Virus record (IMG/VR): IMGVR_UViG_3300047552_000174
Location: 1 to 38,967 of that record
Length of the DNA: 38,967 bases
Strand: one strand, 5' to 3'
Source of the DNA: a virus
Both the position numbers and the translations under genes were made by a program. Position 1 is the first letter of the stretch; each line of letters starts with the position of its first letter. The notes beneath the pieces were generated by a model that saw only the letters and a program-made list of their open reading frames with translations, made no database searches and was not told the DNA's origin. Positions 1 to 38,967 of this stretch are shown in pieces.

Positions 1-41
1 CTGGGGTGAGTTGAAGGTGCATTGAGGCTCTGAAGGGTTAA
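1..41 (+). pseudogene. Broken 3' end of the Ala/Pro-rich protein gene (left copy)
   Basis: This is the last stretch of the gene that is intact at 38410-38868, carried into the left contig end. The two missing bases after position 18 shift the frame, so the codons read into an early stop (TGA at 23-25) instead of finishing in Ile-Glu-Ala-Leu-Lys-Gly. Since the right copy is open and complete, I read this as a contig-end sequence error, not a real mutation. Confidence 0.8.
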
Positions 42-140
42 TCATGTCCTCATACGCTGAGATTGAAATGAAGATTGTGCAGTGGTCCGAAGCCCGCAGG
101 ATCATCCCCAATCAACAACCATCCGCTGCCCTGCTCAAGC
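1..140. repeat. Contig-end direct repeat, left copy
   Basis: Bases 19-140 are identical to 38846-38967, and bases 1-18 match 38826-38843. The right copy has two extra bases (AG at 38844-38845). The repeat starts inside one gene and ends inside the next, so it is more easily explained as assembly overlap of a circular or permuted genome than as a biological terminal repeat. A true short terminal repeat is the alternative, but that would not normally differ by an indel. Confidence 0.9.
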
Positions 141-358
141 TGGTATCGGAAGTGGGTGAGTTGTGCGATGCTGAAGCTAAAGGTGACATTACCAAGGTCA
201 TTGATGGTGTCGGTGATGTGGTGGTCTGCCTGATCAACTACTGCGCCTTGAAAGACCTGAACCTCACCAGTTGCACCTACGCTGCATACGATGAGATCAA
301 GAATCGCAAGGGTACGCTGATGCCCAATGGCGTGTTCATCAAACAGGAGACTGTATGA
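44..358 (+). CDS. MazG-like nucleotide pyrophosphohydrolase
   Basis: This 104-aa protein resembles small phage members of the all-alpha NTP pyrophosphohydrolase (MazG) superfamily, which hydrolyse nucleoside triphosphates to monophosphates and pyrophosphate. Visible support is the metal-binding segment SEVGEL at residues 35-40 (E36 and E39) followed by DGVGDVVV at 54-61 (D54 and D58). The usual ExxD of the second motif is replaced by a DxxxD form, so the exact activity is uncertain. The start ATG follows an AAGGG site, and the gene overlaps the next by four bases (ATGA), which suggests translational coupling. Its beginning is duplicated at the right contig end. It may serve phage nucleotide metabolism or host stress control; that is inference. 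Confidence 0.75.
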   Translation: MSSYAEIEMKIVQWSEARRIIPNQQPSAALLKLVSEVGELCDAEAKGDITKVIDGVGDVVVCLINYCALKDLNLTSCTYAAYDEIKNRKGTLMPNGVFIKQETV

Positions 359-1641
359 CTACTCACTCCACTCTATCTCCCTCTGCTCGTCACCGCTGGG
401 GTGCCTGTCCCGCCAGTAAGCGTGAGGAAGCGAAGTATCCAGCAAAGCCTAGCGGTTCTGCCGCTATTGATGGTACTCACTCCCACACACTCTTGGACAA
501 GTGCCTCAATGAGTACCACGATGCGGCCTACTATGTTGGTCAGACTCTGACTGACCATGAAGGATCATTCGTGGTTGATAAAGAACGTGCTGAACGTGTG
601 CAGGTGGCACTGGATTACGTTGAGAAGCGTGTAGCCGAACTGGAATCCGGTATTGAGGATGTAACGGTACTCGCTGAGAAGCGTGTGGACCCTGCACCAT
701 TAGTAGGCCGCAACGATATGTCCGGCACTGTGGACATTCAACTGCGTACTGACAACTTCCTTGAAATCATCGACTATAAGGATGGCATCAACCCCACTGA
801 TGCGCGTGAACAGATGGAGCAGTATGCTGTGGGTGCAGTGGCTGATATGCAGGTTCGGGGGTTACTCGCACCTACGCATATCCGACTCACTGTGATCCAG
901 CCTAAGTTACGCCTGAAGGGTTTGAACCCCATCACCTCGTTTGACTACACGCTGGGTGAGATTATGAAGGTGAAGGATCAGTTGATTAAGGAAGCCGCAG
1001 CTACTGACTCACCTGATGCACCCTACAACCCCGGTGACAAGCAGTGTCGCTACTGCGCTCACTCTGGTAACTGTTCTGCGCTGACCAGCAAGGCACTGGA
1101 CAAGAGTGGTATTGCATTCGCTAACCTTGATGTGGCTAAACAGGCTGCTGACAAGGAGCCGGGTAGCATGACAGACCAACAGTTGCGTGAGATTATCGAG
1201 GCCGCACCACTGATCCGTCAGATGATTGAAGGTGCTGAAGAGGAAGCGATGAAGCGACTCAAAGCGGGTGCTGTGATCGAAGGACTCAAGGCTGTACGAG
1301 GTCGAGGTAGTCGGGGCTGGATGGTAGAGAACGATGAGGAAATGGCTGACAAACTCAAGAAGTTCGGCCTACCCAAAGACGTTATCTGGCAGACCAAGCT
1401 TATCAGTGTGGCTCAGGCTGAGAAGGCCACATGGACCAAGCGTGATGGTACTGTGATGCAGTTGTCCGAGCGTCAGCTTAAGACAATGAAATCTGAGTAC
1501 ACAAAAACAACGGAAGGAAAATTATCTGTTGCATCTGCATCAGACCCGCGCCCTGCTGTTACACTGTCAGCCGCACCGATGTTCACAGCAGTAGCTGAAC
1601 CCGTTGCAGTAATTGCTGAACTTCCTGCATTTCTACGTTAA
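355..1641 (+). CDS. DUF2800 family PD-(D/E)XK nuclease with probable Fe-S cysteines
   Basis: This 428-aa protein matches the DUF2800 type of phage nuclease, related to the RecB/Cas4-like PD-(D/E)XK exonucleases. The active-site pattern is visible as GTVD at 124-127 followed by IIDYKDG at 138-144 (D127, D140, K142). Four cysteines, C18 near the N-terminus and C231, C234 and C240 in the segment CRYCAHSGNC, have the 1+3 spacing that holds a 4Fe-4S cluster in AddB and Cas4 nucleases. The gene is coupled to the MazG-like gene upstream and followed by the DUF2815 single-strand binding gene, a pairing seen in many phages. Probable role: DNA end processing for recombination or replication. The last 40 or so residues are low-complexity and probably flexible. 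Confidence 0.85.
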   Translation: MTTHSTLSPSARHRWGACPASKREEAKYPAKPSGSAAIDGTHSHTLLDKCLNEYHDAAYYVGQTLTDHEGSFVVDKERAERVQVALDYVEKRVAELESGIEDVTVLAEKRVDPAPLVGRNDMSGTVDIQLRTDNFLEIIDYKDGINPTDAREQMEQYAVGAVADMQVRGLLAPTHIRLTVIQPKLRLKGLNPITSFDYTLGEIMKVKDQLIKEAAATDSPDAPYNPGDKQCRYCAHSGNCSALTSKALDKSGIAFANLDVAKQAADKEPGSMTDQQLREIIEAAPLIRQMIEGAEEEAMKRLKAGAVIEGLKAVRGRGSRGWMVENDEEMADKLKKFGLPKDVIWQTKLISVAQAEKATWTKRDGTVMQLSERQLKTMKSEYTKTTEGKLSVASASDPRPAVTLSAAPMFTAVAEPVAVIAELPAFLR

Positions 1642-1662
1642 CTTTTTATTGGAGAATTTTTT

Positions 1663-2313
1663 ATGTCAAACGAAATTATTTTTGGTCAAGGTGCTGTTCT
1701 GTCTTTCCCTCACTTGGTCGAGGCTCATAAGGCTCCCACAGCAGCACCAACAGTTCAGCCCAAGTTCTCGGCTGACTTCATCTTTGCACCAGATCACCCG
1801 GTACTCGCAGCGTTCATGAAGCGTTACGCCGAGATGGCTCAGGCCAAGTGGGGCGAGAATGCTAACGCTGTGATGAGCATGATCCAGTCGGATCGCAAGA
1901 ACCGTTGCTTCGGTATGGGTGCTGAGAAGGTCGATAAAAAGACGTTCAAGCCCTACTCTGGTTACGAGGGTAATGCCTACATCACCGCGAGTCGTGCTGA
2001 CCGTCCACAGATGATCCGTCCCGATGGCTCCGCTGTGGACCCAGCCAACACCATGGAGTACCAAGCACTTGCTCGTAAGTTGTATGGTGGATGCTATGTG
2101 AACGTGGCACTCAAGCCTTGGATTCAAGAGAACAGTTTTGGTCGTGGTATCCGTTGCGATCTGGTTGCCGTGCAGTTCTTCAAGGATGGCACACCGTTCG
2201 GTGAGTCTGAGCCTGATGTGTCCAATATGTTTGGTGCTGTAGCTGCACCAGCACAGGCACCTGCTGCCGCACCCGCAGCGTTCGGTATGCCGGGTCTGCC
2301 CTCGTTCATGTAA
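1663..2313 (+). CDS. DUF2815 (Enc34-like) single-stranded DNA-binding protein
   Basis: The 216-aa product has the hallmarks of the DUF2815 family, typified by the ssDNA-binding protein of phage Enc34. Recognisable are the N-terminal GAVLSFPHLVEA strand region, a central GYEGNAYITASR segment near residues 99-110, and GGCYVNVALKPW around 145-156. The last 30 residues are Ala/Pro-rich and end in LPSFM, a flexible tail of the kind used by SSB proteins to recruit partners, although it lacks the usual acidic tip. It should coat single-stranded DNA for the nuclease encoded before it and the polymerase encoded after it. A GGAG site precedes the ATG. A structured RNA element follows the stop codon. 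Confidence 0.85.
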   Translation: MSNEIIFGQGAVLSFPHLVEAHKAPTAAPTVQPKFSADFIFAPDHPVLAAFMKRYAEMAQAKWGENANAVMSMIQSDRKNRCFGMGAEKVDKKTFKPYSGYEGNAYITASRADRPQMIRPDGSAVDPANTMEYQALARKLYGGCYVNVALKPWIQENSFGRGIRCDLVAVQFFKDGTPFGESEPDVSNMFGAVAAPAQAPAAAPAAFGMPGLPSFM

Positions 2314-2322
2314 GAGTTTTGA

Positions 2323-2372
2323 GGGGTCGGTGCATATCATTAACACTGATATGGCTAAAGTACGCCGACCCC
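2323..2372 (+). promoter_or_regulatory. Stacked two-stem RNA hairpin between the SSB and polymerase genes
   Basis: An outer stem pairs GGGGTCGGTG (2323-2332) with CGCCGACCCC (2363-2372), 10 pairs including one G-U. Immediately inside, CATATCA (2333-2339) pairs with TGATATG (2347-2353) around a 7-base loop. The left strand is continuous over 17 bases, and the right strand has a 9-base bulge (2354-2362). No U tract follows, so it is not a normal intrinsic terminator. It ends 22 bases before the polymerase ATG and could act in attenuation, RNA processing or mRNA stability. Confidence 0.65.
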
Positions 2373-2394
2373 ACCTATAACTATCAGGGGCTAT

Positions 2395-4221
2395 ATGAGA
2401 GTCATTTATGACCTTGAAACGTATCCCAACTGCTTCACCCTAGCAGCAGAACACGCTGATTATCCTGTCCGTTGGGCTTTTGAAATAAGTTCCTTCAGGG
2501 ATGATTCGCGTGATCTGGTGGAGTGGTGCCAGTGGTTGCGGAACATGGACGCACAGATGGTCGGGTTCAACAATGTCGGATTCGACTACCCAGTGCTTCA
2601 CACACTGTTGCAGATGGGTAAGGCTACAGCACCCATCCTTTACAACAAAGCCATGAGCATCATCCATGCTCAGGATACCAACAAGTTTGCGTCAATCGTG
2701 TACCCGAGTGATCGGTATGTGGCTCAGATCGACCTGTTCAAGATCGCTCACTTCGACAACAAGGCTAGAGCCACCTCGCTCAAAGCCTTAGAGTTTGTGA
2801 TGAAGATGGACAACATTGAGGACTTACCATTCCCTGTAGGTGAGTTCTTGACACAGGACCAGATCAAGGTTCTGAAGGTCTATAACGCACATGATGTGAC
2901 CGCGACCAAGATGTTCTATCGGAAGATGTTGGATCAGATTGAGTTCCGTACAGTGTTGACCAAGAAGCACAACCGTGACTTCATGAATCACAACGATGTG
3001 AAGATCGGCAAAGAGATTTTCCAGATGGAACTGGAGAAGGTTGGTGTGCAGTGCTACAAGTACGGACCCAATGGTCGTGAGCCTATGCAGACCAAGCGAC
3101 CATCTATCCGACTCGCTGACTGCGTACCAGCGTTCATTCAGTTTGACTACGCTGAGTTTGAGCGCATCCATCAGTATTTCAAAAACCAAGTTATCACCGA
3201 AACGAAGGGTGTGTTTAATGATCTTGTGGCTAGTGTTCGGGGTTTGGATTTCTACTTTGGTACTGGTGGCATCCATGCCAGTGTAGAGAATGAGGTATTC
3301 GAGGCTGATGTGGAACACACAATCCTCGACCTTGATGTGACTTCACTCTACCCATCCATCGCTATTGAGCAGGGTTACTACCCTGAGCATCTTGGATCTA
3401 CGTTTGTCGGCATCTACCGTAATCTGCGTGAGCAGCGGGTATCGTATAAGAAAGGTACTCCAGAGAACGCCATGCTCAAGCTGGCACTCAATGGGACCTA
3501 TGGAGCCAGTAACGATCAGTTCAGTGTATTCTTTGATCCCCAGTTCACAATGAAGATCACCCTTGCTGGTCAGTTGATGATTGCCATGCTGGTGGAGAAG
3601 TTACTTGGGATTGTTGGACTTAGGATCATTCAGGCTAACACTGACGGTATCACTGTCTATGTGCACCGTGCAAGACGAATGGAAATTCAATTGGTGTGTG
3701 ACGCATGGGAGAATTTGACAAAACTCCAGCTAGAGTCAGTCGAATATTCCAAGATGGCGATTCGTGATGTGAACAACTACATCGCAGTAAAGCTAGACGG
3801 TAGCACCAAACTCAAGGGTGACTATGAGTGGGATCGTGAGTTCCACCAGAACCACTCAGCATTAGTCGTACCCAAGGTAGCCGAGATGGTACTGACAAAG
3901 GGTGTACCGATCCGAGAGACTGTGATGAACTGGCCCGATAAGTACGACTTCATGTTGCGTATCAAGGTGCCCCGCAGTAGTCACTTGAAATGGGGTGGCA
4001 GGGTCGTGCAGAACACCACTCGCTACTACGTTAGCACTGCTGGTGCCGAGTTGGTCAAGGTCATGCCACCACTGGCTAAGAACCCCGAGAAGTGGCGCGA
4101 GTTCGCTGTAGAGAAGGGGTGGACGGTTCAGGTGTGCAACGACATTCGTGATGCGTATGAACCTATTTGTTTCGAATATTACATCAGGGAGATTGAAAAA
4201 TTGACCCTTGCTATGAAATGA
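2395..4221 (+). CDS. Family-B DNA polymerase with 3'-5' exonuclease (compact)
   Basis: This 608-aa polymerase is the likely phage replicase. The proofreading domain shows Exo I (YDLETY, D6 and E8), Exo II (NNVGFDYP, D64) and Exo III (YNAHD, Y163 and D167). The polymerase domain shows motif A DVTSLYPS (D314), motif B KLALNGTYG (K362-G370) and motif C ANTDG (D417), where the common DTDS is NTDG but the catalytic second Asp is kept. Motifs A and B are only about 48 residues apart, so the fingers are much shorter than in phi29 or T4 polymerases. The start ATG follows an AGGGG site. The gene overlaps the DUF3310 gene by four bases. No terminal-protein domain is visible. Confidence 0.93.
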   Translation: MRVIYDLETYPNCFTLAAEHADYPVRWAFEISSFRDDSRDLVEWCQWLRNMDAQMVGFNNVGFDYPVLHTLLQMGKATAPILYNKAMSIIHAQDTNKFASIVYPSDRYVAQIDLFKIAHFDNKARATSLKALEFVMKMDNIEDLPFPVGEFLTQDQIKVLKVYNAHDVTATKMFYRKMLDQIEFRTVLTKKHNRDFMNHNDVKIGKEIFQMELEKVGVQCYKYGPNGREPMQTKRPSIRLADCVPAFIQFDYAEFERIHQYFKNQVITETKGVFNDLVASVRGLDFYFGTGGIHASVENEVFEADVEHTILDLDVTSLYPSIAIEQGYYPEHLGSTFVGIYRNLREQRVSYKKGTPENAMLKLALNGTYGASNDQFSVFFDPQFTMKITLAGQLMIAMLVEKLLGIVGLRIIQANTDGITVYVHRARRMEIQLVCDAWENLTKLQLESVEYSKMAIRDVNNYIAVKLDGSTKLKGDYEWDREFHQNHSALVVPKVAEMVLTKGVPIRETVMNWPDKYDFMLRIKVPRSSHLKWGGRVVQNTTRYYVSTAGAELVKVMPPLAKNPEKWREFAVEKGWTVQVCNDIRDAYEPICFEYYIREIEKLTLAMK

Positions 4222-4445
4222 CAAACCCACTAGATACACAGGTGTCGGGTACACACTACAAAGACCTACCGATACAACCAGTGGAGTACATCTACGCCAA
4301 CGCTATCGGGTACTTTGAAGGAAACGTAATAAAGTACGTTTCCCGCTGGCGTAAGAAAAACGGAATTGCTGACTTGGAAAAAGCCAAACACTATATTGAA
4401 CTTTTGATTGAACTGGAGAACCGTAATGCTGGAAAAAGAGATTGA
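4218..4445 (+). CDS. DUF3310 family small protein
   Basis: The 75-aa product fits DUF3310, small phage proteins sometimes labelled SaV-like or nucleotide kinase although no kinase motif is visible here. Typical features are HYKDLPIQPVEYI near residues 13-25, the conserved GNVIKYVSRWRKKNG segment at 35-49, and DLEKAKHYIELLI at 52-64. Its gene starts within the stop of the polymerase gene (ATGA) and overlaps the VRR-NUC gene, so it is translated as part of the replication operon. Its biochemical role is not established, and I make no functional claim beyond family membership. Confidence 0.85.
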   Translation: MTNPLDTQVSGTHYKDLPIQPVEYIYANAIGYFEGNVIKYVSRWRKKNGIADLEKAKHYIELLIELENRNAGKRD

Positions 4446-4701
4446 AAAGCGAGTCAAGGAATACGCTGAACGTAAAGGCTGGTTGACGCGCAAATGGACC
4501 TCACCCGGTCATGCGTTTGTACCCGATCAGATATTCATCACACCACATGGTCGAGTGATCTTTGTAGAGTTCAAAGCAGAAGGTAAGAAGCCTACACCGG
4601 GTCAGTTGCGCGAGCATATCAAACTCCAGAACCAAGGTTGCCGGGTCCATGTGATTGACTCAGTAGAGATGGGTAAGGAGATGATAAATGCTTACAGCTA
4701 A
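4426..4701 (+). CDS. VRR-NUC domain nuclease
   Basis: I chose the ATG at 4426 (91 aa) because a GGAG site lies just upstream; a longer frame would need a TTG inside the previous gene. The protein is a stand-alone VRR-NUC domain, a virus-type PD-(D/E)XK nuclease often placed beside SNF2 helicases in phages. The active-site pattern is visible as E3/E5 in the first helix, PDQIFITPHGRVIFVEFKAEG in the centre (Asp in PD, then E and K in EFK), and a following PTPGQLREH helix. Such enzymes cut branched or structured DNA, for example Holliday-junction-like intermediates. It overlaps DUF3310 upstream and the HNH-AP2 gene downstream. Confidence 0.87.
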   Translation: MLEKEIEKRVKEYAERKGWLTRKWTSPGHAFVPDQIFITPHGRVIFVEFKAEGKKPTPGQLREHIKLQNQGCRVHVIDSVEMGKEMINAYS

Positions 4702-5179
4702 CCAACTTAGAGAAATCTTTGACTACGCTGATGGTCAACTGATTCGCAAGTACGCAACCAAAGGTTACAAAGCAGGTAGGATCGTCACTCGTAAAAACGA
4801 TCAAGGTTACTTGATTACAACAGTGAACGGTAAAACGTACAGAGTTCACCATCTCGTGTGGATGTACTTCAATGATGAATTACCCAAATCACTAGACCAT
4901 ATAAATCGCATCCGTGATGACAATCGAATTGAAAATTTAAGACCTTGTGAAATCTATCAGAATTCAGGAAACTGTGTGGCTAGGGTACACAAATACAAAG
5001 GCGTGACATTCGATAAGCGCAATCAAAAATGGAGAGCACAAATTGGTGTGAACTTTCGCAATGTGCCACTTGGTAGATTCAAGACCATTGAAGAAGCCGC
5101 ACTTGCTTACAACGATGCGGCTATTGAGCATTTCGGTGAATTTGCAGTATTGAATGAGGTGAGTCATGCTGCAAATTAG
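4688..5179 (+). CDS. Free-standing HNH homing endonuclease with AP2 DNA-binding domain
   Basis: This 163-aa protein combines an HNH nuclease module (residues about 50-90: VHHLVWMYF, then LDHINRIRDDNRIENLRP with D70, H71, N79 and N83) with a C-terminal AP2-type DNA-binding domain (about 103-155: KGVTFDKRNQKWRAQI, then GRFKTIEEAALAYN). Such genes are mobile: the enzyme cuts related phage DNA lacking the insert. It sits between VRR-NUC and the SNF2 helicase and overlaps both by about 14 bases, so it has been fitted tightly into the operon. Base use is more AT-rich and Lys/Asn-rich than in its neighbours, consistent with later arrival. Confidence 0.88.
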   Translation: MLTANQLREIFDYADGQLIRKYATKGYKAGRIVTRKNDQGYLITTVNGKTYRVHHLVWMYFNDELPKSLDHINRIRDDNRIENLRPCEIYQNSGNCVARVHKYKGVTFDKRNQKWRAQIGVNFRNVPLGRFKTIEEAALAYNDAAIEHFGEFAVLNEVSHAAN

Positions 5180-6578
5180 TCAAATGCACGATTATCAAAA
5201 GAGGTGTGTCGAGTTTCAATGCTCCCATCCTGAGACTGCACTTTGGGTCGATCCGGGCTTAGGAAAGACGGTAACTACTCTGACCAGTGTAGCGCACCTA
5301 CTGAACAGCGGATACCTCAAGGGTGTGCTAGTAGTAGCACCCATCCGAGTCTGCCGTTTAGTGTGGGTGCAAGAGGCTAAGAAGTGGCAACACCTACAGA
5401 ACCTCAAGTTCACTGTGATGACAGGCACCAAGGACCAGCGTACCCGTGGACTACTCAAAGAGGGTACGAATATCTGGGTAGTGAACTACGAGAACCTTGG
5501 CTGGCTTGCTGAAACTTTGCACACCTACTTTATCAACAAAGGTCGCCCACTACCGTTCGATGGTTTGGTGTGGGATGAAATCAGCAAGTGCAAGAACAGC
5601 AGCACCCAGCGGGTTAAGTCTGTGCGTAAGATTCTCAAGCACTTCAAGTGGAAAACAGGACTCACTGGAACACCCGCATCCAATGGCTACAAAGACCTCC
5701 ACGGGCAGTTTTTAGTGTTGGATGAGGGTAAGAGACTAGGGACCAGCAAAACGCAGTTCAGGACCCGTTTCTACCGCAAAGTAGGCCCATACAAAGAGAT
5801 AGCCTTTGATGACACCGAGACTACCATCAAGAATCTCATCGGTGATATGACCATTGAGATGAGTGCTGCGGAGTACCTGAAGATGCCTGACCTCATTGTC
5901 AATGATGTGTGGGTGGAGTTTGACGATGCTACTCGCGCACGGTACGAGAAGATGGAAAAGGAGTTCTTCATTAAGCTGGATAGCGGTGCAGAGAAGGAGA
6001 TGTTCAACCAAGCATCGTTGATGAACAGTTGCCTTCAGTACAGCAATGGTGCGATCTACCCGGTTGCCGGGATGCCTCTATGGGAGCCGATCCACCCGTT
6101 GAAGCTAGACGCACTGGAGGACATTATTGAGGAAGCCAACGGTCAGCCTGTACTATGCTGGTATGCGTACCGAAGTGATGCCCAGCGGATCATGGAGCGT
6201 TTCAAAGACCTACGACCCATCAACCTGACCGAGTGTAAGAGTCAGCAAGCCCTTGATGGTGCTATGCGTCAGTGGCAGTCAGGTCAGTGCCAACTGATGA
6301 TCAGTCATCCGTTATCTGCTGGACACGGTATTGACGGACTCCAGAAGGCAGGGCACACGATGGTATGGTTCGGACTCACATGGAGCCTTGATAGCTACGA
6401 TCAGGCAGTGGCTCGTCTGCATCGTCAAGGTCAGGGTGCGCCAGTGATCTGTCACAGGATCATGACCAAGGACACGTTGGATCAAGCACAGGCCGATGCG
6501 CTAGACAGCAAGGCAGCGGATCAGACAGCGTTGCGACAAGCTGTAAAAAATTATCGACTAAATAAAAATTTCAGTTGA
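5166..6578 (+). CDS. SNF2-type DEAD-box helicase/ATPase
   Basis: The 470-aa product is a phage SNF2-family superfamily 2 helicase. Motif I is VDPGLGKT (28-35), motif II WDEIS (136-140), motif III LTGTPAS (166-172). The C-terminal lobe has motif V around GHGIDGLQ, and motif VI with ARLHRQGQ in which the Arg residues serve as arginine finger. It probably drives branch migration or remodelling in phage recombination together with the VRR-NUC nuclease encoded two genes upstream. It is the last gene of the replication block; its final codons contain the -35 box of the next promoter. The start overlaps the HNH gene end by 14 bases. Confidence 0.92.
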   Translation: MLQISQMHDYQKRCVEFQCSHPETALWVDPGLGKTVTTLTSVAHLLNSGYLKGVLVVAPIRVCRLVWVQEAKKWQHLQNLKFTVMTGTKDQRTRGLLKEGTNIWVVNYENLGWLAETLHTYFINKGRPLPFDGLVWDEISKCKNSSTQRVKSVRKILKHFKWKTGLTGTPASNGYKDLHGQFLVLDEGKRLGTSKTQFRTRFYRKVGPYKEIAFDDTETTIKNLIGDMTIEMSAAEYLKMPDLIVNDVWVEFDDATRARYEKMEKEFFIKLDSGAEKEMFNQASLMNSCLQYSNGAIYPVAGMPLWEPIHPLKLDALEDIIEEANGQPVLCWYAYRSDAQRIMERFKDLRPINLTECKSQQALDGAMRQWQSGQCQLMISHPLSAGHGIDGLQKAGHTMVWFGLTWSLDSYDQAVARLHRQGQGAPVICHRIMTKDTLDQAQADALDSKAADQTALRQAVKNYRLNKNFS

Positions 6579-6605
6579 CAAGTTGTAGTTGTTCTGTGTT
6601 ACACT
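6575..6605 (+). promoter_or_regulatory. Putative sigma70 promoter for the small-gene cluster
   Basis: A perfect TTGACA (6575-6580) is followed 19 bases later by TACACT (6600-6605). The spacer is longer than ideal, and the alternative hexamer GTTACA at 17 bases is weaker. It overlaps the end of the helicase gene and lies about 30 bases before the ATG at 6635. It would allow the accessory cluster to be expressed independently of the replication operon. Confidence 0.55.
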
Positions 6606-6634
6606 TGTAGCACATCAACCAACTGGAGAGACTA

Positions 6635-6880
6635 ATGACAGATGTAGAGATTGATAAAGCCATTGCCAACTGGCATGTGCTGAACAAGGAGTTGCGCAAC
6701 TTCACGGAGGAAGAAGTCAAACGTGCGATCCACCGGGAACTTGTTGGTAACCGCCGCAAGACCATTCTTGAGCGTTTGCACAGCCGTTACTGTGCGATGC
6801 GTCAGAAGCGCGAGATGGTTGAGTTGCTGGAGGCTATTGCCCTACCAGTGTTTGCTATGACCGTACCTAACATGGAGTGA
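6635..6880 (+). CDS. Small basic helical protein, unknown function
   Basis: This 81-aa protein opens the cluster of small genes behind the promoter at 6575. A good GGAGAG site lies 5 bases before the ATG. The sequence is predicted mostly helical by eye, with charged segments (TEEEVKRAIHREL, then RKTILERLHSRYC at about 46-58) and no cysteine pairs or membrane segment. I recognise no family. Length and composition suit a small nucleic-acid- or protein-binding factor, but that is guesswork. The stop is 3 bases before the next ATG. Confidence 0.72.
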   Translation: MTDVEIDKAIANWHVLNKELRNFTEEEVKRAIHRELVGNRRKTILERLHSRYCAMRQKREMVELLEAIALPVFAMTVPNME

Positions 6881-6883
6881 ATC

Positions 6884-7099
6884 ATGGGACACATGAAGAA
6901 CCTGCACCTGACGCTGATTGACGTTGCTGAACCTGATACTGATCCACTGGAGAGGATGAAGGATTACCTTGGTGAGAACTGGGTCCTGCACCCCAATTAC
7001 AAGTTCAGACCACGGCATAGTAACGATGCTGCTGTGTGGCAACCCCACTCCATTCTGACAGAAGTTCGCAACCGTGCTATCAGTGAAGGGAGACTGTGA
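6884..7099 (+). CDS. Hypothetical protein, 71 aa
   Basis: A soluble 71-aa product of unknown function. The ATG is preceded by GGAG inside the end of the previous gene. The sequence has an acidic N-terminal third (AEPDTDPLERM), a central tryptophan- and histidine-containing patch (NWVLHPNYKFRPRHS) and a basic end. No family is recognised. Its stop codon overlaps the next start (ATG at 7099), so it belongs to a translationally coupled run of genes. Confidence 0.68.
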   Translation: MGHMKNLHLTLIDVAEPDTDPLERMKDYLGENWVLHPNYKFRPRHSNDAAVWQPHSILTEVRNRAISEGRL

Positions 7100-7227
7100 T
7101 GATCAACGAAGAAGATGATCGTACAGAGTGGGATTGGCTTGAGGATATGGCATCGCTGATCCTAGTGTTTGGCTTCTGTGTAGTGGTTGCAATGTGCCTT
7201 GTCGCCGCATGGATGGTGATTCGATGA
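7099..7227 (+). CDS. Single-span mini membrane protein, 42 aa
   Basis: The short frame encodes an acidic N-terminus (INEEDDRTEWDWLEDM) followed by one strongly hydrophobic span (about residues 18-40, from ASLILVFGFCVVV to AAWMVI) and a single terminal Arg. The start overlaps the previous stop and its own stop overlaps the next start, a coupling that supports it as a real gene despite its size. Charge distribution suggests an inner membrane single-pass protein. Function unknown; the region is far from the lysis genes. Confidence 0.6.
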   Translation: MINEEDDRTEWDWLEDMASLILVFGFCVVVAMCLVAAWMVIR

Positions 7228-7331
7228 TGAACAAATTTATTGACAAGGCGCTTGACGCTATCCTGCACCCGGTCGTGACCTATGGGCTTGGCTACGTTAC
7301 GGGCGTGATCATGGCAAAGGTGCTGTCATGA
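7224..7331 (+). CDS. Mini protein, 35 aa
   Basis: A 35-aa frame starting at ATG 7224 (or the adjacent ATG at 7227) and ending four bases into the next gene. The sequence is amphipathic (NKFIDKALDAIL) followed by a mildly hydrophobic stretch (VVTYGLGYVTGVIMAKVL), perhaps membrane-associated. ATGA overlaps at both ends are the main support. I recognise no family. Confidence is limited by length. Confidence 0.5.
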   Translation: MMNKFIDKALDAILHPVVTYGLGYVTGVIMAKVLS

Positions 7332-7483
7332 GCCACATACAGGTCTTGATTCTGATTTTGGCGTTGATTGGGTTTCTGTTGTTTGCCATTGAGTCATACA
7401 TCGAAGGTACGCCAATACAAAACATCTTCGCGCTTGTGTGCAGTGGTGCCGTGTTTGGGTATTTGCTGAAGGAGGTTCTATGA
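7328..7483 (+). CDS. Two-span mini membrane protein, 51 aa
   Basis: Encodes two hydrophobic segments: residues about 4-21 (IQVLILILALIGFLLFAI) and about 33-47 (NIFALVCSGAVFGYLL), separated by a short polar linker (ESYIEGTPIQ). It ends in KEVL, whose codons carry the AAGGAGGT ribosome site of the next gene. It could be holin-like or a superinfection/membrane modifier; position in the early-type accessory cluster argues against a lysis role. No family recognised. Confidence 0.58.
   Translation: MSHIQVLILILALIGFLLFAIESYIEGTPIQNIFALVCSGAVFGYLLKEVL
7468..7482 (+). repeat. 15-base direct repeat carrying a perfect Shine-Dalgarno, copy 1
   Basis: GAAGGAGGTTCTATG occurs here and again at 7740-7754. 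It contains AAGGAGGT and a start ATG, flanking the 92-aa gene between them. It also gives both upstream proteins the same ending (KEVL). The duplication probably reflects recombination, or insertion of the gene downstream. Confidence 0.85.
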
Positions 7484-7758
7484 GCCGCGCTACAGACTTA
7501 GCGGGATTGCTGACGCAATGGACTTGCACCTGCTTGCCAGCATTCAAAGACCGCAACCTGTACGACCCTGAGTGCATCCATTGCATGGTGAACCCAGAGG
7601 CTACTGAAGCCGCCACCCTACTGCGTCAGCAAGAAGCTGTGATACGGCAGTGTGTTGAGGCGTTGGAAGGCGCATGGGGTTGCTTAGACGCAGGGACTTT
7701 GCACACATTAAGAAACGTAGAAGCCGCACTAGCAGCGGCGAAGGAGGTTCTATGCTAG
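7480..7758 (+). CDS. Cysteine-containing small protein, 92 aa
   Basis: I place the start at ATG 7480, directly after AAGGAGGT, and not at an upstream in-frame start without a ribosome site. The N-terminal half contains CTC and CIHC (residues about 16-18 and 32-35), a CxC plus CxxC arrangement that could bind zinc. The C-terminal half is an Ala/Glu-rich helix (EAATLLRQQEAVIRQCVEAL, then RNVEAALAAAKEVL) likely to form a coiled coil. No family recognised. Both ends overlap neighbouring genes by four to seven bases. Confidence 0.7.
   Translation: MSRATDLAGLLTQWTCTCLPAFKDRNLYDPECIHCMVNPEATEAATLLRQQEAVIRQCVEALEGAWGCLDAGTLHTLRNVEAALAAAKEVLC
7740..7754 (+). repeat. 15-base direct repeat carrying a perfect Shine-Dalgarno, copy 2
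   Basis: Second exact copy of the unit at 7468-7482. Here it supplies the ribosome site and ATG of the HNH-AP2 endonuclease gene, so the mobile gene appears to have acquired, or brought with it, the same translation start as the gene before it. Confidence 0.85.
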
Positions 7759-8210
7759 TAGCAAAAGAAATAAATTACTCAGAGATATGCAATGTCTTGA
7801 AGTACGAACCAGATACGGGAATCATTCGCTGGAAGGTTGATGTATCACGCTTGAAAGCTGGTGACATAGCCGGAAGCATAAAAAGCAGCGGATACATCAT
7901 GGTAAGGGTCAATGGCTATTTGTATACAGCTTCGCGTATTGCTTGGGTTTTGACACACGGTTCTATTGATAAGACTTTGGTTGTTGACCATATCGACAGA
8001 AACCCACTAAACAACAGGCTTTCCAACCTTCGGCTAGTAACGCAGTCTGAAAATTGCCATAACAAAAAACACAGAGTTTCTGAGTTTGGTGTTGGTATCA
8101 CCAAGCATAAAAACGGCAAGTTGCAAGTGCAAATACGAGGAAAGTATTTGGACCTATTCGATAACGTACAAGACGCTGCAAAAGCATATCAATTGGAGGC
8201 AAGTAAATGA
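7752..8210 (+). CDS. Second HNH homing endonuclease with AP2-like domain
   Basis: This 152-aa protein has the same architecture as the product of 4688-5179. The HNH core is VVDHIDRNPLNNRLSNLRLV (residues about 77-96, with D79, H80, N87 and N88), and an AP2-like tail covers about 111-148 (GVGITKHKNGKLQVQIRG, then DAAKAYQ). The usual HR before the core is SR here (S61), although the catalytic DH and NN residues remain. The start ATG lies in the 15-base repeat. It overlaps the following gene by four bases, so it is embedded in the operon without breaking it. Confidence 0.87.
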   Translation: MLVAKEINYSEICNVLKYEPDTGIIRWKVDVSRLKAGDIAGSIKSSGYIMVRVNGYLYTASRIAWVLTHGSIDKTLVVDHIDRNPLNNRLSNLRLVTQSENCHNKKHRVSEFGVGITKHKNGKLQVQIRGKYLDLFDNVQDAAKAYQLEASK

Positions 8211-8440
8211 CTGACTACCAAAGCGATCCCAAGTTGATGGTTACAGGTGAGATTCCTACTTGGAGCCTCACAGCACCGCAAACATTCACATTCACCGCTA
8301 TGCCTGAACCTGTTGGCTACTGGGTGCTATATCCACAAAGCCCGCACAACCTCAAGTTTTCGATGTACCACAAACCCACCGATGAGCAGATCAAAAACAC
8401 TGAGGCCCTGCTTGGTTGGGGCTGGGAGGATGCGAAATGA
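8207..8440 (+). CDS. Hypothetical protein, 77 aa
   Basis: A soluble 77-aa product with no recognised family. It starts at ATG 8207 after a GGAGG site within the HNH gene. The N-terminus MTDYQ recurs in the gene at 9678, hinting at a shared translation-start cassette or distant relationship. The centre holds PEPVGYWVLYPQ and the C-terminus KNTEALLGWGWED, a Trp-rich tip. The stop overlaps the following ATG. Confidence 0.66.
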   Translation: MTDYQSDPKLMVTGEIPTWSLTAPQTFTFTAMPEPVGYWVLYPQSPHNLKFSMYHKPTDEQIKNTEALLGWGWEDAK

Positions 8441-8688
8441 CTGATCTAAACAAAGCCAAAGAAGTAGTCAAGCGGCTGCGTGACGGTTATGTGCGATGGG
8501 GAGAGGCAGCTACGGCAGCAGACACCATTGACAGCCTTGTGGCAGAAGTCGAGCGACTGAAGGCAGCTTGCGATAAGTTCAGCGAGGCTGAGATGTTGCA
8601 GACCAAGGTGGATGCCCGTAAACGTCTAACCAATTTAAGGTTTCTTGGGTTGACAAATTCAGTTAAAGGTGACGGAAATGAATCTTGA
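8437..8688 (+). CDS. Hypothetical helical protein, paralogue of the next gene's N-terminus
   Basis: The 83-aa protein aligns with the first half of the following product: LNKAKEVVKRLRDG against LDQAKAVAQRLRRE, then DTIDSLVAEVERLK against DTINALVKEIERLT, then EAEMLQTKVD against EAETLQTASV. The identical DNA stretch GACCAAGGTGGATG occurs in both. A recent tandem duplication followed by divergence explains this. The helices with regular Leu spacing suggest a coiled coil. Function unknown. The start at 8437 overlaps the previous stop. Confidence 0.7.
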   Translation: MTDLNKAKEVVKRLRDGYVRWGEAATAADTIDSLVAEVERLKAACDKFSEAEMLQTKVDARKRLTNLRFLGLTNSVKGDGNES

Positions 8689-9343
8689 TCAAGCCAAAGC
8701 AGTAGCCCAGCGGCTGCGTAGAGAAGCCACAGGAAACAATTGGAAATCGTGTATTGACGCTGTTGACACTATTAACGCCTTGGTGAAAGAAATAGAGCGC
8801 CTCACGAATGTTGGATTTAACGGGCTTACCGAAGCCGAGACATTGCAAACTGCCTCTGTGATGGGGCTGACCAAGGTGGATGTGGAGCCGCATAAAGGAT
8901 GTGCTTGCCGCTGGGATGCAGACGATAACCGTGTTGCAACTTGTGTGCGCCATCAAGGTTGGCTTGATGTAGTGCAAGAGTGGGCAGATAGAGCAAAGGA
9001 TGCTGAGTCCGCACTCGCAGCATTGAAGTTTGAGAAAGAACACTACCGCGATCAGTGGAGCGAGGTGTGCAACGACAACCAAGTCCTACGCACCCAACTC
9101 GCTGAAGCACAGGCAGAGCGTGACCTGCATTACAACCGCTGCGCTTCTTTGCTTTTCTCAGAGGTGCTGCGCGACACAACGACAGGAGACATTCGCAAGT
9201 GGATGGCTGAGTATGTTGATGCCAAGGCTGATGCTGCGCGGTTGCGCGAGGCTATCAGGGCGCACCTTGAGTCGAGCAACAACGATGACTCTGCTGGTGA
9301 CACTTGGGCGGGGTTGGAAGCAGCACTGAAGGGGGATGTATGA
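8678..9343 (+). CDS. Long coiled-coil protein, unknown function
   Basis: I prefer ATG 8678 (221 aa) over a GTG nine bases earlier because GGTGACGGAA sits in front of it. Residues 1-65 are paralogous to the preceding gene. The middle holds a CACRWDADDNRVATCVRH segment (residues about 74-91) with cysteines and histidine that may bind metal. The remainder is a long charged coiled coil (AKDAESALAALKFEKEH, then NQVLRTQLAEAQAERD). Similar modular proteins occur in phage early regions, but I cannot assign a role. It overlaps both neighbours. Confidence 0.7.
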   Translation: MNLDQAKAVAQRLRREATGNNWKSCIDAVDTINALVKEIERLTNVGFNGLTEAETLQTASVMGLTKVDVEPHKGCACRWDADDNRVATCVRHQGWLDVVQEWADRAKDAESALAALKFEKEHYRDQWSEVCNDNQVLRTQLAEAQAERDLHYNRCASLLFSEVLRDTTTGDIRKWMAEYVDAKADAARLREAIRAHLESSNNDDSAGDTWAGLEAALKGDV

Positions 9344-9681
9344 AAACCTGCACCAAATGTAACCAAGAAAAGTCTGAGAATTGCTACCACAAGCATGGGG
9401 TAAGCGGCACCAGTAGGATGCGTCTGCGCTCCATCTGCATCAAATGTGAGAACGAGCAGCAACGTGAGTTGCAAAAGCGCAAACGTGAGCAGGAGGCTAT
9501 GTGGGCTAAACTGGAGCAAGAGCGCATTGAGCGTGAGAAGGCAGCTAATGCCAAGTACATAGCGCAACCACGCACGTTTACCCATCTCAAGGACCCAACA
9601 CCGTGGACAGGTCACACTGAGCGTTACTATGTGCGCAACAACGGTCTTAAGGACATACCGAGCAAAGGAACAGCAGGATGA
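9340..9681 (+). CDS. Small zinc-binding protein with charged coiled coil
   Basis: The 113-aa product begins MKTCTKCNQEKSENCYHKH and continues to CIKC near residue 32, giving two CxxC pairs about 25 residues apart plus extra Cys/His. This is the zinc knuckle seen in many phage proteins of the Endonuclease VII/HNH type, though no downstream catalytic core is visible. Residues about 36-62 form a strongly charged helix (QQRELQKRKREQEAMWAKLE). The ATG follows AGGGGG. It may be a DNA- or RNA-binding accessory protein. Confidence 0.7.
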   Translation: MKTCTKCNQEKSENCYHKHGVSGTSRMRLRSICIKCENEQQRELQKRKREQEAMWAKLEQERIEREKAANAKYIAQPRTFTHLKDPTPWTGHTERYYVRNNGLKDIPSKGTAG

Positions 9682-9887
9682 CCGACTACCAAGCAGGAGT
9701 GGAGGGTGGTGAGTACCTGTACCCCCGAGCAGGTGATCCTGAGCCTCGTAAGGGTGCCAAGGTGCAGCTACTGACTATCGGTGGTGTGCACAACACTGGA
9801 CCGTGGGACCCTGACAACAATCTTGGCTGGTTGCCGCTACCCAAGCGCAACCGTGAGAAGGAGGATCGTATCCATGCGGTGTCCTGA
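9678..9887 (+). CDS. Hypothetical protein, 69 aa
   Basis: A 69-aa product of unknown function starting with ATG at 9678, overlapping the previous stop (ATGA) and preceded by AGCAGG. It shares the MTDYQ opening with the gene at 8207. It is rich in Gly, Pro and Asp in the middle (GGVHNTGPWDPDNNLGWLPL), with a basic end (PKRNREKEDR). Its last 14 bases overlap the zinc-ribbon gene. Confidence 0.62.
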   Translation: MTDYQAGVEGGEYLYPRAGDPEPRKGAKVQLLTIGGVHNTGPWDPDNNLGWLPLPKRNREKEDRIHAVS

Positions 9888-10074
9888 GTGTGCAGCATGG
9901 ACCGAGGTACTGGAGACTAGACGGAATAAGGATGGCACTCGTAGGCGTTACGAGTGTGCTAATCTACACCGATTCACTACCCAAGAAGTCGTAATAAGGA
10001 AAGAAGATGGACGGTCAAAACAAGCCTGCGTTCAACACATGGGACCACCTGAATCTAGCCCGGTTAACGGGTGA
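9874..10074 (+). CDS. NrdR-like zinc-ribbon protein
   Basis: This 66-aa frame starts at ATG 9874 after GAAGGAGGAT, a strong ribosome site. The opening resembles the zinc ribbon of NrdR-type regulators: CPEC at residues 3-6, then VLETRRNKDGTRRRYEC and HRFTTQE. NrdR proteins repress ribonucleotide reductase genes, but the ATP-cone domain is missing and the second pair is C..H rather than CxxC, so only the fold can be suggested. Its last 68 bases overlap the next gene in another frame. It may bind DNA or RNA as a small adaptor. Confidence 0.68.
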   Translation: MRCPECAAWTEVLETRRNKDGTRRRYECANLHRFTTQEVVIRKEDGRSKQACVQHMGPPESSPVNG

Positions 10075-10192
10075 TCTGTGGGATCAGAATAAGCAGTTGC
10101 GCGAGGCTATAGAACAGTTGCGCTTGGACAATCGTGACCTTAGCAAACAGTTACGAGACTGTCTGCGTAAGGATCACGATGATTGGAAGTGA
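10007..10192 (+). CDS. Small coiled-coil protein overlapping the zinc-ribbon gene
   Basis: The 61-aa protein starts at ATG 10007 after AAGGAAAGAAG. It contains a heptad-like helix from about residue 24 to 55 (DLWDQNKQLREAIEQLRLDN, then RDLSKQLRDCL), probably a dimerising coiled coil. It is read in a different frame from the last 68 bases of the zinc-ribbon gene, and both frames look coding. It is the last plus-strand gene here: its stop codon is immediately adjacent to the stop codon of the holin gene on the other strand. Confidence 0.68.
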   Translation: MDGQNKPAFNTWDHLNLARLTGDLWDQNKQLREAIEQLRLDNRDLSKQLRDCLRKDHDDWK

Positions 10193-10711
10193 TTACTTGG
10201 CTGGTGCGCTGTTAGCCAGTAGCGTAGTCTTGTCGCGTGAGTTGGCTGTAGTTCCGAACCAAAACGAGCAGGCTCCTGTCCATGCGGTTCCAAGAGAACC
10301 CAGCATAATCATCAGTGGTGCAGATTCCTTTACTTCAGGGTAGAGGAACATTGCACCCAGTACACCGAAGAACCCCATCGTGATAAAGAATGTCAGGAGT
10401 GCCGGGACCTTGGAGTTGGTTGCTTTGAGTAGATCACGCGCATTGCCACGGTCGGCAGCGTGGACCTTCTCCAAGTCAATCTCATTGGTCTTGAGAAACT
10501 TCTGAAAGTCAATCTCAGCAAGCTTGATCTGAGCGATCTGTTCAGGAGTCAGGTTGTTGCCACTCAGAGCCTTCGTAACGGCGTCAACCGTCTTTTCCTC
10601 AAGTCCCAAGCGGTCGGCAATGAAAGTGGCAGCAGCACCAGCCAAAGGACCACCAGCAGCGGTAGCAAGGCCAGTCCCAATAGTGCGTAGCAGACTTTTC
10701 CAGTCATCCAT
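10193..10711 (-). CDS. 3-TM-type holin
   Basis: The 172-aa protein fits the phage 3TM holin type. An Ala/Gly-rich N-terminal hydrophobic segment lies at residues 12-33, a charged helical middle follows (35-100, including LTPEQIAQIKLAEIDFQKFL), and two clear membrane spans lie at about 103-124 (PALLTFFITMGFFGVLGAMF) and 131-153 (APLMIMLGSLGTAWTGACSF). Holins form inner-membrane lesions that release or activate the endolysin at the end of infection. It is the last gene of the late operon, directly downstream of the M15 endolysin. Start ATG 10711 follows GGAGGAACG. A second ATG four bases downstream opens a hydrophobic out-of-frame peptide. Confidence 0.85.
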   Translation of the reverse strand: MDDWKSLLRTIGTGLATAAGGPLAGAAATFIADRLGLEEKTVDAVTKALSGNNLTPEQIAQIKLAEIDFQKFLKTNEIDLEKVHAADRGNARDLLKATNSKVPALLTFFITMGFFGVLGAMFLYPEVKESAPLMIMLGSLGTAWTGACSFWFGTTANSRDKTTLLANSAPAK

Positions 10712-10720
10712 CGTTCCTCC

Positions 10721-11149
10721 TTACGCGAATGCGCGTGTTCCGTCTTTGTCAATCACAAGAGCCTGTTTGCGATTGCCGTCAAAACTGATGTGGACCCATC
10801 GGTCGTACTCCACGATCACCTGATCAAAGTTGAGTTTGGATGCCAACAGTCGAGTAACGATGCGCTCAGGTGGTCCGAATGTCGGACAGGTGAAGTCGAT
10901 AGCAAGCCCTGTGATGTGCGCAGATGTGGGCTTTGACCCGACTGCCTTGTTCAACGCAGGACACCGGAACCAAGAACTGACATGGATCGCATTGCTGTTT
11001 AACTCCATACGCACCAGTTCCATCTGGAGTGCAGCCTCTTTCATGTTGGCAATGATGGGCGCAGGTGGAGTGTTGTCGATGCCGAGCCGTGCTGCGGTCT
11101 GCGAAACAGTTGCTTCTTCAAGTGAAAAGTGAGCCGACAATGGAGTCAT
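10721..11149 (-). CDS. Endolysin, peptidase M15 (D-Ala-D-Ala carboxypeptidase type)
   Basis: This 142-aa enzyme has the zinc site of M15A peptidases: SAHITGLAID (H78 and D85) and WVHIS (H120), with E114 in VIVEYDRW as the likely catalytic acid. M15 phage endolysins cleave peptidoglycan peptide bonds. The N-terminal helix-rich part includes SSWFRCPALNKAVG (58-71), a conserved substrate-side segment. No signal peptide or membrane anchor is present, so export should depend on the holin encoded next. The start overlaps the stop of a 29-aa membrane peptide (ATGA). Confidence 0.93.
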   Translation of the reverse strand: MTPLSAHFSLEEATVSQTAARLGIDNTPPAPIIANMKEAALQMELVRMELNSNAIHVSSWFRCPALNKAVGSKPTSAHITGLAIDFTCPTFGPPERIVTRLLASKLNFDQVIVEYDRWVHISFDGNRKQALVIDKDGTRAFA

Positions 11150-11235
11150 TCATCATCCTTCCAATCCGCAGAAACTGCGTACAGTACACCGACCACAAAC
11201 ACCACTACCATGATTACAACAATATCTTCAGTCAT
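11146..11235 (-). CDS. 29-aa membrane peptide in the lysis cassette
   Basis: The frame runs from ATG at 11235 to TGA at 11146. It encodes a single hydrophobic span (DIVVIMVVVFVVGVLYAV, residues 4-21) with an acidic tail (ADWKDDE). It overlaps the preceding stop and following start by four bases each, so it is translationally coupled to the endolysin. A regulator of holin timing or a small spanin-like component is possible, but no lipobox is present. Confidence 0.58.
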   Translation of the reverse strand: MTEDIVVIMVVVFVVGVLYAVSADWKDDE

Positions 11236-11660
11236 TTGTCAGCCTTTTGAGCCAGTGCTGAGTGCATATTGTTGGCTAGTGCATGGATGGCGTTAAGTGT
11301 TTCCACATGGCGATCTTCACTGCGCTGGGCCTGTGCCTCAATCTTGTCAAAGATTTTGGCGATATGGCTTCTGTTGATAGTGGTCTCTGCAAGCAACTTA
11401 GCATCTTCGGTCATGACAAATGCCCTCATCTCACGCACTTGTGAATCAATATGGTCCATCATTCTGTCATTCAAGACAGAGTAACCATCACTGGTGTGCT
11501 GCTTAACAGCCGAAGCCTTGTCAGCAGCCTCTTTAACCTGCTGCTGTAACATTTTGTGCGCTTCCTCGTTGTGTTTCCACGCCCAAGCAATAAGGGCTAG
11601 TGCTATACCTGATCCCCATGATAGAAGTTCCTTCAGGATAGTGAACAGTTCACTGCTCAT
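11232..11660 (-). CDS. Membrane-anchored coiled-coil protein of the lysis region
   Basis: I use ATG 11660 (142 aa), which follows GGGAGCAATAACG; an upstream start adds eight residues. The N-terminus has one membrane span (about residues 10-25, WGSGIALALIAWAWK). The rest is a long periplasmic- or cytoplasmic-facing coiled coil (HKMLQQQVKEAADKASAVKQ, then AKIFDKIEAQAQRSEDRHVE). The layout resembles i-spanins (Rz) in topology, though it is not recognisably Rz. It is encoded just upstream of the endolysin. Spanin or holin-accessory function is inference. Confidence 0.65.
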   Translation of the reverse strand: MSSELFTILKELLSWGSGIALALIAWAWKHNEEAHKMLQQQVKEAADKASAVKQHTSDGYSVLNDRMMDHIDSQVREMRAFVMTEDAKLLAETTINRSHIAKIFDKIEAQAQRSEDRHVETLNAIHALANNMHSALAQKADK

Positions 11661-11892
11661 CGTTATTGCTCCCATAAATGTCAATCTGCCAGAGATATGC
11701 TTGATAGCAGTGCGGCTGCGGTCCGAACGGGATCAAGAAGTCGATCACCGGACGCGCAATCTTCCCGAGCCACCGACCTTGTTGCTCTGCCCTGTACGCA
11801 GCGGCACTGATAGTCTCACCGGGCTTGGCTTGATTCAGCGTTAGGATTTTGAAAATGGCTATGTCTAGCCAGATAAGCACCTTCAGCATCAC
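11650..11892 (-). CDS. Small conserved-looking phage protein near lysis genes
   Basis: The 80-aa protein starts with a hydrophobic stretch (LKVLIWLDIAIFKIL), then GETISAAAYRAEQQGRWLGKIARPVIDFL and a C-terminal HCYQAY segment. Small proteins of this general layout are familiar between tail fibre and lysis genes in phages of proteobacteria, but I know of no established function. It overlaps the fibre gene stop at its start and the next gene at its end. Confidence 0.68.
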   Translation of the reverse strand: MMLKVLIWLDIAIFKILTLNQAKPGETISAAAYRAEQQGRWLGKIARPVIDFLIPFGPQPHCYQAYLWQIDIYGSNNDEQ

Positions 11893-13058
11893 TTGCTTTC
11901 GAGGGCAGCAAGACGGTCATCGACTGAGGCGAGGACGGTCAGGAGGGTTGCTTTGTCGGCTTCCAATTGGGCGACCTTGGCTTCCAGCGTTTCGATCTTC
12001 GCTTCTTGCTCTTGATTCATCTTCACCAACAATGGCACGGCATAGCCGAAATCCATCGTCCAAGGATTGATGCTGCCATCTTCATTTACTTCATTAGTTG
12101 GTTTATTCACCAACCACGGTGTGATTGGCTGAACTTGCTGCGCTCTGATACCTGTCCACACTCCGCGAGAGTTTCGATTGTTTACAGCAGTATCCGATGG
12201 GTCGTTCCAAGTGTGATCAATGATTTCCCACTGCATGAGCAAATCAGTAGCGTTTCGCGCTGTCGGCTTGATGTTGTCTTTCAAACGCTCATCAGATGAT
12301 GTGGTGATGGATTGGTTTCCGATGTACCAAGTGGTAGTTCCAGAACCATTGGAGACGCGAGACAAGTAAGAGTTATCCGAAAGCGTATCGCTTGCATAGA
12401 GATATATTCCACAAGCACTACTCGCAGCACCAGTTTGACCTACTGCTAACTGCCCTTGAAGTGTTATCTTGGCTTTAGCTGTTGTCGTCCCCACCAGCCA
12501 ATTGCCACTGGTGTCAAACTGTCCAACAACAGCATTACCAGCACCAAATCCCAGCTTTCCGGTACTCAACAGCAACATATCGTCACCGGAGCCACTGCCT
12601 GCGAGATTCAACCAAGAACCGATGTAATACTTTGCCGTGCCACTGTTTTTGAACGTGATGTATGGTGCATTTGTGGCATCCATCGTCAGTGCGGCAGTAG
12701 TGCCAGAAGTGCTGACGCTCCCAGTAACCGCTACATTCCCAGTAGCCGTCAACGCATTCCCAGCACCCGTCTGCGTGATCGTCAGCGCCGTGGATGCACT
12801 GTTGACTGCAAGTGTGGTTGCGCCGGAGTCGGCTACAGTGATCGCGCTATCTTGTGTCGCACGACCAGTAGTACCGTCCCAACGGACCAGAGCATTGTCG
12901 GTAGATGTACCCGATGGTCCCTTGACGTTGGAGGCATCAGCAGTGGTCAGAGCATCGAACTCAGCACCAATCTCAGAACCCTTGATAATCTTCGCAGGGT
13001 TGCCTGACAGCAGGGTATCCTTAGCTGCAAAGTCAGTGATCTTAACGTAGGTTGGCAT
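11889..13058 (-). CDS. Tail fibre/spike protein with C-terminal peptidase S74 chaperone
   Basis: This 389-aa protein has a Ser/Thr/Ala/Gly-rich beta-repeat body (residues about 40-250) and a C-terminal intramolecular chaperone of the peptidase S74 type starting at SSDERLKDNI. S255 and K260 have the five-residue spacing of the self-cleaving Ser-Lys pair. The end is a coiled coil (MNQEQEAKIETLEAKVAQLE). In such fibres the chaperone aids trimer folding and then cuts itself off. Receptor binding is likely. The N-terminal ~40 residues probably attach to the tail. At 389 aa it is short for a main fibre. It starts inside the preceding stop (TAATG). Confidence 0.9.
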   Translation of the reverse strand: MPTYVKITDFAAKDTLLSGNPAKIIKGSEIGAEFDALTTADASNVKGPSGTSTDNALVRWDGTTGRATQDSAITVADSGATTLAVNSASTALTITQTGAGNALTATGNVAVTGSVSTSGTTAALTMDATNAPYITFKNSGTAKYYIGSWLNLAGSGSGDDMLLLSTGKLGFGAGNAVVGQFDTSGNWLVGTTTAKAKITLQGQLAVGQTGAASSACGIYLYASDTLSDNSYLSRVSNGSGTTTWYIGNQSITTSSDERLKDNIKPTARNATDLLMQWEIIDHTWNDPSDTAVNNRNSRGVWTGIRAQQVQPITPWLVNKPTNEVNEDGSINPWTMDFGYAVPLLVKMNQEQEAKIETLEAKVAQLEADKATLLTVLASVDDRLAALESK

Positions 13059-14602
13059 TATTTGTACGCTCCATCTTTAGTGTAAATATCTATCCGTTGA
13101 ATAGATATGGGATAACCCACAATCTGGCACTCAATGCCAACTTGGAAAACCTTACCTGTACCGCTACCCTGCAACCCTAGCGATTTTATAACTAAGTTGC
13201 GGGTATATTCACCAATACCGTATTCTGCGATGTTGTATTCAGCAACCGTAGAGGTATCGGTAATCGTAGTGGTTGCTGACTTTGTGGCTGATGTATAGTC
13301 AAACCCCCACTTCAGCACAACCTGCTGGTTGAGTGTACCGAACAGCGACAACACTGCTTTCTTGAACACCGATGTGCGAATCGGGTCACCGAAGTCAATC
13401 CAGTTGGTGTAATAACTCATCCGGTACTCAGCACCATTATCTGAATAACCTGCGTACTGAGCGATGTAACCGGGCTGACCCATATACAGCACCCGATCAG
13501 ATGAGTAGTGGTAGCACCGTGGATGGATACTTGACCACGTTGTAACCCGGTACGATCCGTCCTGCATTGGTGTACGCATGTCGAAACAGAACGTCACCAG
13601 CGAGTTCTTGAATGTCAGCAGGTAAAACGCATCCACTGGTGAGTAGATTGACCGAATCGTAGTCGCACTGTTCTCGTTGATCAGGTAACTCAACAGATCA
13701 TCGTTGACCGTGCGACTGATCGTGGTGATCGGTGCAGACTTCTCTTGGATCGTGCGACCGAGTGTGCGCAGACCACCACCAGAGAGGAACACAATGTCGT
13801 CAGGCAGATTCTCAATGGTGTCTCGACCCATGCACCCGCAGTTTCCTATGGCATCGTAGAGGGTCATGGTGGAGGGGTCTTTGGCACCTGTGTAGATCAG
13901 AATCTGCTTGGCACCGAAGATGATCAGTTGATTGTTGTGAGCAGCAAGACCCACGATCTCATCCCCACCTTGCGGGAACACACCGTACAAGTTCAACGAT
14001 CCAGAAGTACCACCTGACCACTTCTGGTGGGTCAGTGTGTCGGTCCAATAGACCGTCATGTGGTCAGTGTCGGTTCTGGCCGCCCAGATGCGCCCGTAAG
14101 CCGAGATTGCACAGTTGGCTTTGGGTACAGTACCTGTGGCTGATGGATGCTCACTGAGCCTGCGGTAAGTGGTTGTGGACAGCGAGGGGTCGTAGGTCAG
14201 CGCATCATATCCCTCTTGGAAGAAGATGATCGCACCGTTGAGGTCACACGTTTGCCAGTTGTTCAGCACAATCGTGGGTGCTGCACCGCCGCCGCCATAG
14301 GTCAGTTCGGTCAGAGTGGAGCCGACAAGCTTGAACAGCTTACCGTTACCAGCAGCCACAATGGTGCTTGTACCAGTGGTTTCGATGAGTTCACCAATGC
14401 ACTCAATGTCAGCAGAGCCTAACGCAACGCTGGTATCACTGACAGTTTCCCAGCCTTTGCGAGAACCCACGCGACCGAACTTGTCGATGATACAGTTGTT
14501 CGCCTCAAGAGCGAACTTACTGTCCATATCAACAGGAGCATCTTGGGTATTGAGTCCCGCAAAACCCGGTGCAGTGATAGAGAACGTGCGTATCGGTTGC
14601 AT
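13058..14602 (-). CDS. Tail tubular protein B-like / tail stabilisation protein
   Basis: I take ATG 14602 (514 aa), which overlaps the adaptor stop as TGATG and has a GGATGTAACC site. The N-terminal GFAGLNTQDAPVDMDSKFAL and ANNCIIDKFGRVGSRKGWE segments are typical of podovirus tail-nozzle proteins related to T7 gp12. The body is beta-rich with propeller-like repeats. It probably forms the distal tail tube below the adaptor and precedes the fibre gene in the usual podovirus order. Confidence 0.8.
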   Translation of the reverse strand: MQPIRTFSITAPGFAGLNTQDAPVDMDSKFALEANNCIIDKFGRVGSRKGWETVSDTSVALGSADIECIGELIETTGTSTIVAAGNGKLFKLVGSTLTELTYGGGGAAPTIVLNNWQTCDLNGAIIFFQEGYDALTYDPSLSTTTYRRLSEHPSATGTVPKANCAISAYGRIWAARTDTDHMTVYWTDTLTHQKWSGGTSGSLNLYGVFPQGGDEIVGLAAHNNQLIIFGAKQILIYTGAKDPSTMTLYDAIGNCGCMGRDTIENLPDDIVFLSGGGLRTLGRTIQEKSAPITTISRTVNDDLLSYLINENSATTIRSIYSPVDAFYLLTFKNSLVTFCFDMRTPMQDGSYRVTTWSSIHPRCYHYSSDRVLYMGQPGYIAQYAGYSDNGAEYRMSYYTNWIDFGDPIRTSVFKKAVLSLFGTLNQQVVLKWGFDYTSATKSATTTITDTSTVAEYNIAEYGIGEYTRNLVIKSLGLQGSGTGKVFQVGIECQIVGYPISIQRIDIYTKDGAYK

Positions 14603-15255
14603 CAGGTTACATCCCAAACGTCAAAATCAGGGGTACGAGACTGCTCCAGTGCAATCCTATCCGCAAGGATACCACGATACAGCCCGTAAGCCTCACCAGA
14701 TGACAGACCACCATCTTCGCCACGCTCAGTAAGCGCCCGAGCAAACGCACCAGCAACTACCGGATCAGCAGGTACTGAGATAACGTCAGCGTCATCGGAG
14801 AGGTCAACTTGGGGTACATTCATGTTGAATGCCACCGTGTATGCACCGTTGGGTGTAGGCCAGAGTTCCACCTTGGAGTCAGTACCATCAGACCCGTTCC
14901 ATGCCCAATAGCTAGGCACTTCAGGGGTCGTGGTGGTCAGTTGCTGCTGATCCTCTATCCACTTCATGGACACTTGACGCAGCCTTGCCTGCCGACCCGT
15001 TGTGGTGATGTTGGCAGTAGTACCCTTATGACGAGTACCCGAACCTGTCACCGTGTAGGTGGAGGTATTGGCAACAGTGGTCACGTTCAGAGTGGTGTTG
15101 AGTACATCCCACTCCCACGCTTCCTCTACCTGCCGCTTGGTGTCATTGACATACAGGCCGATCATCTTCGAATAAGCGGTCTGCTGCACAGTCGATACCG
15201 TATCCTCACGCAGACGCATGAGGACTTCATTGACCATTGAGAGATAAGTTGCCAT
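14602..15255 (-). CDS. Head-tail adaptor / tail tubular protein A-like
   Basis: The 217-aa protein begins with the helical segment YLSMVNEVLMRLREDTV and continues with VNDTKRQVEEAWEWDVLN (about residues 32-49), the usual opening of podovirus adaptor proteins (T7 gp11-like family) that bind under the portal. The end (ARALTERGEDGGLSSGEAYG) is again helical. It sits directly before the tail tubular B-like gene, which fits. Starts and stops overlap neighbours (TAATG). Confidence 0.82.
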   Translation of the reverse strand: MATYLSMVNEVLMRLREDTVSTVQQTAYSKMIGLYVNDTKRQVEEAWEWDVLNTTLNVTTVANTSTYTVTGSGTRHKGTTANITTTGRQARLRQVSMKWIEDQQQLTTTTPEVPSYWAWNGSDGTDSKVELWPTPNGAYTVAFNMNVPQVDLSDDADVISVPADPVVAGAFARALTERGEDGGLSSGEAYGLYRGILADRIALEQSRTPDFDVWDVT

Positions 15256-17747
15256 TATTGATTCTCACCAGTTAGCATACCTTTTTGGAAGGCGCGGGTT
15301 TTCTTACCTTGCACTCCTGAACTGACAGGGCGCGGTGCCCTCAGAGTTTCTTGGAGTTGGTCAACCAATGCCGCCATTCTCGCACGTTCAGATTGCAACC
15401 GAGCCATTTGATCTGTCTTAGTGGCGATTTCGTGTGCCATCAAGCGGTAGTTGGTGCGGTTAGCAAGCTGTTCAGCAAGCAACGCTTCCATACGACCAAG
15501 AGTTTGAGTTTGAGCGTTAGCCTTGTCAATGACACCTTGTACCCATTGACGATCAGCCATTTTGGTCTTGACTTGTGCGTCAGACAAACCTTTGAATTCA
15601 GGTAGTGCTTTCTGAATATCAACAGCAGTCTTGTTCCACGCCACTTTCTCGGCAGCGGTCATTGCGAAAGTTTGACCTGAAGCAACCTTCTGAGCAGCAG
15701 AATTCAGATTTGCACCAGTATTGGATTGCCAAATTTCAGGAGTTGCACCCTTGACACCTTGATCAGCAGCGCGAAGTTTTCCAGTGATTGGGTCAAGATC
15801 AAACAACATTCCACCACTAGCAGGCTTACGAGGTGCTGCTGCTTCTGCTTCTGCTGCTGCTGCTTCTGCTGCTGCGCCTTGACGCATACTGAGGTCACGG
15901 ACCCGAGCATCTTCCATCCGCAATGCACCCATTTGTCCACCAACTGGTCCTTCAGACAATCCAATCTGTGGAATATTGGGTGCTTGTGATGTAGGTTGCG
16001 GAGCCTCGTAAGGCTTGCCAGCGGTAAAGTTGGGACGGTATGAAGTTTTACCGGGTGCCGGAAGCAACCTCTGATCAAGAACTTCAGTAACTGGTACTTT
16101 GGTTGGTGCTTCCGGTAAAGGAATACGGCGATCCAACGGGGTCGCGTTCTTAGCTTGATAAGCTTCACTGAGCATCTTCTCCAGACGCAACTTACCGCCA
16201 ACAGATGCTATACCCGCTGATACAGCAGATGTAGCCACTGGCGCACCAAATGTGGAACCTACAGCAAAACCTAACGTACCAGCGGGACCACTGCGAACAG
16301 GAACGTGAATCTTTGTTCCTTCCTTCTTAGCGTACACATTACTGACTTCAGGCATATTTGCAGCAAATTGACCCATTTCGGCAGCAGCACCTGTGAGATT
16401 GTGCTTACCTGCCATTTCAGCAGCAAACACCATGGGGTCCACCTGACGAGTAGCCAAGTTGGTGGCACGTTCAAGCGAGTATGCTTGAGCAAGTTTCACG
16501 CGACTGTCTTTCAGTCGTTTCGCTAGTTCAGGCGATGCGTTCAATTCTAGGTGTTTGTCCAGAATGTTCGCAATCTCCATCTTGGCATCAGCCATTGCCC
16601 GAGTAGTTGGGTCAACTTGCGCTGTACGAGCAGTGTCGTAAACCTCTTTGGCTTCCTTACGCAATGCCCGAGTGGTCTTGATGAGTTCGGCAGCATCTAC
16701 ACCTTCACCAAGGCGTTCGGCGACAACATCACCAAGGCGTTTAACCTTACCTGCGTCAACAGCACTTGTGCCCATCAGATCAGGTACTTCAATATTCCTG
16801 ACTTGACTTACCAATTCTGCATCAGGAACAATAGTCCCGATATTCGCAGCTTCACGGTATGGTGCAGCAATTCGGGTCTTTGCATCTTTATATGCTTTGG
16901 CGTCCAATGGTGTATCTTTGGCGATGCCTAGTTCTTTACGCACCATTTCATTGAACTTTGGTGCATTGTTGATACTTGCGGCAGCGTTGAAATAGTCACT
17001 ATTGACAATAGCGTTATCAATCGTAGCCTTCATTGAAGGATTGACCACTGCTGGGTTCATAGTGAGTTTGTTCTTCTTACCTATGTTACCAGCGTCAATC
17101 ACAGCACTGCGTTGCCAATCAGCAGAAGATAATGCTTGAGCCTTCGCAGCTTGTGCTTCAGGTGTGAACCCTTTTGCGACATTCACACCCTTCTTCACAC
17201 CTATAAACCCAAGTGCTTGAGGTATCGCTTCCTGAACAGCATTTGCAGCCATTCCTCTTGCGGAAAGATTGTCACCTTGACCCCGAACCACATCGGCAAC
17301 CGAACCACTCACGGCACTGACACCTTGACCGATTTTCTCAGGTATGAAATTCAGAGGGTTGTATTCGGACCTACCCGCAGCAGTGCGAGGCTCATACGTT
17401 AAGGTACTCTCAATTCGCTGTTTTGTCTGTACCGGGTTGTTTGGAGCAATTCCCAAATAGTCAGCGAACATTGCCGCAATACCACCCACATCAGAGACAG
17501 GTTTTGCAACCATTGATGTGGCTATTTTCGCCAGTGGTTCAGTCACACCACCTACAGCTTGGGTAAAGACCGAAGGGCGCGATGGTTGAGGTGCAGGAGT
17601 AGCACCTTGTCGCTGCACCCGAGTAGCAGTGTTGAACGCAGCAGCGGATGGTGTGTACGCAGGCGCATCTAAAAAAGCGTCAATAGCATCCGGTGCCGCA
17701 CTTGGTGGTGCGGGAGCATCCAGAAAAGCATCAATAGCGTCTGTCAT
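15255..17747 (-). CDS. Large internal virion protein (830 aa)
   Basis: The product is long, Ala-rich and helical, without recognised enzymatic motifs. It opens with two copies of DAIDAFLDAPA (residues about 3-13 and 20-30), then a low-complexity Pro/Ala segment. A glycine-rich hydrophobic patch lies around GFAVGSTFGAPVATSAVSAG. An Ala/Glu run (AAAEAAAAEAEAAA) is coded by imperfect GCT/TCT-like triplets near 15838-15880. Position between the tail tubular genes and two other large proteins suggests a podovirus internal core or DNA-ejection protein (role of T7 gp14-gp16). I see no transglycosylase motif. Confidence 0.75.
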   Translation of the reverse strand: MTDAIDAFLDAPAPPSAAPDAIDAFLDAPAYTPSAAAFNTATRVQRQGATPAPQPSRPSVFTQAVGGVTEPLAKIATSMVAKPVSDVGGIAAMFADYLGIAPNNPVQTKQRIESTLTYEPRTAAGRSEYNPLNFIPEKIGQGVSAVSGSVADVVRGQGDNLSARGMAANAVQEAIPQALGFIGVKKGVNVAKGFTPEAQAAKAQALSSADWQRSAVIDAGNIGKKNKLTMNPAVVNPSMKATIDNAIVNSDYFNAAASINNAPKFNEMVRKELGIAKDTPLDAKAYKDAKTRIAAPYREAANIGTIVPDAELVSQVRNIEVPDLMGTSAVDAGKVKRLGDVVAERLGEGVDAAELIKTTRALRKEAKEVYDTARTAQVDPTTRAMADAKMEIANILDKHLELNASPELAKRLKDSRVKLAQAYSLERATNLATRQVDPMVFAAEMAGKHNLTGAAAEMGQFAANMPEVSNVYAKKEGTKIHVPVRSGPAGTLGFAVGSTFGAPVATSAVSAGIASVGGKLRLEKMLSEAYQAKNATPLDRRIPLPEAPTKVPVTEVLDQRLLPAPGKTSYRPNFTAGKPYEAPQPTSQAPNIPQIGLSEGPVGGQMGALRMEDARVRDLSMRQGAAAEAAAAEAEAAAPRKPASGGMLFDLDPITGKLRAADQGVKGATPEIWQSNTGANLNSAAQKVASGQTFAMTAAEKVAWNKTAVDIQKALPEFKGLSDAQVKTKMADRQWVQGVIDKANAQTQTLGRMEALLAEQLANRTNYRLMAHEIATKTDQMARLQSERARMAALVDQLQETLRAPRPVSSGVQGKKTRAFQKGMLTGENQ

Positions 17748-19219
17748 TTGATTTCAATCCCTCTCGATTGCATATCTAACAGTATTTGCCGGGCTTGTTC
17801 TCTAGTTATTGTCTTACCAACTGCCGCTTTTACACTAGCCGGAGTCGTAAAATTAAAAGGTTTTTCACCATAAGTTACCGGAGTATTTGACGGGGATTTA
17901 GGTGCTTCCGGCTTCCTCAAAAACATTGTCTCAGGAAGTCCATTGTTCTTGAAGAACGTTTTACGTTCACCACGAGCAACAGAAGAATCCCAATCATTAA
18001 CTGATTTGAGCATATCCAGTTTGCGCTGTCGAGCCATTGTTAGCAGAGTATCTTTCTCCATTGACAAAGCACCTGTCATTGCTTTACGCAAGAACTCACG
18101 TTCAGCAGGAGTATCCATACCCTTGGCACCAATACCTAGAGATTGGATCAACGGAAAAACCTCTGAACTCATCATAACGTCAGCGATTTCAGTATCCGAT
18201 GCTTTCTTGGCTGCATCCATACCCCCAAGGGCGGCAATGACCTTATTCATACCGAGGCGAATGTCGGCCATTGTGCCAGTGCTAACGTCACCTGTCTCAA
18301 GCTGGGTAATCAACCTATCAATCTTCGGGATAACTTCAGCAGATGCTTTAGCGGATTTGTAATCGGACAGTGCAAGTTCGTTACCTGTTTCAGCACCTTT
18401 TTGTGCACCTTTAATTAAACCAGCTACTTCAGGTGACTTACCTGCCGATACTTTACCCTTCAATTCAGGACCTATACCGTAACGAACCACTCCGTTTTCA
18501 TCAACATACTCTTTGACAGTGGTGCTTTCGGCAGCAACCTTTTCCGTACCGATCTTGTAGAGTTTCCCAAGGGTGGACGCATCAATTTCTTGATCCGTAC
18601 CTGCTTTGTAGAACTTACCTGTCGTTGGGTCTTGCTGAACTATTTGATTGGCCTCAGTCTTGTAAGTAACGCGAGATGGTTGTTTGCCAGTTTTTGCTGC
18701 CTGCATGGCTCTGACCATTCCGGCAAGGTATTTATACTCATCGGAATCTTGCTGTCCATCTGCACTTAACTCTCGCATCCGATCAAGGTATTGAATCAAC
18801 TTGTCATCTTTACCGCCGGGTTGATAAGCCTCGTTCTTCTTAATCTGAGAACGCTTCAATTCCTCTGCCGTTTGGAGTTCTTTTACCTTACGAGCCTCTT
18901 GAACCCAGCGTTGTGCCAATGACGGATTCACGTTCATCAGCCTACGCGCACCCTCAAGCAGTCCTTCGGCAGTGGATGTGTCCAACCCTTGAGTAGCCTG
19001 CTGAACCTGCTGCGCCATCTGCTCCTGTGGACTCACACCACCTAGAGCCTTAGCACCTGCACCCGCAAGCATACCGACACCTTGATAGATGCCCATGTTG
19101 GCACGTTCAAACGGGTCGAGTTTTGCGTACTGGAGTGCGTTGGCCTGTAGTTGCTGCTGGCGTAGTTGAGCAATCTCATCAGGTGTTGGTCCGAACAGAC
19201 CTGTCAAATCGTTAGCCAT
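17744..19219 (-). CDS. Internal virion protein (491 aa)
   Basis: This 491-aa protein is mostly helical with Gln/Ala-rich stretches at the N-terminus (EIAQLRQQQLQANALQYAKL, then GVSPQEQMAQQVQQATQ). A hydrophobic glycine-rich stretch lies at about 45-60 (IYQGVGMLAGAGAKALGG). It overlaps both flanking internal virion genes by one to four bases. As one of three adjacent large proteins between capsid and adaptor genes, it probably belongs to the ejected internal core. No enzymatic motif is evident. Confidence 0.72.
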   Translation of the reverse strand: MANDLTGLFGPTPDEIAQLRQQQLQANALQYAKLDPFERANMGIYQGVGMLAGAGAKALGGVSPQEQMAQQVQQATQGLDTSTAEGLLEGARRLMNVNPSLAQRWVQEARKVKELQTAEELKRSQIKKNEAYQPGGKDDKLIQYLDRMRELSADGQQDSDEYKYLAGMVRAMQAAKTGKQPSRVTYKTEANQIVQQDPTTGKFYKAGTDQEIDASTLGKLYKIGTEKVAAESTTVKEYVDENGVVRYGIGPELKGKVSAGKSPEVAGLIKGAQKGAETGNELALSDYKSAKASAEVIPKIDRLITQLETGDVSTGTMADIRLGMNKVIAALGGMDAAKKASDTEIADVMMSSEVFPLIQSLGIGAKGMDTPAEREFLRKAMTGALSMEKDTLLTMARQRKLDMLKSVNDWDSSVARGERKTFFKNNGLPETMFLRKPEAPKSPSNTPVTYGEKPFNFTTPASVKAAVGKTITREQARQILLDMQSRGIEIK

Positions 19220-21657
19220 TACAGTTTTGCTCCTGTCATTGGATCAAACTTATATCCGGTAAGCATATTACCAGCACCTGTCAATGCAGTAGCCCAAGGT
19301 GAGTAGGCATTCGCAGGTGCCATTGTAGATGCTGCGCCTGTCATACCACCTGCGAGTAATTTACCCGCCTGAGCATTCGCAGCACTTGTCTGACCACCTA
19401 AACTTATACCCACATCCATTGCGTTCTGACCCAAACCTTCAATGGTCTGAGCAGTACCCAAAGCAGTCTTGAACGGGTTGTATGCTGCGGTCTGATTAGC
19501 GTACATGGAGCCGAGCAGGTTGCTACCTGATCCGGCAAGGTTCGCACCGCCAGATAGAATATCCATACCCACACCTGTAAGGGTCTTGTATGGGTTGTAT
19601 GCTGCGGTCTGAGTATCGAACATGCCACGGATCAGGTTGTTACCTTCACCTGCCATCTTCACACCATAGGAACCAAGTCCTGTAGCAGCACCCAAAGCAG
19701 CGTTGTACGGGTTGTATGCAGCAGTTTGTGCACCATACATACCTTGCAACAAGTTACCGCCCGTATCGACCATGCCTGCGCCGAACTTAGCGTAGTCCAT
19801 GCCGCCACGGGTAGCGTCTGCTGCAAGCTGGTTGTTCTGCTGCAACTGAGCGTTCAGAAGTGCCTGCAACTGCGGGTTAGCAGCACCTTGACCACCTACT
19901 CCACCACCGATAGCGAACCCGCCACGGCCCTGTGCCTGCATTTGAGCCTGCAACTGCGCCAGTGCGTCAGCACGACCGGGTTCCAGCAGACGCATCTGAT
20001 CAGCGTAGTATTTCGCTGCCTGAGCCTGTGGATCGGTAGCCAAGTACCCTTGACCAAGCTGCATCGCTCGTTGTGCAGCAGCACCCATTGGAGCAGTAGC
20101 TGCCTGTACTGCGGCAGGGTTTACCCTAAAACCTTGCGCATCGGTCATCAGACCGCCACTCAGACTCATCGCATCCTGACCTAATCCGAGTGCTTGCTGA
20201 CCCGCAGCACCAATCGGCAACGTGGCATTCTGGATCGACTTGGGATCGTAGAAGAACTGCTGCGCTTGGTTGAATACGTTGCCACCAGTGGTCAGCATAT
20301 TCTGACCCTGAGCCATGGCTTGCTGTGCAGCAGCACCTAGAGGGGCAGTTGCCGCTTGTGCACCTTGAGCCTGTGTCAGCAGACCACCGAGGCTACCCAT
20401 TGTCTGATCACGCAGGGCCTGCATCTGCGGTGTCAAGTTGTAACCAGCACTTACAAGATTACCCTTGTCATCGTATCCGAACTGCGATGATCCGAAACCA
20501 GTGGTTACACCAACAGGTTTGAACTTTGCAGCGTCAGCAGCGATCTGTGCAGCACGAATCTGAGCATCGGCCTGAATCTTTGCAGCTTCCTTTGCCGACT
20601 CACCCGCTGCCAAACCACCTGCTGTACTCAGCAGACCGGGTAGATAAGGTTTCAACCAATCAGGTACGACCGATGGGATCGGTACACCGGGCGTTGTAGG
20701 TGTAGTGGGTGCAGGAACAGTTACTCCCGGCGTAACTAGACCACCCCCTGCAGTAGTAAGTTCAGGCGCAAGTGTCGTACCACCCAATGCCGCAGCGGTA
20801 GCTGCACCACTAGCTGCACCTAATGTCGGTAACGCAGCACCTGCGGTTACAGCACCGAGTTCGGGAGCAAGTGTCGCTCCCGCAGTGGATAGACCTAAAC
20901 CACCAGTTGCTGCCGCATTTGTCGTACTGGCTAGACTTCCTGTACCTAATGTACCGGAACCTCCAGACAAGCTATACATTCCCGAACCAGTGCCTCCTGT
21001 GGCAGTACCTGCGGCAGTACCTGCGGCAGTACCTGCGGCAGTACCTGCCATTGCAGCGTTATTCAAAAGTCCTGCACCGCCAACTATGGCGAGACCTGTC
21101 TGAAAATCTTTGTTGTTTAGAGTGTCGTTGACAGAGCTTACAAAGTGTCCAATAGGGTTCGCCGCCCCGCCGCCCATCTGGAATGGAGAGCCAACAGTAT
21201 TTCCAGAAGCATTAACAGGTTGATAAGTATTACCACCCAAGTGTTTAATGCGATTTGTTACGTTTCCTGTTGTGTCGTAATAGGTTAGGATATTACCGTC
21301 TTGCTTCAGATAGCCTTCCGGTGGTAGCTGTTCGATGCCCTCTCCATCAGTCGCACTACCGTGTCCTGCCGGGTAAATAGGAGTCATTCCAGCGGGGTTA
21401 AATGCTGGTGCAGGAGCCGGGGCTGGTGTAGGACTCATCATTCCACCCCCACCAACACCTACACCCGAACCATTCTGAGGTCCAAACACAGCATCGACCG
21501 AGCCGGGAGCAAAGCCCCACATCTCGTCCATCTGTGCATTGGTTAGACCATACGCATTTTTAAGGATCGCGTAAGCATTCTGCTCTGGAGAATTCCCATT
21601 AATCGCAGCCATTTGCTGCGCTTGCTGCGTAATTACCGCGATATCGGGATAAGCCAT
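19219..21657 (-). CDS. Gly/Ala-rich repeat virion protein (812 aa)
   Basis: The N-terminus is ordered-looking (residues 1-55, with NSPEQNAYAILKNAYGLT). Then comes a Gly/Ala/Thr-rich low-complexity part containing AGTAAGTAAGTA, coded by a 12-base tandem repeat. The second half has two repeat families: three units around APLGAAAQQAMxxGQ, and three ~39-residue units each containing QTAAYNPY/F (GAQTAAYNPYNAAL, DTQTAAYNPYKTLT, ANQTAAYNPFKTAL). It is likely an internal or ejection protein that inserts in membranes. Function unproven. Confidence 0.75.
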   Translation of the reverse strand: MAYPDIAVITQQAQQMAAINGNSPEQNAYAILKNAYGLTNAQMDEMWGFAPGSVDAVFGPQNGSGVGVGGGGMMSPTPAPAPAPAFNPAGMTPIYPAGHGSATDGEGIEQLPPEGYLKQDGNILTYYDTTGNVTNRIKHLGGNTYQPVNASGNTVGSPFQMGGGAANPIGHFVSSVNDTLNNKDFQTGLAIVGGAGLLNNAAMAGTAAGTAAGTAAGTATGGTGSGMYSLSGGSGTLGTGSLASTTNAAATGGLGLSTAGATLAPELGAVTAGAALPTLGAASGAATAAALGGTTLAPELTTAGGGLVTPGVTVPAPTTPTTPGVPIPSVVPDWLKPYLPGLLSTAGGLAAGESAKEAAKIQADAQIRAAQIAADAAKFKPVGVTTGFGSSQFGYDDKGNLVSAGYNLTPQMQALRDQTMGSLGGLLTQAQGAQAATAPLGAAAQQAMAQGQNMLTTGGNVFNQAQQFFYDPKSIQNATLPIGAAGQQALGLGQDAMSLSGGLMTDAQGFRVNPAAVQAATAPMGAAAQRAMQLGQGYLATDPQAQAAKYYADQMRLLEPGRADALAQLQAQMQAQGRGGFAIGGGVGGQGAANPQLQALLNAQLQQNNQLAADATRGGMDYAKFGAGMVDTGGNLLQGMYGAQTAAYNPYNAALGAATGLGSYGVKMAGEGNNLIRGMFDTQTAAYNPYKTLTGVGMDILSGGANLAGSGSNLLGSMYANQTAAYNPFKTALGTAQTIEGLGQNAMDVGISLGGQTSAANAQAGKLLAGGMTGAASTMAPANAYSPWATALTGAGNMLTGYKFDPMTGAKL
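20999..21050. repeat. 12-base tandem repeat within the 812-aa gene
   Basis: The unit GGCAGTACCTGC (plus-strand reading) is repeated four times in a row from about 21001 and codes on the minus strand for the AGTA/AGTAAGTA stretch. Exact repeats of this kind change copy number by slippage, so isolates may differ in length here. Confidence 0.85.
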
Positions 21658-21665
21658 GATCTATC

Positions 21666-21896
21666 CTACTGCTGAAGAAACGAAGGAACCTGTATTTTAG
21701 CTGGTCGCCCCCGTTTAAGGGTCAACACTTCTTTGGGGGCCGCTTGGTGCGATTCTGTTTGGAGGGTTTCTGTGGCTTGAGCATCCTGAAGTTCCTCAGT
21801 GTACCCTTCATGCTTGCGCAACCCAGCAATATCATTCTCATTTGAAAATGACACCTTGTTACCAGACCGCTTACAAATGAAAGTTACTTGTGTCAT
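21666..21896 (-). CDS. Hypothetical 76-aa protein
   Basis: A short soluble protein, beginning TQVTFICKRSGNKVSF and including a DIAGLRKHEGYTE segment, with a Gln/Thr/Glu-rich middle and a basic TLKRGRPAK patch (residues about 58-66) resembling an AT-hook. It lies between the terminator after the decoration-like gene and the 812-aa gene. It may be a small virion or DNA-binding protein. The ATG at 21896 is directly after the T-run of the terminator at 21905-21920, so part of its expression depends on readthrough. Confidence 0.65.
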   Translation of the reverse strand: MTQVTFICKRSGNKVSFSNENDIAGLRKHEGYTEELQDAQATETLQTESHQAAPKEVLTLKRGRPAKIQVPSFLQQ

Positions 21897-21920
21897 AAAA
21901 GAAACCCCGCCGAAGCGGGG
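21894..21920 (-). terminator. Intrinsic terminator with UUCG loop after the decoration-like gene
   Basis: On the minus strand CCCCGC and GCGGGG (21905-21920) form a six-pair stem with a UUCG tetraloop, followed by TTTCTTTT. The T tract runs into the next ATG. It probably lowers expression of the internal virion genes relative to the capsid genes. Confidence 0.85.
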
Positions 21921-21932
21921 CTAGTTGGTTGA

Positions 21933-22250
21933 TTACCAGCTTGGGCGACCGACTATGAACTTCACAGTGGTCGATGCGAGGTTGATAGCACCCGCAGAGT
22001 TGTTCAGCAGTGTCAGCGTCACAGTGTTTGCAGCAGTCACTGCACCACCGATAACGGCATCCACTGTGTCAACACCTACCGAGACACCCATCACAATGTC
22101 GCCAAGTGCTACATTGGGAACAGTCACATCAGCCGAAGCAAATGTACCCGAACCTGTCGCAGCATTAGCGAAGTCAACGGTATCCGTTACGCACCACAGT
22201 TCAGTGAATGCACCCTGAAACTGTTTAGCACCTTGTTGTACTGTAGCCAT
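21933..22250 (-). CDS. Small beta-rich virion protein, decoration-like
   Basis: The 105-aa product follows the major capsid gene and is rich in Ala, Thr, Val and Gly with alternating patterns (ASADVTVPNVALGDIVMGVS, then AANTVTLTLLNNSAGAINL), typical of beta-sandwich head or tail accessory proteins. Being between two terminators in the capsid region supports a structural role. Decoration protein or head-fibre base are both possible. No cysteine motif or catalytic site. Confidence 0.68.
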   Translation of the reverse strand: MATVQQGAKQFQGAFTELWCVTDTVDFANAATGSGTFASADVTVPNVALGDIVMGVSVGVDTVDAVIGGAVTAANTVTLTLLNNSAGAINLASTTVKFIVGRPSW

Positions 22251-22276
22251 GATTTATTCCTTTGTTAAGTTAGAAA

Positions 22277-22296
22277 CTAGGGACCGAAGTCCCTAG
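22277..22296 (-). terminator. UUCG-loop terminator after the major capsid gene
   Basis: CTAGGGAC and GTCCCTAG form an eight-pair stem around TTCG on the minus strand, followed by TTTCTAA. It lies between the capsid stop and the next start. The short T tract suggests partial termination, giving more capsid mRNA than downstream mRNA. Confidence 0.8.
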
Positions 22297-22318
22297 AGTT
22301 CAGGGATTACGCAGGAAC

Positions 22319-23350
22319 TCAAGCGGGCACAACAAATGCGAGTGCAGCGTAGTCACGCAGTTCTTTGACACCATACACAGTGTCAGAAGTCACCAGAGTA
22401 CCGAGGTACTCTTGCTTGTACTGAGACTGCGAACGGATGCCTTGCTGTTCAGCGTGAGCCATAGCATCTTTGTGCAGGATCATACCAGCGCGATACTTGG
22501 TATCAGAGGGAGTAGAAGTGGACCAATCCACAGTGTTACCCAATTCGTCAACGTATGCGGCACCGGTGGGGGCAGCAGACGAGAATGTCACAGACTGAGT
22601 GGAGGTCACGCTGTTAACGTGAATCCACGGGCAGTTTGTGGAGGTGAACACTTCAACACCGTACAGGTTGCCCAAACGGCCTGTCTTGATCACATCACCA
22701 GAGCCGACAAAAGCCTGCTCAGTGAAGCGGGAAATACCGCGCAGCACGTTGGCTTCAACCGGGGGGATCACCAAGGACAGTTCAGCGCTGGACAGGTCAG
22801 CATCTTCCAGAGTCTGGATCATCTTGCGAATACCAGCATCAGTCAGAGCAGTACCGTTACCGGGAGTGGCACCAGAGAAGTTGGTAGAACCGTCACCACC
22901 GATCACAGCCTTTTCGTAGGCAGCAGCAGCAGAAATCGTACCACCATTGAAGCCAGCGCCCAACAGGTGCAAGTGCTGATCCACTTGACGAGCCAGTGCA
23001 TAACCAGCATCTTCAGTGTAGAACTTGCGCATGGAGGACAGGGCCTGCATTTCAGCAATATCTTCGTACAGTTTGCTGTACTCGTAGTGCTTGTCGATCA
23101 GAACGTCAACCACGCTGTTGGTCGAAGCGATCAGAGTCACTTGAGTGTTTGCAGCCTTGGAGGATGCTGTTCCACGGGCGGGAACCGGGATGTGCAAGGT
23201 GTCACCCTTACGACCTTTGAAACTGATCTTTGTGACCAGATTCGCCAGAACAAGCTTCTGCTTGTAAACGGCAATGACTTCATCACTCCACAGTTCGGGG
23301 ATGAAATTGCCTGCTACCGCTGTGGTAACTTGATTAGTACCGAGACCCAT
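22319..23350 (-). CDS. Major capsid protein
   Basis: The 343-aa protein carries typical features of a podovirus HK97-fold capsid subunit: N-terminal FIPELWSDEVIAVYKQKLVLANL (residues about 17-39), SFKGRKGDTLHIPVPARGTA (43-62), and DVLIDKHYEYSKLYEDIAEMQ (about 82-102) as E-loop and spine helix. The P-domain includes DAGIRKMIQTLEDADL. The gene follows scaffold on the same strand, separated only by a homing endonuclease gene, and has a good GGAG ribosome site (AGGAGTTAATC). It makes the icosahedral shell. High expression is expected from the promoter near 24.68 kb. Confidence 0.92.
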   Translation of the reverse strand: MGLGTNQVTTAVAGNFIPELWSDEVIAVYKQKLVLANLVTKISFKGRKGDTLHIPVPARGTASSKAANTQVTLIASTNSVVDVLIDKHYEYSKLYEDIAEMQALSSMRKFYTEDAGYALARQVDQHLHLLGAGFNGGTISAAAAYEKAVIGGDGSTNFSGATPGNGTALTDAGIRKMIQTLEDADLSSAELSLVIPPVEANVLRGISRFTEQAFVGSGDVIKTGRLGNLYGVEVFTSTNCPWIHVNSVTSTQSVTFSSAAPTGAAYVDELGNTVDWSTSTPSDTKYRAGMILHKDAMAHAEQQGIRSQSQYKQEYLGTLVTSDTVYGVKELRDYAALAFVVPA

Positions 23351-23370
23351 GATTAACTCCTAAATGAGAT

Positions 23371-23829
23371 TTACTTAACCCGACCCTGGTATCCAGACGT
23401 ATCTTCGGAATACTCGCTCCCTCGACCATTCAGTTTGCGGATATCTGCAATGAGTGTCATCTGCTGTTCAGTATATGGTCCCCGGAGATCAATTCCTCTC
23501 GATTCTATCCATTCCAAGGTCTTTTCTGCTTGCTTCTTTTTAGCAATCAGAAGGTCTTGTACCATGAACAGAGCCTTCGAAACTCTCGGTCGACCATCAA
23601 TATGAACTTCCCACTGGTATTTCCGATTCCCTTGCTTTTGACGACCATAACACTGATAACTTATGTCTAATTTGTCCAAAATTTCACAGTATTTGAATAC
23701 CAGAATCTTAGATGTATTTGACATCTTCAGTGTAGGAACAAAAGTAGGTCCTCGCTTAATAACAGTGATGCTTCCTTCACCATCAATGATACCCGCTAAC
23801 CAACCTAGTTCAAATTGAGTAGCAGTCAC
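23371..23829 (-). CDS. LAGLIDADG homing endonuclease between scaffold and capsid genes
   Basis: The 152-aa protein has a single LAGLIDADG motif, LAGIIDGEGS at residues 11-20, including the catalytic acid D16 region, so it would act as a homodimer. The downstream part is Lys/Tyr-rich (KYCEILDKLDISYQCYGRQK). The start overlaps the scaffold stop (ATGA), and the ORF ends 21 bases before the capsid ATG. Its lysine- and isoleucine-rich composition differs from its neighbours, supporting horizontal arrival. No intron is needed, since neither flanking gene is interrupted. Confidence 0.87.
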   Translation of the reverse strand: MTATQFELGWLAGIIDGEGSITVIKRGPTFVPTLKMSNTSKILVFKYCEILDKLDISYQCYGRQKQGNRKYQWEVHIDGRPRVSKALFMVQDLLIAKKKQAEKTLEWIESRGIDLRGPYTEQQMTLIADIRKLNGRGSEYSEDTSGYQGRVK

Positions 23830-24584
23830 TTCACACGCCCTTCACTATATGCCGCAAGAATTTCATCTTGCATTGACTCATATTTACCGGGGTCACGAAT
23901 TTTCAGACGGATGAGGTCTGCGCGGCGGTAAACTTTTCGTGTACTCTCACCTGACCCACCAGTTTCAACGGCTGCTGATTTCAACGCCTGATTACGAGCA
24001 GTGTGGTCCACTTCCGCAACCTTTTGTTGTTTCACAGCACGAAGTTCCTTGTAGGTCGAAAACAATTCGTTAGCAGCATCAACATCGTACTGATCGGCCT
24101 GTTGAAACAGTTGTTGCCGAACCTTACTAGCAGCAATCCAGTTCCTGAACTCTTGATCCGATGTCAATTGAAAGGCATCTGGATGCAATTGAACAAGTTT
24201 CTGTCTTGCTTGCTCCGCTTGTAACTGACGAGCATATTGTTCTGCTGCCAATACTCGCGGATTGTTTTCAATCTGCTGTCGAATCGCTTCCTGTGGATTC
24301 TCGAAAAAATCTACTGGCTTTGCTTCCTCGACTTGCGGCTTAGGTGTCAGTTGTGACTTAATCAATTCGTCTGCAAGTTTACGAACCTCGTGTACCTCAT
24401 TCATCGTGCGACCAACTAGCTTTTCAGCCTCTTGGTGCATCTTGACCACATCAGCGACACTCTTGCCGCGATATTTCTCGGGTAACTCTGGTTCTGCCTG
24501 CTTAGGTTCTTCTTGAATCTGCTGTTCCACAGTCTCAAGTTCACCTACCTCGGAATTGCCATCAATATCCTGAATTTCAGCCAT
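23826..24584 (-). CDS. Capsid scaffolding protein
   Basis: The 252-aa product is very acidic at the N-terminus (IDGNSEVGELETVEQQIQEE) and highly charged and helical throughout (VLAAEQYARQLQAEQARQKL), with a basic C-terminal region (STRKVYRRADLIRLKIRDP, residues about 215-233) typical of scaffold capsid-binding tips. It precedes the capsid gene, as in most podoviruses. Scaffold guides shell assembly and leaves the procapsid. The ATG follows GGAAGGAAAGTA. It is the first gene after the capsid-operon promoter. Confidence 0.85.
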   Translation of the reverse strand: MAEIQDIDGNSEVGELETVEQQIQEEPKQAEPELPEKYRGKSVADVVKMHQEAEKLVGRTMNEVHEVRKLADELIKSQLTPKPQVEEAKPVDFFENPQEAIRQQIENNPRVLAAEQYARQLQAEQARQKLVQLHPDAFQLTSDQEFRNWIAASKVRQQLFQQADQYDVDAANELFSTYKELRAVKQQKVAEVDHTARNQALKSAAVETGGSGESTRKVYRRADLIRLKIRDPGKYESMQDEILAAYSEGRVK

Positions 24585-24662
24585 TACTTTCCTTCCGGTC
24601 CATTTCGGATTGTCGGTTAATTAAATCCACTGCCAAAGTTGGTTGTAGTGGTACGCATTCAA

Positions 24663-24690
24663 TTTATATCACAAAAAGGTATGTAGTCAA
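24663..24690 (-). promoter_or_regulatory. Sigma70-like promoter for scaffold and capsid
   Basis: On the minus strand TTGACT (24690-24685) is followed by 16 bases and TATAAA (24668-24663). It lies in the ~100-base gap between the zinc-ribbon gene and the scaffold start and would boost capsid expression inside the late operon. Confidence 0.7.
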
Positions 24691-24917
24691 GCCCTTTTAG
24701 CCTTGATTCGTGCGTTTTCCTCACGAATCCGTGCCCAACGGTCTGCTGCACCGGGAAACGCCCCGGTAATACCCTCAAGTCTTACTGTGGGCATTGACTG
24801 CAACATGGTCGCATTACCCCCGCACTCAGGGCATTCAATGGTGCGAAACTCACTATCCACCAGTTTCTCAGTGATAGTTCCACAATTTCCACAGCAAAAA
24901 TCATTCATCAACTTCAT
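24687..24917 (-). CDS. FmdB-like zinc-ribbon phage protein
   Basis: This 76-aa protein has an FmdB-like zinc ribbon: CCGNCG at residues 8-13 and CPECGG at about 30-35, with a hydrophilic middle and a basic end (RWARIREENARIKAKRA). Such small zinc ribbons occur next to phage capsid genes; they may act as regulators or assembly factors. The start could alternatively be the ATG at 24908. The gene overlaps the previous one. Its end contains the -35 box of the capsid promoter. Confidence 0.72.
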   Translation of the reverse strand: MKLMNDFCCGNCGTITEKLVDSEFRTIECPECGGNATMLQSMPTVRLEGITGAFPGAADRWARIREENARIKAKRA

Positions 24918-25143
24918 TCTTCAACCCTTCATAAGCTTGTTCACTGATTGAGCCAATACTGAGCATCCAGCGCATCATGGATACCTCACCCTTGCGAAAG
25001 TCGAGTGAGTGATTCTCAGTGACTGATGAGAGAGTGTCGGTAGCTTTGAGCATCCCTTCAATATCCTTCATCAGTTCTTTCCATGCGTCAGAGCCGCACA
25101 TTACTATGCGGTCCTCATAATACTTTTGTAGTGCTATATCCAT
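24901..25143 (-). CDS. Hypothetical 80-aa protein near capsid genes
   Basis: I place the start at ATG 25143 (MDIALQKYYEDR), slightly inside the preceding gene; a TTG 39 bases upstream is possible but weaker. The protein is acidic and helical, with VMCGSDAWKELMKDIEGM near residues 13-30 and RKGEVSMMRWMLS at about 51-63. Similar short helical proteins occur next to portal/scaffold genes in podoviruses, without a firm role. It overlaps the zinc-ribbon gene downstream. Confidence 0.68.
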   Translation of the reverse strand: MDIALQKYYEDRIVMCGSDAWKELMKDIEGMLKATDTLSSVTENHSLDFRKGEVSMMRWMLSIGSISEQAYEGLKNEVDE

Positions 25144-25379
25144 GCTGATCCGTTCCAAGTTTGAATGGTTCTGGTTTCCCAACTACTACCTATGTATCGT
25201 TTCAATACACCAGTAACCCATGCTGATCCTGTCCAGTATTTGAGATTACCTTGAGTGGTAACAGATAATGTAGCGTTGAACGAAAATGATGCAGAACCCT
25301 GCATCGCATTGGGGTCAACCGTACCGGAACCCCAAGAGTCACCCCAGCTAGACCCCCAGCCTTGAAATGAGGTAGCCAT
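25134..25379 (-). CDS. Small Trp/Ser/Gly-rich beta protein
   Basis: The 81-aa product opens with SFQGWGSSWGDSWGSG and ends with two WNGSAW/WTGSAW-like motifs (YWTGSAWVTG and TWNGSAW). Such YWNGSAW repeats occur in small phage fibre or carbohydrate-binding proteins. It is directly adjacent to the 217-aa structural gene. Probable small accessory virion or fibre subunit; no enzymatic features. Confidence 0.68.
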   Translation of the reverse strand: MATSFQGWGSSWGDSWGSGTVDPNAMQGSASFSFNATLSVTTQGNLKYWTGSAWVTGVLKRYIGSSWETRTIQTWNGSAWI

Positions 25380-26033
25380 TTAAGCTGGCCCCCATTCGCT
25401 CCCACTTTGTCCATTACCTGTTACAGAATAGCCATTGACTGACACAATGTTGGCGTTAACCACATCAGTAGCAACCTCAGTAGTACCCGTCATAATGCCA
25501 AGCGCATAAGGTGTCATAGTTGCGGAGAATGTCAGCGATGCCGTAGCTGTGGCACTGACTTCCGCACCCAATTCAGGAGTGTTTGTGCTGATTGTGAATG
25601 CAGTCTCGCCAACAGCAGCAAGCGAGGCAGTAAGCAGCGCATCAGCCGCAGCAAATGTCAGCGATGCCGTACCCTCACCACTGGAGATCAGTTGACCCGC
25701 TGCGTCAGCGACCGTGAAAGTGATACTCGCTGGCGCGTCTGCTGTGATACCACCAACTGCCGTACCAGTGCCGGATATGGTCGCAGTCATGGTGTACCTT
25801 GCAGCCAAGGCTCCGCCCTTCTGAGGCATCATCCAAGTAGCAGGGTGACGGTATCCAGAAGGAAGACCGACTAACTCGCTGGTTATTCCTTCACCCGCTG
25901 TCAGGTTTCGGATGCGGTTTGTCTGACTGACGTTACTTTGCAGAGGCGAGGCAATGGTGCTCAGAAACGCAGTCTGACCGAAGTGACGCACACCCCGCGC
26001 AAATACCTGTATTCCGTTGCAGCCGAGTGCCAT
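25380..26033 (-). CDS. Ala/Thr-rich beta-repeat virion protein (217 aa)
   Basis: After a helical or loop-like N-terminus (NRIRNLTAGEGITSELVGLPSG), the 217-aa protein contains repeated beta motifs with the shared ending SLTF or ITFT (for example ASITFTVADA, ASLTFAAADA and ASLTFSATM), suggesting at least three short repeats. The composition is typical of fibre or decoration shafts. The ATG overlaps the stop of the 50-aa gene. Probably displayed on the capsid, since it is coded between portal and scaffold. Confidence 0.68.
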   Translation of the reverse strand: MALGCNGIQVFARGVRHFGQTAFLSTIASPLQSNVSQTNRIRNLTAGEGITSELVGLPSGYRHPATWMMPQKGGALAARYTMTATISGTGTAVGGITADAPASITFTVADAAGQLISSGEGTASLTFAAADALLTASLAAVGETAFTISTNTPELGAEVSATATASLTFSATMTPYALGIMTGTTEVATDVVNANIVSVNGYSVTGNGQSGSEWGPA

Positions 26034-26185
26034 CAGATCACCTCTGCTGACTCAGGCAGACCAGCAGCCACCAGTTGCTCACGGCAGACTGTTTTCTGCG
26101 CCTCAACGATAAGCATTGCAAGGCGGTACACATCCCCGCGCCACTGGGGATAATCCTCAATCACGGCAAGAATGCGCGGGTCCAT
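26033..26185 (-). CDS. 50-aa small protein between structural genes
   Basis: The frame runs from ATG 26185 to TGA at 26033 and encodes a charged helical peptide starting DPRILAVIEDYPQWRGDVYR and ending GLPESAEVI. It fits between two larger genes: two bases after the previous stop and overlapping the next start (TGATG). No family recognised. The precise packing supports translation. Confidence 0.6.
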   Translation of the reverse strand: MDPRILAVIEDYPQWRGDVYRLAMLIVEAQKTVCREQLVAAGLPESAEVI

Positions 26186-26187
26186 GA

Positions 26188-27087
26188 TCAGGTGCCGTAA
26201 CCGTAGTCGAAGTCAATATTCACCGTACCTGCGGAGGTGGTCGCACCCGTTTGGAACAGCAGGAACTGAATGTTTGCACCGTCTGGAATCTTGCGCATTG
26301 ACGGGAAACTGTTTACCAAGTCCATTTTGGAGTACAGGCCAGTGGCAGGTACAGGAATGCACCACAGCGGTTTGCACAGTCCGATGATCACTGAGCCTGA
26401 AGCATGGGCAGTACCAGACCACACCAAGGAAACAATGTCACTGACTCCGGTATCACCCGCTGCCAAAGGAAGGAACGGGTTGTACTTATTTGCCGCAGCA
26501 CCCGTATTGAGCAACTGACCCACACCCATCGAAGCAGTGGATGTGAAGGTTGTGGTTGCACCAGACGCGCCGCCTTGGTCAAGGTAGTTAATGACACAAG
26601 TCGGTGCGTTGGCACCCATAGCCACAACCGAGGATGCAACGAACATCCGCAGGCCCACACCGTTCGCGTACCGATCACCCTTTGATGCAGTGTTGCTGAT
26701 GGCGGTCATGGTTACCGTCTTGGTGCCTGTTGTGCTGACGTTGGTCGTGGTCAATGGGACATAGCCCACCATGTCAATCGCCATAACGTACCAAGGCGCA
26801 CCAGCAGCAGCCACCACACAAGCCCCAGCGGTCAGGAAGTGCTTGGTGCCGGGAGACACATCACCACCTGTGTAGATAGTGCCTTGACTCCATGTGTCAT
26901 CGGTTGGAACATAGGTCAGATCAGTACCAGCGAAGGTGGACGCAATGGGCCAACCTGCATGTGGAGCCAACAAAGTCCACGCGCCAGCAGTACCAGCGGA
27001 ATTGAGCGTCTTGGTCATCGTGACCGTGTCGCCCTTACCGTTGGTCGTTAAATCCTGAATTAGTTGGTCTTGTGAGGCCCATCCCAT
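26188..27087 (-). CDS. Structural paralogue A (299 aa)
   Basis: This 299-aa protein is clearly related to the product of the adjacent upstream gene (27098-27982). Matching blocks are YNPFLPLAAGDTGV with YNPYVSLALGDTGV; VSPGTKH with VSPATQH; and IPDGANIQFLLF with IKDGAVLNIFAE. Both are Gly/Thr/Ala-rich with beta character. Placement between portal and scaffold and length suggest a head or tail accessory fibre subunit. The ATG follows GGAGCAGATT. I recognise no named family. Confidence 0.72.
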   Translation of the reverse strand: MGWASQDQLIQDLTTNGKGDTVTMTKTLNSAGTAGAWTLLAPHAGWPIASTFAGTDLTYVPTDDTWSQGTIYTGGDVSPGTKHFLTAGACVVAAAGAPWYVMAIDMVGYVPLTTTNVSTTGTKTVTMTAISNTASKGDRYANGVGLRMFVASSVVAMGANAPTCVINYLDQGGASGATTTFTSTASMGVGQLLNTGAAANKYNPFLPLAAGDTGVSDIVSLVWSGTAHASGSVIIGLCKPLWCIPVPATGLYSKMDLVNSFPSMRKIPDGANIQFLLFQTGATTSAGTVNIDFDYGYGT

Positions 27088-27097
27088 AATCTGCTCC

Positions 27098-27982
27098 TTA
27101 GTTCCAGACGGTTTCCAAAGTGCCGATAAGCTGACTAGAGGCCAAAGACCCCTGTGAGCCTTCAGCGAAGATATTCAGCACCGCACCATCCTTGATCTGA
27201 GGTGCGCCTGCTGAGTGAATGATTGACATAAATTCGTCTGCTGCACCAAAGGCCACGCCAGTAGTCGTGCGGCACTCTTGGGTGACATAACCATTAAACA
27301 GCGGCTTGACAATCACAAGTGCCATCAGGCCACCACCCGCTGCGGTAAAAGTCACTGACTCGATAGAACGCACCCCGGTGTCACCTAGTGCAAGTGAAAC
27401 GTATGGGTTGTAGCTTGCGCCCACACCATTAGCAGCGACCACTTGACCACCACCAGCAACAGCAAAAGTGAAAGTGTTTTGGCTTACCCTGCCAGCTACA
27501 CCATCCTGATTCGTGTAGGTCATGGTGAACTGCCCTGTGGTCGAAGCAGCAGACTGAGCAACAGCAATCACGCGACCAGAGGTGTAGCGCGGGATGGTTA
27601 CTGTGTTGTCCATCACCTGAGTTTCACCAATCGCGTCAGTATCAATGAACGGGTAATACAGCAGGTAATCACACAGAATCAGTCGTTGCCGAGCATTCAC
27701 AGCGCTTCCGGTATTTGCAGTCATCACCGTGAGCGACTTCAGGTGCTGCGTTGCCGGGGAGACTGTCGGCACCTTAATGCCCTTGTCAGCCTCAACAACA
27801 GCAGCCACGGAGGGGGATGATGCGTAAAAGTTGGCAGGCGGTGAGCCAGCAAAGTAGCTGTAATCAATCCATGCGTTTGCCGTGGTCGCAGCCGATGCCA
27901 CAGTCTTTCTGAACTGCGTGAACCAGCACTGACCTAACAGGTCAGCGTTGGCAAACTCACCGACATTTGCAAAGCCGGACAT
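27098..27982 (-). CDS. Structural paralogue B (294 aa)
   Basis: Sister of the gene at 26188-27087 with the same block order over most of its length: a FxKT..SA.T...W opening, VSPATQH, a DYLLYYPFIDTD segment corresponding to DMVGYVPLTTTN, YNPYVSLALGDTGV and a C-terminal IKDGAVLNIF. Divergence is large enough to suggest an old duplication with specialisation. Probable virion surface or assembly component. It starts inside the stop of the preceding gene (TAATG). Confidence 0.72.
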   Translation of the reverse strand: MSGFANVGEFANADLLGQCWFTQFRKTVASAATTANAWIDYSYFAGSPPANFYASSPSVAAVVEADKGIKVPTVSPATQHLKSLTVMTANTGSAVNARQRLILCDYLLYYPFIDTDAIGETQVMDNTVTIPRYTSGRVIAVAQSAASTTGQFTMTYTNQDGVAGRVSQNTFTFAVAGGGQVVAANGVGASYNPYVSLALGDTGVRSIESVTFTAAGGGLMALVIVKPLFNGYVTQECRTTTGVAFGAADEFMSIIHSAGAPQIKDGAVLNIFAEGSQGSLASSQLIGTLETVWN

Positions 27983-28386
27983 TAGTCAGCCGAGATTGAC
28001 AAAGCACCAATTGCGAATTGCGGCTGGATGCCGCTAGACACATTCAGCGTTGCACTCAGCGCACCAGAAATCATCATATTCACAGAACTGCTTGCAGTAT
28101 CAACCACTGCGAAATGGGTGATTGCGTTAGTGCCACCAGTGCAAGCACCAAACTGGATCAGAGCGGCATTCGTGAATGGGCTTGATGTACCAGTCCAAGC
28201 ACTGGATTTTGTCAGTGCAACCCGCGCATATCCGGTGTAAGTAGCCTCTGCCACCAGCGATGCGGATTCACCCGGATCAGCAGTGAAAAGCGCGAGGTAC
28301 TGCGTGGCACCCGCACGGTAGCTGGGGTCTGTGCCGCGCAGGAACATATCCAGTGCAGCCGTTTCCGTAGTATTTGAAAGGGACAT
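27982..28386 (-). CDS. Phage virion protein with LALFTADPG signature
   Basis: The 134-aa protein has the pattern YLALFTADPGESASLVAEATYTGYARV (about residues 27-53), common in small phage structural proteins often listed as tail-fibre-associated or hypothetical. It is beta-rich. It lies between a collagen-like fibre gene and two paralogous virion genes, supporting a structural role, perhaps a fibre base or trimer cap. Exact role unknown. Confidence 0.7.
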   Translation of the reverse strand: MSLSNTTETAALDMFLRGTDPSYRAGATQYLALFTADPGESASLVAEATYTGYARVALTKSSAWTGTSSPFTNAALIQFGACTGGTNAITHFAVVDTASSSVNMMISGALSATLNVSSGIQPQFAIGALSISAD

Positions 28387-28395
28387 AATAAGCCT

Positions 28396-28884
28396 TTATG
28401 AAATATCAAGCCAAAGCTGATTTAACTGCGGATTGGCTGGCGCAGTGGATGATACTGTAATTTGCCAAGCATTACCAGCAACGTGAACGGCACCTACTTG
28501 CTCACTTTTCTGGACAATTTCGCCTGCGTCAATGATTTTACCTGTGGATAACTTGAGCACCAAATGTCCATCCATAGCCACTTCTGCATCAACAACAGAA
28601 GTACCGTTTGCACCCCTAGCGCCATCTTTACCGTCCTTACCGTTTAGTCCGGCTTGTCCAGCAGGCCCAACATCACCGCTAGGACCACGAGGACCAACAG
28701 GGCCAGTATCGCCTTTATCACCCTTGTCTCCTTTGTCACCTTTTTGAAGCTGCCGAGCCTCAAGATCGGTCACACGTTTATCGAACTTGTCGAGCAACTT
28801 ACCCAAAAACATCCCCACCCCGGTCAGTTTGACCGATGGGTCAACTGACGGAGTTACGAGTTTCTTGAGGGTTTCGGAAATCAT
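28396..28884 (-). CDS. Collagen-like fibre protein
   Basis: The 162-aa product has an N-terminal helix (ISETLKKLVTPSVDPSV, with a following coiled-coil-like LGKLLDKFDKRVTDLEARQ), then a run of Gly-X-Y triplets from about residue 48 to 92 (KGDKGDKGDTGPVGPRGPSG, then GPAGQAGLNGKDGKDG), and a C-terminal globular tip. Collagen-like repeats form trimeric rods in phage fibres. Its gene overlaps the portal stop by four bases. It probably encodes a head or tail appendage that trimerises. Confidence 0.85.
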   Translation of the reverse strand: MISETLKKLVTPSVDPSVKLTGVGMFLGKLLDKFDKRVTDLEARQLQKGDKGDKGDKGDTGPVGPRGPSGDVGPAGQAGLNGKDGKDGARGANGTSVVDAEVAMDGHLVLKLSTGKIIDAGEIVQKSEQVGAVHVAGNAWQITVSSTAPANPQLNQLWLDIS

Positions 28885-30926
28885 GCGTTTTCGGCAGTTT
28901 TCATGTAGTCGGACTCAGCGGCAGCTTTCTGCTGCATCTGTTTCGTAGCGATTCGCTCGTTGGAGGCAATATCCTCGGCCTTGAGGCTCAAGTCCTTCTC
29001 CTTGAGCATCAGATCAGCGATTCTAGCTCTACGCTCAAAGTCAGCAGACTCGTTATCATCGTTCAAGTTGTTGCTCAGTGCTGCAACCAGCTTGGCCTGC
29101 GCCACTTGCGGCACAACTTGTGCTTCAGCAGCAATCTTAGCCGTTTCGGCCTTGGTTTTCTCAACCTCAGCCATCTTCTGCGCACCCTCAAGCTGGATCG
29201 CCATCTGCTGAACCTGCTGCTGCTGCGGATCAGGTTGTGCAGCCTTCTGCAACTGGACCAGCATTTCTTCACGGTTGCTCAGGGAACTGTTCTTGATCAC
29301 CGACTGCATCAGGATCGGAGTCAGGGGACTGTTGGCACCCAATGTCTGGATCAGGAATGCCAACTGCTTCTGCTCGTACTCACGCGCAACTATGCCCAAG
29401 GTAGCTGTGGGGATGAACTTCACATCCGCAGAGGGGTAACGCTCAGGGTCAAACTGCATGTAACGCCATGCAGCCTTGTAGATGAACGGGATCAGGAAGT
29501 CCTCTTGGAAGTTAGTCAGTACCCGCTTGTACTTCTTGATCATGGTCGCTGTAGCCATGTCAATGCCACCAGCGTCCCGCGACACCTGAGTGGGGCTACC
29601 CGCAGAGTCAACCGTAGATGTTGCCATGAGCAGCATACGCTCAAACTCTTTGGAAGTCTGCATGGCTGCACCATCGTTGGTGCCGAACTTGAACGGGAAG
29701 ATAATCTCGTTAGGTGCACCGTTGGTCAGGAACGCTTTACCGGGCTTGACCTCGAACTTCGCACCACGGGGCAACCTAGACGCATCCAAACCGACCATGG
29801 GGGCCACTGTAAGGGCCAGAGCGTCCATGTGGGAGCGCATGGACCCATCCACAGCACTCTGCATATTAAACGCCTTCTCAGCGGTCCCACGCCCCAGCAA
29901 ACGACCCGGTACGGTATCTGCCTGATAGGTCAGAACCGGACGGTCCTTCATCATGTAGGGGGATTCTTCAGCCTTGAGCAGAATCGAACCATTGGCGACC
30001 ACGACAATGGCTTCCACCATGTCTTTGTAGTCCTCAGTCTCGGACTCGTCATCAATGATCTCCTCGACCTCCTCACCCTCACCGAGATACTCGCGGGGGA
30101 CTAGGCCGTAGTAGGTCAGCAGCAGTACCTTGTCATCCTCGTAGTTACGCGACTCTTGAGTGCTTTCCAACGAGTCATCCTCGTACATGGAGGTAATGTC
30201 CACGTTTTTGTACTTGCCAGCGGTGATACCAGCAGCGATCTTGTGGATGCTGACGTACTTCTCAATGGCGCAACCCATACAGTCGTTAATGTCGGTGCCG
30301 TTGGGGTCGAAAAGGAAGTTTTTGGGGTTGATGGGGTTCAATTTGACCGAAATCCGGTCTTTTTCACCCGTACCGTAGGCCATCTGACCACCACCCATGG
30401 GTACACTCATCGGCTTGTACTGCTTTTCCTCACCAACGATGACCTCGCCGATCCCGGTGCCGTAAATCTCAGCCAAAAGTGTGATGTGGTCGAAGGATTT
30501 GCGAATTTTGTCCTGCGCAAAGTCCTCGTTTAGCTGGTTTTTGAGGCGTTCTACGTCCAAGCCACCATTCTGGTCAGCAATATCGTCACTAATGTCGAAA
30601 AACTCACCTTGACCGAAGATAGCTTCGATAATCTCAGCGTGACGAGTCTCAATAGCCTGCTGGGTAGCGGGTGAAATGACCTTGGAACGCTCAGATTGGC
30701 GACTCTTGTCCTCTGCTGCCCACTCGCCGCGCCAAACACGTTCCCACTTTAACCAATTTTCCATGTGATTCTGGTCGCGGTATTGGCGCCATTTTTCACA
30801 GTGGTCCACAATGAACCCTACGAGTTCCTTTTCCTTCTCGGTAGGCTCGTAGTAGAGCGATTCAGGTTGTTCAGGTGCCAGATCGACTATCTGACCCGTA
30901 TTCGAATAGCCGATTTCTTTTGCCAT
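28881..30926 (-). CDS. Portal protein
   Basis: The 681-aa protein has the composition and order expected of a podovirus portal. The N-terminal acidic helix WRQYRDQNHMENWLKWERVW (about 47-66), SPATQQAIETRHAEIIEAIFG (about 88-108), and the long C-terminal Gln/Ala/Glu coiled coil (QQQQVQQMAIQLEGAQKMAE) are visible. It follows terminase large on the same strand and precedes fibre and scaffold genes. The portal is the dodecameric ring through which DNA enters. The mid part includes GTGIGEVIVGEEKQYK. The start at 30926 is 45 bases after the terminase stop. Confidence 0.88.
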   Translation of the reverse strand: MAKEIGYSNTGQIVDLAPEQPESLYYEPTEKEKELVGFIVDHCEKWRQYRDQNHMENWLKWERVWRGEWAAEDKSRQSERSKVISPATQQAIETRHAEIIEAIFGQGEFFDISDDIADQNGGLDVERLKNQLNEDFAQDKIRKSFDHITLLAEIYGTGIGEVIVGEEKQYKPMSVPMGGGQMAYGTGEKDRISVKLNPINPKNFLFDPNGTDINDCMGCAIEKYVSIHKIAAGITAGKYKNVDITSMYEDDSLESTQESRNYEDDKVLLLTYYGLVPREYLGEGEEVEEIIDDESETEDYKDMVEAIVVVANGSILLKAEESPYMMKDRPVLTYQADTVPGRLLGRGTAEKAFNMQSAVDGSMRSHMDALALTVAPMVGLDASRLPRGAKFEVKPGKAFLTNGAPNEIIFPFKFGTNDGAAMQTSKEFERMLLMATSTVDSAGSPTQVSRDAGGIDMATATMIKKYKRVLTNFQEDFLIPFIYKAAWRYMQFDPERYPSADVKFIPTATLGIVAREYEQKQLAFLIQTLGANSPLTPILMQSVIKNSSLSNREEMLVQLQKAAQPDPQQQQVQQMAIQLEGAQKMAEVEKTKAETAKIAAEAQVVPQVAQAKLVAALSNNLNDDNESADFERRARIADLMLKEKDLSLKAEDIASNERIATKQMQQKAAAESDYMKTAENA

Positions 30927-30971
30927 TACGGAGCCTTTAGGACATAATTGACGCGAATTGTAGTCTATGTA

Positions 30972-32234
30972 CTAGATTCCAGCAATCTCGTCAAGAGGTT
31001 CCCATTCTTCATCGTCTCCTACTTTAGCGTAGGTGGTGCGGATCAGATTGGCAACGAGACTAAGTGAGTCAATCAAATCATCATGTGCCTTTTTTGACGG
31101 AAACGCCATGTATTCGATGAGGAACTGGTCCCACTTTTCACGACCATTCAGTGTTATCCGCCCATGCTCAAACATACCCTGTAGGTTGTAGGTGATGCGA
31201 TCAATCTTGTTCCCTGAGATTGGTATCTGCTCAATATGAGCGTAGATATTGTTCTTTCTCATGAGATCGGTGAGATATGGAAGTAGTGCTCTAGCGAGCG
31301 ATCCACGCTCAATACCAACAGCTAACGGCTGATGTGTACGAATAGCCATCAATATACGCACCGCTGTCTCACGCACATCGAATCGCCCGTATTCTATTTT
31401 TTGAACCCACCATTTTCCCTCATCGTCTACCTTTACCACAGCTATTGCGGAGTTATCTAAGTGTTTCTTCTGAGTGGAATCCGCAACAGCCTCAAAACCC
31501 GCAGGGTCCACGGCAATGAAGGTGCTGTATTGTCTAGGTGGTGTTTCGGAGTATTTGAGCCATTCTTCTTTGAAAATAGCGCCCTCCATTGATTGAAAGG
31601 ACGCCATGAATTCCTGATTGAAGGCTTGCGTACTCATGGTTCTACGCGCTTCTTCAATCTCTCTAGGATCAATCAAAGGATTGTCCAGCGTAGTCAAGTG
31701 CCAGCTTTTCCATTCATTTGACGGTCCGTTTTCCTGACCTCTATCAAACATATCCCGAAACTCAGACGGTCCAGCCTCTGGTGTACCGATAATTAGTGCG
31801 CCCCCTTTCATGTCAGCCAGTGCGGGTCGAATGATCATCTGCCACACATCGCGCTTCATGTCTTTATATTCATCGAGAACTGCATAGTAGAGTTTCATAC
31901 CACGCAAACTGTCGGGTGAATCTGCACCACGGACGTATATCTTGACCCCGTTGACCATTGTGATTTCGGAGTTATTGATGTTGATCTTGGTGATCACTGG
32001 TCTGCCAAGGTCACACAACAAGTCCCAGCACAGCGTTCTTGCCATTCCTAGCGTTGGTGCAGCGTAAAGTACACCACCTTCGCGTGTAGGACACTCCAAG
32101 GCCTTGATGATCAGGGTAATCACGCTCATGCGGGTTTTCCCGCAGCGGCGACCAGCTACGCAGACATGAAATCGTTTTTTGTCGGCAAGCACTTCCTTTT
32201 GCCAAGGAAGCATTTTGTAATCAAGAGTGGTCAT
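30972..32234 (-). CDS. terL: Terminase large subunit
   Basis: The 420-aa packaging motor has an ATPase domain with Walker A GRRCGKT (residues 28-34) and Walker B YAVLDEY (117-123), and a C-terminal RNase-H-like nuclease with AVDPAG (D243), GIERGS (E309) and HDDLIDSLS (D385/D386, D389). It cuts concatemeric DNA and pumps it into the prohead via the portal. The start overlaps the small terminase stop (ATGA). Length is rather short for the family but all motifs are present. Confidence 0.95.
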   Translation of the reverse strand: MTTLDYKMLPWQKEVLADKKRFHVCVAGRRCGKTRMSVITLIIKALECPTREGGVLYAAPTLGMARTLCWDLLCDLGRPVITKININNSEITMVNGVKIYVRGADSPDSLRGMKLYYAVLDEYKDMKRDVWQMIIRPALADMKGGALIIGTPEAGPSEFRDMFDRGQENGPSNEWKSWHLTTLDNPLIDPREIEEARRTMSTQAFNQEFMASFQSMEGAIFKEEWLKYSETPPRQYSTFIAVDPAGFEAVADSTQKKHLDNSAIAVVKVDDEGKWWVQKIEYGRFDVRETAVRILMAIRTHQPLAVGIERGSLARALLPYLTDLMRKNNIYAHIEQIPISGNKIDRITYNLQGMFEHGRITLNGREKWDQFLIEYMAFPSKKAHDDLIDSLSLVANLIRTTYAKVGDDEEWEPLDEIAGI

Positions 32235-32833
32235 TCTCTGACCTCCACATCACTAATGTCAATGGTGTGTGTCTGCTCCACTTCCTCCACCTTCTCATAC
32301 GGCGACTCTACCTGACCAATGTTGATAGTGATCCCTCCACCACCAGTGGGTGCTGTCTGCGTACCAGCGGTCTTACCGAACTTCTCAGGGTTGTACGCCT
32401 GCGCTATGCGCCAGTTGTTGTTCACCCGCAGCGTTGAGCGCTGAACGTCCTCCATGCTGTTGATACCCTCAGCAATACCAACGGTCTGCATCACAAGTAT
32501 CTCAGCAGCGATCTGTTCAGCCTCCTTCAGTCGCGCCTTACGCTCCTTGTCCTTCCTGACCCACTTGAGGTAATCCACGATAGATATCTGTCTCGGGTCA
32601 TCCTCAATAATGTCCTTCAAGGGATGACCCAGCGCAATGCGGTCAATCGCACCCTCAAAGAAGTTCTCGTAAGTCAGTTCCATCAAACTGAGTTCTGTCG
32701 CTGTCTTGGCATAAACAGGCGCAGTAATGGACCGGGATTTCTCACCACTTTGCGAATAAGTGGGAGATGTGGGGCTGGTATCTGCGCTGGTTGTTGGATT
32801 CATATCCAGCCAGCTTGGTAGATCATTTTTCAT
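32231..32833 (-). CDS. Terminase small subunit (probable)
   Basis: From ATG 32833 the protein is 200 aa; a TTG further upstream would add 12 residues. The N-terminus is low complexity (TTSADTSPTSPTYSQSG). The central basic/charged helical part (IVDYLKWVRKDKERKARLKEAEQIAAE, from about residue 80) could hold the DNA-recognition helices, and the C-terminus is acidic. Identification rests mainly on position immediately upstream of the large subunit with an ATGA overlap. No strong Shine-Dalgarno is visible before the ATG. Confidence 0.72.
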   Translation of the reverse strand: MKNDLPSWLDMNPTTSADTSPTSPTYSQSGEKSRSITAPVYAKTATELSLMELTYENFFEGAIDRIALGHPLKDIIEDDPRQISIVDYLKWVRKDKERKARLKEAEQIAAEILVMQTVGIAEGINSMEDVQRSTLRVNNNWRIAQAYNPEKFGKTAGTQTAPTGGGGITINIGQVESPYEKVEEVEQTHTIDISDVEVRE

Positions 32834-32882
32834 GGTGCAGAGATTATCACGGGTGAATGTTATGAGCAAGTGTCAAATGTTC

Positions 32883-32908
32883 ATTGTATCTAGGGTAAAG
32901 TGTATCAA
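32883..32908 (-). promoter_or_regulatory. Weak candidate promoter for terminase genes
   Basis: On the minus strand TTGATA (32908-32903) is followed by TACAAT (32888-32883) about 50 bases before the small terminase ATG. The spacer of 14 bases is too short for a good sigma70 promoter, so an activator or a different start is possible. Confidence 0.25.
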
Positions 32909-33173
32909 CAGTTACTTGTATAACTTGTAAAAATGGTTTGCTGAGTGGGGTTGCATAGTAAAAATTACAAATAAGTTCGAAGCACCTACCCCCCCGCCCT
33001 ATGAAACATCAGTCAATCAGCATACAAGCAACAACATATATAAGCATCGAGGCATGATGCACTGCAACATGGGGAGCATGGGGGCTGGGGACCATGTAAC
33101 AAGGGATCACTGTCACTCTACTTGATACAACATCCATTATGTTAAGTTTCTAGTGGGGTTTAGTGTCGCAATT

Positions 33174-33198
33174 GAAACAGGATTGTCGGTCCTGTTTC
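33174..33198. terminator. Nine-pair hairpin after the minus-strand HNH gene
   Basis: GAAACAGGA (33174-33182) and TCCTGTTTC (33190-33198) form a perfect nine-pair stem with a seven-base loop, 11 bases downstream of the HNH stop. There is no strong T tract on either strand, so it may be a weak terminator, an RNA-end stabiliser or a protein site. Confidence 0.55.
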
Positions 33199-33209
33199 AT
33201 ATCAGACGA

Positions 33210-33521
33210 CTAGCGTAACCAAGCTGGCAACTTGGAAGGGTTATCCATCCAGCGCAGGTTCGATGCGGCATTGTTTGTACGGTCCCCGTCCAGATGAATC
33301 ACTTGGCTGTAACCCATGGGATTCTCGACAAAGTATTGCGCTACTAGGCGGTGAACGTATCGGCGGTAAACCTTACCATCCAGACCCGCAAAGCCGACCG
33401 TCTTAAAACCCCGGTCATCTGTCCATCGTAAATTACGATGCCTCAGATTGTCGGTAATGATGCCATTACAAGCGATGCTGTAGCGGCGCTCTTGCACATT
33501 GTCCAGTTCGATGAATACCAT
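33210..33521 (-). CDS. Free-standing HNH endonuclease (HNH_3 type)
   Basis: The 103-aa protein has the compact HNH_3 layout: YVHRLVAQYF (residues 55-64), then IHLDGDRTNNAASNLRW (75-91). The residue before the second His, normally Asn or Asp and a metal ligand, is Ile75 here, so activity may be altered. No AP2 domain follows. The gene stands alone between the terminase and early operons, which is typical of mobile endonucleases. Its ribosome site (GGGGA) is part of a hairpin, suggesting translational control. Confidence 0.82.
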   Translation of the reverse strand: MVFIELDNVQERRYSIACNGIITDNLRHRNLRWTDDRGFKTVGFAGLDGKVYRRYVHRLVAQYFVENPMGYSQVIHLDGDRTNNAASNLRWMDNPSKLPAWLR

Positions 33522-33525
33522 CGTA

Positions 33526-33557
33526 AATCCCCGTTAAAAAGTTGAGAAGTGGGGATT
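33526..33557 (-). promoter_or_regulatory. Hairpin hiding the ribosome site of the HNH gene
   Basis: On the minus strand AATCCCC (33557-33551) pairs perfectly with GGGGATT (33532-33526) around an 18-base loop. The right arm is the GGGGA ribosome site, a few bases before the ATG at 33521. Folding would block translation. A comparable control by a stem-loop over the ribosome site is known for the T4 td intron endonuclease I-TevI. Confidence 0.6.
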
Positions 33558-33588
33558 CTAGCGTATCGTAACCAGCAATGGTTCACAG

Positions 33589-33600
33589 TTTTGTACCAAA
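33589..33600. promoter_or_regulatory. Operator-like palindrome, copy 1
   Basis: TTTTGTACCAAA is an 11/12 match to the perfect palindrome TTTTGTACAAAA at 33681-33692, 92 bases away. It is also the centre of AGTTT...AAACT. Both lie upstream of the early promoter. Confidence 0.45.
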
Positions 33601-33680
33601 CTCAGACGCACGCCTAATCTTTGATACACTACTTTTTTACTAACCCTACTTTTCCCCCACTTCACCGAATGGCCTCAGAG

Positions 33681-33692
33681 TTTTGTACAAAA
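33681..33692. promoter_or_regulatory. Operator-like perfect palindrome, copy 2
   Basis: TTTTGTACAAAA is a perfect 12-base palindrome ending 15 bases before the -35 box at 33707, a usual place for an activator or repressor site. Confidence 0.5.
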
Positions 33693-33706
33693 AGTTCAAA
33701 GAACAC

Positions 33707-33734
33707 TTGACAACCCAAAAAAGCGTGCTATTAT
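33707..33734 (+). promoter_or_regulatory. Strong sigma70 promoter of the small-gene (early) operon
   Basis: TTGACA (33707-33712), a 16-base spacer, and TATTAT (33729-33734) precede the gene at 33782 by about 50 bases. It is among the best host-type promoters in the window, fitting immediate-early expression. Confidence 0.78.
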
Positions 33735-33740
33735 TAGAAC

Positions 33741-33759
33741 TGTCAATGATTGATTGACA
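33741..33759. promoter_or_regulatory. TGTCAAT inverted repeat at the early transcription start
   Basis: TGTCAAT (33741-33747) and ATTGACA (33753-33759) are perfectly inverted around five bases, just downstream of the -10 box. It could be a repressor operator or a 5' hairpin in the mRNA. Confidence 0.55.
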
Positions 33760-33781
33760 CATTAAACAAATGGAGAGAACC

Positions 33782-33985
33782 ATGCACACACCTAATGAAA
33801 CCCGGCAAGCACAACGCCATCAATACGTTCAAGCTATTGTTCAGTTTGAACGTGACCTGAACAATTCCATTGACATGCAAGACCGTAGAGTAGCCGTACA
33901 GTACCTAGCGACAAAAATTGGCGTTGGTCGTGCTAACGTAATAGCCGAACATTTCGGACTTACCGACAGCTACTACCGCGCATAA
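33782..33985 (+). CDS. First gene of the small operon, 67 aa, unknown
   Basis: I choose ATG 33782, since GGAGAG lies between it and an earlier in-frame ATG at 33770. The product is helical and Gln/Arg-rich (NETRQAQRHQYVQAIVQFER), with ATKIGVGRANVIAEHFGLTDSYY at the end. The last part could form a helix-turn-helix-like fold, so a DNA-binding role is conceivable. No family is recognised. It is the promoter-proximal gene and probably expressed early. Confidence 0.68.
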   Translation: MHTPNETRQAQRHQYVQAIVQFERDLNNSIDMQDRRVAVQYLATKIGVGRANVIAEHFGLTDSYYRA

Positions 33986-33995
33986 GAACCCCTTA

Positions 33996-34026
33996 CAGTG
34001 GTACCAGACTACCCACGGCACCACTG
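33996..34026 (+). promoter_or_regulatory. Hairpin between the first two early genes
   Basis: CAGTGGTACC (33996-34005) pairs with GGCACCACTG (34017-34026) with one A-C mismatch. An alternative pairing of TTACAG (33993-33998) with CTGTAA (34030-34035) shares three bases, so the two forms compete. No T tract follows. It may be a processing or stability element. Confidence 0.5.
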
Positions 34027-34074
34027 ACCCTGTAAACCCGCTCAAAAGCCCATTTAACCCGGAGAACCCCTATC

Positions 34075-34359
34075 ATGAACATCAAACATACAACCCTGCG
34101 CGACCGTATTTCTTACGGTCCAGACTTGACACAAAAAGAACGTGAATCATTCGCTGCAATGATCTCTAAGGGTTGTCGCGCAAATAACCGCGACCGTATT
34201 GCTAGGCGCGTGATGCTCCCATTATCAATTTGGGGCAACTATGGAATTTATGATCGAGTGTGGTTCGGGGAATACAACCCGGAGGAATGCTCTTATTGTT
34301 GCGGTCAATCCTACACTGATGAAATGCGCACACTGCGCGAGTGTATTCTGGGAATGTGA
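34075..34359 (+). CDS. Hypothetical 94-aa early protein
   Basis: The protein is basic in its first half (LRDRISYG, then KGCRANNRDRIARRVML) and ends with a cysteine-rich acidic part (GEYNPEECSYCCGQSY, and later ECILG). The cysteine cluster could bind zinc. A GGAG site is about nine bases before the ATG. Unknown family. Position in the early operon suggests host takeover or regulation, not tested. Confidence 0.65.
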   Translation: MNIKHTTLRDRISYGPDLTQKERESFAAMISKGCRANNRDRIARRVMLPLSIWGNYGIYDRVWFGEYNPEECSYCCGQSYTDEMRTLRECILGM

Positions 34360-34369
34360 GGGGAACACT

Positions 34370-34627
34370 ATGAAAAATCTCTACTTCATTGAAATCACCG
34401 ACACTTTTGGCGGCGAAGCCAATTACTCATGGGTTACGCGCCACTGTATCCGGGCTAAGTCCCAGCGTGGCGCTATCAATGCCCTATCGCGGCGCAGTGG
34501 TATGAACTGGCATTCTGTAGGTTGCGATAGATACGACTCCGCTAGTGGTGCTACATGCTGTTTCGTTCTCGACTATGACCCTGAATTCCATAGTAAGTAT
34601 CGTTTCAATTCTGACGATAGGACTTGA
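34370..34627 (+). CDS. Hypothetical 85-aa early protein
   Basis: The start at ATG 34370 is directly preceded by GAGGGGAAC and is favoured over an in-frame upstream start without such a site. The protein is soluble and mixed, opening KNLYFIEITDTFGGEANYSW; the central CIRAKSQRGAINALSRRSGM is helical and basic. No family recognised. It ends two bases before a 29-aa membrane peptide gene. Confidence 0.66.
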   Translation: MKNLYFIEITDTFGGEANYSWVTRHCIRAKSQRGAINALSRRSGMNWHSVGCDRYDSASGATCCFVLDYDPEFHSKYRFNSDDRT

Positions 34628-34629
34628 TC

Positions 34630-34719
34630 ATGCACCACTATCTGAGGGAACTAATCGAAGCTTTCATACTTGCAGCGATTATTGCAAGTCCATTTATTAT
34701 TTATTTTTGGAGAATGTAA
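34630..34719 (+). CDS. 29-aa single-span membrane peptide
   Basis: Codes for HHYLRELIEAFILAAIIAS followed by PFIIYFWRM, one membrane span with polar ends. It starts two bases after the previous stop and its end contains the GGAG site of the next gene. Tight packing supports it, but short length leaves doubt. Function unknown. Confidence 0.5.
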   Translation: MHHYLRELIEAFILAAIIASPFIIYFWRM

Positions 34720-34721
34720 TT

Positions 34722-34925
34722 ATGAAAACCAATATTACAAAAAGCAAAGCAGGTCATTACACTGTGACCATCCGTAACGATAGGGGAACTGTAGTATTTC
34801 AAGAAAATCTAATAGATAACATCCACCGCGCTAGGTGGATTGTAGATAATGAGAAAAAACGTATTGCAGAATCAATACCAAGTGATGCCCAATTTATGGC
34901 CGCATTAGGTCCATGCGGAAAATAA
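34722..34925 (+). CDS. Hypothetical 67-aa early protein
   Basis: The ATG is 9 bases after GGAG. The protein has a beta-like first half (ITKSKAGHYTVTIRNDRGTVVF) and a helical second half (NIHRARWIVDNEKKRIAESI), a compact alpha/beta pattern. The end is Gly/Cys-containing (LGPCGK). I do not recognise a family. Confidence 0.64.
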   Translation: MKTNITKSKAGHYTVTIRNDRGTVVFQENLIDNIHRARWIVDNEKKRIAESIPSDAQFMAALGPCGK

Positions 34926-34937
34926 GGAATAAACGTC

Positions 34938-35255
34938 ATGCAATACACTATTTCAGAATTAGAAACCCGAGCATATCTGGCCGGGGATGTGGCGCTATCG
35001 GATGCACTGGCGCAACTTGACGATAGCCAACTGGAGATAGAACAGTTGGAATTTGATCTTGACGAAGTTAAGTCTAATGCCAATACATTGGAGAAATGGG
35101 AGGAGCGTAACGGCCCAATTAGCGACTATTGCGACTTCTTTCATGACTGCTTTGCCCGTCTTGATGGTCACTATCCCTGCCCCAGCATAACTAGCGATTA
35201 CGATAAGTCAGTAATTTTCAATGCGATAGAGAAGGGGGAGGGAATGTCAGAATGA
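34938..35255 (+). CDS. Acidic coiled-coil early protein, 105 aa
   Basis: The strongly acidic product contains a predicted coiled coil (LAQLDDSQLEIEQLEFDLDE, residues about 24-43) and an aromatic/Cys region (ISDYCDFFHDCFARLDGHYPC). Acidic small early proteins may act as DNA mimics or inhibitors of host factors, but nothing here proves it. An AAGGA ribosome site precedes the ATG. Its stop overlaps the ATG of a 19-aa frame. Confidence 0.66.
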   Translation: MQYTISELETRAYLAGDVALSDALAQLDDSQLEIEQLEFDLDEVKSNANTLEKWEERNGPISDYCDFFHDCFARLDGHYPCPSITSDYDKSVIFNAIEKGEGMSE

Positions 35256-35311
35256 TCATTCTATGTTGCACTGGGGTGGTATTTTTATTGTGTGCTGTGA
35301 TTGATATGTAA
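35252..35311 (+). CDS. 19-aa hydrophobic peptide (tentative)
   Basis: A very short frame, IILCCTGVVFLLCAVIDM after the Met, starts within the previous stop (ATGA), preceded by GGGGGAGGGAATG. It would be membrane-embedded. The ATGA overlap and strong ribosome site favour translation, but the length makes this tentative. Confidence 0.35.
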   Translation: MIILCCTGVVFLLCAVIDM

Positions 35312-35323
35312 GGGGATTTAATT

Positions 35324-35470
35324 ATGAAAAAATGTATAGGTTTTTGGGTTATAACTAATCAGTTTATAATGGGCAATTTTGTAAGACACATTGATAGAAA
35401 TGTCAGTGAGATAAGGTTACAATCCGGTGAACTAATACCCGTATGGCGTAAAAATTTGCGATTGTATTAG
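35324..35470 (+). CDS. 48-aa early protein
   Basis: The frame begins at ATG 35324 after AAGGGGATT. It encodes a basic peptide (KKCIGFWVITNQFIMGNFVR, then IRLQSGELIPVWRKNLRLY) that looks like a small beta-rich fold. It is last in the operon, before two hairpins and a terminator. No family recognised. Confidence 0.58.
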   Translation: MKKCIGFWVITNQFIMGNFVRHIDRNVSEIRLQSGELIPVWRKNLRLY

Positions 35471-35541
35471 GTATAAACGAGGGTTCATCCTTGACCGTAA
35501 TAGGCTAGTACCTGATACAATCCCCACGGTTTCTCCCTGAT

Positions 35542-35596
35542 CTAGCGCCCACTCCATGCGCTAGTTAAAAAGCCCCTTCTTAGGGGCTTCTTTTTT
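35542..35596. terminator. Bidirectional terminator with tandem hairpins
   Basis: AAGCCCCT (35570-35577) and AGGGGCTT (35582-35589) form an eight-pair stem with a four-base loop, followed by TTTTTT on the plus strand. On the minus strand a T-run (AACTTTTT in reverse order, TTTTT) follows the same stem, so it should stop the primase mRNA as well. A second hairpin CTAGCGC/GCGCTAG (35542-35548/35558-35564) precedes it. The remaining 70 bases upstream hold no gene I can support. Confidence 0.88.
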
Positions 35597-35602
35597 GCTT
35601 GG

Positions 35603-38143
35603 TTACTCCGGGTACTTCTTATCGTCCATAGTGGCCGGATCATATCCCCGCGCAAACTTGCGCACAGTGTATCGACCGGATGCCAAGACGTTAGCCCGGA
35701 GGTCATCCATGCGCCTTTGACGGGCTTTAATCACTTGCACCCGGTACGCATCATGGATTGTGGCTAAATTTGGATTGATTGCCCATGTTCGTTTTTCGTG
35801 ATGGTCATTTATGATTGTCACCCAGCCAGCAGATTCTAGGGGTGCCATGGCATCCGTTATCGCGTGATTGATCAAGTGCCGAGGGATATCCGTAATAGTC
35901 CGGGTTGCTGTGCGCCGTAGTTCAGCGATGGTAATAGTCTGTTCTATGCCTGACAGTTGGACCATACGGTCAGCAATCCACCGCTCTAGGCTGTTCTCAC
36001 CCAGCCCCGCTGTTTCATCGAGAACATACCTATAGGCTGGGATCAGATAGGTCCGGCATATAGCGATTGATCGGTCCATAAGGGCCTTGGTTACCATCGG
36101 GCTATAGGGATTAGTCAGTAGGTGCATAACCAAGGCTAAGCGCCCTACAGTACCCTCCAGCTTGCCATAGGCTTGCATATAGATGGGACTTGAGTTCAGC
36201 AGCTTCTCGTCCTTCTTATTGCCCTCATACCATAGCTGGAAGTCCCTATAGGATTCGTATGCGCCAGAATCAAGTCGATAGGTGACAGATGGTAAGGTGA
36301 ACAGTTCCCTAAGCCTCATATCCCATTGTGGCAAGCTTGAGAACATAGCAGGCACTGGCTCACCACGTTTCTGGAATTCTGATCTAAGGATGGCCGGGAT
36401 AAAGCGCTGGAGCAGACCATCATCAGCCATCTGTTTAAACTTGTTTTTGAAAACCTGCGGCTGGATGTTGCCAAAGATGCTGACTGCCATGTTATCGGCA
36501 TAGACTGAATTTTCAAGACCAACCCGGTCCATACTGTAAGGGTCAGACTCATAGGATTTAGTCCAGCATGAGCGATCCTCTCCTGAGCGTGGATCGGTCA
36601 TCTTGTTGACCCATGTTGCCATCTCGTCTAAGTGGCATAGCAGGCCACGAGGACGGTCAGCCAGTAGGCGCACTAACTTCTGGCTGGTAACATCATTGAC
36701 CACTATGCGCAAGTCTATGGGTTTGGGTGGTCCCATCTCATTGACATGCGGTAAGGTTTCATCAGTCATCTTGCCTGTCAGCAGAATCTCGGTACTCTTA
36801 CCTGCCTCTTGAATGTAGGACTTCTTTGACTGCTGGTGCACATGATCAAGTGCCTCCCACTCTAGCAGGCGGCGCTGGTAACGCTTACGGTCCTCGCGTT
36901 CCAAGTCCTTGAGTGTCCCCATCATAGGCCGTGCACCGGGGGACTTCTTATCTCCGGGGTCACCGATGGTCATAAGCCATAAAATCGGGGGTACGGAGAA
37001 CCCCGGCATAAGTTCTAGTCGGATTTGCGAGTCGACCGCACCACAGACCGCGCCAAGCCCTGCCCAGAGTGGTACTAATGGGTCACAACCCACAGACTCT
37101 GCTACCTCGTTGGCTACATCGGTCAAGAGTTTAGGCCATAGGTCCATGTTCATCTGCGGCAGTGGTAGCGTCAGTGCCTCGCTGATCCTCACTGGTGCCT
37201 CGGGTACTACGGACTTGAACAGTTCGCTAGCATCGGGGATAGGGCGCTTATAACCATGCTGGTAGGCTAGGTGGAAAAGGCTTCCCGTTTTGATTCCGTT
37301 GCTGTCAGCCTTGATGCTAGACCAGACATACTGGAAATCCCTCGGTCCTGCGTACTTGGTCTGTGCTGTGGCTGACCACTCATGCGCAAGGGCTTCGGCA
37401 TTACCTAACTGGTCTATCTGCGACCCAGCATGATGCACGGCCATCAGCGCAGTCAACCAGTGTTCCCGAGAACAGTCTGCCGGGATGGTGTAGAGTGCTG
37501 CCTTAATGTCATCCCAGCTTGCAGGGATGGTGTCGGTACTGATTACCCGCTGCTGATCCTGCTTGGTCAGTTCCTCCCATAGGGTGAGCAGGGTTAGGGG
37601 GATAGTGGGTATCTTACTGAAGTGACCATTGCCCGCCCATCTGTACGGCCTACCTGTCTTGGGATGGTTGATAGCTGAAGGGAGTACACATTGTGTGGTC
37701 AACCCGTTGGCAGTAGCGCACCGCAGTTCATAGGCTACCTGTTTCGACTTGTCAGGTGCCACATAACTGATCTTCTTGGATGTGAGTGTGATACCTAACG
37801 GTAGTCTGAACAGCAGTTTGGCATGACCGGGATTGCCCGAGTCAATCATCACTGAGTCCGATGCCCTGATCAATGCATCTAGGTCAACACCACGCTGGCT
37901 GAGAAGTGCCTTGCTTTCCTCATAGTGGTCAATGTCGAGTGACATGGTTCCACTGTAAGAATGAGCAATTCCATAGCCGACATTCGGGTTCAGTCGATCA
38001 ATGCTTGTGACGCAGTTCTCTCGCTTGTTCCATCCTGCTGTTGTCGGACCCTTACCTTCAATAATAGGTACCAATGCGAATCCTGCCCTGATATAAGCCT
38101 CGTACATAGAGGTCAATGGTGTAACACTAGGAAGTGCTGTCAT
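35603..38143 (-). CDS. Primase-helicase: Prim-Pol, PriCT and DUF3987 domains
   Basis: This 846-aa protein has an N-terminal bifunctional primase-polymerase domain (FALVPIIEGKGP, the DxD motif in MSLDIDHY at about 109-116, and GHAKLLFRLP around 146-155). A PriCT-type helical domain follows (DIKAALYTIPADCSREHWL, to about 295). From about 345 a DUF3987 helicase-like ATPase has the modified Walker A GDPGDKKSPG. Such enzymes prime and unwind DNA for phage replication. It is on the strand opposite the polymerase operon. No clear ribosome site precedes the ATG. Upstream is a promoter region shared with the divergent RHH gene. Confidence 0.88.
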   Translation of the reverse strand: MTALPSVTPLTSMYEAYIRAGFALVPIIEGKGPTTAGWNKRENCVTSIDRLNPNVGYGIAHSYSGTMSLDIDHYEESKALLSQRGVDLDALIRASDSVMIDSGNPGHAKLLFRLPLGITLTSKKISYVAPDKSKQVAYELRCATANGLTTQCVLPSAINHPKTGRPYRWAGNGHFSKIPTIPLTLLTLWEELTKQDQQRVISTDTIPASWDDIKAALYTIPADCSREHWLTALMAVHHAGSQIDQLGNAEALAHEWSATAQTKYAGPRDFQYVWSSIKADSNGIKTGSLFHLAYQHGYKRPIPDASELFKSVVPEAPVRISEALTLPLPQMNMDLWPKLLTDVANEVAESVGCDPLVPLWAGLGAVCGAVDSQIRLELMPGFSVPPILWLMTIGDPGDKKSPGARPMMGTLKDLEREDRKRYQRRLLEWEALDHVHQQSKKSYIQEAGKSTEILLTGKMTDETLPHVNEMGPPKPIDLRIVVNDVTSQKLVRLLADRPRGLLCHLDEMATWVNKMTDPRSGEDRSCWTKSYESDPYSMDRVGLENSVYADNMAVSIFGNIQPQVFKNKFKQMADDGLLQRFIPAILRSEFQKRGEPVPAMFSSLPQWDMRLRELFTLPSVTYRLDSGAYESYRDFQLWYEGNKKDEKLLNSSPIYMQAYGKLEGTVGRLALVMHLLTNPYSPMVTKALMDRSIAICRTYLIPAYRYVLDETAGLGENSLERWIADRMVQLSGIEQTITIAELRRTATRTITDIPRHLINHAITDAMAPLESAGWVTIINDHHEKRTWAINPNLATIHDAYRVQVIKARQRRMDDLRANVLASGRYTVRKFARGYDPATMDDKKYPE

Positions 38144-38161
38144 GTGAATTTATTTCTGAAA

Positions 38162-38216
38162 AGTTGTTGACACGAGCAACAAGTGTACTACAATCGCTAT
38201 CATCGTGTAAACAACT
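38162..38216. repeat. Long inverted repeat flanking the RHH-gene promoter
   Basis: AGTTGTTGACACGA (38162-38175) and TCGTGTAAACAACT (38203-38216) are inverted copies with 13 of 14 matches, 27 bases apart. The left arm overlaps the -35 box at 38167 and the right arm lies in the leader. Centre spacing is 41 bases, about four helical turns. Best reading: paired operator, perhaps for the RHH protein encoded next. Confidence 0.75.
38167..38194 (+). promoter_or_regulatory. Strong sigma70 promoter of the replication operon
   Basis: TTGACA (38167-38172) and TACAAT (38189-38194) with 16 bases between them form a near-consensus promoter. It should drive the RHH gene and, across the contig joint, the MazG-like, nuclease, SSB and polymerase genes. 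Confidence 0.8.
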
Positions 38217-38228
38217 GAAAGGATGGTG

Positions 38229-38426
38229 ATGAAGAAAACCCTAAGCAAATCGAACACCGTAGCGGTGAGGCTGGCACCCTCACTGAGTCGGACGTTCACT
38301 TCCATGTCTGCCAAGTATGGTGGACGCTCAGAAGTGATGCGTGAATTGATCCTTGCCTTTACCGAGAACCGCTTAACTATTCAACCCCCTAAACTGGAGA
38401 ATTCTATTTATGACCTTCGAAGCTAA
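38229..38426 (+). CDS. Ribbon-helix-helix DNA-binding protein
   Basis: I place the start at ATG 38229, which has AAAGGA upstream; an ATG at 38223 is an alternative adding two residues. The ~65-aa protein has a basic N-terminus, a beta-strand (TVAVRLAPSLS), and two helices (RTFTSMSAKYG, then RSEVMRELILAFTEN), the order of Arc/MetJ-type dimers. Such proteins are often autoregulators. The inverted repeat over its own promoter suits a paired-dimer operator. Its last 17 bases overlap the next gene. Confidence 0.82.
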   Translation: MKKTLSKSNTVAVRLAPSLSRTFTSMSAKYGGRSEVMRELILAFTENRLTIQPPKLENSIYDLRS

Positions 38427-38868
38427 TCTGTCCAGCATTGCCAAATCACTGGAAATCATCGCGCAAGCATTGTCTGCCAAGTCTGCACCCGTGGCTACCC
38501 CTGCTGCTGCACCTGTTGTAGTTGCGACTCCTGTTGTCGCTCCTGCGATAGTGGCTCCTACACCTGTACCCACTCCTGCACCCACACCGATGCCTGCGCT
38601 CCCGGTTTTTACACCTGCCCAGCCCGTAACAGTTGCTACTCCCGTACTGACTGCTCTGGCTGCGGCTTCTACCTCACCAGTCGCACCAGCATTCGCAGAT
38701 AAGTCTGCCATGATGGACTATGTTCTGTCTAGCTACAAGGCTCTCGGCCAAGAGAAGGGTGCCAAGATTCAAGAGGTCTTGAACGGCATGGGTGTAGCCA
38801 ACATCAACGATGTACCTGCTGAACGCTGGGGTGAGTTGAAGGTAGGCATTGAGGCTCTGAAGGGTTAA
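38410..38868 (+). CDS. Ala/Pro-linker protein with helical ends
   Basis: The 152-aa protein has an N-terminal helix (EANLSSIAKSLEIIAQALSA), a long Ala/Pro/Val/Thr linker (residues about 26-95, with imperfect VAT/PAP repeats) and a C-terminal helical domain (SAMMDYVLSSYKALGQEK, then IQEVLNGMGVANINDVPA). This two-domain layout with flexible linker occurs in phage proteins near SSB and recombination genes; function unknown. The start follows GGAG. Its last bases are repeated (with a gap) at the left contig end. Confidence 0.7.
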   Translation: MTFEANLSSIAKSLEIIAQALSAKSAPVATPAAAPVVVATPVVAPAIVAPTPVPTPAPTPMPALPVFTPAQPVTVATPVLTALAAASTSPVAPAFADKSAMMDYVLSSYKALGQEKGAKIQEVLNGMGVANINDVPAERWGELKVGIEALKG

Positions 38869-38967
38869 TCATGTCCTCATACGCTGAGATTGAAATGAAG
38901 ATTGTGCAGTGGTCCGAAGCCCGCAGGATCATCCCCAATCAACAACCATCCGCTGCCCTGCTCAAGC
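38826..38967. repeat. Contig-end direct repeat, right copy
   Basis: Right copy of the overlap with 1-140. It has two extra bases (AG at 38844-38845) that keep the Ala/Pro-linker gene in frame to its stop, so this copy is the more trustworthy. Confidence 0.9.
38871..38967 (+). CDS. MazG-like protein, 5' part (duplicate of the gene at 44)
   Basis: The first 32 codons of the MazG-like gene, identical to 44-140, cut by the contig end. It shows that the gene at 44 directly follows the Ala/Pro-linker gene in the circular map. Confidence 0.9.
   Translation, partial: MSSYAEIEMKIVQWSEARRIIPNQQPSAALLK

Follow-up and report, generated by a model that had tools for sequence, protein, structure and literature searches.

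The DNA analysed here, called the window throughout, is the viral record IMGVR_UViG_3300047552_000174 from IMG/VR at positions 1-38,967 (38,967 nt). Its ends (1-140 and 38828-38967) share about 140 bp, apart from a small indel, which gives the record the look of a circular or circularly permuted genome. The genes at the locus of interest are arranged divergently:

35603..38143, − strand: primase gene (Prim-Pol, PriCT_2, DUF3987), divergent from the following genes
38217..38222, + strand: GAAAGG, ribosome-binding-like site of the ribbon-helix-helix (RHH)-like gene
38229..38426, + strand: RHH-like gene, 65 aa from the ATG at 38229 (67 aa from 38223)
38410..38868, + strand: gene for an Ala/Pro-rich protein of 152 aa, overlapping the end of the RHH-like gene; a similar gene is kept in the relative L028

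The ATG at 38229 is the likelier start of the RHH-like gene, as GAAAGG leaves no distance to 38223 and the genes of near relatives begin at the position corresponding to 38229.

The original prediction assigned the product of this gene to the RHH proteins, and our analysis agrees that this is likely. An AlphaFold monomer calculated with 40 aligned relatives reached a mean pLDDT of 80.7, with about 89-95 in the core blocks. In the model, helices at residues 19-32 and 35-47 are preceded by an extended, strand-like stretch with an invariant Arg, and the monomer is predicted to have the strand plus two helices that characterise RHH proteins of the MetJ/Arc/CopG type. Foldseek neighbours were mostly RHH proteins (Arc, CopG, NikA, NikR, VapB), all of them weak with E values of at least 3. 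No Pfam match was obtained for the protein of the window itself, and no solved structure was convincingly matched by its sequence. Weak Pfam matches among the RHH relatives were of the HicB type (12 of 41), NikA-like (7 of 41) or of other RHH types, with a best E value of 0.0015. PHROG matches were likewise weak, the protein of the window hitting a transcriptional regulator (E 0.026) and that of a relative an Arc-like repressor (E 0.088). No RHH relatives on plasmids were found in the search.

Between the two divergent genes lie an inverted repeat and a pair of promoter matches with the following positions:

38146..38161, + strand: AT-rich stretch upstream of the rightward −35 box, resembling an UP element and possibly acting as one
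38162..38175, + strand: left arm of the inverted repeat, AGTTGTTGACACGA
38164..38182, no strand assigned: smaller inverted repeat TTGTTG/CAACAA, overlapping the left arm; no significance is claimed for it
38167..38172, + strand: −35 box TTGACA of the rightward promoter (RHH gene and polymerase operon), from the promoter scan; 11 of 12 matches together with its −10 box, spacer 16
38182..38187, − strand: −10 box TACACT of the leftward promoter, from the promoter scan; predicted start at about 38175
38189..38194, + strand: −10 box TACAAT of the rightward promoter, from the promoter scan; predicted start at about 38201
38203..38216, − strand: right arm of the inverted repeat, TCGTGTAAACAACT as + strand and AGTTGTTTACACGA on the − strand
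38206..38211, − strand: −35 box TTTACA of the leftward promoter (primase), inside the right arm; 9 of 12 matches together with its −10 box, spacer 18

The arms are complementary at 13 of 14 positions, with a gap of 27 bp and 41 bp from centre to centre, exactly where the original prediction had located them. Its further details were also borne out, as the TTGACA box of the rightward promoter falls within the left arm and the right arm sits in the leader, just beyond the predicted rightward start. In addition, a separate promoter scan revealed that the right arm bears the leftward −35 box, which had been overlooked. The repeat is real and non-random. When the 79-bp intergenic region was shuffled 5000 times with dinucleotides preserved, a 13/14 repeat arose in a fraction of 0.0006 (0.06%), and similar arms occur at the same place in the relatives L001 and L006. 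That it is nevertheless a product of chance is very improbable in our judgement, even though the window contains a second repeat of the same class (35460-35522), giving two found compared to 0.4 expected over its whole length. Further copies of the arm with up to two mismatches were not present elsewhere in the window, so any regulon read by this arm would consist of a single locus.

On the + strand, the order is rightward −35, leftward −10, rightward −10 and leftward −35, with the two −10 boxes adjacent in the window. By sequence prediction, the locus holds two opposite promoters with overlapping core elements, as expected of a bidirectional promoter. The predicted start sites are 26 bp apart and the promoters overlap and face each other, so polymerase should take either promoter but not both. 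A plain sigma-70 scan found six sites in 6.4 kb, both members of the pair among them, compared to 9.4 in shuffles; the scan thus proves nothing alone, and it is the placement and conservation of the pair that carry weight.

To examine conservation, relatives were collected by searches with the primase and the DUF2800 nuclease, which yielded several hundred loci of IMG/VR and a single phage from GenBank, DSL-LC05. In one set, the RHH gene is divergent from the primase in 77 of 80 loci, and in two of the three loci lacking it the contig begins less than 200 bp ahead of the primase match. The full collection comprises 240 loci, some contigs counting as several; among them are 112 distinct RHH sequences and 122 distinct regions upstream of the gene. 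After grouping RHH proteins into 41 clusters with less than 75% identity, a promoter pair with starts 26-28 or 35-38 bp apart was found in 35 of the 41, compared to 25% of shuffles in which the rightward promoter was kept; a binomial value for this count is overstated because the spacing classes were set post hoc and the clusters are related by descent. Independent of the spacing classes, the leftward promoter reached a mean score of 8.1 compared to 6.4 in shuffles (standard deviation of the mean 0.21; 32 clusters). The short class (26-28 bp) is mainly that of the window's clade (window, L001, L006, L007, L208 and L363, with 21 bp in L365), and the long class (35-38 bp) occurs in most relatives outside this clade. 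In most relatives the −10 boxes are about 12 bp apart, and AT-rich equivalents of the stretch at 38146..38161 are present in nearly all. The predicted face-to-face promoter pair is what the RHH-bearing relatives keep throughout.

Loss of the RHH gene could be followed in L028, where the primase and the divergent Ala/Pro-rich gene are present. There, the promoters are arranged back to back with predicted starts about 83 bp apart, and the Ala/Pro-rich gene starts only about 50 bp beyond the rightward −10 box. As the single clear lineage with RHH loss, L028 offers suggestive evidence and nothing beyond that. Two further loci lack a recognisable RHH gene, namely L043 with a rearranged operon and, from a scan of genome contigs, L441, a partial primase relative in a contig of Sedimenticola selenatireducens with a different context.

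Two variations of the intergenic layout were also observed. In L001 an extra gene (4093-5004) in the direction of the primase is inserted between the primase and the promoter pair, with the pair kept ahead of it. L003 (about 2010-2040) and many other relatives carry a rightward terminator-like hairpin, AGCCCCGGT..ACCGGGGCTTTTTC, in the stretch that runs from the primase start to the promoter pair.

Several comparisons bear on an operator beyond the promoter boxes. In the window, all eight positions outside the −35 hexamers match (about 2e-4 after nine placements). For comparison, chimeras were assembled by joining the left half from one phage to the right half from a second, with both promoters retained; none of 1122 reached 13/14, and a match of at least 12/14 was seen in two of 34 own pairs compared to four of the 1122 chimeras. 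Five of the seven members of the window's clade have TTGTT on both arms, extending upstream of the −35 hexamers, and within this clade the inner arm halves co-vary at p 0.025-0.30 depending on the settings, which is suggestive. Long arms are restricted in occurrence; the window shares strong ones with two near relatives, and those elsewhere are weaker. The repeat is degenerate in L208 and L365 and partial in L007, all of which keep the RHH gene. Loss in such relatives was named as a refuting condition by the original prediction, which is weakened accordingly. When IMG/VR was scanned with the arm pattern, among the matches listed only L198, whose RHH sequence equals that of L001, recurred in the RHH search. 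Across the family, complementarity of own and chimeric arms, considered without flanks, differed in permutations at p of about 0.02-0.4 and mostly not significantly. Comparison of beta-strand residues with the arm sequence yielded few independent changes. Taken for the window's clade, an operator that goes beyond the promoters is plausible from these sequence comparisons.

An apparently strong co-variation of the arms (z 4.0, with values up to 5.5) was withdrawn, as it stemmed largely from AT-rich palindromes outside the arms; it is gone when the AT-rich flanks are excluded, and the early z values are therefore not used as support. Mantel tests of arms against RHH identity were discarded owing to the same contamination by AT-rich flanks. 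As a single example, both arms apparently changed together in L015/L016 relative to their sisters L011-L014, from TGTTGCA to GTATTGCA.

Based on these findings, the balance tips slightly towards a near-symmetric two-way promoter of the sigma-70 type whose −35 arms are at the same time the operator of the RHH protein, both promoters being shut by occlusion. The −35 box of the left arm would drive the RHH gene and the replication operon and that of the right arm the primase. Polymerase bound in one direction would exclude the other and, as long as RHH protein is lacking, the two promoters would compete. Made first from the rightward transcript, the RHH protein would then bind the arms, probably with one dimer per arm, and the dimers could cover both −35 regions, resulting in autorepression together with co-repression of the primase. 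The repeat, the two promoter matches and their conservation, the RHH-like fold and the gene position are computed results, from which we infer promoter activity at the pair, mutual exclusion, binding of the RHH protein to the arms and repression. With the repeat lying across the promoter for the polymerase operon and that for the primase, a single repressor could act on the two of them. The original prediction of an RHH autorepressor over these two units is supported to that extent by the RHH-like gene at the junction and the repeat over both promoters; the DNA loop that it also envisaged is not.

Alternatively, the arms may be alike simply through their −35 boxes and the neighbouring positions, with the RHH protein binding elsewhere, for instance at the central −10 region, or acting elsewhere altogether. 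This remains a serious, if doubtful, competitor. Family-wide, only the GTTG/−35 core is common to both arms, the co-variation loses significance once the AT-rich flanks are left out, and relatives without long arms still have face-to-face pairs. On the other hand, promoter symmetry does not readily account for the complete match outside the hexamers in the window or for the failure of promoter-preserving chimeras to reach 13/14. For the looped form of the original prediction, in which a loop would bring together RHH dimers bound to either arm, the distance of 41 bp between the arm centres is near four helical turns, and RHH proteins can oligomerise along DNA (PMC5569661). However, the gap of 27 bp between the arms is very short; in pLS20 a distance of 75 bp already required a static bend (PMC4207663), a protein of 65 aa has little room for an additional oligomerisation domain, and simple occlusion suffices. 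A loop is hence highly unlikely.

We regard a role of the repeat as replication origin element or primase binding site as similarly improbable. It adjoins the primase and the replication operon, but the minimum of the cumulative GC skew at about 34.5 kb is away from it, the region contains no iteron-like series and the conserved blocks coincide with promoter elements. That the two arms, which could pair over 14 bp if one transcript spanned both, act as an RNA hairpin or attenuator has next to no probability. Each of the predicted transcripts includes one arm at most, which rules such a structure out for them; moreover, the two leaders were no more stably folded than their shuffles (z +0.84 and +0.71), and there was no Rfam match. 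Going beyond occlusion, the locus could also be a self-contained switch, in which the symmetric promoter-operator reads either the primase or the polymerase operon, never both, and a pair of RHH dimers keyed to the symmetry sets the balance. We consider this reading unlikely. If it were true, the spacings of 26 and 37 bp, differing by 11 bp or about one helical turn, would reflect a need of both halves for the same face of the DNA.

Several known systems resemble the locus. In the immI region of phage P22, the RHH repressors Arc and Mnt are found with closely spaced divergent promoters for ant and mnt. As in the window, the gene of a small RHH protein adjoins divergent promoters that overlap; the kinship seen is that of the likely RHH fold, and the divergent genes in the window are the primase and the replication operon. 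The bacterial bidirectional promoters described by Warman, Grainger and co-workers, on which opposing polymerases cannot co-occupy the DNA, likewise combine pseudo-symmetric DNA with divergent transcription, and the predicted 26 bp of the window is near their common spacing of 23 bp (PMC12825309). Those promoters centre on a shared −10 element with spacings mainly of 18, 10 or 23 bp (PMC12825309), whereas here the −10 boxes are adjacent in the window and about 12 bp apart in most relatives, each side has a −35 box, and the starts are predicted ones.

Virus RHH proteins commonly act on their own promoters in this way: the archaeal-virus regulators SvtR, AvtR and F55 repress them by occlusion from sites over promoter elements, and some archaeal-virus RHH operators are imperfect inverted repeats (PMC5569661). 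Archaeal promoters and hosts are involved, and the operators differ from the putative one of the window. Overlapping divergent promoters and an autoregulated repressor are also found in the Pr/Pc switch of pLS20 with Rco, where the regulator is of the helix-turn-helix type and two operators are connected by a loop of 75 bp (PMC4207663). Phage DSL-LC05, representing the proposed family Luchaoviridae (PMC10611076), has the same order as the window, with divergent primase, RHH-like gene, Ala/Pro-rich gene, nuclease, single-strand-binding protein and polymerase. Its RHH gene is annotated as hypothetical and promoters are unmentioned in the description (PMC10611076); its arms are weak. Together, the relatives form a large natural series in which a single RHH-linked two-way promoter can be compared across phages that are mostly uncultivated and have been little studied; one of them has lost the RHH gene. 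With this series it becomes testable how overlapping promoters share polymerase and whether an RHH repressor uses promoter symmetry to act on two replication genes at once.

Further features were noted elsewhere in the window. A strong rightward promoter match, TTGACA-16-TATTAT, precedes small genes at 33707-33734 and is free of the arm motif. The second 13/14 inverted repeat (35460-35522, GATTGTATTAGGTA/TACCTGATACAATC) is situated in a convergent region that follows small rightward genes and precedes the stop of the primase; as + strand RNA it forms a 15-bp stem with −25.3 kcal/mol (z −3.2 compared to shuffles). Endonuclease genes are scattered over the genome at 4688-5179, 7674-8210, 33210-33521 and 23371-23829, comprising three of the HNH_3 type, one of them with an AP2 domain, and one LAGLIDADG-like gene.
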